Positions 1 through 64,000 of a stretch of DNA of 64,000 bases are shown in pieces. The DNA is taken from NCBI GenBank assembly GCA_034687125.1, contig JAQGBZ010000109.1, positions 62,001 through 126,000 of the forward strand, written 5' to 3'. This DNA is from Neelides folsomi. Its lineage: Eukaryota > Arthropoda > Collembola > Neelipleona > Neelidae. Below the pieces are notes generated by a model, which worked only from the letters and a program-made list of their open reading frames with translations, was not told where the DNA came from and did not search any database. Each line of letters begins with the position of its first letter. The first letter of the stretch is position 1. The position numbers and the translations under genes are program-made.

Positions 1-1443
1 TCCTCCATTCGCCTCCTCCAGATCACATTGTGTCCTAATCCGCCTCCATCAATGCCCGAGTATGCATGGAAAATGATTGAGTCAAAGAAGCCCCGTTCCA
101 CAATATCTACTCCCTTATACTCTCCCTATAGATGCAACTAGTGATATGCTCCACACATCAAGAAGTTGGGGTTCACCGTAAGGTTTCAAAAGATTAAATC
201 CTTGCCCTCCTCTTTTGCAGGAACCAGGAGAGCCCATTGGGCCTCAGTTCAATATATGGGGATGTAAACTGCCCGGTCAAAGAGACCATTTGTACAATGA
301 AATCTTTAATTTTTAAAATACGAAAACCCCAATTACCTCATTATACCATTCAAATCCATCCAAATATTAAAATTCCAAATTAAGAATATATTGTACAAAT
401 CAAGAAATATTCCAAAAATACTGTTTAAGTAATAGTTGAGGAATTTATTAACAAAAGTGTAAAAGTAGGATTATTTTCAAGTTGTAATTTCATTAAAATT
501 TAAGTCTTTACTAAACAGTATTATATGGCAACCTCGTTGTGGTTGCTAAAATATGAAAGTGAATTTGGTACTGATTTAAAATCTAAATATTTTACAAATG
601 GGTAGAAATGACCTGACAGTAGTTTCGAATCTCTCGAATCTCATTTGGAATCCCCACTAATTAACCCTAGCATAAAATGCGATAAAGAAGTATAGAATTC
701 CATTCCCCTTTCGCCTCCTATGCCCTTCCTATATCTCCCCAAGATCTCTCCTTCCTCTGGTGCACTTGGATCTCTCGAGAGTATTCGGGTCTGAAGTTCA
801 CGGGTACAAGCGGGAGGGAAGATAAGAGTGGGAGTATTCACCTGGTGGTCGTGCGAAGTAGGGACGGGATCGAGTTTTGGTCATGGTGCGAGGAGGTCCG
901 TCCTCGCTCGCTCTCTCTTCCTCACTGAATGGAGGGGAACGGTGGAGGGACGAGGGCCCCTCGGGGATCAACGCCAACAAGGGAGGATGAGAGCGTCTGG
1001 GGACCGTCGCCAGAGGAGGTGGAAACTCTCAATGGGTCCACAACGCCATGAATGAAAAAGGATCGGAGGCCCAACTGGGCCAAAACCCAATCCGAGCCCC
1101 ACTGCCTTATTCTCCCCTTCGCTCCCCACTTGGGTCAACATTTCAACAACAAGACTATGAATATCCTCCCTCTCTTCCTCCAAGGAACTCGGACTCGGGA
1201 CGAACAAATTTATCACTTCCAGTAGGCCCTCTTTGCCCAAACTTACCCAAAATCCCTCGCACACATACACACACATACTCAATGTCTGCTCGCAGCTTTG
1301 AAATCCTCTTCATGTAAATACAAGAACCCTTGTACACTTTCAACTCCTTACAGAAATCATGGGTTTCAAAGTCTTGAAAGAAGACCTCATCAAACTCTCC
1401 ATTCAATCTCCTCACCAGTCGCCACAAACATGCACATTATATT

Positions 1444-1462
1444 TATATATATATATATATAT
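1444..1462. repeat. (TA)n microsatellite
   Basis: Simple TA repeat in intergenic DNA between two GC-richer islands. Confidence 0.9.
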
Positions 1463-4400
1463 CTTTTTATCAACATGTAAATAACTATATAAAGTAACTA
1501 TACCTATAGCGTCATTTGAGGAATATGTGTATTATATTGGAGGTCTCTGGAATATATTGATCCTCTGAATGATAAGAGATTATAATACTAGTATTAAATA
1601 ACTCTATCTTTGTGTATTAACTACATGTATGAAATTGAGTTTGAGGAATTCACGCACTCATTAAATTTATTACATGATTAAGTTAATGGCTTATTTAGTC
1701 TCGAACCAGCTCCAGCAAAGAAACGGATCAGCGAGGAGAGAGAAAAAGAGTGAGACAAAGTATTATTCCTTCCATTATCTCAGAGTCAATAAAATGATTG
1801 GGGTTGTTGTGAATAACAGAATCGCCATTCAATTTGCACCACCACAAGTCTCCCCTGTTAATGTTCTCATGTAGGATGGGACTATGGGAGTCAAAGATCT
1901 CGGTCCAGACACAATAAATAATCCTTGGATGATGGTCATAAATAAATGCGGTGGGGTCAGAGGGACGGCGTGTGCCCTGCCAAGTCCTCGGTCCTCCCGA
2001 GATTGAGAGCGTGTGATCTTGTAGGAAGTTTGAGTTGGTGAGGGAGAGTGAAAAACTGGGTAGTCGCAAAATGACCTCAAGAGAGGAAGAGTCGAGGGAG
2101 CGAGGGGAGGCCGGAACCCCCTCCATTGTGCTTCCCAGATGTGCTTCCCAATTGTCTCTCTCGCAGAATGGAATGTACTCCGAGGCTCCTGCACCATCAA
2201 CGGGAGAGATACCCCCATGGTACAGACACTTGTCCACACGGTCCTCGGCTCCATCCACATCAATGTGGTCTGTGAAATTGCATAATTGGTGCGAGGGAGG
2301 GTCTGAGGATTTGAGTGTCCTCGGGAGGGAGAGCGGATGGCGGATCTGCCGATCAAAGGCTCCACACAGACCCAGGAGGATGTGGAACCGAGACGGGGAG
2401 ATTGAAAGCTATTCCGGCCGGCCCAGTTGAGCTGGAGATGGAAGAGCGGCGGTAATAAGGGAAGGGTTAAAAGTCTTGGAACTCCTCGTTCCCTTCGGAC
2501 TTGGATTGGCTCAAAGAACCTCACCATATGTGTATCCATTGGCCCAGGAGAGCAAGAGAAGAAGATGCTCAATGAGATGAATAAAGTTATGCTCCTTGCG
2601 CCTTCCTCCCCAATTCACTCTCCCACTCTCTCTCCTCTTTACCCCCACAAGAGCTCATCTGCGCCCACATCGACCCTTTTCCCCATTGCCCCGACATTTC
2701 CGAATTCACGACAAACCCAATTCAATCTTATTCAAGTCCTCAAAAATCCTCCGACTCCGCGCGTCGTGATGAGGCGGAAAGGACGCGGACCTTCCTCACC
2801 ACAACTATCAATGAACTTTATTTTCACCGGGTTTTATATAAAATAACTATTATCGCCACTCTTGGCCAACAACCGCGACACGACGTGTGGACCAAAGACC
2901 ATGTCGATTTAATTACTGCTCTTTGAAATGAGACTCAAATGAAATGGTTTTCCCCTCACAAGAGAAAAATCAAATAGAAATGAGGCCAAGTTCTTTGAAG
3001 AACTTAAGAACTTTGAATAATTGTCAGAATTTAATATCACATTACATGTTTCAAACTATGAATATGATCCAAGTTCATAAAAACAACAAACAAATGAGAA
3101 GAATAACCTTTCTAGAGATAAAATACCCCATAAAAAGCAATGAATGAAAATTGAAACTTTTAAAACTTCTAATCGAACCCCTCATAAAAGGGAAACTTTC
3201 GTTAGAGGTGAACGACTGATTTGTCAAAATTGAAAATCGAATACCCTTCACATCGTCTACTCCGATTAAATCCATATATATATTAAATGAATCCCTAATC
3301 CCTCAGCTCATTACAAGGATTGGTAGAATCTTGTAGTTAGAAAGTCGTTGTCGTAAGTTTAACTGTTTAACATTCACTATGGATTGCTCAATCTCTATGA
3401 AATGTGTCCCTAGTAGTAAACTCCCGGGTTGTGAGGTATCCAGGTCGAATGGGGGAATGCAGGTTGGTTGGACGAGGACGGGAGTCGGGCTTACCTTGTA
3501 GTGTTGGACAGCCGTGTTGGGCAACGTGCGTTCGTTGGAGTGTAGGGCGTATGAATGGGAGCCAGGAAGGGGCTGGGGAACTCATTCACAAAACGGAGGA
3601 GCCTCGAGGCCATCCTCCTCCACCCGCCCACTCTGCCCATGAATGAAAGATCCGCCAGCATGGCTGTAGTCCGCCGAGGCAGGAAGTGAACCCACACCCA
3701 CCGTCACCTCCTCATTATCTAATCCTCCCTTCCCCCCACTTTTACTACTAATGGCAAAGCTTGTAACTAACTACACAGCGAGACAATTGAATGAGAGATG
3801 AATGGCACAGATGCCCAAGGAATTGGTCCCACTTGGTCCGAGATCTTCGTCTTCGCCCCATTCGAATGGACCCATTCACACAGGAGGGAGGACGGGGAGA
3901 GGAAGTGGAGAGACGTAACTATTAGAGGATGCATCCGGTCTCCGTCCATATCCGCTCCCTTCATTCTCTTGGATTCGCTGAGGAAGAGGACGAATTCCAA
4001 TTCCTCCCTCATTCATGTCAAAAATGAAGATTTTAAGGAGAGGAGCCAAAAGGAGAACCAACTCACAGCCCACTTGACACTTTGACATCCCCAGTACGCG
4101 AGTCAAGGATCCTCCACACGTGTGTGGGACAGAGTGCCAGAGCACAAATAACCCGCTGGAGCTTCCCTCCTCCCAATGATACATTGGAGGAATATAAATA
4201 AATATATTTTTAAATCACTTTGATTGAAGTCCAACTGTTTGAGATAGAAAGAATTTCTGATTATCTTCCATCTTGTTACGTCGACATGTGCTGACTAATA
4301 AAGTCACTTTAAAAAGTTTTTTTACATAACCACTGTATTTGACTATTGGGCAATTTGTTCACCATGTTTAAAAACTATAAACTTTGACTATTTATCGTTA

Positions 4401-5360
4401 GTACAAGTAGTACATATGACGTGTTGAGCGTATTTTTATAAGTGTATTCATGTTGAATTAAACTTTAGATGGAACATTCGATAAACTTTCTATGAAGTTG
4501 AGCTAGGTTAGTTTAAGAATAAATATATTTAAACATATTCAACGAAAGTTAATTGACATATGCGAATGAAATATAATAATAAATAAATTAGCATGTGAAA
4601 GTAAAATTGAATGGATGCCAATAATTAAAGTTTATTTCAAGGTTTTATTGACACTTATTTCATTCATTCATTCATTTCGATATAAATCTTGTAGAATACA
4701 AATATTGTACACAATAAGGTCATAAACACTTGGATTTAAAAATGGTAATCAATGAATATAAAATTTATTAAATAACTCAGTAACACAATTGAAATTGAAA
4801 GTCAATTACTGTAGAGTTAAATTCTATGAATGTATCGATTAATTATTTTCAATACAAATTGCTCAATTATGATTAGATCCTTTTACAATAGTACTTCGTG
4901 TTTATAGTTAGCTCATATATCACCAGAAAATATATTTTTTTAACCCATGGGAGATGACATTAACTAATGTTAAATTATATATATACTCCTTTAGCTAGTA
5001 ATTGTAAACTATCATATTCTCTCATAAACTCAACATCCTGTTACTTTAATGCTCCAAGAGTGGAAACTCGAAACTAATGGTAAGCTTAAAGCAAAAATAA
5101 ATTGACTTTTTCAGGGTATTAAAATTTTATTCGTCCACAAAAGTCGAAGAATTTCAATCTCACCGCCAATGACACCACACACCGTGAATTTAAATAGGAA
5201 ATTGTTTAAACTCATTATGTATGGTGCAATTAGAAGGATGAGAATAAGTATATAAGTAATGAATGCATTTTTGTAAATGATAAAAACTCACATTTTCTTT
5301 CATGGTTTTCAAAGTCACTTCACGTTGGTTGGTATAAATAAAAGTAATAAATTTGAGAGT

Positions 5361-5375
5361 GAGAGAGAGAGAGAG
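5361..5375. repeat. (GA)n microsatellite in the eIF5B 3' UTR
   Basis: Simple GA repeat lying just downstream of the eIF5B stop codon, read as (TC)n in the transcript. Confidence 0.9.
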
Positions 5376-5379
5376 GAAG

Positions 5380-8300
5380 CTACATGATTTGGAACAGTTT
5401 CTTGAGCTCGACCATCAACTGCCAATCGCTCTTCTGTAAATCGTTCCGGAAGTAATCTTTGCACGCATCAATGGACTCGCGAGTTATCTGGAAACAGATG
5501 GGAGGAAGTTAATGAAGGGCTATGAGACCGGCTGGAGTACCTTTGAGACAAGAATATCCGTCTCTTCAAAGTGGCGTCCAAGAAGCTTCGGAGTCTCTCC
5601 GGGAATCGGTTCAATCTTGATACACACCTCCTGTCCTTTTCTCGCAGTCTCCATCTGCTTATGATTCACCTCGATACTCGTCACCCGCCCAATTTCAACA
5701 AACTGTCAAAAAAATATTTCATTAAATTCATCAAATTCTCATCCTTGGCTAATCTCCACTAATCTACTACAATCTAAAGTTTCTAAAGTAAAGGAAGCCT
5801 ATTGAATTAAATGGATGAACACACGTCATGAAGGTTAAAAAACAATCAACTAGGTATTTACATACCTACACAACTATTTCTACATAGAATACATACCTTA
5901 TAAATTGTCCTGTTGTCCTACATATTAAGTATTTACACAAATTGAACTTATGCCATATATATATATAAGTATATGATCTTTGTAGATAGGAATATGAAAT
6001 ATGATCTAGATAGGACATTTTCCTCCGGACGACCAAGGCGGTCCTTCATCTCATTGAATGAAATTGGAATGGTGATAATAGTACAGCCATGCATCCGCGA
6101 CACTCCCCATAGAAATGTATTTTGATGGCCCGGCTTGTAAGGAGGATTCCAGTCACAGAGGGGATTTTCCGGCTTATATGGAAGTCATGGACCTGGCAAA
6201 AGATTGTGAGGGCTCCTTCAACTCTCCCGAGTCCTCTTCCCTCTTCGTAGGGTAGAACAAATAGAGGGAGAGAGGGAGTGACAGCTGGGAGAAGGTAAGC
6301 CGGAAACTCATTGTTCCTCCACCATATTATTGTCAACCTTTCAAAGCCCTCGCTCCTCTCCCGAGTCACGTCGATAAGGAATGAGAGGGACCGGACCACT
6401 TCCTCCCTCCAAAAACGGTTCTCTACAATGGCCCACTACAAAATCCACAATCTCAGGTCTCTGAATGAAGGAGAGACTAAGGGCCCTCCTTACACACACA
6501 CACACATACATCCTACCTTACCTCAGGATACAGGTTGAGGCTACATAAATATATATAAATGTCGGCCATACATAAAATATACCTCACTAGAGGTGTTTCC
6601 CTAAGGAACCCCAATTTCCTCTTCGGTCTCTCAATTAAGGGAAAAGGCATCTGGTGGATTGTAACTTACACACATTACAGCCCCCCTTATCCACTTCCTT
6701 CAATTACCGGGCAAGACAGGTAGGGGGAAACGATTAAGAAGGCTACTGAGGAAATTACCTCCTTGGTCGGAACACAGAGCGGAGTCCCTTCTTTAATTAT
6801 CCCCGCTTCAATGACGACCCCGACAACGATGGGATCCCTCGTGTTGAATATGAACTGAAATAAACATTTACAAAAATCACAACCAGGCATTCACAAAGCA
6901 ATTTCAATCCTATACACGAAGGGGCTAAGGAAGTTTCAAAGCTGCTACAAACCCATGAGCTTTGAAGTAGCGATCATCCTCAGCCCCTCATCAATTCTGC
7001 AATTGACTCGGGTCGTAAAAGTTTAAGTTGATAATTCGTGAAATGTGTAAAATTTGAACCTGCGGAAGAATTTTCACTTTACAAGGAAAAACGGCAATGT
7101 GCTTGAATTCATCTCGTTTCTTCATCTTCAACTCGTCTCGGTACCCCATAAACATGTCAAAAAGGTGGTAAATAATGTCCGCCTGCACGAAAGATTAGAA
7201 AGGACATGTTATAGAGAGAAGAGAATTCGTTACCTTATTACTACTACATATTATACTCGTATACATACACACATATTATACAAATAACATATCTCTATAG
7301 TAGTTATATACATTAAGTGTGTATGTATTGTACCTATAATATATAGGATCATGTTACTTTTATCATTATTGTTATATAAATTATGATTTCAACTCGAGAG
7401 CAAGGCGATGTGAGAGAACGAACAAACATTTGTTCATTCCGATCATCGGTAGTATTTGCTCACCTCTTAGAATTATGTCCAGTGATAAATAAACACAATC
7501 TGTTGGTTCTGAAGACACATGAGCGAAAAGAGGGTAAAAGGATAAAGTTCCTCCTCATTATCTCACCTGAAATATGCGAACTCCGAGGTTATCAGACAAC
7601 TCCTGGGCGTCTCTCTCCACTTTCACATCAAAGGCCAATATGACGGCATATCTGTGGAATTACGGAAGACTTGTCAAACCCTCACAAACACTTCTTATAC
7701 ACTTTTATCCCTTTAACAATCTCAAACAAATGATTCCAATTTGGATTTAAATAATAATCACTTACTGACTATCGTGTTCCAGCATAATCGACGCTTTCAT
7801 GACATCCTTTTTGACAACAGGGCCGATGCGGATACCAGCATACTGTAATAAAAAGATTCATTACAATTCACCAATTCATCATTTTCTCAAAGGTTCGTAA
7901 AAACTCCACAATTCTCGACATTATCATTGAAAGTTGTATTAATCGAAATTTGAAATCAAGGGTTCTACATCCTGTCCTTATAAGAATCCCATTTAACTAT
8001 GCGGCCAATAAATAAATATGGATTGGGTTATATGAGGGTAAATCTTCCTTTGCCAATAAATCATTTGTTGGAGCCGACGGTCTGGTTCTAAAAGTATATT
8101 AGGTAGAGGAGTAATGAGCATAGAATTGAAGAAGAGACTGAGATTCACTTCCGGCCCTTTTCTTCAAGAAAAAAGAACCCTTCTAGCCCTTCGTACCTTC
8201 CATATGTTCTGCCTGCCCACCTGCTACCCGAGGGACGGCTTTCCTCGCCCTGCATCTGCACTTTCAATTGGTAAGGTAAACGAAAGTTAATCGTAATGGC

Positions 8301-11300
8301 CCTCAAGGACCCTCCTACCACAACTCCAAACTCATTCATTTCCTCTTTCAGAAGCCCTTTCTCGAAAAAGGAGGCAAATTGATTTCTGCCCACCACTTCC
8401 CTCAGACAATCCCTAAATCCCTACCATCGAACAAATATCATCCTGACCTGCTCCGCACTCAACGGGCCCTTCATAAATACATATCGGAGAGAGTGAAAAA
8501 CCAGGAGTGAAGGCCCTCATACATCCAATACCATAGGAGCGGAAGGGTCGGGAACTTCGGGACGTGGATGAGTGTAGAATGAATGGACCCGACGTGCCTC
8601 CGTACCTGAGACCCAACTTACATCCGATTAACACACTCTTCAATAAATGTTGTGAATGAGTTGGAGAGGCAGAATTCCGCCGCCGCCGGACAACCATTCC
8701 TCGGCGAGGGTGGTGAGAAAGTGTATTTATGGACCCACGACCAGTTTGTCGAGGATGAATTGGGAGAGTGTGAGTGAGTTTCCTCCATTCGGAATAAGAC
8801 GGAGGATGCAGTAATGAACGGAAAGACGCTCATTTCGCCCTTGATTACTTGAGTGGAAAACCATCATGCCTTCAACTTCCTTCCTCTGCTCTTAAAAAAT
8901 TATTTCTCACACGTTCCCAGGGTCTACCACGATCCACCCACTTCCTTCCCCATTCTCATACATGGTGATTGAGTAATATATATATGCCCATATGATATAT
9001 AGTATATTATATTTATTCAATTATCTAATATACTAATGATAATCACTTCGCCAATTTAAACTACTTAAATTACTTAATAACAAGTGAAAAATTCAAAGCC
9101 ACATATGAATTAAATATAAATAAATCCACATCTCTATTGATTACCCTTTCAGATAGCGCATAGAACCATTGAGACCTGTCAGAAAGGGTTGGATTTAAAT
9201 CAACCCAATTAATTGCTTTAAATCCGGATCACACAATTATAAAAGGCAAACAAAAAAAAGCATGCATCATACAATTGTAAAATACTAGAAGAATTATTTT
9301 GTTATATAAGCCTAAAATTTCAAAATAGTTCTATAATATAAGTAAAATAAAAAAGAGTGATCCATTCATTCAGGTTTTGAAGTGAGCAAAGAAATGATGA
9401 GTTGTTAAGCCTCAACGATTTGAAATTGACGATGGTGGAAGCAGAAGAACAGTCATTGTCAGCTTTCCCGAGATCCTCTGATGGTTGATGGTGGGAAGTA
9501 CTAATAAATAAGAGCAATGATGGACAGACACCACCAGCGTCCAGATCCGCAGAGTCTCAAAAGCCCCATTGTATCCACCAGAACAAATTGAAGGAAAAGC
9601 TACATAGCCCCAACTAGAGGTAAGTCATTCATAAAAGTAAGCCGAGTGGTTTACCAGACCGTTTTCACTTTCCCATTATATTAATCAAGGAAACTCCTTC
9701 AAATGAATTTTCCTCAAACACCTTCCCATACCCTCATCAGTATTTAGCAGAATAAGGATGAGACGGGATTGAAATAAATTAATTTCCCAATGGTTTGAGA
9801 AACACTAAAACCAGTTCAATGTCCACATTGTGCCAAGTTCCAATGTAAACTAATGAAAATGTTACTTGACATTCAATTGAGATCTAAAATATAAAGTATT
9901 AAAAGAATGTCTCCAGATGCTCTGATTTTACAATTATTGAGACATAGAGCTTAACCTTGTTTGTACTTAAATTTAGAACATGCATATTGCATTTAAAGTA
10001 TTAAAATTTTATTAGTTCAAAGGCATTTATCAGCTTTTCCACGCCACATATGTAATAAAAAATGAAGTATTTAAACATAGACCAAACTTGGGTAAAGCAG
10101 CTCCAAAATATGGCCCACATTTTTCGGTGTTAATAACGAAATGAAAAAAAGGAACGAGTTTGCCTTAAGGTATGTGTGTGTAGAAGGAGCGGAAATAACA
10201 CAATGGGAACATAGGTCTCTAACAATATCAACTTACAGGATTTACAACTGGCTGACTTTTCCCAGTTTCATCATCCAAGTCGGGAAAATGAGGATTTTAC
10301 TCATTCTCGAGTCATTTGGAGCTGGAATGTATAAAGGAATAATAATAATGTATCTCACCCTGCTCATCAGTTCCCTCGCCCAATGATGATGATGAGGGAG
10401 GGAGGGAGAGTTAATTAATAAATCCCACTAACCCCTATGCTCCCAACTAACCAAGGGAGAATTCTTTCCACAATTGGGGAATTTTCTCTCAATCCTGAGT
10501 ATACGTCTAATTATGTTCATTTATTTCATGAATGAGTTCACATTGTACATATAGTCATACAATTACAATTGGAGCATTGTTGTTCCTTTAACATATTTTT
10601 TATAAATTTTAATAGATTCACAAAACTTTAGTTCCTAAAGGTAAAGTTGACAATACTGTTTTCCTGTTTTGAATTGTGATTTTCTTACGTGTCTCAAAGT
10701 GAATCATTGAAATGAATCAAATTCCTAAATTTAACTATGGTAAATATGTAAATATGAGCCTTCTATGCAGTTAAAATTTTTTTTATAAACTATTTGGCAA
10801 TGCCAATAAAAGGTTATGGTAATTATGTAAATTACGTGTGAATTAAACTACATACCATTCTGAATTATGTTAATGTAATTATATTATTCGCGATTGGCCT
10901 TTACGATAAGACATTTTTCATTTCGCATGCATCGAAATAACTCGGTTTAAATACCCAAGTATCTCACAATCATTTTAACTTCTTATTCGCATAATGCACC
11001 ATGCAATACGCATTATTCCATTCAGACTTTCAATTAAATAATTTTAATTGAATGTTTATCATTTCGAATTAAACACATGGATATTTGTAGTATTGATTAA
11101 TTAAGAATTGTCTGATTGCCGATTGAACAAAAAAGCTCAGTTAAGAATTATAAATTAATAAGTTTAAAAAATATTTTCTTCAATGAAAAAATATTTAAAT
11201 ACAGTAATTAATATCCAATAAAGTATAAATGCTAGGTACGGATAATACAATATATTCTAATGTATAATGGAAAATAAGTAGATTATGAAATTTAAGTAAT

Positions 11301-14300
11301 GAATGAACAATTGTCACATAATATGAATGGTTTAAAAATTAAACAGGATGGTTATGTTATTCAACCAAGCCTGGATCAAATATTTAATCAAATTCCGTGG
11401 CCAACTCTTTAAATAGGACTAATTGATTCTACTTCACGCTACTTATGAATTTAAATGGAAGCAACAAGATCAGAATCTCGATCTCATTCTCCATATTAAA
11501 ATGCTAAATGGTCTACAGCAGGAAAGTTCCTTATATATTTACTTACGAATTAAAATTCATTTCTTTTGATCAGATATCTCAACTATGATATTTAGATCCA
11601 GTCCCACTCCTCAGTTATTATTGAGAGTTAATTCCAAGGATATTATTATTAAAAGTGAACTAGGTAGTTGAGAATATTTCCTCCATGTTGTGAACATGAA
11701 TGTTGAGGAAAAGGAATTCAAAATCATATTTATGTTCCTACGTGGGACATAATGTTGTTCTCCGTTTTATGTCTGTATCTTTTGACCTTATTAAAAATAA
11801 CCTTGAAAATGAAATAAAATTTCATAGATTGGTCGTCGTTCCAAGAGATGTAATAGAGAGAATACACCTATCATTTCATTTAAAACCAATAAATATGCAG
11901 ACTTGAGAAAATACTCGACACTTGTCTCTGCCTCGGAAGATTTTCAGAGTGACTAGTTAAATTTAAACTTGACATAAGACATATTTAAAATAGGTCCACA
12001 AGTATATGTGTGGATAATTGACTTGGAAAAGTCTTAACTGCCACTTTACCCTCCGAGTTAACTAATAGACGAAGGGGTTAAACTCAAGCTTCAATTTAAT
12101 CCCATTACCTCATACAATTGAGAGAATGAAGGTTCATTAAAAAGGAAGCCGAAGATAATTAGATAACTATCTCACTTCCAATACAAAAAAACGAATGAAG
12201 CGAGTCTTTGAAAGGCGGTTTGGGAAAGCGCATTAAATTTTTGGCCAAAAGCTCATGTTCATATTTGTTGTTCACAAAAGTGGCCATTAAACCTTCATAT
12301 TCTTTATATTGTGCACCAAAGCCATTATTAAATAGCCAAGTTCCATCCTTGCATGACTGGGGCTGGAAACGTATTGAGGTGGTTAAAGGATTTACAACCG
12401 TCCTCTGGGTGCCCTTCCAAAACAGTGGAATGGAAATGAGAAAATGAAAGTTGAATATTTAAGAATAATATATAGGGTCGTAAATGTGTTGGAAGGAGAA
12501 TTGAGAATTGTGGGAAGGACCTTTATGGCTGTAATGAGTCAGCCTAGCAGGGACAACTTACTGGAATTTCCGAGGTCTTAAGGAACTCCAAAAGCGCCTC
12601 CAGAGACCCAAGAGTTGAAGCTTGAACGTACACACCGCGGTCAGAGACCTTAATCGAATTCATGGCAGATTTGAACTCTCGGGCCACTTCGTCACGGCAG
12701 ATCTCAACTTCATCAGGTTGGAGAGCGACGAGGAGATTGAGACCGGCAATTGCCTTCTCGAGATCCTTCGCTGCAATTTTAACTCCAATAGCTCCACCAA
12801 TCTCTTTGAACTCCACGTAAGTGTTCTAAAAGAATTGACAAATAGTCTTGACATTGCTAAATTCTATATTGAGTTTAAAAAGTCTGATGGGATCGAATAT
12901 GGAAATGAGATCGTCTACGAACCTTGACGCGAAGTTCCTTCATGGGTTGTGGCGTAAGAAGAGATCTTATTTGTGTGATAATGGGACCTTCCGTTCCAGC
13001 CAAAATAATGGTATCACCTTCTTTCAAAGTACCGTTGATCAGTATCACATCAATTGTTGTACCAAGACCCGGAATTGCCTTTACTTCTAATACTGTCGCC
13101 TGGAAGAAAGTAAATTATGGGTTATCGGTAACAATAACGATCATATCTTCCCACAGTTGACGTCAAAGTCTGTTTTACTATTCATGTATTACTTGGAGTT
13201 CTTTTGAGAAAGCTAGGCGTTTGGCCAACATTGTTTGTGAAAGCTCAACAATAAGCGCCATCAGATTGCCCATGCCTTCCCCTGAAAAGGCACTGGTTGG
13301 GATCATCGAAATGTAAGACTTCGGATCAGGGTTTTGGTCGAAAAGTGCTGCATTTAGACCCTAAAAAATTATAAATTGAAATTAGAAGTTATTTAAAATT
13401 ATTCATGCCTATTTTACATGGTATTATAGATAATATAATATTAATAATATTTACCTGTTCGGCAAATTGAACAATAACTTCGTTGCACCGCTTTTCGAAT
13501 TCAAGCATCGTATTTTTCGGTTGACTCTTAACAACATCTCTTACGTCTTTATTCCCCTTAGTCTGCTGCCAGTCATAAAGTCTGAAATCATAAAAATAGA
13601 ATTAATTTAGTCATGTGAAATGCCACATTTAGGTATACCATATAAGTATTTGTGATATATTGAATATTGGATATATCTCGAAGTATTTTTTTAAATATTG
13701 TAAAATGGCTTAAATATTCAGTACAGTATAAATTAGGTATTTGTAATTTCATCAAAAACAACACAACTAAAATTAAATACGAATTTAAATCAATACCGAT
13801 CAATTTTATTCAGAGCGACGACAAAGGGTGTTTTCTTCGCCTTGAGCAAATTAATTGACTCGATAGTTTGAGGCTCGAGGCCGTGCATTATATCAACCAC
13901 CAGAATAGCAATATCACAAAGAGATGATCCTCTTGATCTAAGGTTACTGAAAGATTCGTGTCCAGGAGTATCAATGATCAGAAGGCCAGGCACCTTGAGC
14001 TCCATGCTTGCAAACTTAAAACGGAAAGAAATAACTTTATACTTTTGGCACTCAATATTTGTTATTTATATAAGATTGATAAATATTTGAGTTTAATTAA
14101 ATCATACGTTGCGGACTAATTTGGCTTGTTCCTTGATAGCATCAATAGGAACGTTAGTTGCTCCAATTTGTTGAGTGATCCCTCCAGCTTCACCGTCTTG
14201 TACATGAGTTCTTCGAAGTTTGTCAAGAATTTTGGTTTTGCCTAATTTTCATAAGTGCAGATGTTAAGTTCGTCTCAACAGAACTTTATTTATAAATGTT

Positions 14301-15824
14301 TATGATTAATAATAACATAATAATATTAAGATTACCAGTGTCGACATGACCAAGAACACAAACAACGGGAGATCTCAGAATCTTAATGTTTTTAGCCTTT
14401 TCATTTTCTTCTCTTCTTCTCTGAAATGCAAAATAATCGGAAATTACAAACTATACTAAAATCATTATGTTGATTACATTTTTGATAATATTTTTTTAAA
14501 ATTACCTGAATTCTCACAACCGCCTTTTCCTTTTTCTTCTCAACCTCAGATTTCGGTTCATGAATGCTTTCCTCGCTAGCGTCTGAGTCAGAATCGTCTT
14601 CAGAGTCACTTTCAGAGTCAGAGTCTTCGTCGCCTTCTTCGTCATCCTTCTCATCACCATGAGGGGACGGGGTAACCGAAGCAGCGTCTTTAATCTCTTC
14701 AATCTTCATTTCATCAACCATAACAAAGTCCTCTTTGATCTCGTCATCAGAATCTTCGTCCCAAGCATCTTTGACTCCATCCTCAAGTGCATCGCTTTTG
14801 GCAGGTTCTGGACCTTTTTCTTCACTTGAGATGACGTCGACGGTTGACTCGCTCGGGGTCAAATTGCTAGGAGACTCCGAATGAACAGAAGCTTCTTCCG
14901 TGCTCGTCTGAGTTTGGAGTCCTTTCTTGGGACGGATTCTCGTCCCGAGCCTGGCTGGCTTCTTCTCCTTACCCACCTCAGGGACTTCAACTCCCTGGGC
15001 CCTTAAAGCATCCAGCATAGCCTGAGCTCTCTGCTTCTCTTGTCTTTGCTTCGGGGTGAGATACTTCCCTTCAGCCTTCAGTCGTTGAATCTTCTCCTTC
15101 TCCTTTTGTTTCTTACGCTCTTTCTTCTCTTGTTCGAGACGGAGCTACAAAATAATAAAAGAATGAATAAACTAGCCAAATAAGAAACAAATAAATTAAA
15201 TTAATTTTGTAAACCTTTTCAAGCCGAGCATCTTCAGCCTGATCTTTCAACTTGTCCTTTTCTTCTTCTTCTCTAATCAACCTCTCCTCTTCTTCCTTGG
15301 CCTTTCTATTTCGCTCTAGAATGGCGGCCACCTGTTTATTTGACAGCCCCTTTTTCGGCGGCTCTTTCTTCTCCTCTGGTTCCTTCTTGGCCTTCTTCTT
15401 TTTCTTCTTCTTGTCCGACTCTTCCTTGTCCCCACCAGTAGCCTCTCCATCCTCGCACTTCGCATCTCCATCGGCAGTTCCAGAACCGCTCATTTCTGAG
15501 CCCTTCTGCTTCCCCTTGACCGCTCCTATGTCTTCAGCTGATGTGTCAGGTGCTTCACCCGAAGCCGACTCCAAATTGGCTTCTCCGCCTTCATGTTTTT
15601 GCTGGGCCTTCAACTTCTGCTTCAACTTCTTCTCCCTCTTCTTTTGAGCAGCTGTTTTCTCGGCCCTTTCTTCATCGCCTAAAAAGTAAGTAAGAATGAC
15701 TCGACCTTTTTGTTCCTCCTTTACCTTTTCCACTTTCGTTCGTGTCAGGGTCCATGGCAAGATCTGATTGAAGTCGTGACTTGGAAATTTCCTTGGGTTT
15801 CGTTTGATCCCCTGTATCCGCCAT
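5380..15824 (-). CDS. eIF5B: Eukaryotic translation initiation factor 5B, 16 coding exons, 1008 aa
   Basis: Ribosome-dependent GTPase that joins 60S to 40S subunits at the end of cytoplasmic initiation. Coding exons (minus order): 15824-15725, 15678-15215, 15144-14506, 14420-14336, 14241-14108, 14014-13797, 13581-13455, 13360-13193, 13099-12923, 12825-12562, 7842-7766, 7651-7567, 7182-7060, 6854-6759, 5702-5541, 5487-5380. All junctions are GT-AG and the phases close to 1008 codons plus stop. Residues 1-400 are a charged Lys/Glu/Ser tail. The G domain shows GHVDTGKT (about 425-432, split by an intron), a switch I stretch [17 protein letters not shown] (489-494) and NKID (543-546). Beta-barrel, alpha/beta/alpha and C-terminal domains follow, with near-identity to animal eIF5B ([32 protein letters not shown]-like). 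The start MADTGDQTK is chosen because the frame joins exon 2 across a clean donor; a longer upstream ORF is out of frame. The charged tail is shorter than in human eIF5B (about 1220 aa). Confidence 0.97.
6492..6506. repeat. (AC)n microsatellite in eIF5B intron 14
   Basis: Simple AC dinucleotide run inside intron 14 of eIF5B, at the edge of a GC-richer island (about 6020-6530). Confidence 0.9.
7843..12561 (-). other. eIF5B intron 10, 4.7 kb
   Basis: Longest intron of eIF5B, between the exon ending KTSEIP (donor CCA|GTAAGT) and the exon starting YAGIRIGP. Mostly AT-rich sequence, with one GC-richer, stop-poor island at about 8130-8960. I checked for nested exons on both strands and found no ORF with splice signals or family motifs. 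Confidence 0.85.
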
Positions 15825-16272
15825 TTACCAGAATTCACCTTCTCTTCTGCTGTCTGCTTTACTGCAACTCCACGAGATTTTGCGCTTTCCCTCACGGAGC
15901 ACATGAATTTACTTTCGCAGCAATTCGCGGGTAATAGTGTTGACTCAAGGAAGGAGAGCTCTACAGGTTGTTCATAATGCACCAAAAATTCCCCAATTGT
16001 ATTTAATGGACCTTAACATTTATTCATTATAATTATATACCTGTGTTATAGTGAATGATAGGATGATTTTAATTTTTTTTAAGTGATAATGATAAATAAT
16101 TGAAGTAGGAGTAAATTGTATTTCAATTTATCCGCAATATAATTTATATAATAATACGTATTTATGATAAATCATACAGTACTTTTTACAGGTATATTAT
16201 TTGCATAATTTCAGTTAAAGCGTAAATTGTATTCTCTCAAAAAATATATTAATTTTATTAGATAAACATTGG
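15825..16272 (-). promoter_or_regulatory. Spacer holding MMAA 3' end and eIF5B promoter/5' UTR
   Basis: 448 bp separate the MMAA stop codon from the eIF5B start codon, both genes on the minus strand. The MMAA end carries an AATAAA (minus strand) at 16254-16259, only 14 nt after the stop. The eIF5B promoter and 5' UTR must lie in the remainder unless the two are co-transcribed. No TATA box was recognised. Confidence 0.5.
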
Positions 16273-18009
16273 CTATTTGTTTGAATGTATCAATGACTGA
16301 ATAGAAGTAAGAATGATATCAGAAGCAACTCCTGGACTCATTTTTCCATCTCTGACTTTTTCTTTTAACGATTCGGTCAGAGACGAAATTTTTGGATCAA
16401 GAAGAAGCATGGCTTGGAGGCCATCGTTGACATGAGTCCACATCCACACAACTCTCTGTGCTGCACGTTTATTGTCAAAATCATCCCTAGTGTCCTCTTG
16501 ATATTTGCAAACTGCATTCCAAAACGAATCAAGGCCTTCCTTCGTTTTTGAAGAAACTCTCAATACCTAAAGATAAAAGAGATGTTTATTTAACTTTCTA
16601 AATGGACGTCATTCACTTATCATTAATACTTATCTTTCATATTTACTATGCAAATTAAAACATCAGAGAGGGATATTGTTTATTTATTGCATTTTTTAAT
16701 AGAAAGGTTCTGAGTTCTTGAGGCAACTTTTAAGTATAAGTAAATAACATATAAATATTAATACCTTTGGTTTCCATTTATCACTCTGAGATCTGATGAA
16801 TTTGAGAGCAGCTGTAAACTCGTATTGAGTCCTATGAGCAGGTCCTTCAAGATCTCCGTCAGATTTAGTAACAAGAAGAATATCAGCCTTTTCGACAATC
16901 CCTCGTTTAACTCCTTGGAGTTCGTCACCCCCGCCCGGGGACAGCAGAAGGACGAAAATGTCGACCATGTTGCAAACCGCATACTCCGATTGCCCAACTC
17001 CTGGCAAAAAATAAAAAATGTTTCCTTTCTAATAATCTTAAAATTTATATATTCTTAAAATTAATTCAATGATAGTCCAATTTTTAAAATTTGACTTTTT
17101 GGCGAATTTAGAAATAATTTTTGCTCACCAACAGTTTCCACGATGATGATATCGTAACCAGCATATTCACAAACGAGGATAGCTTCGTTGGTCGATCGCG
17201 TTACACCACCCAAATGTCCACGAGTTGGAGATGGACGAATAAACGCATTTGGATCCCTTGTCAGCTCAGGCATCCGCGTTTTATCCCCGAGCAAAGAACC
17301 TCCTTTGTTCCCAATGATTTGATTTTTAACAATTTGTTACTTCGCTCAACCTTCTTCGTCTCAACCTGTTGTCGTCGATGATGGATCGACGGCTAAAACT
17401 GCAACTCTTTTCCCCATTCCAGCCAAATACTTCCCAAGAACTTCAATGAATGAAGATTTCCCAGCTCCAGGAGGTCCAGAGAGGCCTAAGGAAAGAACCA
17501 TTAAATAAATATACATTTTCTTTGTATACTCGAAATACAAATTGTTACATTTAGAAAATTCAAAGTACATATTTCGTAAATTTTACCAATTCGTATGCTT
17601 TTGATGATTTTCGAATCCTCTAGTATTTTGTTTAATATTTTTTGAGCGGTTTTTCTCTTCATTTTATGTTCAGTTTCAACAAGTGTAATCACAGTTGCAA
17701 GACTAGCTCTGTCTCCATCTTTTAACTTTTTAACTATATTCTCAACAAATATGTCATCTGATTTTGTAATAGTGGAATAAGCAGTATATTGATTCGATAT
17801 AATTCTTTGATGAAAGCATTGGGACCCAACTTTGGTCGGCTAAGCAATGAATAAACGAAATTATACATTATTAATAATCAAATTTTCATTAAATTAAATT
17901 TAACTAAAGGCCACAATATGAATAAGACCACAATGTTGAGTATAAAAATCTTGTGGTTTAGAAATTTTGAATATTAGCTTACCAACGAATTGGCTAACTT
18001 TCTGAACAT
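16273..18009 (-). CDS. MMAA: Methylmalonic aciduria type A protein homologue (mitochondrial B12 GTPase), 6 exons, 367 aa
   Basis: G3E-family mitochondrial GTPase (MMAA/MeaB/ArgK) that gates adenosylcobalamin loading into, and protects, methylmalonyl-CoA mutase. Exons: 18009-17983, 17839-17587, 17485-17366, 17302-17129, 17000-16765, 16566-16273; all GT-AG, phases close to 367 codons plus stop. The first exon encodes only MFRKLANSL, the start of a basic, acid-free N-terminus fitting a mitochondrial presequence. Walker A is GPPGAGKS (about 97-104). Further family blocks are [33 protein letters not shown], the [14 protein letters not shown] Walker-B/switch region, and the guanine-recognition stretch LVTKSDGDL. 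Human MMAA is about 418 aa, so the difference lies mainly in the N-terminal leader. A small exon upstream of the leader cannot be excluded. Confidence 0.95.
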
Positions 18010-19737
18010 GGTTCTGATCTGATGAAGAAAGATTCAAAATCTCTGTAAATATTATTTATGAAAATTAATTTTGATGGGATATTTTATACTTGTATGGAAG
18101 GAAGTTGAAGGATGATCATTTGAAGGAATTTTGGGAATTTGGACAACCAAGAGAGTGGAAGATGTAAAGGAGGTAATTGGATTATTTAATAAATTGAATC
18201 TCGATGTATAGATCTTCTTTTAAGTAGGTAAAGTAGGAATGATGGCACAAATGTGAGAATAGAAGATGCCGGATTGCCAATGTTTAAGGCCGAGAGAACG
18301 AGAATCAGGGCCTCATTTTCCTCACACAAAATGGGATAAATAGCTATATAGATGGATAGGCTTATAACAATCTGGTTGAAACTTTATCTCCTCTCTACAT
18401 GAAGCTTCTCTTTATATTCCCACTCATGCCCCAGGGATCTTCTACATACATTCAATTCCTCAAAGGGGGGTATGTGGCATTTTTCTCAACTTAAACCCAG
18501 TAAATGGGTTTAAAATAGTATTAAACAATGATTCTAAATATCTAAATAGCAATTCTAAACATTTTAAAATTAACGAAAAATTAAGTATTTAGCGAAATGT
18601 TTATTAAATAAAGAAACTTACAATAAAGTCTTTTATTACAACTACTTCTAATAATAAATAACAATATAGCATAGGTTGGGAATTTGACTGGTTTTAACTG
18701 GTTTTTAGGCTGGTTAAAACTGAATAGAACTAGTTTTATTTATATCGACTTTTATGTTATGCTTTAACATGGGATATTTTATCCAGTTATCGTTATATCC
18801 AGCCTTGCCTAAAAAACCAGTCAAATCTCTCGGCCTAGAATATAGCCGTAATAACATCTAGGTAATATCGTTTTTCCCTTTAAGAAAAAGATGAACGGTT
18901 TACAATTCCTACCGCATTTTTAACATTGTCAAAATATAATTTGCCTTTCCAAAATAAGTCAACACGAGTGAGTTGTCACTTACGAATATTTAACTCTATG
19001 TCATCCATTATTTCATATAGATTCATCCAAAACCATTCGATCGTGGTAATGAATTTGAACTTAAATGTAATTGAAACCCTTTTATAATTCATCGAGTGAG
19101 ATTCCTTTTAAATTTCGATGCCCCCTCTGTAACCCTGCTTGGTTGGGTATGTGTGAGGATGCGTTTGTGTTGGTAAACGGCATCAGCTGCTATGCGTCTC
19201 TCTGCGTGGATATATGGGCTATTTCCTATGCGTGTAATGAGCTTTGTATGTGTGTAAAGGAGTCGGGCGATTCCACTCCCTTTCCCCACCTCCCGACTAC
19301 AGTTGGAGCTGACGCACTTTACGCAGTGTTTCTACTTCGTCTGCCTCCACCCCCCAATTGCCCCGAAATCCGCCGCCATCCCCGCCTCCAAGAATCTCGC
19401 CATTGTTTGCCGAGGAGCTCTGCCGTTGGAGAAGAGACTCTATCGCCCTTGTGACCCGCTTTAACTCATTTCAGGACCCTTTGACTGGACTGTTTACCAA
19501 GGAGTGTAGACACTGCAGCGCATGTTGTAGGCCAAGGAAAGCAAGATGGTCGAGAGGAGTTTTTGGGGAATCATTTCTTTGATTCTGCCCTCTCATGACC
19601 TGAGGAACGAGACTGATTCTCAACATAAATAGTCTTTTCAAGAGCTTCACCATGGGGAGAAAGGAAGATGCGTAGAGGAGGAGGAGGCGGCTATCGGAAG
19701 CTGCAGTCGGAGCACGTGTCCCTCCGAGGCCGACGAA
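18010..19737. promoter_or_regulatory. Divergent intergenic region between MMAA and Met
   Basis: About 1.7 kb between the MMAA start codon (minus) and the first Met coding exon (plus). The Met-proximal part (about 19100-19737) is GC-richer and probably holds the Met 5' UTR and promoter. An imperfect inverted repeat lies at 18681-18827. A 127-codon open stretch at 19071-19454 has no protein-like motif and is probably untranslated. Confidence 0.5.
18681..18827. repeat. Imperfect inverted repeat, MITE-like (about 150 bp)
   Basis: The left arm, beginning AATTTGACTGGTTTT and ending TTAGGCTGG, is mirrored by a right arm CCAGCC...AAAAAACCAGTCAAAT. The arms are imperfect, about 30 bp, around an AT-rich core. 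This is the layout of a miniature inverted-repeat element, but no target duplication is clear. Confidence 0.45.
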
Positions 19738-22700
19738 ATGGCCACGACTCCAAGCGTCAAATCCGAATTTGACAGCGAGGAAGTGGCCTCCAAATCATCA
19801 TCCCCATGTAGCAACAGCTCCAACAACAACGGACCTCCGGACCCTCTAAACCTCGATGACCCGGACGCTCAACTCGACGACCCTCCTCTCCAATCCTCAA
19901 GTTTACCACCAAGGTACTGAACATTCAATAATACCAGAAAAATACATTCATTCTAAGATAACTAACTTGAGATGAGTAGAATAACACTAATTTGGTCTCA
20001 TCGTCGATTAGGGAAGTTGCTGTTGTAGTCGAAACCCGAGTTCATTTATTGGTACATATTCGATATATCAACATTTACATATGTGTAAGATAAGTTTTCG
20101 ATCAAATTTAATTTGATAGATATTATACCAGGTTAATTAAACATGAGTATATTTCCGAATATTAATATATTTTATTTACAATAAGTATAAGTAAATTAAT
20201 TTGCCTAGTATAACATCACTTCTAACTCATTCATTAATACCTATATGTAAATATTAGGTAATCGTACCATTATCCTATTATCATTGACTTGAGATTTCCA
20301 CGAATTTGTCAAGTATATGAAACTGACTGATTATGAGTTAAAAATACGATTGGCTCTTAATTACGATGTGTGGTAGTATCTACTCAACTCTTTAAATAAC
20401 ATCATGCTAAAATATTAAGATAAAGATTCAGAAATGAACAGAACATCTATGAGCTCTGGGAATTATTGATTAATGCTGAATTCTATAATTAAATTATTTA
20501 ATAGGTTGGCAAATGGGATAGAGCGAGAGAAAATAGATCCAATATTTGATGAATTATTAAATTTGTTCAAATTACCGTCTGTTGAGTTTCGAAGCTAAGT
20601 CTCATAATCCACATTTAAATAACTATTAGGGCCGTTAGAGCCTGTCAGATAATAAGGATAAGAGTCAGGGATTGTTCGGTAATCAAGGCTTTGTCTTCAA
20701 GATTTATTTGGCTAGGGAGAGAATCTCAAAATGGTTCTGGAGAGGATGATTGAGGAGTTTAGTTCACGCAGCAGTGGAGCTTCTGATGACGATCTACGTC
20801 AATATGAGGGGAAATAAAATATATATATATTATTATGGGCATACCTACATACATACACGCTGGGATGAAGTGAGGTGGTTCGGGGATCCAGCGTTCGCAC
20901 AAACTCGCATGTTGCAGAAATCTGTCAACGGGGGATCTATCGGGTTTTTGCTAACTTGCCTTCGAATTGCATTCGCAGTTAACAGTTGACCTTCCACGAG
21001 AGCTGAAGGAGCTTCTTCTCCAAACCAACGTGAAGGAACCCCCCAACTACACTCACACTATTACATATAGATTTTCAAATACCTAGACGTACAAAAGTTG
21101 AGATACAAAAAAGGTACATTTAATTTGCATCCATTTATATTATCAAAACTATCACTACAGAATTTATTTTTTTAATTTTGTATCGCCCTTAAGGGACAAG
21201 GATCAATCAGCCCTTATTTAAGGAAGGGTCCATTGCCAATAAGCTAATTAAATTAAACATTTATTAGGTAAAAGTGGTTCAATTCAGAGCTCGAATAACA
21301 ATAAGTTAAAGAATCCCAACCATTGCAAATCTGCACATTCAATTAAATTGACCATTTAAAAGTTCACATATCTAAATATTATTGACAATGGAGCTCGAAC
21401 AGCAATTCTATCTCAACTATCCTTATAATAAGGAATACGACCATTTGCCGTACAGGTAATTATTCAATTTTATACTTTACCTTCTAATTAAAACTTCCCA
21501 CTTTTGGAAACGTTTGAAATAGGGCTAATTGAGGAATGATGGAAGATCAAAGATGGTCAGAGTAAGGGTTGAGGAAAGAGATCCATTGATTAGAAGTTTT
21601 GCACTCGTAGCCGTAGGTCAGGGATTGACTTTGCCAACTCGCTCTACTCGGAGAACACGCTAAAAACTCTTTTATAGTAAATGTACAACATGTTGCCTAT
21701 ACATAGCTATGTATAGGATACTACGATATTAAATTTGTCCGTGTGAAACTCAAAACCCCTCCGGAGACACCAAATCTCATTTCTCTCCTCCAATCTGCCA
21801 AATAGCCTCTCCATTTATCATATTACTCAAAATAATTGTTTTATTTTTAACGAAGAGGACGCGGGGGTTTAAATATCAATAACAAATTACTTTTGATCTT
21901 TTCCATATTACATTAAATCTTTTGCCATTTCCTTGATGAATCTCTCTGTAGATTATGGTCAATTATCATAATGGAATTGTTGCAGCAGTGCGCAGTGGAA
22001 GTTGTGATGCGGAACAGCGAACGTAGATCTCCTTGTAGAACATATTTAGCATCATAATTTATATATGTTTCTCTCATTGTCCTCATGTCCATTTTCCACC
22101 ACTTCTTGGGTTGAGGAAGGGAATGGGCACAGTTGAGGTATTTTATTGTGAGCGAATGTGCTATTGTGGGTATACCATAAATGCTATTCCTAATTTACAA
22201 TTCAGAGCCAATTCCTTACCAATGAATTGGAGAGAATTTTGCACTTTGTTTTACATCATTGGTTCTTTAATTACTTTTATGTAAATGTATTTATTTAATG
22301 TATAGGAGGCAATATGGAAATTGTATGTTAATTCTCCATGAAGTATTAAACCCTGGAGGATTTTGCAAAACTTTTTGGCAGATATCTCCAATAAACCTGA
22401 ATTTCCGCCTTGTGCTGACAAGTTTCTCGAAAGCTACAGATAGTTTAGATTATTAACATCGTTTTCTTATTCATAGGAACCTACCTTATATATAAAATAT
22501 GTCACTTGTATAATATAATAGTTCCTATTAGTTAATCGATGAGCCCGAGGGTGATTTTGAGTGTTGACAACATGAATGGCCCTTTTCTGGAAATATCTTC
22601 CGTTTTTGCCATATATTGATTCCTCTTTCCGTGTGGTATGCAAAATAGCCTTCTAATTCACTTGTATGGAAGAATTATTACTAGAATCATACAGGACATT

Positions 22701-25700
22701 AATTCGCTTGTTTGACCAAGGAGCAAATATTCTTATCCATTTTATTGGAATTTGTGTCTAAAATGGAATATTTAGCATGGTAATCAAACAATGCCATAAT
22801 AGCATAGTCTTTTGGACAAAGCGGCGCATCTCTATTTTCAATATTTTATTAGTTTGTCAATACTAGAGTTTGCCTTATCAGCTGAACTCCGTTCGATAAT
22901 AGACTATAAGAGGGACCTGACCTTGTCATTTTTCCGAAGCCTTCTAAATAATAAGGCCTTGAGTGTTAAAAACTTTGTACATAGAAAAGCTCATCATGCT
23001 CAGGCATCATCTATCATTTGATTTTGAATCGGTGTTCAAAACGTAAATAAAGAAACTTTTGTTAAGCTGCATTTTAAACATTTGCCAATATTTCTATCTC
23101 GGAAAGAAGGAAATTGGAATATTTAGAGTATGTAAAATGGGTCTTTTATTGTGAATTGAAACGCCTTTAGAAGTGCGGGATTAGGAAAAGTTGCAAATAA
23201 TTTATTCTCTCACTTCAATAACTAGCTCAAATAATAATTTAGAAAAGGTGTTAAAATGAGTTTTTAGTTTATAACTACAAACATACAAAAGTCAATATGT
23301 GTCGTATTTGAACTTATTTATTTGAACTCACTAGAACTTTCATAAAGAGAAAATTGTTTTCATCAGTTATAATGCCAAATGCTAACTACTCACATTCGGA
23401 GAAGATAAAATAAACCTATCCATATCAAAGAGTTCAACGGGTGGAAATGTTTGTTGAATATTTTCGATAAAACAAAGAATCGTTATTATTCGGAGATTGA
23501 AACGATGATGAGATGCTTTGATCAAATGTTTGATCCTATATAAATTGGATTCAAAATTCTAAATCGAGTCAAAGACTTTTAAACTTTTGCCTACTCCAAT
23601 TATGTTATCGGGGGGAATAAAATGGCAGTAAAACCCGGAATAGCTAGATTTGACTCAGGATAATTTCAAGGCAACTTATAATAAAGGAAAATTTTATTCG
23701 CAATAAGTATAATGCTGAAAGAGATCAGTTTCACATAATGCATTAAAAGATCAAGTGTGGCGGTAACGAGGTAGCCTAATATATTTCTAACTTGAGAAGG
23801 CTTCGTTATTGATTACATTTTCTCTTTACCTTTCTGCGTCGTACAAATTTTACAATGGGTAATTTTAGGCTTTTTATCCGCTTGCAAATTCTGACTTTTT
23901 CGCTTCTCATAATTGCTTTTTGATACTTTTGGAAAATAATCAAAGAGCTTCCGTACATTTCATTTACATTTTAATTAATACATTTCATTCCTCTTCATCT
24001 TTTAAGAAATTGAACCAGAGGATTAAATAAATACCTTATTACTATTACGTAGGAAGAGATTATTGAATAAACGCTTTTCTCAAAAATTACTTTTATTCAT
24101 ATTTGGTTTTTCTATTACAACAAATTGCCAATGTTAAATTAGACGTTTATTCTACTGCATTGATCGAATAGGATTAGTATTGGTTTAGGATAGGATTAGG
24201 ATCTATATTTGTATATTTATACATAACAGTAATGAAAATTGTAAATATGTAATTATGTTCATCTTGTTTCACACTTTTTTGCTATCTTGGAAGAAGGTCA
24301 TCTGAGTGAGTTAGTGAGTGGAAGTTATATATGGTAGGATAAAGGCTTGTAAAAGAACAAATACATTTAAGGATCTCTTAAAGCCTTCATTTTTGTTCAA
24401 TCATTGCAGTTGCTAAAATGTGCAGAAATGATGGTCACGATGAGAAAACTGACGAAAGAATTAATATGCTTCTTTACGACCATCACTCACTTCTGCAATT
24501 GCTAATATTGATAGTGCAGTGTGATTCATGGGCTCTTGTGGAAAATCGAATGTGTTCTATACAAATGTTTATGTATAATATCAGCAAAATTTCGCTTATT
24601 CTATTTAATATTATTTTGGCCTTGTACTTTATATGTTCATGACATAAAAAATAATTTAAATTTAAATTTGGAAATGAGATTAAACTATCAATAGGACAGG
24701 GATTTTGATATAAATATTTAATAATTTTTCTATCTGTTTCATTGCCATAAAAACTTAACTAAGCATAGAGGCTCAATTAAACTAACGGGTTCATACAATA
24801 ACCTGATCAAATAAAAACTTACATGCCTATGTGCATGTCCACTGTGAGTTTGAGAAAGATATATAAAATATGCATTTTTATATTCTTGGTACAATTAATA
24901 AATAGTGACATGGAGTATGTTTGTTTATAAAAACTTTCAAGCTTTTAGTGTGAGTCAATTTACATTACGACATAATATACAAATCGTAATTAAATTTTAT
25001 ATATGTTAATTCTCATGCCAGTTTTATTATTTTTATTTTATGGGTATTTGGTATAGCAGAGAAATTTCTCTGGTAAAGTGGTAGTTTATAAAAAATATAG
25101 TTTTTTTATTATTTTTAAATTCCGATTGAATTTTAAATAATTTCACTGTATTAGCCATGCGATTATTTGGAGTGATTGCGAATATCTGCATCCTTTACAA
25201 TAGGATACTTATATGGTTCAATGCCATTCTAAATATTATTCTTTGGTTTGCACTGATGGTAACTTATTATAATGCAAATCTTTGGGACCTTTAACTGACA
25301 AGAATAGCGGATTATCTCGGAAATGATTTAAATTTTATTATTTCTAACGATTCATTTAATAATTCCATGATTTGGAGTAACTTATATTATTTTTATAAGT
25401 TCAATAATTAGTAAACAAAATGTCATTATTTTACTATTTTTTCTTGAATCAACACTGATGTCTTATGTCCATTGTCTTCCAATTCTTTTTAGGAAATTCA
25501 AGTATTCTTTTATAATTTAAATTATTCATCTTTATTGCTTACAGACTTACAGCTCCCTGTATTTCCTATAAAACACGGATATTATTTTTCTAGTTCCTTC
25601 AAAAATTATTTCTTTTAAAATGAGTAAAATAAATATTCAATTTTCTAGATAAATAGAGGTCAGATACATATCTACCATACATACATATATACTATATACT

Positions 25701-28700
25701 TATATCTTATATGATAACATCAACTTCTGACTAGTGCATAGTACATACTTACCTAGGTACATAAAATAGGTATTCCAAGGTATCGCGTTTACAATATTAA
25801 ATAAAGCGTCAAAACATTCCTTATTATTTGTATCATGCCTATCTTGTCAATGTTAATAGCCAGTAATAATGGTAGCGTATTAATTTTGCAAATGGATGTA
25901 ATTAATTATGGAGATATTTCATCTATTTATTAATTTACATCTACAATACCTCCCATAGTATCGTGGGTAACTTTTGCATTTCCGTGTAAACAAATAAAGC
26001 ATTTATTGTATAGGTTTTCATTTTATACAATATATTTCCAATAATTGGAATATTATCTAAATTGTAAACGTGAAATTAAAATTTATCTTTATTTAAACTA
26101 TTGTATAATGAACTCCAAGTGTAGACAGAGAATGCACGCAGATTTAAGGGAAAGTTTGCTATTAACGATCCGTGAAAGTATGACGTTAGTGGATTTCTTC
26201 CGACTGATGTTTTTTTTCGAGGGATTGGTTGAGGAGTCCAGTAGTCAACATTCTATTAAGTTATATCATTGTCCAATATTTATTTAGGAACATAATAATT
26301 CAAAAATGGGTTATTTAAGAATTTAGGTCAGAGGCCTTTTGCGAATCCTCTTATTCTACTATTTTGTCCTTAATTGGACAGTGTTTCAAATTGAATGAGC
26401 GAATATAGACAAGATATTTATGTCCAAAAGTATCCTTTGCATAGAACAGCTTATCTGAGGACATTACGATTAAATTGAATATCTACTTATCGTCATACGA
26501 TGCAAGTCTGTAGCTCTCACAACTACGATTTATATAAATATTTTATTACTATGCAAAATTGGAGCATTATATGCAATCAATTCGTAATATTTAATACCCA
26601 ATGTTTAAATTAATTTTATTAGGGTAACATGAATACGCTTTCGGCTTAGGACAATTTCGTATTTTCATATAATATTATGAATATTTCATATATGAGTAGT
26701 TAATCGACCTACTAATGATAAATTTGCAATAATGAGTTCGGGGTCATAAAATATGTATAATGTGTAAATATGCAAATATCAGTTCATTCCATACCTTTAT
26801 TAATAAGTACTATTCCGATATTTGTAAATATTTATATGATTAATGATTAAATATCAAATTTGTCAGGTAAATCTATTTGGAATCACCGAGTAAAATTGCA
26901 TTATTACTCTTAATAATATATTTGATTCAACTGATACAAGTTTTATGATCACAGGAAATGCATAATCTACACTATATGGTTAATACAAAAATTTAATATA
27001 TAGGTACAACGTACAACGGATATACGTGTATTTTTTAAAAATAATAATGAGAGTAAATACATACCTATTGCATATAACCATAAAACTTTATACAATTAAA
27101 CTGTAATTTACTAATGGAATATATTGTTTTGGGTGCAATAATGATTAAAGGAAGATTTCTCATATCTCTTAACTGTGTGTATTTGTTGTATGTATTACAT
27201 ATGGTTCTATGAGTTTTTAGTTTTATCATGTGAAATATATCTCGAATAAATACAAGGTGTTTAAGCTACTCGTCCACATTACAATTTTGATTCTTAATAT
27301 CACCAAAACTACAGATAAATCAGATAATTAAAATTTGATCACTTTTGGGAGTATTATCTTCTTCCATATTCTTAATTTAAGATTTAACTATTATATTAAA
27401 TCCCCTTTCTAAGGAGATGCTTTGGATAATGTATAAGTCTTAACTCTGTGTATGAGTCGGCTTTGTGTTTAATTACAACTTTGGTTAAATTTCCATTTCC
27501 TTGAAAATAAATGTTACCTGTGATTTTGATGGATGTATTGTTAAAATTAATTACGCTTACAAGGATAAATGATTACACACGAATTTGATTGCAAGGTTTT
27601 GTAATAATAGGGAAGTAATTTATCAGCTGCACGTAGTGAGAAGAAATTATTATCAAAAGAATAAAATGCAACCATAAAATAAAATGAAGTAGAGTATGCA
27701 TGTCGAACTTGTCGAATACAAAAATGCATTACAAGAAAATCTTCTTGTAAACCAAAGGGGAATTTTCTCGGTCAGCCAGGTTAATTATAATAATAAATAT
27801 TTTATAACTCATTTGTCTTCTCATTTAGATTATAGATTGTCTTTTCAATCAAGGTTTGTAAAATACAAATTGATGTAGGTATTAACATATATGTAGATTT
27901 ATGTTATATAGTGTATTTTTTAATATTCTTTACTTCCAGAATTCATTGTTCACTTTTAATTTGTAACAAATTAGGTGAATGTGAAATTATGAGAAAAGAA
28001 ACAATTCTATTACTTTCTAAATATAATTTAGAAATTGAACGAGGCCGAAGGTCGAAGTTCGATTGTAATTAATCAAATTACCTGTAATCCCGTAGTATAG
28101 GAGATACTATACAAATATGGTAGGTAGCTCTCAGATACATACCAACTGACATCACGTTTAAAGATCTAAATAAAGATCTTTCCCTCCTATCATGTTTCCA
28201 CTACGCTATTCCCTGCGCCAGTGTCTTTAAAGATATCTAACATAAATGTTTGGTGGCGGGTTGGCGGGTCTTCTATACTACGGGATTACAGGTAATTCGA
28301 TTAATTACAATCGAACTTCGACCTTCGGTATCGTTCAATTTCTAAATTAATCTAAAATTAATAATAAGTTTTGACTTTTTGGATATTATAAATCCTAAAC
28401 CTTTCAACACATCGAATGTTTTCATTACGTCACTTCTACAAGATTCATATGAATTTGACAATACAAGAATATCATCTTCAAACTCTTTATCCTCATGACC
28501 TTATGAAAGAATTCTTTCCAAATTGGACTCGGGAATAATTGGCGGCTTTTCCTTCTCAGATACTTGTTTGATAAAATCGTACGTCTTCTCGCTACTCTTG
28601 CTCCTTAAAACCACCTTCAGAATCATCCTCATACATTTCGGAATTGCTCGAGTCTTGTCAACGTTGTCTGCATTAATTTCAAACAGTCTGTTTGAATTGC

Positions 28701-31700
28701 GAGAGCTTCTGGTTGTTTCTCAAGAGCTTTTATTGAATCAGCTACAAAATTTTAAAAATTTGTAAGCATTTATGAGAGAATTAAATTTAAATTGTTGAGG
28801 CTTCACTTACATTGAACCTTCATATTTTCAGATAGTTGAACCAACAACGACTGAGTAGTTATCTCATCAGAAACAACCGCAGCTGAATCCGGTATTTGGT
28901 TTGGCTGCGTCTCGCCAATTTTTCTTTTTTGGCCTCTGAATAAAAAGAGAGGCAATTAAACTCTATGATCATATCAATGATTTGGGGATTAATTTAATTT
29001 ATGAAAGACGCATCTATCATAAGGGAGAAAATAAGTTTTGCCACTCACAGCATGAGCGCCATCTCCCAGCCCAGCCTTTCCTCGTGGCAAATAAGTTACT
29101 TCGCAAAGAAACTTTAAGCTCTTTTAATCATATTTCCGTCAACACCCGGAACATAAATAATAATTCTATCATATAACTCACCTAGTTGCCCTCAGCGCTG
29201 AAGACATCTCGGGTAAAAATCGGTTTAAAGGTTGAATTAGTTCGGGAGCTCTTTTATGCGTGTCAGTCTTATTGCATCAAAAAGAACACCGGGGCAGGGA
29301 ATAGCGTAGGGGACACAGGATAGGAGGGAAAGATCTTTATTTAGATCTTTAAACGTAATGTCAGTTGGTATGTATCTGAGAGCTACCTACCATATTCGTA
29401 TAGTATCTCCTATACGAAGGGATGTAAGGTAATGAATATTAATTACTTTCATAAGTACACTCCGTTATTAACATTTTTAAAAGACATACATTATTTCTAA
29501 TATGATAGGATATCCATGTAAATATATTAGATATTTATATATATAATAATATTATTGTTGTTGCGATATTTATTTTCGTGACATAACCCACAAAGCAATT
29601 ATGTATAAAAGACATGGGGCTTTGGTGATTTGCAATAAGCCTATTTTCATTCTTTGAAAGTTTTTACGGCAAACATAAAGAAAAAAATGAAATTGCCAAA
29701 ATATTTACATTTTAGTAAAAATACAATTTCCTTTCGAAGATGCACTCAAATACTCTCCCATGCGCATATTGGTATTGAATTTAAAATATTTATGTAAATG
29801 TTAAATAGGTAGTACATTACAACAAGTACTATAGTACTGATACCTTGATGCTATTTGTATTCCCTAATGCAAGGCGAATTGGGATTTTTCAAGCTGAACC
29901 AATACCTAAATAAATAAGAATTTCTTTTATACTTACTTAATACTAGGTCAAGTAGCAATTTGTTTAAAAAAGTTATTTTTGTGTGGCACATTTCAGTTTC
30001 AAGCTTTTATAACTTTGTTTAAATAATGCAAGCTGTAAAGCTGTAATTGAATTTGAAAATGCTAATCCTGGAAATGCCAAATAAATACAGCATTTATGTA
30101 CATACTTTATGGGTTTGTATGGTACATGTGTAGTATGAAAATAATATTACCCTTTAAAATAGTCTTTAATTAATAAGTATATTAAAGGGGTTTTTTATCA
30201 ATTCTGGAACATTTATAAATTATTAAATAATTTTTGTCATACATACCTACTCTAATTACGCGTGCACGCGCGTGGAAGGGTCAAGTAGAAAATTTGAAAA
30301 AATGAAATTGAATGAGCTACATTTTTAAAATAATTTTGGATATGAATGAATACATCAGCGATAACATCAAATTAAAGAATGAGAGCACCGCAATGACGTG
30401 GTTGAAGTCAACTCTATTTTAAGATGAAAATTTTCAAATTGGTAGTTTCAATACTACCAAGCCCCGTTGTGATTTCGAAAAGGGTTTTAATTAAATAATT
30501 TTTTATTTTCAGTTCGAGTCGATTGATGAGGAACCTCGCTGAGAAAATGAGAAGGGACAAGTTGAACATGTACATTTCGGAACTCTCCTCTCTCGTTCCA
30601 ATAGTCGCAATGGCCACCAAGAGGATGGACAAGACCTCCGTTCTCCGCCTTTCGGCCAACTTTCTCCGGATAAATCTCAGTCAGTTTTATTTCCTTTCAC
30701 TGCCCTCATTATCCGCAATTAATTTCATGACTCTTTTTCTCTCAATTCACTCACTCACATTCAGAGAGTTAGAGACGTGGATCCATTATAATGCCAATAT
30801 GCATGTGAGCATAAAAAGTTTATTAAAACTAGCTCAAACTTGGAGGAGTGTAATCATAAATACTTATGATTACCTCCATCAAGTTATCTAGTAGAAAAAA
30901 TTGAAAGTTGTTTAAGCAATAAAAGAGAAACTACTTGACTTCAATCAACTACGGAACATTTTTTAAAATAAATTTTAACTTGTTATCATATCAGTTTATC
31001 TCACCCCTTGAACAATATTTATTTGGAGAATAAGGAATCTTATTAAATTATTATTTTGATGTGGAATGAGCTAATGAGTCAATTATATTTTATCTAATAG
31101 GTTTGAAGAACAACGCTCGAAAGGGCGGTAGCGGCAGCCGCATTGCTCCAGAAGGTCTTGAGTCCAATTTATCCTCGACGCTTTTGGAGGCACTTGAAGG
31201 ATTTATGCTCATTGTGACATCGTCCGGGAAGGTAGTCTATGTGTCCGATAGCGTCGAAAAGCTTCTCGGTCACTCCCAGCTCGATCTCATGGGCCAATCT
31301 TTGTATACGATCTGCCACAACGGAGACCATGAGCTTCTCCGCCATCATCTTCAACCGTCCAAACCATTTGAACCAAAGGGTAATAAGCTTATCGATATTT
31401 TGTCTAGGAATTGAAATTTAACTGTGAAAATGCTTGGCGCCTTTCTAAGATACGATCTTGTAATGTAATTAAAATTAATTATTTATGTGCGATAAGCTAA
31501 ATCACTTGCTGGATCATATTTGTAAACATGAATAAAATAAGACTCAACTTGAGCGAGCTGATATAATATAATATATTAATACCATGTATAATGTATATAA
31601 TATATGTACATATTATGTATGTATGTTGTGAGAGGGTTTAGAACACTATAAAGTGCTTTCACCGCGGCATAGACCTTCATTACATGGTATTAATACTTAA

Positions 31701-34497
31701 TTGAAAATAATTTGGATTTTATTTTCCAGAAGATGATGAAGATAGCAAAGGTGGCACAAAGGAGTTTGTCCCTCGTTCTCCTTCCTTTTTTGGGAAGCCT
31801 GAAGATGCGGCGGGATTGGCGGCTGGGGAACGGCGTTCTTTCTACATCCGAATAGCGGAACGGTCGATGGCACGTGGTGACCCGGCAAGACATGTCACAG
31901 TCCACATGATTGGAATGTTGCGACCTCCAGTCAACAAGAAAGATCCCCCTAAAAAAGGCAAGAAGGGTAAGAAAAACTTGACAGGGATTGTCATTACGTT
32001 GGTCCTTCATTTCTCATTTCCCTTTGTGCAGAATGCCCTTCAACGACGACGGGAGGCGGTGACGAGCATTTGCTCGTCTGCGTTGCTCGCCCATTCCGGA
32101 ATAAAGGGATCACTGAATTGTCTCTTATGGAGGCTGTTCAAGATGAATATGTGACTCGACACCTTCCCGATGGTCGAATCATCTATTCGGACCATAGGAT
32201 TGCATTCGTGGCTGGCTATCTCACAGAGGAGATCCAAGGACTCTCTGCCTTCAACTTCATTCACCAAGAAGATCTCCCTTGGGCGACTGTGGCCAATAAG
32301 CAAAGTGAGATTTAATGACAGTTATTCTTCAAATATAATTGACTATGAGAAAAGCAATATTTTTGATTCCCATGTTTTCTAATCCCCATTATTATTATGG
32401 TATTTTTCCTCGGCGCCATCCAATGATACGAGAGTCAAATTCACGCATTCATGTTAATTATCTATCCTCTTAAGCAAATATTGTTTATTAAATTTCAACT
32501 CTTATCACCATGTTAAGATAAGCAAAATTCATAACCTATCACACAGGAGAATTTAAACCGAAGGATAACAATAACTTTAATGGTTTATTCAACTTCAAGT
32601 TGTTTTATGAGTTGGACAAACAGAAAAACAGTATTTTATTATTATTATTGGTATTCAATTTCTAATTTTAATAAAAGCTAATGGATGATGAATATTCTGG
32701 TATTTAATAACCCTAGGTTTCAAACAGTCATCCAGAATGAACCCATCTCCGATTACATTTCCAATTTTGCAATTAAACTTTTACACCCTGACTTTGCACT
32801 AAATAAACATCCAAAGAAGCTCCCAATAATGTTGGAAAGTAAATATAGTAAAAGATGCATGTTGGCCTTAAGGTTAAAATGGGATGATGTTTCGACGCAA
32901 TTTAGGGAAAGTAAATCTTGCTCTCATCGTCCGCTGACTGTTGACATTAGGATATTTATCCTAATGTCAACAGCCAGCCGATGGGAATTTCCAGGGATGA
33001 GGGAAAGTGGGGAAATGGAGTAATGGCTACTTTATGACATAGGTGTGTAAAAGATCCGAGAAACAGGTCGACCCATTTTCCCCAAGCAAGAGCTTAAACA
33101 GAGAGATGAGGATTGAAAGAGAGTCCAGCTGGTTCATCTCTTGGAAAGACCTTCGATAAGTGGAATGAGTGAATAATGGGTCGTGTTTGTTTGTAGTGTT
33201 TAGCAGTGTGGAAGGGCAGGGATATTCCGTCTACAGATTACGTTCAAAAACTGGGACGCTGATCCATCTTAGGACAAGAGGATTCCTCGAGTTCAACAAG
33301 ACGACCCAGAAGGTGGAAACCTTCGTGTGCATTAACACCCTCCTGACGTAAGTGATCAAATTATTTATCAATTCCCACCAGCCTTCTTTACTCAACAAAT
33401 TTTAAATCTAATTTGACTAATGTGATTGAAAGCCGTATAGTTTAGGGATATTTCCTTGAGCTTTTGTTCACATTTTAATTGCTTTTTCATTGTTGAGTCT
33501 CAGGACAATTACAAAGCTTTTGAAATTGAGTCTCTCTTTCATAGAACATGTATTCTCTTATGTAAGTATAAAAGCTTGTCGAATTTATCAGTTCAAAGGC
33601 TTTATTTCAATTTCAAACTTGACGTATTTTCTTGCTTTGAAATGAAATACATTTCATTTTCTAAATTTTATTATTTCCTTGGTTCTACTTTCTAAGTTTC
33701 CCTTCTAAATGTAATCTAGAAATCAATAATATAAGAAATATATATAATAATAAATGTTTAGTTCAACTAATATGAATGTAAAGTTTAGAAGTGATTCAAT
33801 GGAGTCAATGCAGAGAATTCAAATGTCCTTTTGATCCAATTTCAGACCTGAAGAAGGGGAGAAAGAGCTAGAAAAGGAAAGGGAACGAATCACGCCTTTC
33901 ATAACATTTCAACAAGTGACGACGACTTCGTCGGCGAATGCTGGAACATCGGTAGCTGCCATTGGTCCAGCGCCATCCTCAGTTCCTGCATTGGGTCAGA
34001 GTCTCTCACCTGCTGCCTCTACTCAAACCATTTCTCAGACGACTGTCAAGATCGAAAGGGTAAAAAAGGGTCCCAATTGCTCTCCTGAGTCTGGGAAGAG
34101 CCTTTCAATTAACGGGGATGTGGAAATGCGGCTCAGCCCGCAAATCTCTTCCCCGACCCTCCAAGGGTCTCCTGAACCGGATGGTCTCTCAAATAACGAA
34201 AGGAATTTACCTGGCGTTCTCCGCCCACCCTTGTCATCTCCACTCTCAAACAATTGCGAAGACTCGGTCGTGATTGACACGGAGACGGGGGATGTTTTGC
34301 CTCGTCTCAACAAGCGTTCCCTTCCTGATGTGGACGAGATCATGATGGGGTCCAGTCCGAAACGGGCGATTACAATTCCGCTCTTTGCGTCCTTCTCTCC
34401 TCTTCATCACTCCCCGGTTCATGGGGTGGGAGGGAAGTGGACGGAGACCACGACGGCGACCACAATTATCTTTGACCAACACCACAATAATGGTTAA
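19738..34497 (+). CDS. Met: Methoprene-tolerant-like bHLH-PAS receptor (juvenile hormone / methyl farnesoate), 7 coding exons, 644 aa
   Basis: Nuclear bHLH-PAS transcription factor. In insects Met binds juvenile hormone through PAS-B and pairs with the p160 coactivator Taiman/SRC; in crustaceans the proposed ligand is methyl farnesoate. Exons: 19738-19913, 30513-30679, 31101-31379, 31730-31966, 32032-32304, 33197-33347, 33846-34497; all GT-AG, phases close exactly. Residues 1-58 are acidic and Ser/Pro-rich. bHLH (about 60-113): basic NLAEKMRRDKLN, helix 2 KRMDKTSVLRLSANFLRI, the Met-type pattern rather than Clock or Cycle. PAS-A spans about 135-275 (VVYVSDSVEKLLGHSQLDLM, then ERRSFYIRIAERSMARGD). 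PAS-B starts EYVTRHLPDGRIIYSDHR (about 325) and runs to about 428. The last 215 residues are Ser/Thr/Pro-rich and disordered-looking. The first exon is assigned by phase (AG|T) and donor, 10.6 kb upstream, so it is less certain than the rest. Confidence 0.87.
21388..21455 (+). CDS. Met: Candidate alternative first coding exon of Met
   Basis: ATG in a good context (GACAATGG) opens 22 codons, MELEQQFYLNYPYNKEYDHL then PY, and ends at a donor AG|GTAATT. It leaves two nucleotides (AG), exactly the phase the bHLH exon at 30513 requires (AG|T = Ser). The 19738 exon ends in the same phase, so either could splice to the bHLH exon and give receptors with different N-termini. The short length means chance cannot be excluded. 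There is no sequence similarity to the other first exon. Confidence 0.4.
28024..28349. mobile_element. Short non-autonomous DNA transposon (MITE) with 77-bp terminal inverted repeats
   Basis: Arms at 28024-28100 and 28273-28349 are near-perfect reverse complements; I count about three mismatches. They run from TAATTTAGAAATTG outward to CCCGTAGTATAG inward. The 170-bp core contains sequence (28100-28230) that recurs inverted at about 29283-29421. No transposase fits in 326 bp, so it is non-autonomous. A target-site duplication was not clear by eye. It lies inside Met intron 1. Confidence 0.8.
28380..29207 (-). pseudogene. Decayed spliced gene carried by the inverted-repeat element
   Basis: Unrecognised family. 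On the minus strand an ATG at 29207 opens MSSALRAT, with a donor AG|GTGAG at 29182. A second exon, 28935-28811, follows a good acceptor (TTTTTATTCAG) and reads GQKRKIGETQPNQIPDSAAV and onward to a GT donor. A third from 28741 reads SDSIKALEKQPEALAIQTDC and onward, reaching a stop at 28631-28629. Phases match at both junctions. Downstream, further open stretches in shifted frames (SSEKTYDFIKQVSEKEKPP; EDKEFEDDILVLSNSYESC) suggest frameshifts and stops in a once-longer, coiled-coil-like protein. It is nested in intron 1 of Met on the opposite strand. Confidence 0.5.
29283..29450. mobile_element. Inverted partial copy of the TIR element end
   Basis: This stretch is the diverged reverse complement of 28070-28230. 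It includes CAGGGAATAGCGTAG, GATAGGAGGGAAAGATC and the block ending CTATAC. It lies directly upstream of the minus-strand gene remnant starting at 29207. The simplest reading is that it is the far terminus of a longer, gene-carrying member of the family whose internally deleted version is the 28024-28349 MITE. Confidence 0.6.
32938..32973. repeat. Perfect 17-bp-arm palindrome in Met intron 5
   Basis: Arms CTGTTGACATTAGGATA (32938-32954) and its exact complement (32957-32973) are separated by only two bases. It would form a strong hairpin in RNA or a cruciform in DNA. It lies 220 bp before the exon encoding the C-terminal part of PAS-B. Confidence 0.85.
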
Positions 34498-35664
34498 TTT
34501 GGAGCTTACGGGAAATCCACCTCGAGCCCTTGAATAACATTAATTGAAGGAAGAACTCATTGTACAATTTAAGCCGTCTTGTCTGAAGCAGTAATTCAGT
34601 TATTAATTCCTCCATTGTTCCTCACTTCCTCGCCAGCTTGAATAAGAAAGAGAAATGACCTGTGGCAATTCTGGGTTTTCTCCTCTTCTTCATGAACCAA
34701 AGTATTCGATTGGAAAATCTTAAACAAGATTGAAATGAATAGCGTAGATTGTAATAGCGAGGAAGGGAGGAATTGAATGGTTGCGCTTGATTCAACATCT
34801 TTTTCTTCGCTTTATATGTGAGGAAAAATTGTAATTGTAAACTTCTTCAGCCTTCGACTCCTTTCTACAAACGTTTAATTTAACTACTAATTTAGCCTGA
34901 GTGTACCTACAATACGATTTAGATAGATTTTAAGGAATTCTACGAGAATTGTTGGAAAACCACAAAGTTGTAGCATATGTATGAAAATGAAATAATATAG
35001 TAATATCAGAATTTGAGTTCCTTGAGATAATCCCTGTTATAAACTAAAATACATCACTTGATCTATACAATAGAATAACGATAAGAGAACATACAAAATA
35101 TTAATTTGAGTTGATATATAAATTTAGATTAGAACAGCGGAAGACAATCAATTTAACTATCGCGCATGGGATAAAATATTTGTATATTGGAGAGAGCATA
35201 CAAAATATAAAATATTTATTAGAACTCATATTAACAATTGGGAATCCAACTTTAATATTTCTCAGAATTGGATTTCTGTTCAAAGGACAGGAATTTACAT
35301 GAACTCATTTAACATTAATTGTTTCATTGCTTTCTAGACTCAACAGGGAGTCAGAATTAGACGTTTATTTGAATTGAAATCGATTTTAATTGAGCGCCTG
35401 CTCTTTATATCACATTACAATTTACATAATATTTCAATTCCCTCTTTTGTCAATTAAATTTGGCAAATATTCATGTTCTAATTTTCAACGCAATTTTAAC
35501 AATGTTTTTATTTCAAAATCAGAATCACATCAGCAAACATTATCAAGGAGGCATTTGAGGCGAAATATTAATTTGACTTTTGTATAATCTTTTACTTTCA
35601 TGTGCCAGCCACTAATGAGACTCAGAATCATAAAATTGAGTTTTGTATTACAAATGATAATGCT

Positions 35665-35990
35665 GGGTCGAAACATTAGATTTGTAAAATGAGACATTGA
35701 GACTCCTTAATTGCGCCCGTCTAAAATACATGGGATTTTGTCATATCCGAGAATGCGCCTATCCAAGAAATCAAATAATTATTAAAATCAATCAATAAAC
35801 ATAAAATAACTATAAAAATACTTTAATTTGGTTTCTTGCATAGGCGCATTTCCTAATATTAATTTAATTCTAAATTAACGCACAAGGTTGTAGTTCATGA
35901 GTAGGGAACCCTGTGCGCAGTATTCAAACTTTTAGGGGATTTCGCGACATTGTCGGGTTTAAATCCTTTACAAATCTAATGTTTCGACCC
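35665..35990. mobile_element. MITE-like element with 24-bp perfect terminal inverted repeats
   Basis: GGGTCGAAACATTAGATTTG plus four more bases at 35665-35688 is repeated exactly in inverse at 35967-35990. Inside it a second, imperfect inverted pair (about 35752-35776 and 35827-35850, sharing TAGGCGCATT) makes the element largely self-complementary. No coding capacity in 326 bp. Confidence 0.7.
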
Positions 35991-37574
35991 TGCAACTATC
36001 TTTACTATTATATTTCAATTGTGTGTTATATACAGATATATTGGTTTGAGAAATTTAAGGCCTTAGATAAAATATTTGAGACATAGGGGATTACATACAA
36101 GAATAAATTCTAATTATTAGAAACCCTATATATTTTCAGAATTATCAATTTCATTTAATTTTAAATATTTTATGTATTTATATTATTAACTACATAATCT
36201 TATAATATAGGTATATCAAGATAACCATTCTAAAGAATCCAATCTATTCGGAATTTGTTAAATTTTATATATTTATAATGTAGGTTAACAAATTACACTC
36301 ATGCTCATTTAATTCACTTAATGCCTTTTTGAGTTGTTGAAGATGCCATATTTGATGATTTTTTAAGTATTTCCTTAAATCCCTCGTTGTATTTCAATTT
36401 TTAATGATTTTTGGATAATTTTTGTTAAGAATACAAATAAAATTACCAATTGGGGAATATTGTTGAGAATCGTTAGTCTAAATTAAATAGGAATTGATCC
36501 ATAAATGAAAAGTGTACAAAATGAGTTATTTCTACAGAAAATCAAACTGGAATGAGTTTGAGAGAGTTTAAATGAGAAAATCTCCTATATAATTAAATAA
36601 TTACACACTACATACATGAATACATACAGTACATACATAATACAAAGATTATACTTGATATATAAGGCATATTTTACACTGATGATGAATGTAACTAATT
36701 ATGTGGCTTACGATTTAGACTTTAAGGAAATGTTCGATAGAGGTGTGAATTGTTGAATGAGTAAATGTGGGATCTCTTGTGAGGAAGGAAATACTAATCA
36801 TACAGTTTATCTTGACACTACAAGTGTTCTTTCTATGCTTTTCATCCACCTAAATTATACAAATATTATATAATATATATATATATAAACATCATTGCGG
36901 TATGATATAGACATTTCTATATAATAGGTTGGAGTTGGAGCTCAAAGAGTTTAATAATTAGTTGGATGAAGTTGTTAGTTCAACATATTTAACAGTGATT
37001 TATATTCTAATTTCTCATTTTGTTTCTCTAATCTGTAAGAAAATGTACCGACAAGACTGAACTATAAATTATTAATGGAGAGACCCGCATTATTCAATAT
37101 TTTAAAACGATTAAATTTATTGTGTGCGAATTGTGGTTATAAATATATATTAAATCCCTGAATAAAAATCCACACATATATTCATAGCTTATACTTACAA
37201 AGGAAGAGTATAAACAAAACTTATATAACCTCAGAGGTTTGAAAAATAACAATTTATAATAATATAATTAAGAACTCCAAGTTTATTTGTGTCGAATAAT
37301 GTTGGGGACTTTTCAGATAGTAATTGCCTGTTAATTAATCAAAAGATTCATTTTGATGAATTTATAATACAATGCTCCAAGATATTTTCTCGATGCCTGT
37401 AGGAAAGTCTTAGATTGCAGGTTATATAATATAATGAAGCTTAAATTTCGTACATTAAAATAAGACTGATAAGAAATCTTGTGAAATGGTTGCTAATTTA
37501 AAGATTGATTAACATACGCCATTTTTAAATCAGTCATGGGCAGGTTAGAAATATGATTAATATTATTATCATAG

Positions 37575-37589
37575 TTAGGTTAGGTTAGG
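37575..37589 (+). repeat. Three TTAGG units (interstitial, arthropod telomere-type)
   Basis: Three perfect tandem copies of TTAGG, the canonical arthropod telomere motif. Three copies can arise by chance in AT-rich DNA. A loosely related CCTAACC/TTAACC/CCTACC stretch occurs near 38922. Confidence 0.5.
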
Positions 37590-38829
37590 ATATGATTTAC
37601 CTTTCTTTTTAGCATATACTTATTCTACGATGCTGTTCTGTTTCCCTTCTCGCCTCTTAAAAGTAAAATAAAGGAGACTCCACTTAAATAACTATTAAGA
37701 ATATATAGCTAAATACTTCTAAAGATATAGCCACCTTCATTCGTCGTATGTATTATTTCCTTTCATACATACTTATTTAATCTCGGACAATTAAAGCTCA
37801 ATAATTTATAGTTTTTATAAGTTAGAATTTTTTAAACATTTCAAAATATTTTTTACTTGTATAAATGAGTTGATTGATAGTTCATATGTATCGTTCAATT
37901 CTTTTAACAAGTAACCGAAATGTGTTATAAATTTTCTGGGCGATGAATGATATTATTTCAAATGGAATGAAATTTTATTGTCTAATCATTTAATCCTGTA
38001 GTGGAAGTGCAATTAATGAAGGCTGAATTAACATTTAAAACCAAAAATTCTGTTAATGCTTTAAATTTAAATCCGTTGAGGTCCAAAGAAAGCGTTGAAG
38101 AAAGCTTTAACCAGGGACCTATTTGATAAACGCCATTTAGGAATCTAACTTCGGTCAATAACCTTACAAAACCAAATTTAGTTGCTAACAAGTACACAAT
38201 TTATTTGCACATTTATATAATAGAAAGCCATCTAATTACTTTAATCCATTTACTTATGTTGGATAATTTACATTAAATAGGCTTTAATTCTGTTGCCAAT
38301 ATAACCGTAAAAAAGTATATTTATACGTAAACAATAATAAATTTAGTTATATAATCACATTAATAAATAAAACAGGTTGGAAGTATTGAACAGGTCCAAT
38401 AAGTAACTTCAATATTCATTACAATTATATAACTATAAATATTGAGTGATTTCTTATGTTGGTAGTTTTATCTTCTTCTTGTACATGTTGATGCAAAATG
38501 TTGCATGCTTCATGCAAATAAATATTTATGTTCTAATTATTGTACGTAAAGAAAGTAGCTGACACTAATGAATCAAACATAATAGAAACTTTATTATTCA
38601 GATGTTAAACCTTCTTATAAATGAACGAAGCTGAGGAACAATTTGAATTTATGCAGTTAGGTCATAACAGTTTGAAGAAGGGAAATTATTATGGCTATGT
38701 CGGAGAAACTTTTGAGTGTTGAAATTGATTCATTTATTAATAATAATTAATGTTTATTATACATATAAAATAGATATGCCGTGTGAACTGCAATTGCATA
38801 GAGTTAGTCTTCAATTTCATTAAAATGAC

Positions 38830-38982
38830 AAGTTTCGTATATGGAGAACAAAAACAGGTGGTGGAAACAGAAGTGAAAACATTTAAAATGTTTCAATTGT
38901 TAAAAATTACTTTGCCTAACCTGACTTAACCTACCCTGCCCTGAAAGCCACTCGTGTTTGTTCTCTATATCCGAAATTGGTC
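38830..38982. repeat. Imperfect inverted repeat, MITE-like (about 150 bp)
   Basis: The left arm around GTTTCGTATATGGAGAACAA and the right arm around TTGTTCTCTATATCCGAAAT are imperfect reverse complements of nearly 30 bp. They flank an AT-rich core with TTAACC-like units. The size and form suit a miniature inverted-repeat element. Confidence 0.5.
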
Positions 38983-39884
38983 GAAACAAAGCCCTATGAA
39001 AAAATATCCTTAATAACTTGTGTCTCTATATATGCGTGTGAATGAGAATGAACCTACGAAATGAAATAAAATTGATCATTTGTTGCTAAAAAACATTTTT
39101 TTTTCTTAATATATACATACTTAGGTATATGCATCTCATCTTTCATATAAAGACGTTCACTGTGAAAAATAAATTAATATTTGCTGAGTGAAAGCTGTTT
39201 CTTATATTTATTATTTACGTCAAATATTAAAACAATAATAATATATTTTACACAATAGGTTTGTAGTATAATATTATATAATATAATCATATGTATACTT
39301 CTTTATGTACATATATACATATATTCAAATATAAATTATTCAAGAAACGGCATGTACTGTTAAATATCATACATAACGTTGAATAGCATAGGACACTCCC
39401 TGGAATGAACCGATAAATGCCTTTATACTGGGGATCAATGGAAATAACGCAGCTAAATCACACAGACTACATTACATCCTGATCCTTTCCTATAATCATT
39501 TTAACAAGTCGGTATACTTGATATATAATATACTAATTGTAAGTATATTAAATAAATTGCCAATGGAAAGCAAAAGTCAAAAATTGAAACATTTGGTTGA
39601 AAATGGGCCATGAGTACAGTAATCGCCTGGTATCAGTATAAAGGTATTTGTTGGGCATTCGAGGATGTCTGGAGCTATACGACGACGACTTGTCACTCAC
39701 TTATAAATATTACGCGAATCGTTAAATTAAAATTATGTTCGTATATTTAGTATATTTACATAGATACATTATATAGGTAAGTACGGTACCGTACTCGAGT
39801 GTTATAATAGTCAAAAACAATAATTAAGTTCACAACAGCGGGATATCTTCGAGGCATATTTAATCGGATAATTCAATTTGTGAG

Positions 39885-41239
39885 TCATTTAAGACATCGT
39901 TCAAAGTAAGTCGTTCCAACGTAGCCGCCTCTCATAGCTTTCATAACATTGGACTCGAAGAGTCGACGGTTCGATTGAAGGACGTCAGCGGCTTCCTTGT
40001 TCAACGGATCTTCTGGATTTGGCTCCTAGGGTAAAAAGAAAATTTGTTTAGTTATAAAAACGATTTAGATTACAGAAATGGTACAAAGGCGTATACTCAA
40101 TGCATTAGATTATATAATTAATGAAATATACACGTATTCGGCATTAGCAATTAAGTGTCTTGTAAATCGTCTTAACGTCATTATGAACATATTAATTCTT
40201 TTATCATCAAGGAAAATTTTTAGCTCTAGGCCTTGAAATGTATTACATTACAACGATTATATTATGTAATTTATTGTTATCAGAAATTACTCTGTTGAAT
40301 AAATGATCTGTGTAAAAATGCTTAGATTAGAAATTTCAGGCTTCTTAGATTCAATTATCGATTCTCTTGAAATCATAAAAGAAATTATACGTTATCATTA
40401 TTTTTTATTAAGCCTCCTTCCTTAGATTTCAAAAATGTTATAACAAACCAAAACTAATAAACATAAGTCTTGTAAAGAATATCTGAGTCTGGATGTATTG
40501 GATTTCAATTTTGAAATGGTAAAGTGATAAACTAATGTTAACTGTTTTAGATTAAATATAATGATAACACTAGCGAGTCGCTTAAACCTCACAGGGGTCA
40601 ATGGCTTTGATGAAAGGAATCTAATTTTTATTACATTTTGTAATCCGATCCTGCCTCAAGTGTTTAAAATAAACTATAATTGTCAAATTCGTTATCGCTA
40701 AACAGAAATAACAATAGATTGAATTACCAAGAATAAGTATTGGAGACCGTAAACAATGGAGTTGACAGTAAGGACGGGCTTCCAATCTTCCCTCAAGATA
40801 TTTAGACACACATTTCCCTCGAGGTCAATGTTCGGGTGGTAAACATGAGTCTCACATTTGACTTTGGGAGGCTCATGAGGATAGTTGGCTCCGATCCGAA
40901 AGTTAAAGAAAAACCTTCCACCCTTGTAAAACCCTTCATCGGGACAAATGATGAGTTTAAAATTTAAGAGATCATCTGGATCTGGAAAGTCTGTTGAACA
41001 GGTCTTGGGTAGATTGAGTTCATTCAAATCTGAAAGGAAAACAAGGCCATTTGAACCATTTCCCTATGGTTTTAAATTAGCTAATTTGAAATTAAGGTAC
41101 TCCATCAATGTCCTAATTATCTTAGTTCACCTTTCATTACACGGAGTTGAGCTGGAGAGGCTCGCTTGGCCGACGAAGTTGACGAGGGCACGGACTCGCC
41201 CTCCTTTTTCTGCTGTTTCAATGAGAATAATTTGATCAT
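39885..41239 (-). CDS. UBE2M: NEDD8-conjugating enzyme E2 (UBC12), 3 exons, 183 aa
   Basis: E2 that takes NEDD8 from the APPBP1-UBA3 E1 and transfers it, with RBX1 and DCN1, to cullins, activating cullin-RING ligases. Exons: 41239-41131, 41029-40728, 40025-39885; GT-AG, phases close to 183 codons plus stop, the same length as human UBE2M. The N-terminal extension [16 protein letters not shown] is the family's E1/DCN1 docking peptide. The UBC fold shows [20 protein letters not shown] with the catalytic Cys at residue 111, as in human. The C-terminus [13 protein letters not shown] also matches. It is transcribed divergently from mRpL22. Confidence 0.98.
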
Positions 41240-41735
41240 CCTGATTCCTGACCCTTGACACCCCGACTACACTCGTTCCTATTCCGATGGTGGTCGAAGG
41301 AAAGGTCGACGGGCGGATGATCCAAACACTTTAAATGACCCTAAAGAGCTTATTTACAAGTTTAATGACCGAAGGGTCGGGTGGAAAACATTCAGGGAGA
41401 AACAATATGAAGTGGAATGAAGTGAAAGTCGGAGGACGATCCGCCCTGCCCCCTACGTCCCCTGCCCGCAAACAATTCACGATTCAAACTAAATGACGAT
41501 TTATTTTAACTTTTTTTTACACAAACGTGCAAACCACAATTTGTTTAATATTAATTATTAATCACGTTTAAAAGACTGGGAAGTGGAATAACCGTTCCTT
41601 AGAGAATTTATTCTCTAACGTAAGTTCAGTGAATAAACCATTAAAATTATTAACATTTTATTTCCGGTAAGGACTACTCTTAAGATTGAGAATCAAATTA
41701 CAATTTTGTTATTGGAATTTTCAGATCTGGTCAAA
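41240..41735. promoter_or_regulatory. Head-to-head promoter region, UBE2M / mRpL22
   Basis: About 500 bp between the two start codons on opposite strands. The UBE2M side (41240-41480) is clearly GC-richer; the mRpL22 side is AT-rich, with a TTTTCAG just before its ATG. No TATA box was recognised for either gene. A shared bidirectional promoter is inferred from the geometry. Confidence 0.55.
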
Positions 41736-42807
41736 ATGTTATCACATTGTTTAAGGACGCTTAGGGCTTTATCGAATAATTTAACTAATGGAACTGTAAT
41801 GATACCACAACGAACGATCATGATGTCTTCATTGTCTAATAAAGAATACCGATGGTTAAATTACAATGAAACAACGTTTCCGCCACAGGAAATGACCGAG
41901 CAGAGAAGACCAGCCGTAAGGAAAACTATATTATTTAAATGTTAATAATTAACATAATAATAGGTCCAGTTCTAGTATACTCGATATTTGTTTAAATTTG
42001 GGTCGCGAAAAATTCCTATTAAATTTCCCGAATTCAATTTCAATCTGATTTCATTTTTTTATTTCAGTATGTTTGTCATATGAATGAAAGCGTTAAATAC
42101 AGTCCTGACAAACTCTGGTATCCAGCTGTATTTGTTCGTGGGATGTCAATTGATGAAGCCTTAAGACAACTTGATTATGTCAAAACCAAAGGAGCGTACA
42201 TTGTTAAAGAAACTTTACTTCAAGCAAGAGAACTTGCTGTAAAAGAACACAACGTCGAGTTTAAGACGAATTTGTGGGTTGGTAAGTTCAATTAACTTGA
42301 ACGAATTCATTGATTTTATTAACAAACCTGACTTATAATTGTTATTACAATTAAACGAATGATGTTTTATAAAACATTGTTTTTTTTATTTTTTCTCTAT
42401 TATAACGAACATGATAATTACTATCATAATGATAATAGACAATGACCGTTTTCTATTTAATCCTTTTCATTTTTGTTTTATATGTATTTATAAACCACGA
42501 GGGTGTTAATATTACGCTCGATTTATTGATATTTAATTATAATGGTGAATCGGAATAACAATGACTCTTTTATTATTTGTTTCCAGCTGAGTCCTTTAGT
42601 TGCAAAAGTGTCGTCATAAAAGGGCTAAGGAGACATGCGAGAGCTCGTTTTGGAATCGTTAAATACAAATACGCTCATTACTTTGTTCGATTAGAAGAGG
42701 GATCTCCTCCAGAAACTTATTATTTGCCAAAACCTCTTGATGGCCCTTCACTACTTGAAGAATGGATTAAGGAGAGAAGACAACTTCAAATCACTACTAC
42801 TTATTGA
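41736..42807 (+). CDS. mRpL22: Mitochondrial ribosomal protein uL22m, 3 exons, 204 aa
   Basis: Large-subunit mitoribosomal protein lining the exit tunnel. Exons: 41736-41915, 42068-42281, 42587-42807; GT-AG, phases close to 204 codons plus stop. The N-terminus MLSHCLRTLRALSNN is basic and amphipathic, as expected for mitochondrial import. The L22 core reads YSPDKLWYPAVFVRGMSIDE, KGAYIVKETLLQARELAV and HNVEFKTNLWVAESF, then the tunnel-loop region RRHARARFGIVKYKYAHYFV. The ATG at 41736 is chosen because it heads the presequence; the upstream open codons lack an ATG and cross a possible acceptor (TTTTCAG). A poly(A) signal AATAAA lies at 42860. Confidence 0.95.
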
Positions 42808-45645
42808 ACCATAAGTATGTCAAATTTATATACATGCATTTAAGTTTATCGTAAATAGTAATAAAAATTTGTGGATAATTCTTTATTTTATACTCATGCT
42901 TTTTTATTATTCACTATACAAGAATAATTAATAAAATGCATTTTACTTCATAAGTTCAAAATTTTAGTTAACTACCAATTTGAATTTTCATATTTAAGTT
43001 TCAAGTTCTATCGCATTTCGCAATACTAACTAATGATTATTTTATGATTTTATTGGCATTTGATAAAAGTAACTTTATTCAATTTCATAATTTAACAATA
43101 ATAAAAATGGAAATTTTTTTATAATTGGCTACATTATTACATATCTACTAGTTGGTGTTTTAACACAACGCAGTTGAATTGATTAAAATTCATGTATAAG
43201 CGAACGGTCTACATATACCGATACATTATAAAGTATAAGTATATAATACCCTCGAATATAACATACCTAGGTACGTATAATATCAACAATAATAATTATA
43301 ACAAAAAGATCTGTAAAATTTCAACACAATTGAAATAAGATATAAGTATACGAATAATATATAAAATAAATGAATAATATTACTAAAAGTTAAATTGGGT
43401 CAAATAGCGTGAAAACAACTTAAATTGTTTTTTATGTTTTTTTCATTTTCGTTGATTTAATCGAATATAACCTAGATATTTTGATATTTACTATAAGCTA
43501 CAAGGTTGTTAAACTCGTGAGAATAACATGTTCTCTTCGTTTGTGTATATTAGTATATTACTACTCTATATATGTAAATAACAATCTGACAAGTGATCTG
43601 ACAAGACATTTATACAATATTTTTATTGATAACGCATAAATACTATACATTCATATTATGTATGGTATATAATAGTATATCATATCAAATTACTTCATTG
43701 ACTATCAAGTTCGAGTAACTGTAGTACTAATAGATACATCTATAAATGTTTCTGGGGTACATTGTTCTGAATTTATTTGTTTAACCTAACAATGCAAAGT
43801 TATTAATTTGGTCTTGTATTATATTATTTAATTTGACCTATTAATTATATATAATACATAACATGTTAGGTATGTATTTATCATTATACAAAGGTTTAAC
43901 TAAAAAGTATAACTGTATGTATGTAGCATGTCTCTGCATTACTAATATTTATAGACGCATCTTCATATCATGTTCAACATCTTATGAAAGAAAACATCTT
44001 TTTAGCACTTTTATTCATCCTTCATAAATATGAACATAATGTGTAAAATGATTAATTCTGCAATATTGGCAAGTTAAAAATTAGTGCGAGAACATTTTCC
44101 ATTTCAATTACTTTTTTATCGAACAAAACATCTTACCATAACACATCTTTATAGAGTATTTCATAATATTGTAAGATTTGTGACTTGAAAATTGTAAGAT
44201 TTTCTAACATTTTGGGCAAGCAATTTGTTAAGATACATTTTTGTAAAATGGTTTCACCTTCGCAATCATTTTAAATTTAATACTTTTCAATTGCTGAAGA
44301 AATGGTGTTGTTGAGTAGTTAAATATATTTGCGAATTCTCGAATTTTTATAATAATGTACATGTTTATACTTACTGTAATCTACATAGACGTTGGACTAC
44401 TTTTAAACTTATAAGTCTAATACTCATACTAACTTTAAATTTAACTAATATTAAAATTTGTTTTTATCACTAGTGCATATTCGAAAGGACTTGATGCACC
44501 TTTTTGCTCTTTCTTACCTCTGCTCTTATGAATAGTATATTATTAAATATACCCGTCAAGAAATAAGTATTTTAAGGCAATTATTGTGTTAGTGTTTAAA
44601 TTGGCTCATTGACGCGTTCTCATCAGTGTAATTCGTGAGTTAAGGTAGGAATCGAATATCCTATATCACTACAGTACTACTTAAAAGTATAGTACATTGC
44701 TTTAAAACAATTGGGTCTCTACCACAATTTCCTTTTAGCCATGAAATATTTTAAATACCATGAAAGGAGAAAGATTTCGAAGCAGATATTCTCATTTGTA
44801 AATACGAAGTAGCTATATAATATTATATTAAATGCAATGTGGCTGATTAGATACTCTCTAATAAATAAGCAATAGTGTGCATATTTTGTACTTAATGTAA
44901 ATTAATATATAGAATACGAAATATAATTTGTACTGAAATTTTGGTTTTACGTCAATAGCATTTTACAATTTTGCAGTTTGGATTGTAAAAACGCAACAAA
45001 GGGTTTGTCAGCGAAGCACACTTTCACTATTTATATTTGGTTATATATTTTCGAAAAATGATTATCTATTGTAGGTACACATATTCCATTGTAATTCATA
45101 ATCATGTATGTTATGCATAAATACTTTAAATAAATCTGGTCTAATTACTATTAGGCGTATGAAGGTACAATGCAATCTTACTAACTGATAGATTTTTCTA
45201 TAAAATAAATATATGTATGTATTTGTGTATACTTATTTAACTGATCCACTAATTTGGTTTACGAGCCTATTGCGTTTTACATTAAATTAAATTCTGAGGA
45301 TTTATTACCTTTTAGTATTAATCATATATTTTTTTATTGATGAAGAATTAAATTAAATTATTTCTTATATGTACCTGTACTGTATTATCTTTCACAGTAT
45401 TTGTTTTACTTTGGTATATTCTACCTGTATAGGTACTTATAGGTTTCATACTAGGTAATCTGAATAGTGATATAGCGCTGAAGACGAAGAGATTGAATTT
45501 TGGAAGAAATAAACTGGCGATAATATATTATAGATTGAACATTCAATGTTCAATCAACCTGTTTAAATATCAGTTGTAACTTATAACATACAAGTAAATT
45601 ACCATTTAAGTGAGCAAGTTCCAAACTTGCGAGTTCTTCCAGTCT
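42808..45645. other. Intergenic region between convergent mRpL22 and Ly6 genes
   Basis: The mRpL22 poly(A) signal is at 42860-42865. The rest is very AT-rich with no ORF above noise. A small palindrome (GATTGAACATT / AATGTTCAATC, 45533-45555) lies about 90 bp from the Ly6 stop codon. Confidence 0.65.
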
Positions 45646-46623
45646 CTACTGAAGTCGGTGAAAGAAAATGGGTATGAAGATGAGCGGTAATAAAGATGGT
45701 CCATTGTCAATACCTCCATTGCAGAGGTCAGTGAGGCAATCGCATTTCACTTCAAAATGAGTCTTGTGCTTGATTCCAACGCACACATCTTTGATGACTC
45801 GTCCACTCGTTTCCAAACAGTTTCGATAGAAATTGGTAAATCCTAAAAAGTCAATTTTAATTTATTAAATCATTGCCAATTTAAACTATACATACAATAT
45901 TACAATAAGAATAACTTTAAGGCATTAAAATTTTAGAATGTTTGAGACTTGTGTTTCCTTATCATATTAAATCATAACATCTTACGTTACATATCACATA
46001 CGAGAATGATAAGTTCAATATAAGTATAAGTAAGAGTAGAACCATATGGAATAATGTGTATACTTAACTAAGTACGTCACAGGAGTCTCATGGAGCTGCA
46101 CAAGATTGTTTATTTAAAATGATTATCTTGGCAAAAAAGCGACTAAGGAATAAAGAGTATTTGGTGTATATAAAGACTCAACATTTATTGCCCTTTGCCC
46201 TTTGCAAACTAATACTAACACTACACTAATGGTAAGTATTAAGAAGTTAGTTTGAGAGTATATGACTGTTTGAGTCACAGTGATTTGTAAGATCTTTTGC
46301 TCCTTCATGCTCCACCTCTTAATTGATGGTCGTTTAGTTAAAATAACAATGAAGGTCTAAATAACGTTTTGTTAATGGGATTTGAAAAATGACCAACTTT
46401 CATTTGGTGAGTTTCGAATTCCAACGCTTTCGCATCCTCCATCGCAATCTACAATTGTCGCCATGAGCGGATTGAAGTTATTGGTTGAACAAGCATCTGT
46501 TAATTTCGGATCCTGCTTGGAAGAATTGGACCAGGAACAGACGTAACAGCTGATTTTCGACTCCACCCTATGTTCCCCGATGAGGCTGAGTCCGAAAATA
46601 AGTCCAATCAATGCCTCCCACAT
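45646..46623 (-). CDS. Secreted / GPI-anchored Ly6 (three-finger) protein, 2 exons, 140 aa
   Basis: Small extracellular protein of the Ly6/uPAR type; arthropod members act in septate junctions, ion-channel modulation (quiver/sleepless-like) or signalling. The ligand here is unknown. Exons 46623-46398 and 45842-45646 join in phase. An N-terminal hydrophobic signal MWEALIGLIFGLSLIG is followed by KISCYVCSW, typical of the first Ly6 finger. The mature part has ten cysteines (five likely disulphides), ending in the family signature VKCDCLTDLCNGG. A hydrophobic tail SLLPLIFIPIFFHRL after a small-residue stretch (NGP) fits a GPI-anchor signal. The donor (GAAA|GTTGGT) is weak, so the exact junction between NSPNE and FTNFYRNC is uncertain. 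An extra small exon is possible. Confidence 0.8.
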
Positions 46624-49600
46624 TTTCCCTATTTATCAATCGGATCCATTAACCCTTGAACTTGTAAAACCAAAGAATTGAATCTAATTCTAAATACGTG
46701 CTTGGTTCACAAATGAACTCGTGCCAATGTTTACAAACTCTCGTGAAAGCCATGCAAGAAAGGTAAAATGAATAAAGAACTGGAATAAACTTTTACCAGA
46801 AATTGAAACAATGGTCTCGGAATAATAAATGAAATATAATGAGGTCCGAAGTAGTGGGTCGTTGATCGAATGAGTAACTAAGGACTGAGTTTATTGATCT
46901 GTCCGGCGGCTCGGCCCTTTGACGCCGGGGCTTTGGGATAAGTGTAAAATTGCGTCGTAGGGTTGCGTCTGAAGGAGGAACATCTCTGCATGTAAGTTGA
47001 GTGAATGTAGGACGAGTCCAGAGGAGGAATCTCCATTCGCTTCACATGCTGATCTGTCCCCGTTTAAAAGGAAATCTCTGCTCCTTTGATTCCCTTTTGA
47101 TTCCCTTTCATTCCTCCTTGTTGATGTAAGGGAAGTGGGATGAAAAAACGGGGAGTTGAGATGAAAGAGAGAAAGCCACATTTTCTCAACATTCGACAGT
47201 TTTACCTTTGGAGTTACAAAGCTGGCCCAAATTGATTTTCTTTTCCATTTAAGATGGATTAAAAGTAAGTCATACGACAAGGCCGGATGGAACTGAAATG
47301 TCTACTAACTACACAGGTTGCATGATTAAAATATGATGATGATTGTGGCGTCTCTGACGACTTGACGGATGAAGGAGGACTGAGGAAAACCACAAGGGAA
47401 ATCAAAGCAGGACCTCTTCCCTTTTGTAATAGTAATAACGGCGTATGTGTACCTACAACATTTATTCACTAAAACCCGCCGACCTCCGGAGAATTTGCGG
47501 TGGAGTTCAGCCGCCCACCCGCATCAAGGGAACCATCAATTTGTGCTTATAAGTCTCAGGCCCACATTACGGATCGTTACAGAAGGTAGATTACATGACA
47601 AAATGAATAAAGGAATAAGTTGCATTCTCTTCATTTTTTATTCGAATAAGAATATACGGTGGAGGACATTCGTAATTGTACAACTATTTCAATTCTTCAA
47701 GGTGTAGTGATGGGTGAATATGTGAAGCATCAAAGCGAGTTTATGAGGGAAAGTGAAATAAAAGGCGGCTAGAGAAAATTTAAAAGAAATCATAAAAGTT
47801 GAATGTCAATTAGCAAATTATTTTTTATCCCAATTTACTAATTTCAGTTCTCTAGGTTGATACACTATAATAATATTTATAATAAACTCTTTTTTGTAAA
47901 CATTTCTTTACTGCATCTATCTTTAAAATCTTAAATCCCCATATTTTTAAGAATTAAGTGTAAGTGGGAATAATATTTATGAACTTGTAAGTTAATTTCT
48001 AATAAAATATTTTTCGTTCTACTAATGTACTTCAATATACAATATGTCAGTACTTGACTATAGAGACGAATTCTAATATACTAATATAAGACTAATAATT
48101 AATGCAATAAAGTGATTGTGGCTTTTCACTTAAAATCTATTGATTTACTGCTTAAGAATTATCAATGCACATCTAAATATTTATTTTAGTTAACTATCGG
48201 TTAAAAGCGTGTATTTTTTCACCTTGCATTTCTTTTAATCATCTACGCTTCATTACGCTTTTGATATTATTACAGATACTTATATCTATTTCTTGCTTTT
48301 AGACCTAATACAAATACTTTATATAGGTATAATATACCATAATGTAATACCAAGAAGTTCTATTCTAGTAAATTACAATAGTTAACTTTAATACTGTATA
48401 GTATATCATTAGGCTTAACAAGGTTCATTCCCAATTATGAGGGGATTTCTTCGGCGTAGAAAACCTCTCTCATCAGATCATTAGTAAAGATTCGTAGAAG
48501 AATTTAGCGGTCGTTCTTTTCTCCACGTAATGTACAAGTTGAAGGAAGTTAAGTCTTTTAGAGATCTTTATTAAAAGGACATTCCTTCTAACCCGACTGA
48601 TTCCGCCAATTCCAAGTGTTTCTTCCATTTCTTTTCCATAAATCCCTCTCTTTGTCAATCCACTGGATCCTCGAGGCATTCAGTGAATCAAATGACTCGT
48701 TTCTCTTTTCTGTTTTTATGTAATAGGGCAATGGGGATTCTTTTCACTAAATTCTAAAATATCCTCCTGTTAAACTGATAATTGAAATCCTTTCACGTGC
48801 TAGCTTCAATAATTTGTCTCAATCCACCCTAAAGCAATATTTGCCAACTTTCTACAAGCTACCAACATGTTTATTACGGAAACATATTTAAATATGTATT
48901 AAGAAAAAGTAACCAAGTTAATGTGTGTGAAATCTACTTTGTAAAAGATTCTCATCAAATACCTAGTTGCAATAAATTAAATTATATGTGTACATAGTTG
49001 TCATTAGTTAACCAATTCTGATGATTCTAGATCGTAATCCTTTATTCATCGTAATTACTCCATAATCAATAATAATATATCAAAATCGTTTAGGGTACTT
49101 TAACTACTATGTATATGATTGTTATATTGTGACTGTCTGGATTTTATTTGACGCAATTTAACAAACGTCTTAATTCAAATAATTAATACATATTCTGCAG
49201 TACGCTTTGTTTTTTAACATGGATGATTGAAAATATTATAACGTATGGCTATATTATACTTGACCACATCGGAGATCATGATAAATTGCAGTGAAACAAA
49301 AATGGCTGGATAAATCCATTTATTTGCAGCATTTAGGGCAAATTGTTAAAAGAGAAAGTGAGCGTAAAGGAATCAAATTATCAGTTGAGGCGATTGAAAA
49401 TTATTTTTACACACCTATTTTATATTTAAATTCAATAATTTGGCAATTCTATTTATTAAGTGTAAGTTGTGAAGTTTTTCCTAAGAATAATTATTACACA
49501 CCTATTAGATTAGTTCACTTGTCATTATTTTAACATTATCTACTAGCTATAATATTAATATTATCTTAATTAGAAATAATCTGCAGTTTTGATAAAAAAT

Positions 49601-49799
49601 ATGTAAAGAAGAAAATTTATCAAAGAATGGGTGATATACATTAAAATATTTTTACACAAGGTGAACAGTATTGAGTGAATTGAATTTTCTATATGGAATA
49701 AAATGTTTAGGGTTGAAGATGCTGCAAGAACGGGGCCGGCCGGCCATTAATTAATTATAGAAGCGTAGAGTGTAACTACGGGCTTTGGGAATTGTTCGG
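46624..49799. other. Intergenic region between Ly6 and calcitonin-like genes
   Basis: Contains a GC-richer, stop-poor island (about 46830-47600) next to the Ly6 5' end, then AT-rich DNA. A 68-codon minus-strand ORF at 48473-48679 (starting MPRGSSGLTKRGIYGKEMEE) is basic and unrecognised, and could equally be 3' UTR of the calcitonin-like gene. A GC palindrome, GGCCGGCCGGCC (49734-49745), followed by ATTAATTAATTA sits 55 bp past the calcitonin stop codon. Confidence 0.5.
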
Positions 49800-52700
49800 T
49801 CATTTTCGGCCAGGGGTGAGGTCCGAGCCCAAATATTTCCCTTCGTCGATGGCCGTGAGAACATCACGGTAGTCGCAAGAGTGAGACAAACCAGCATTCA
49901 GCAAACACGTCCGTTTCCTTTTAACAAAATCAATTACAATCTTACTTTCTAACAAATACTTTATGTCAATTAAAGCAACAAAACCCCATTGATTTATCAA
50001 ATTATGTAATGTGGGGAAATGAGATGCCAACTGATGTTTACTATAAAGATTAATTCTTATAACTTTTAGACCTTCAAATTACTTTTTGAGGCTTTTTTCA
50101 TTTTTACCATTTGTAGTTCACATTTATATCCTTTTAAAATTCCATAGTATTATGCGGGCCCATTCAGGATGAATTCCAAACTACGTAAGTCACTTAATAA
50201 TATGTATACTATGTATGTATGTATGTATGTATGTTTTAATCCTGTTAAGTATGTACAACATGTATTATTTTCATATTATTAGTTACTGCCAGTATATTAT
50301 GAATCATTATATTTAAAATAAATTTAGATTCTTAATACACAATGTGTATTATAACAATAAGCTGTGAAATTTTTAAGCTAAAATACTTATTAAGGTCATC
50401 GTTATAACGAACAATTAAATTTATGAAATCTGTAAATGAAGTTTAATTTTATATGTGCGAAAAAATCTATATTTTTTACATTTTACCTGTTCATATTAGG
50501 TACTAGTAATAATAGTGAATAAGTTTATGAACACACTTGTAATCAAATAATTTTAAAATTTTGATAATAATTTGTTTGGGCAAATTAAGGATTTTTCTTT
50601 AATATTTACAAGTAAATGGTTTATAAGAGCCAATTTGTACAAACTAAAAATTTCTTAAGTTTCTATGCTCTAGTATTGGACCCTTGATTGGACAAGTTTT
50701 GCAGATATACTACACACGCCTCCCTTCGTAAGGGAAATTATTCGCCTAATAAAAGAGGAAAAAGAAAGTCAATTGGGCGAGAAAATAAAATTACATATGG
50801 AAGATTGACTTTCTAATCAATCTTTTATATTTAATTAAACTCATGCTCCGATTCATCATTCATAAATTGAGTTTTGAGAGATTTCAAATGAGAATTCATT
50901 AAGCTCACTAACGAACTTAAAATTTTATTTCTTATTCAAAACCATTCTAACATACACATAAAAGAAAAATTCTTACGAAGAGTTTTGTGATTTAAAAAGA
51001 ATATTATTATAGAAAGAGAATTAAAGGTCATAAGGTATTTACAAATAATGTTGGTTACCTAGCTACTCTATATATTATATAGAGTATGTACTTGATACAA
51101 GTATTATAAAACTTGAATACTCTTTCAACATTGTATTGTGTTGCTTATTGTTGAAACGCTTAATAAAATGGATTTAAGAGATTCATAAATGCTAGACTAC
51201 TTAACATATAATCAATATTATTGAGAAATGGAAATCTACTTTATTCTGTATTTACCTATTCGATCAATTTGTGTTTGTCATTTTGTCATTGAGAGGCCTA
51301 TAAGTAAGAAAATAAGTAAAGAAGAGTGACGTGCGAATGTACGAAGAAAGAAGCCACCTCATCCATTTACCATTTTCTTTACTTTTCAATCCAAGGAGTT
51401 TGTGTAAGAAAATGAAGAAAGTTTTTTCATTCAACATACTCTATCTCAATAAATGAGCTTGACACTTATGATTGAAACAATTTTAAAGAACGTCATTCTT
51501 TATTGGAAATGCATCAATCTAGTCAATTTATTTAAACATTCTGATGAGCTATTGTTATTATTTATTACTATGGAATGAGGAAAATGATTTATGATTTATA
51601 TTTTACCAAATTTCAAAAAAAGGTTGTATAGTTACAATATAAATATGTATGCGTATTATACCTAATATTATATAGGTATTCGTATGTTATATGATACGTA
51701 ATATGCATTACAAAGCAATATGGGCAACAAATATAAAATTGTAAACAGGATGCAATATGTAGCAATTATAATATAAATTAGGACTTACATCTTTGGTTGT
51801 TCATTTCCATTCCATTGTGGCTTCCTCATGTTTTCGAGCGCGGAAAGGAGCATAAGTTTAGCCAACACCCTGAATTCATTTATTTAAAAATTAAAAATTT
51901 TGATCATTGTTGGACAAAAAATTGGAAATTGGCGTCAAAGAACAGTTGAAATACCTAAGTACTATAATTTATGCTTTTTTATATGCACTGGTTATGATTT
52001 TATTTAGGATAATGGATAATTATAGGCATTTGTAGTGTAATACTTAGCAATATTCACTGTCAGACTTAACATACGAATTTCCCTGCCATGATAATATTAT
52101 AAAAGTCAATTTCATGGCATTTATGTTTTTAGTTTATTTACAACCTAAAGCTAGTGTCCTATTAAGTATATCTTCATGTTGAGAATTTCTAAAACAATTT
52201 TATTACTAATTGTAAATTTCAACTTCCATTTATATTATTTTTTGATCAAACTGAATGCAAAAAATACACAGGAAGTAATATTGTACAGGTATTTAGGTAC
52301 TTAATGTTAAATAATTATAAAATATATTTATAGTATAAGCATGCCAATCCAAAGCACCAAGATGAACTTGAAGGTTGATATTTATTTCCTATTCACGTTA
52401 TACAAAATGTTGGAATTGAAAAATGGCCATTTCATATTTTACTTTCCTAATGTTTCAAATATTTAATATAAATGCTTAGTAAGTTTAGTTCAAAAGCTTG
52501 CTGAAAGGTCTTTTAATGAATATGATGAGTCAAAAAGAAAGATGAGTGTCTAGGGTAAGTAATTTGAAATACCTACATTTAATGAAGACACGAAACATGC
52601 ACGGCATTTCAATCATATTCACCTTTTCTAAATATTCATATAGGTATCTTGTTAAATATTAATATGAGATCTTTACTAAAATGCTTTTCTCTGACAGACC

Positions 52701-53732
52701 AATTTATTTTGTTAAATTACACTTTAAAATAAAACATAAAGCGAGACCATAAAAATGCTTTACATAAATTTGTATATTAAAAGCCATTCCCAAGATTGAA
52801 TTTAAAAATTATAACCGTTCCAAATATCAAATGAGGGGAAAATAATTTCTAGATTACAATTCATATGTAGTACTGATAATGATTACAATAATCCTATACT
52901 GTTGTATTCTCTTTTAGTCTCTGTATATAATGTATGTATGTACAGTGAAATTTAATATCCCTACTAATATACCCACACATATTAAGTATCCATACATATA
53001 TTATAATTACTTACAATGTATTATGTTAGTACATAACGTACGCAAAATAATGAATTTAACATGTCTAACTTTTAATTGAAATTTCGGGTATGAACTTCTA
53101 CTACCAGACAAGCAACCTGTTACAGTCAACCTTTGTCTATTTTATTTCAATTATGAACTTCTGAGGATAAATTCCTGATCCCCGAACAAATTAAAATAGC
53201 TAAATCACAGAATTCGAAGAATTTAAAACGTATCTTTCATATTGAGATCAAGATAATATACCTTTAAATAATATTATGTATACACTACACTATTGACTAA
53301 ATAATGTACATAATAAATTCACAAATGTAGTTACATAATCGTATAGTCATTCAATTTAATCTAATATCTCGAGGCTCAGACTTTGAGGAGGAAATTAATA
53401 CTTTACATCCCTATATCCATTATGTCTTAGAAATGTTGAGAAAATCTCAACTTTGAAATTATTCACAAGGAGTTGAAAATTAAGGTTAATGAAAATTGAA
53501 ATTCCGTTTATTGGGAGTGAAGTTTGAAGAAAGGAATTTGAATTTGACATTTAATTTTGTATTCAAAGGGCGGACTTCACCTGCTTTCGACGTTCTGACC
53601 GAGCGGGTATGCCTTTGGAGCAGATGAGTCTGTGAAGAGATGTTGTTGGCCGCCCTCGAGGGGAAAGGCCGCCACGGAGAAGGCGAATGAGAGGAGAACC
53701 CCCGCTACCACCGCCAGAATTTCCTTTGCCAT
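49800..53732 (-). CDS. Calcitonin-like neuropeptide precursor, 3 coding exons, 116 aa
   Basis: Probable secreted peptide hormone acting on a calcitonin/DH31-type class B GPCR. Exons: 53732-53581, 51869-51789, 49917-49800; all GT-AG and all joined in phase 2. Exon 1 encodes a signal peptide (MAKEILAVVAGVLLSFAFSV, then AAFP) and propeptide. Exon 2 encodes a linker (VLAKLMLLSALENMRKPQ...). Exon 3 reads KR, then TCLLNAGLSHSCDYRDVLTA and IDEGKYLGSDLTP, then GRK and stop. This is a 33-residue peptide bounded by a dibasic site, with two N-terminal Cys that can form the calcitonin ring, the NAGLS-x-x-CDY block of arthropod calcitonins as I recall them, and a C-terminal Pro with an amidation Gly, as in vertebrate calcitonin (TP-amide). 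The Cys spacing is longer than the vertebrate seven-residue ring. DH31 itself lacks the Cys ring, so this is the calcitonin type. Further exons cannot be excluded. Confidence 0.8.
49918..53580 (-). other. Introns of the calcitonin-like gene
   Basis: Two AT-rich introns (53580-51870 and 51788-49918) around the 81-nt middle exon. They carry an (ATGT)n microsatellite at 50211-50234. I looked for a second peptide-coding exon (for example DH31-like) and did not find one by eye. Confidence 0.5.
50211..50234. repeat. (ATGT)n microsatellite
   Basis: Six tandem ATGT units inside the second intron of the calcitonin-like gene. Confidence 0.9.
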
Positions 53733-53840
53733 CCTTGTCGACCTGAGAGAGGAAATCGGAGAGGTGAGATGAGAAGTGGTCGTGGTGGTGGTGTTGAGAG
53801 AGTCGAGTCACCGGGTTTCGCCCTACGGACCTACATCCCC

Positions 53841-53848
53841 CTTTTATA
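53841..53848 (-). promoter_or_regulatory. TATA box of the calcitonin-like gene
   Basis: TATAAAAG on the minus strand, followed by GGGGGATGTAGG, lies 109-116 nt upstream of the start codon. Transcription would begin about 30 bp downstream (near 53815), giving a short 5' UTR of roughly 80 nt. The TTCCTCTCTCAG just before the ATG (53743-53754) could also be a splice acceptor for an upstream non-coding exon. Confidence 0.55.
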
Positions 53849-53849
53849 C

Positions 53850-56800
53850 TTTCTTCCCTGGCAAGAGCGTCGGTCCAAGACGAGACAGGTGGTCCCTGCG
53901 AATCCGCCATCAATTCCCCACGAACGGCGACCCTGCACCATATCTTTTTATTGCTTTCTAACATTCACCTCGGACGTAGGTGAATCCTCGACAGATCTCC
54001 CCTTATCTCCCTCACTCTCCGCATTTTACCACTCTGGTCATGATTGAATGTGGACGTTAGTATCTACGTATTCCTTCTTGTGAGGACATCCACCCACACT
54101 CGGCAGCCGCTTTTAAAACACGCTGAAATCAACAATGACATTTGGGACCTCTCCATTAAAACCCCGTGCATTCTGAGGGCCAACAAGAATTGAAAGGCAA
54201 CTTAACAACTTTTAATGGAAAATAATAAAGAGGAAGGAGAAAACATTTATTAGATGAACGTAATGAGCATTAGCTATCTAAAAATAAAATAATGAAAGAG
54301 CAAATATTTGACTTTTGATAATTTGGACTTTTTTTTAATTATTACAGCTTTGCTTAACAAATCATAAGAGTGGATTAAAGTCAATTTGAAATTTATTCAC
54401 ATTACACATAGATAGAATTATAATGGAGATGGACAATGACAATGCAAATGGACAGGTTTTTACAAAAATACAATACTACCTACATTATGTACGCTAAAAT
54501 ATTGGGGGGTAATGGTTAGTGTTATTAAATTAAGTAACATATTTAACATCAATTTATCCAAAAAGCATATTTGGCAAACATAAAGAGTCCAAGATTGAAA
54601 AAAGAATGACTAGGTATATTAAAGGTGAAATCGATGAGGACATTTTTTTATTTATAACCAAATAATGTATTCTTTGTTTAACCAATCGTTAAAGTCAATC
54701 TGTTTGAAGATGAAATGGGGATTTATGTTTTCTAATAGTATCTTAAATGTTCAGAGAGACTGTTAAACTGTTAAACTTGAATTCTTGAACACTTTTAGAA
54801 GCTTTGACTAATGGTAAATATTAAATAAGTTAAAAGTATTAATAATTACAAAAAGAGTTTTATTTATATTTTGCCAACGATATGGTCATTGTTAGTTTGT
54901 TAGTCAAACGCAATAAGTCAATAATTAGATTTAAACTAATTGTATTGCTTCGGCGTATGATTTATTCAAGTTTGATCAAGAGGTCATGAGTATAATAGTA
55001 GTAATAATTATAATGAAATATAAAATTTGTCCAGTGATCCGTTCATGAATTGAAGAAGGTGAAGATGTATAAAGAGCAAACTGTTGTTTGTATGGAGGTT
55101 GACGTGTGAGAGCAAATAGTGAAGGAAGGAAGGAAGTTGTGTCTTTTACTGAGGATTGGCGAAAGAGTTGAATTGGTTGTGGAGCTGACAGTTGAGCAAA
55201 CAAGAGATCCATTACCACTAACAATTTCCCACCAAGGTGCTCTCATAGACAAAAATCAAATTAGAGCCTCAAACTGAACATGGTTATTTTTTGAGCGAAA
55301 GAGAAGGGGAGATGCGGCTTGTATTTTTACAAATTGAATTTCTAACTAACCACTCTCACCTTAAGATAAGCCACCAAGATTAGTTTTAATCAAAATTTTA
55401 ATTGGTTTTTTCCATCTATATCTGCTTTTTATTATAATATTTACCAATGGGAACACAGTCACTTACCCATTTACAGTAGAACGCAAAGATACAGATGTAG
55501 TAAATACTTACAATACCTCAATGCTTATATTAGGTCTACACGCAAACAGAAGTTTAATAATAGGTAATAGTAATGCTAATAAGAGTAATAACTCTGACGT
55601 TCAAAGTCAGTCCGAATATAATGGTAAGTGAAACTTATCCAAGTAAATACGAAGTATTTACCTACAGTAGCTTTTCACTGTTTTCACTATGTACGTAATT
55701 ACACCTAACTCAATGTCAGAATATTATTCCAACTTTTTTAAATTTTTTTAACAAAAAGTCTAAATATAAGACGTAATCTTAAAGATAACGAACAAGGTAA
55801 GGGACAACTCTGGAAATTAGAGAAAAGTACCTTGTAGTGTTGTAGTTATAGTTACATATCTAGTTAGGTATTTAGCTAGTGTTTTTAATATTTCTTTTAA
55901 TCATCCCTTTTTCTTATCTTGTATTTTATGATCCATGGCATCTCTTAAGATGAAAGGAAAATAAATGACAATGGGATGTTTTTCCAAATGAGCTTATTTA
56001 ATATTATTGCTAATAGGGCATAGATCTTACAAAATATTCACATTGTTTCCCAATTCAATGGAAATTTCAAAAAGGAGGTCGCTAAAGAAAAGATCAAAAA
56101 CTACGCAGCAAGATGTTCGAATTGCGATCGTAACAAAATGAAAAGTTTTGAAAGTGAATTCTGAATGTATCACTAACTACGCATTATAAATAATATAAAA
56201 ATTGCATGTAAACTTTATTTATTATATAAAACCATGTACATAATTTTAATGTGTACAGATTTTAAATCCTTGTGCTTTCATCTTTTATCAATACGTAGAT
56301 CTCTAACGATATTTTATCTTTCCAAAATACACTGAATTTACATGGCGATCATTGGAAAATCCAATAAGAATCATAAAATCTTTCATCTTTTTGTAATCAT
56401 GGAAGTTTATATACACAAGGTATTTTACTAAAGTTTCCTAGAAATTTTGAAATGTTTACCAAGATTTATTTTGCTTACGTGTGATTATTTACCATAAATG
56501 TAATATGTACTTAACTACAAACAAATTTCTGCAATGTATTAAATAATAAGTTTATTATTTAGACCTGAATAGGTATGATTAATTAACTATAGTCGTGTAA
56601 CCATATAACATGTATCATTGATTTGTACGAGTATATTATTTGTTTGAGTGATTTCAAAATTTATACCGTTTTATAGAGCTCATTCTTCACGCCTAATTAT
56701 TGATGGCCCAACGAATTCACCACATTTTAGTTTGCTTCCATTTCCATCGAGTTGTCCTTTTCAATTTGAAAGGGAAGCAACGCGACGTTATTTAATATTT

Positions 56801-59800
56801 ATATGTACCTAACTAACTGCATACGTATCAGTGATACTTTAATATGTAATAGTGACAGTGACATGTAATGTGATAACTGACAACTATCAGATAGTCAGTC
56901 CTTTCAATAATATGCCATTTAATATTTTGATTTCTTTCGCTACTTCAAACATTTAGAATAAGATTTCAGTTAAAGTTTCTTTAGCCATTCCCATGAATTC
57001 ACTTTTGGATCTGGTGACTTGGAAAACTCGGAATATACTATAATAACATATACTTGTACTTAAATTATTGTGAATTTGTGATACCTTCAGCTACACAGTC
57101 GATTTCAATTATATTGTAGCTTGTAACTTTTGATTTATGATAATATAATACTGATCAACAAAAGTGACACTATGGTACATGTGTTATTGCAATTAAGATA
57201 CTGTAAACAAACTAAAGATACCCAGATCTTAATTTAAAAGTATTAATCTTAGGTTAATGGTAGCCATAATGTTATTCAATTTTGAATTGCTATTTCAACA
57301 ATCGTGGGACACCGTATTAAACATCAAAATTTTATTATTTACCTGCATTACGTGTTAAGTGTTAAACAGTTAACACATACTTTTTACATATTTTACACTG
57401 CTTTCATAAATTCATCACCGGAGATTTCTATTCATTAAGAGCTAGAGAAGAGGAATTGTGAAAACATGCTATGCATAGGTAGAAACCGAAATCCGAATCT
57501 GCCCCAAGTGTTGAGCTCTTTCGGGGAGAAGTAAACCTATTCGGCTTTAGTTCTGCACGTGAGGTGGCATTGAGGATTTCCATGGAAAATTACGGTTCCT
57601 TGTTCACTTTCTTCATATAAATGCATAGAGTTGTAAAGTATCTTGTGTTTACGTAACGTTTTCCCATGTATGCAAATAATCCGATTATAAACTTTCTTGA
57701 CTTTTATTATGCTAAAATGGAACTTAAATGCCCATGATTTTACCCTTTCGCCTCTATTCATCATAAGATGACCTTATTCGTTTTTAAAACAATAAAAATC
57801 ATGTACACAAGTACTTATTTGAATCCAATGCAAACAGATTAATAAATTATCCATTACAAATATTTATAATTTATATATAGTTTATACTTACGATTATTAG
57901 AACACATTACGTACAATTCAAATACACGTCTATTTAGACTTAAAGAGTATTTGTAATACCCAATGTATTTATTAAATTTTTATAGATATTAATATTAATT
58001 CCCAAGTAGGTATGAAATTATTAGTTTCTACTAATATTTAGTTTGCTTGTATGTAAATGATGAATATTTAGCTATATCCACGATATATTCGTGTAAGAAC
58101 AATGTAGATTAAAAAAAACTTGATGGTGTGATTTTGAATTTAGTAAAAGCTGGGTGAGCTTTGAAAGTATTGGGTGATTTGAGTGGTGATGTTTTAAAAT
58201 CCAAGTTGAAGATCAACTGTTTGGAATGTGGTTAAAGTCAAAGTGGCATATTCAATTAGCCTAGGTGAGGATTTGGATGGGTGTCTAGGTGAGTTTGTTT
58301 GGAGTATTTGGAATGGATGGACCATCATTTATGCAAAGATAGGGATGACTCTCCTCCAATTCCTTCTAAAAGGCACCTACTAAAACATTCATACCCATAT
58401 CATTTCCTTGTCAGATTGATCTTCAATCTTCTCTGTCCTCATTTTTCTTTATCTCATTTGGGCGGGGTTCTTGAGGAGTTGGTGGATGTCGAAGGATACC
58501 CAATATAAACCCAATTATTGGCCAAAGGGAAAATAAATATTTACGACCCTATCTCCCTTTGTTCCAATGTATCAATTTGCCCAATAAAGCTCATCGGCGG
58601 CTCGAAGTCGAGACAGGCAAGAGAGTCGTCATCTGGGCCAGGGAATTGAATAGGAGCTAACTACTCTACACGGGATTCGTGAGGGAAGAGTGAGTGGGTA
58701 TTGAAACCCCTTTCAATCACAACGTTAACATCATTACTTTTTCATTCCTATTCAATTGTCACGATTACTTTCCCGAATTTATTCATTTCAAATTGTCTCT
58801 TCTTTCCCCTGTCTCCCATGTCCGCTTCATAATAACGACTGACGAGTGAGTTGGCATTGAGTAATCATTCGGTCCGCCTCAACTCCTTCTGTCGGTTCAT
58901 CAAGGACCGAATAAACAAATTGCATTCCCGGTTCGTTCTTGGTCTATAATAGTAAGGAATAATGTGACTTGGGTGATGTAAGAACCACGATGGGCCGTTT
59001 TTCCTTCTGCGTGATCAAGGGACGTTTTAATAGAATTACACTTACGATTACGGCCTATTTTATGACTACGCCTAATGTTCTTTAGTCGACGACCGCTGAG
59101 GAATAAAACGCATTCTTACCCTTATAAAGACCATTCCATAAAGGCCCCATATTCCCCTTCGATGAATTTTAGATTACTGATTAAACATCTCTATCAAGAA
59201 GTTAATTGACAACAAGATTCATCATTCAGACCAATTTTACACTTTTCACAAATGAACAAACTCAATGATCAAAATTCAATCCACATGGTTTCAATTTAAC
59301 ATTTTACTTTATTTTGTCATAACACTTATTTACATGGTGCGTCAAAAGTTGCTTTCTTTTTTAAATTGATAATCACATAAAAAGAAAGCAACTTTTGACG
59401 CACCCTGTACATACGTACAATACAAGTATTTAGATTCAACCTCAGGGTGTAATTAGACTTTTAAACAATAAGTATAATACTCTAGTGTATTAGGTATTTT
59501 GGTAAAATATTTTTTACTCAATGAGCATTTTTCATCATATTCAAGAAAAATTTAATTGTGTGAAATTTTAGAATAGTTATACTAACGATAAGTATATTTC
59601 AAGAATAAGGATAATTAAAGCGATTGATATAGTATGCAAATATATTATAATAGATAGATAATATACAGATACGCTATTTGTTCTTATTAAATGTCATATA
59701 TAATAGGTAGGTAGTGATATAATAATATATTAGTGTATGAGTCAATGGGATATTTTTGTATTGAATGTGGATATAGCTATGCGTACTTGATCGATTGACC

Positions 59801-62800
59801 CTTGAGTGATATTCAATTTGAGCAAGCAAATATGGAAATAGTGAATGTAATGAATAAATTAAAAATTTTATCTCTCGGTCTTGGTGAAAGGTACCATTGA
59901 AGGTTTGGTTGGCATTTTTCTAAATATAGTATATTATTAAGTAGTCACAGAGGTAAGTGTGTTTTTAAGATTGATGGGGGAGGAGGAGAGCTTTGCGGAA
60001 TGAACTGCGGATTAAGGAAGTCAATATGAAAAAAAGAAAGAGAATTGGAGAATTTTGAAAAAAGGATCTCGAGTTGGTTCAGTGAGCGGATATGGAATAA
60101 GTAGGTAGAGATATTCGAGACCAAGTGTATAGAGTAAATGAGGGAAGAGGAAGAGATGAATAAATAATCGGAAGAAATGAAACCACTTCATGGGAGGCAT
60201 CATAAGCCCATACATGAAAGAAAGGCAAATAAGTCACGGTGGACCATCACGCATATTACTTTCTTTTACGCTCTAATGGAGAATGAAAAATCCACTATTT
60301 GCATAAATATGAATGTATTTACTTCAACTGCAATTTACTTCATAGCTCCTTTATATTTCCATTTAACTCAATCACTATTTTGATTTGTTCAACCATGTTA
60401 AATGTTAGTTCTTAAAAACAAGTTTTTTATTTTGGGCTTTTGGCCAGTATTGTGCCGAAAAGAAAAAGTGATTATATTCAAAGATGCTTCAGTAAATGGT
60501 TGAATCGATGTTTTAAAATTGATACGGTTAATTAGATCCACTCATAGGATTTGTCGAAGGTTGTAATGTGTAGAAAGCGAATGAGTGGAAGGTTGGATAA
60601 ACCAATTTTAGAGTAAAGCGGGGGATTTTTTGATGAGAAACTCGATGAAAAAGACTCGATTTCATGAATAATTAAAAGGATTGGGGAAATGGACATCTGA
60701 TGATTGAATCCACAGCATGAGCGTGCATAATATCATATCATTCAAGCGTTTACCCTTACATGCAAGGCCCCGAATACAGTGGAAGTAAAATGAACATGGA
60801 GATTTGGTTCTTTATGCTATCAACAGAACCGAGGGTTAAATTGCAACTTGTGAAAAATTCAACTCTAAATAACATTTACACCTATCATTAAGTCTCTTCA
60901 AGTTTCAAACTCCGGTTACTCGACAAAAATTGGATAGCAGCATCGGAATAAAACGTTCTCATAAATATATTTGTATGGTATATATGTATACTACTAAATA
61001 TTTAGCAGTTGAGTTGATAAATAGCTCCAATCATTTCTGGGCGATATGAAGGATAAAAGTAATGGATTTATTCCTTCCAGAATGGAAAGGATTTTCCATT
61101 TCGTCTCCATTTCAACTTCCATCACTATTTGGCTATACGTCCTTCACAATCGAATTTAAGTCAACATTTAGGTTTTTCTCCGAATCTCAGATTTTCGTCA
61201 TCAGATGTGTGTCTTTGACGAAAAGTGAATGAATTATATAAAGGAATTCATGAATATTGAATGGAAGAAGGCAAACACCAAACGCTTGCTTTCCTCCTCA
61301 ATATATACATATAATAATACACCCAGGAAGACACAATGAATGATTCGAGACGGAAGAGAAAAACACTTGTGTGTTTCTTTTCTCCACCGCTCTTCTCCAT
61401 TTCTCTTTCGAGTGCACCTGGAGAGAGAGCTGAGAAGCCAGGAGAACAATCACCACCCTCAGAACCTACGCATAGACCCACTCGGCATGCAAATTTGTCA
61501 AATAGGGATCCAGAGGGGAATTCCGAGGTCGGATGTCGTGGGACGAGGGAGCGGAGGAAGAATCATTGATCACTTCTATGCTCTAATCAGATCAAAAAGG
61601 GATCCCAATCTTCCATCACCATCTCCTGCAACATCCCTTCAGATCCATTTTTTCCCAATTTTGAACCTCTGTATCACCCCGAGTTGTGTTGGTAATGGAA
61701 GGCTCCATTAAGGTTTTTTTCACCATTACACGAGCATGCTCCTTTCCCTTTGATTCTCTCGGGAAGTGTTTCTCCAAATTGGGCTTTGTGGGGGAAGGGC
61801 CGAGAGAGATTGGGCTTTGCTCTCTGGTGGCGGAATTTGGACATTTGACGTTGGCCGTGATTGGCGATTGGGCTCAACAAGTTTTAATATCGGCGGAGCG
61901 GCGGGTTTGGGACGGTTGACATTTCATGGATGGTGAGTGGAAGACAAGGGATTGGAGAAGGAAGTGGAGGGAAGCTTCGGGACCCGGGTTTTTCTCTCGA
62001 GCGGATCTGCCCATTAATAATTCACAAGGCGGAGTTCGGGGCCGGGAAAAGAAAGAGAGGAAAAGCCATAGGCAGAGTCGTGAGTGCACTTCTTAACTAT
62101 AGGAACCATTTGGAAATGTGCTCTCTTCACTCGGCACTCCTCCTTGGTGAATCGTGAAGGCCCGGCCTCCCGACTCTCCCACTTCTCCCGATGACCACCT
62201 CACAAAAATACCAAATACCCGCAATTCTCTTCTCACTCCAATCCAATCACAAATCCCATGGACTGACCTGAAAACTAACTTTCCTCCCTCTCCTCACTCA
62301 CTCGGAGCTCCACTTGGTCCCCAATCCAATTCCCTCCGACCAGCCTCCCATCCTCAATTACGCAGCCATTACGCCAGCGGAGAATATACATGCCAGAAAG
62401 GCAGGTGGGCTCCGGGAATTTCTTGGATTGAGAGAAAAGGAAATTACGCCCGGCAGAGAATTTGTTACCCGACTCCTGGAGGAAAATGTCGAGACCTGGC
62501 TCTGAGATTGACTCAAATGTCAAGCTGGAACCGTCAAAGTCAGAATTATCTCTCGAGAACCAAGTTATCCAAGAGAAAAGAAACTCCCTTCATTCATCCC
62601 TCATTAGGAGATCTCGAGAGCCGGGTTTAAATTTTGATGGGTGGGATATGAAGACCATTTGTAGTGGATGGGGATAATGAGCGGGGCACGAGGGCTGGGG
62701 GCTCGTTGGGCATTTGATGGGCATAGCCCGTCTGTCAGTGATAATTTGGTCCCAGAACGGAGACCCTCGAGACCCGGGCGAAGGAGAAAGATATTTGTAA

Positions 62801-64000
62801 TATGGCCAACACCATCGAGACGAGCGATTCACCAACCCATTCAAATTGATGAACATTACAGCAAAGTCATTTTTACACGGGACGCATCGCATAAATGGCC
62901 CCTATATTTTTCCCAATACCTACAATATCTCTCCTCTTTAATATTTAACCATATTACATCTCAAATTGGCTATTTCAGCGAGAAGAATTGCTCCGATGCT
63001 CAGTCCTCCCGCTCCCACTCACTCACCTCCCTCGCTCCCTCAGAGCCCGCCTCCCCTCACATCCCCAAACTTATCTCGCTCAGCATCTCTCCAGTCCCCG
63101 CCTCAATTATTCACTCATTATCTTTCAACCTTCCATTTACTTTGAATAACGATGATTCAATGTGGAATCCAAAGCTCTTTGAGATACAAATTAATGGTTC
63201 CTATTATAAGTGTAAAAATAATGACAACTCTTACAGTAAAGCCATCTAGTAATATTTATCAACCATTTTATTCCTATTGTGAATTTCCCAAAATAATTGA
63301 GTGCCAGAATTGAGCCAAATTGATTTTATTTACCAGTTTTAAGAAAAAGAAGGAAAGGATTTGAAGTTGGAAAGAATGAGACGAGATTAGTTGGACAGGT
63401 TGCAGAGACCCTTCCTGTCCATTTTTGTTTGGAGGATCTTTAGAGAGGAATTTGAAGGTGACTGGGCTTTGGTTCCCGAGTGGAAACGGGAGAAATGTAT
63501 AGGTACGTATTTTTCTTCCGTGGCTTCCGATCTTACCGAGTCATTTTGGTGACTGAGCCTCGTGAAAATTTTATTCTTCCAGATTTTCCAACCCAACTCC
63601 TGTCAAATCGGCCGATATCCCCACAAAATCTGAGATCTAATTTAAAATTTAGTAGGTAAGCTCTTAGGGTGTCCATGTCGCTCTTCCTCCGTGTCGCTCT
63701 CGTTCTTCGCCACGCTCCAGCTTAGCAACCCATAAACCCTACTCTACATACACTCCTGTGTTTCACAGTTTCCCATACTACTTCAATACGAAGTGTAATC
63801 TTTTAAACTCGAGTCTTTATTCAATTTATCCAAGTTAGCGAATGCCCATGAAGACATTCTCGACCAAAATACTAAAACATTCCTTCACACCCTTCAATGA
63901 GAAAATGGCTAACTTAAACTACAGATAAATACATAAAACATGTAAATGAGTTAATAAATTAATTAGCCATACAATACATACCACAATGACGAATTATTAC
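53850..64000. other. Gene-poor right flank with GC-richer islands
   Basis: No gene can be proved. 53850-54120 is the GC-richer upstream flank of the calcitonin-like gene. Islands at about 58420-59160 and 61330-63120 are stop-poor on both strands. The longest ORF, 62668-63249 (193 codons, plus), crosses an AT-rich stretch and a good acceptor (GGCTATTTCAG, 62968-62978), after which two frames are open and Ser/Pro-rich. I could not assign a product. 54120-58400 and 59420-61300 are plain AT-rich DNA. Confidence 0.5.
59331..59409. mobile_element. Tiny mariner/Tc1-type palindromic MITE (79 bp)
   Basis: Arms of 30 bp (59331-59360 and 59380-59409) are reverse complements with one mismatch. They start TACA(T/G)GGTGCGTCAAAAG, around a 19-bp AT loop. 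The CAGGGTG-type terminus flanked by TA at both ends is typical of Tc1/mariner elements and their miniature derivatives, which insert at TA. It has no coding capacity. Confidence 0.7.

Follow-up and report, generated by a model that had tools for sequence, protein, structure and literature searches.

A probable calcitonin A-type neurohormone gene in three short exons of the springtail Neelides folsomi

Gene structure at the locus and its surroundings

The stretch of DNA analysed here (64,000 nucleotides of one Neelides folsomi contig, referred to as the window) holds three open stretches on the minus strand, between positions 53732 and 49800, that are joined at GT/AG sites with the same phase at both junctions. 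The joined frame has 351 nt and encodes 116 amino acids followed by a stop codon; the donors are GTGAAG and GTAAGT, and the acceptors end in ATTCAG and TTAAAAG. The first-pass annotation had proposed that three small, easily missed exons combine into a calcitonin-like hormone precursor, and our reconstruction reproduced its exon borders, exon lengths and phases exactly. The order of the parts that it had described was also recovered in the joined frame, with the layout MAKEILAVVAGVLLSFAFSVAAFPLEGGQQHLFTDSSAPKAYPLGQNVESRVLAKLMLLSALENMRKPQWNGNEQPKMKR-TCLLNAGLSHSCDYRDVLTAIDEGKYLGSDLTP-G-RK, that is, a signal peptide, a linker, a KMKR site, a 33-residue peptide with two Cys, Pro-Gly, RK and the stop. 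The features are listed in Table 1.

Table 1. Features of the calcitonin gene and of neighbouring genes. Positions are those of the window.
Feature	Position	Strand	Remarks
TATA-box-like TATAAAAG	53841..53848	-	starts at 53848, 116 nt upstream of the ATG; suggested by the sequence alone
Coding exon 1	53581..53732	-	152 nt; ATG, predicted signal peptide of about MAKEILAVVAGVLLSFAFSVAA (putative cleavage site) and start of the linker; the last 2 bases are part of a codon; donor GTGAAG
Coding exon 2	51789..51869	-	81 nt; linker peptide; both ends in the same phase
Coding exon 3	49800..49917	-	118 nt; KR site, 33-residue two-Cys calcitonin, Gly as amide donor, RK, stop
Mature peptide TCLLNAGLSHSCDYRDVLTAIDEGKYLGSDLTP	49812..49910	-	predicted amidation and disulphide; start placed by peptide sliding, end by counting 33 residues
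Exons with HLH, PAS and PAS_11 domains (Pfam)	30499..32315	+	presumably resembling the juvenile hormone receptor Methoprene-tolerant
Ubiquitin-conjugating enzyme exon (UQ_con, E 3.8e-30)	40698..41063	-	taken by us to be like the NEDD8 E2 UBE2M
Charged reading frames	14401..17028	-	no Pfam match; presumably resembling eIF5B
MeaB/MMAA-type GTPase exon (E 1.6e-23)	16696..17028	-	

The signal peptide was called from its hydrophobic stretch: residues 4 to 22 have a mean Kyte-Doolittle value of 2.2, against at most 0.83 in the 19-mers scanned from residue 25 onwards. The precursor thus shows the signal peptide and the flanking dibasic sites of a secreted arthropod calcitonin precursor, and its mature peptide has two N-terminal Cys with nine residues between them and a C-terminal Pro-Gly, from which the disulphide bond and the amide are predicted. 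During maturation, the precursor would enter the secretory pathway by means of its signal peptide, a convertase would cleave after KMKR, the C-terminal RK would be trimmed, the Gly would be converted to a Pro-amide, and Cys2 and Cys12 would form the nine-residue ring. The 33-mer set free in this way may have as its target a class B1 GPCR from the calcitonin-receptor group.

Two details of the gene model allow some variation. The pyrimidine tract at the acceptor of exon 3 is mediocre (0.55) and the reading frame is open further upstream, so that the acceptor might lie several codons earlier; the mature peptide would be unchanged in that case. Skipping of exon 2 could keep the frame. As the octamer TATAAAAG is found seven times on the minus strand of the window, its reading as a TATA box is tentative.

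A calcitonin remnant has been reported in the firefly Photinus, in the available part of PMC6585902, and only one strongly calcitonin-receptor-like gene was seen here for two ligands (see below), which together raise the question of a decayed, no longer expressed gene. Against this, the start, the hydrophobic leader, the splice sites, the KR site, both Cys, the PG and the stop are all intact across three exons, and exon GC (0.58, 0.44 and 0.53 for exons 1, 2 and 3) is well above that of the introns (0.27 and 0.26), with 0.28 in the downstream kb. We consider decay very improbable and, on the strength of the sequence, regard the calcitonin gene at 53732-49800 as real, intact in appearance and correctly interpreted.

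The HLH/PAS gene of Table 1 is some 17 kb away from the calcitonin gene, a proximity that is probably coincidental. Elsewhere in the assembly, the mitochondrial contig (C742) has the order I-Q-M-nad2-W-C-Y-cox1-Leu(UUR)-cox2-K-D-atp8/6-cox3-G-nad3-A-R-S-E-F onward, in which ARAGORN named 21 tRNAs and left one unnamed (Asn was not called) and the protein genes were named by eye. A Leu(UUR) gene placed between cox1 and cox2 is characteristic of Pancrustacea, and we take the rest of the order to be the ancestral pancrustacean one. The order suggests a pancrustacean host, and the COX1 protein may be springtail-like.

Similarity beyond chance and copy number

To evaluate the peptide, the pattern [KR][KR]..C..C..PG[KR] was searched in the six frames of the 64-kb window, where it marks a single site (as two overlapping rows), namely exon 3; none of 60 windows simulated with the trinucleotide statistics of the window contained it. 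Without gaps, the decapod calcitonin and the 33-mer of the window are identical at 17 of 33 positions, a score that 0 of 5000 shuffles reached, with the Cys and PG held fixed or not. The calcitonin A of Locusta shows 35% identity and has CDY in common with the window peptide; none of 5000 free shuffles equalled its score, and three of 5000 did so when the Cys and PG were fixed. When the two published peptides were slid over the window in six frames, exon 3 was the best position for both, with a BLOSUM62 score of 98 for the decapod peptide (second best 16; 127,798 positions) and of 45 for the Locusta peptide (second best 23; 127,810 positions). The similarity to published arthropod calcitonins, as judged with these two peptides, is therefore beyond chance.

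A search of the 75.1-Mb genome (840 contigs) with the decapod peptide gave exon 3 as the sole match (E 4.8e-6, one candidate scored), and the window peptide used as its own query likewise matched exon 3 alone (one candidate scored). With either query no second calcitonin copy was found in the 75.1 Mb, and the gene appears to be single-copy as far as this genome shows at the sensitivity used.

Profile searches added little. Neither the precursor nor the peptide of exon 3 matched any Pfam family, even with the threshold relaxed to E 10, a result to be read with the HMMER filters in mind, which discard most weak matches. The PF00214 profile (vertebrate calcitonin/CGRP) had no match in the genome, a null that is uninformative because none of 14 control genomes matched it either. 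When the 38 residues of exon 3 were modelled with AlphaFold from the single sequence, the result (mean pLDDT 62.3, with a helix at 16-24 besides two short strands) was too weak for use.

Taken together, we place at about 95% the probability that the locus is an arthropod calcitonin gene, single-copy in the genome searched and presumably of the A type, that would encode one neurohormone. The CDY block and the single peptide in the precursor make the A type likely, a label that rests on one named calcitonin A, that of Locusta; the Lysmata peptide is given with neither an A nor a B label in the available text of PMC7212414.

DH31, calcitonin B and the receptors

An alternative identity considered for the window peptide is the calcitonin-like diuretic hormone DH31, which likewise ends in a Pro-amide and, in the accessible part of PMC4237046, is counted as related to calcitonin. 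A separate, well conserved DH31 gene was found on another contig, C34 (G000:C34:44733-47825), with a DH31 peptide followed by GKKKR, so the gene of the window is distinct from it. DH31 lacks Cys and has the motif XXDXGLXRGXSGXXXAK...GP-amide, as excerpted from PMC7212414, to which the window peptide, with its two Cys, does not conform. The two Cys and the second gene already refute a DH31 identity, whose probability we regard as negligible. The first-pass annotation had asked for a comparison with both arthropod calcitonin and DH31 precursors, and the outcome favours calcitonin. The DH31 peptide exon, with its acceptor read by eye, starts one base before a codon boundary and shortly ahead of the KR, as does exon 3 of the calcitonin gene; this shared intron phase and KR position are consistent with an old common exon plan.

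Several arthropods make more than one calcitonin. According to the available portions of the respective papers, basal insects produce calcitonins A and B through alternative splicing and Holometabola have B only (PMC4237046), decapods make two calcitonin types (PMC4888303), and the Litopenaeus calcitonin gene uses either exon 3 or exon 4 (PMC11673531). An alternative last exon for calcitonin B, diverged beyond the motif used, could accordingly lie in the window, as the same partial accounts describe alternatively spliced A and B products for the termite and shrimp genes (PMC4237046, PMC11673531). The structure of the gene would permit it: exon 2 begins and ends in one phase, in which exon 3 also starts, and this makes the exons exchangeable. 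However, no second C..C..PG[KR] was present in the six frames of the whole 64-kb window. A further scan covered the minus strand between 40000 and 53732 and looked for AG acceptors in the right phase with an open frame containing C..C behind them; of its 11 rows, two are exon 3, and all nine of the others are without Pro-Gly. A hidden B exon is for these reasons unlikely.

The PF00002 profile gave 25 matches from 39 candidates in the genome. For comparison with PDB chains, the transmembrane exon pieces of three class B genes (C125, C41 and C24) were joined by eye, and the other PF00002 matches were read by eye. The calcitonin receptor was the best PDB match of the C125 composite (E 1.2e-37) and of the C41 composite (E 1.1e-19), and the best matches of the C24 composite were the secretin receptor (1.8e-24) and the PTH receptor (6.5e-24). 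The matches of C125 and C41 indicate that the calcitonin-receptor group of class B GPCRs is present. The C41 receptor looks PDF-receptor-like and may be the PDF receptor. A genome search with the C125 composite yielded eight matches in total; outside C125 there were weaker ones on C41, C24 and C381 only. Judging from these composites, one strongly calcitonin-receptor-like gene may serve both calcitonin and DH31. A crab transcriptome with two calcitonin-receptor orthologues and one DH31-receptor orthologue, as listed in the available excerpt of PMC8449533, weakens the reading of one receptor for two ligands, and a further receptor may have been missed here through short exons or assembly gaps.

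These observations allow the speculation that the animal keeps calcitonin A alone and has lost B, the mirror image of the B-only Holometabola, and that calcitonin and DH31 may, in addition, share a single GPCR of the calcitonin-receptor type (C125). We hold this combination to be rather unlikely. If it were true, the gene would reveal the role of the A peptide without its gut-expressed partner, and losses of ligand and receptor would not be strictly paired. The apparent absence of calcitonin B and the small receptor set are unproved extras worth a look; the calcitonin gene of the window is otherwise an expected gene.

Small peptide genes with short, widely spaced exons are easily overlooked by annotation, and a correct calcitonin entry opens the calcitonin/DH31 pair to study in a compact arthropod genome. 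A transcriptome survey of non-pterygote hexapods included CT-DH among its search targets and, in the available part of the paper, no calcitonin of the window type (PMC4770511), so the lineages surveyed there may hold unreported calcitonins. Beyond that survey, nothing relevant was found in the open-access literature on calcitonin, Collembola and neuropeptides, and the string NAGLSHSCDY was absent from the open-access literature searched.

Comparison with known calcitonins

Vertebrate calcitonin has an N-terminal disulphide ring with five residues between the Cys and ends in a Pro-amide. The window peptide is alike in both the N-terminal ring and the Pro-amide and differs in ring size, nine residues against five in vertebrates. 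The larger ring emphasized in the first-pass annotation is therefore a correct contrast with vertebrates and is not distinctive, as the decapod ring also has nine residues and that of Locusta calcitonin A eight. Similarly, the likeness of its TP-amide end to vertebrate calcitonin holds for one position, and both arthropod peptides compared end in SP; no sign of special kinship is seen.

The central proposal of that annotation, a calcitonin-type precursor with the arthropod NAGLS...CDY block and a Pro-amide end, is borne out against the published peptides, and the patchy retention of calcitonin in arthropods that it mentioned agrees with published papers. As described in the accessible text of PMC7212414, the decapod calcitonin of Lysmata vittata is TCYINAGLSHGCDYKDLVGAMAEKNYWDSLNSP-amide, with the same sequence stated for Macrobrachium, Homarus and Procambarus. 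The window peptide shares with it the length of 33 residues, the TC start, the nine-residue Cys ring, NAGLSH, CDY and the Pro-amide. After CDY the two are mostly unlike, with a C-terminus of LTP in the window peptide and NSP in Lysmata vittata, and the precursors differ in length (116 amino acids in the window, 164 in the shrimp, by the same partial account).

The arthropod calcitonin gene is separate from that of DH31 and its product has an N-terminal disulphide and a Pro-amide (Veenstra 2014, PMC4237046, available part). A three-way alignment that includes the calcitonin A of Locusta, taken from this partial source, retains the two Cys, CDY, scattered G, D, A, E and S, and the PG, with a Cys ring of eight residues in Locusta against nine in the window peptide. 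The calcitonin A precursors of Locusta and Zootermopsis, as far as that text presents them, contain one peptide each, like the window gene; the termite gene (Zootermopsis) also yields calcitonin B, for which the scans of the window turned up no exon. The published arthropod calcitonin genes, in the portions available, follow a plan like that of the window gene, with a signal-peptide exon, a linker exon and a peptide exon, and the gene described here is a new member of the already known calcitonin family of shrimps, lobsters and some insects.
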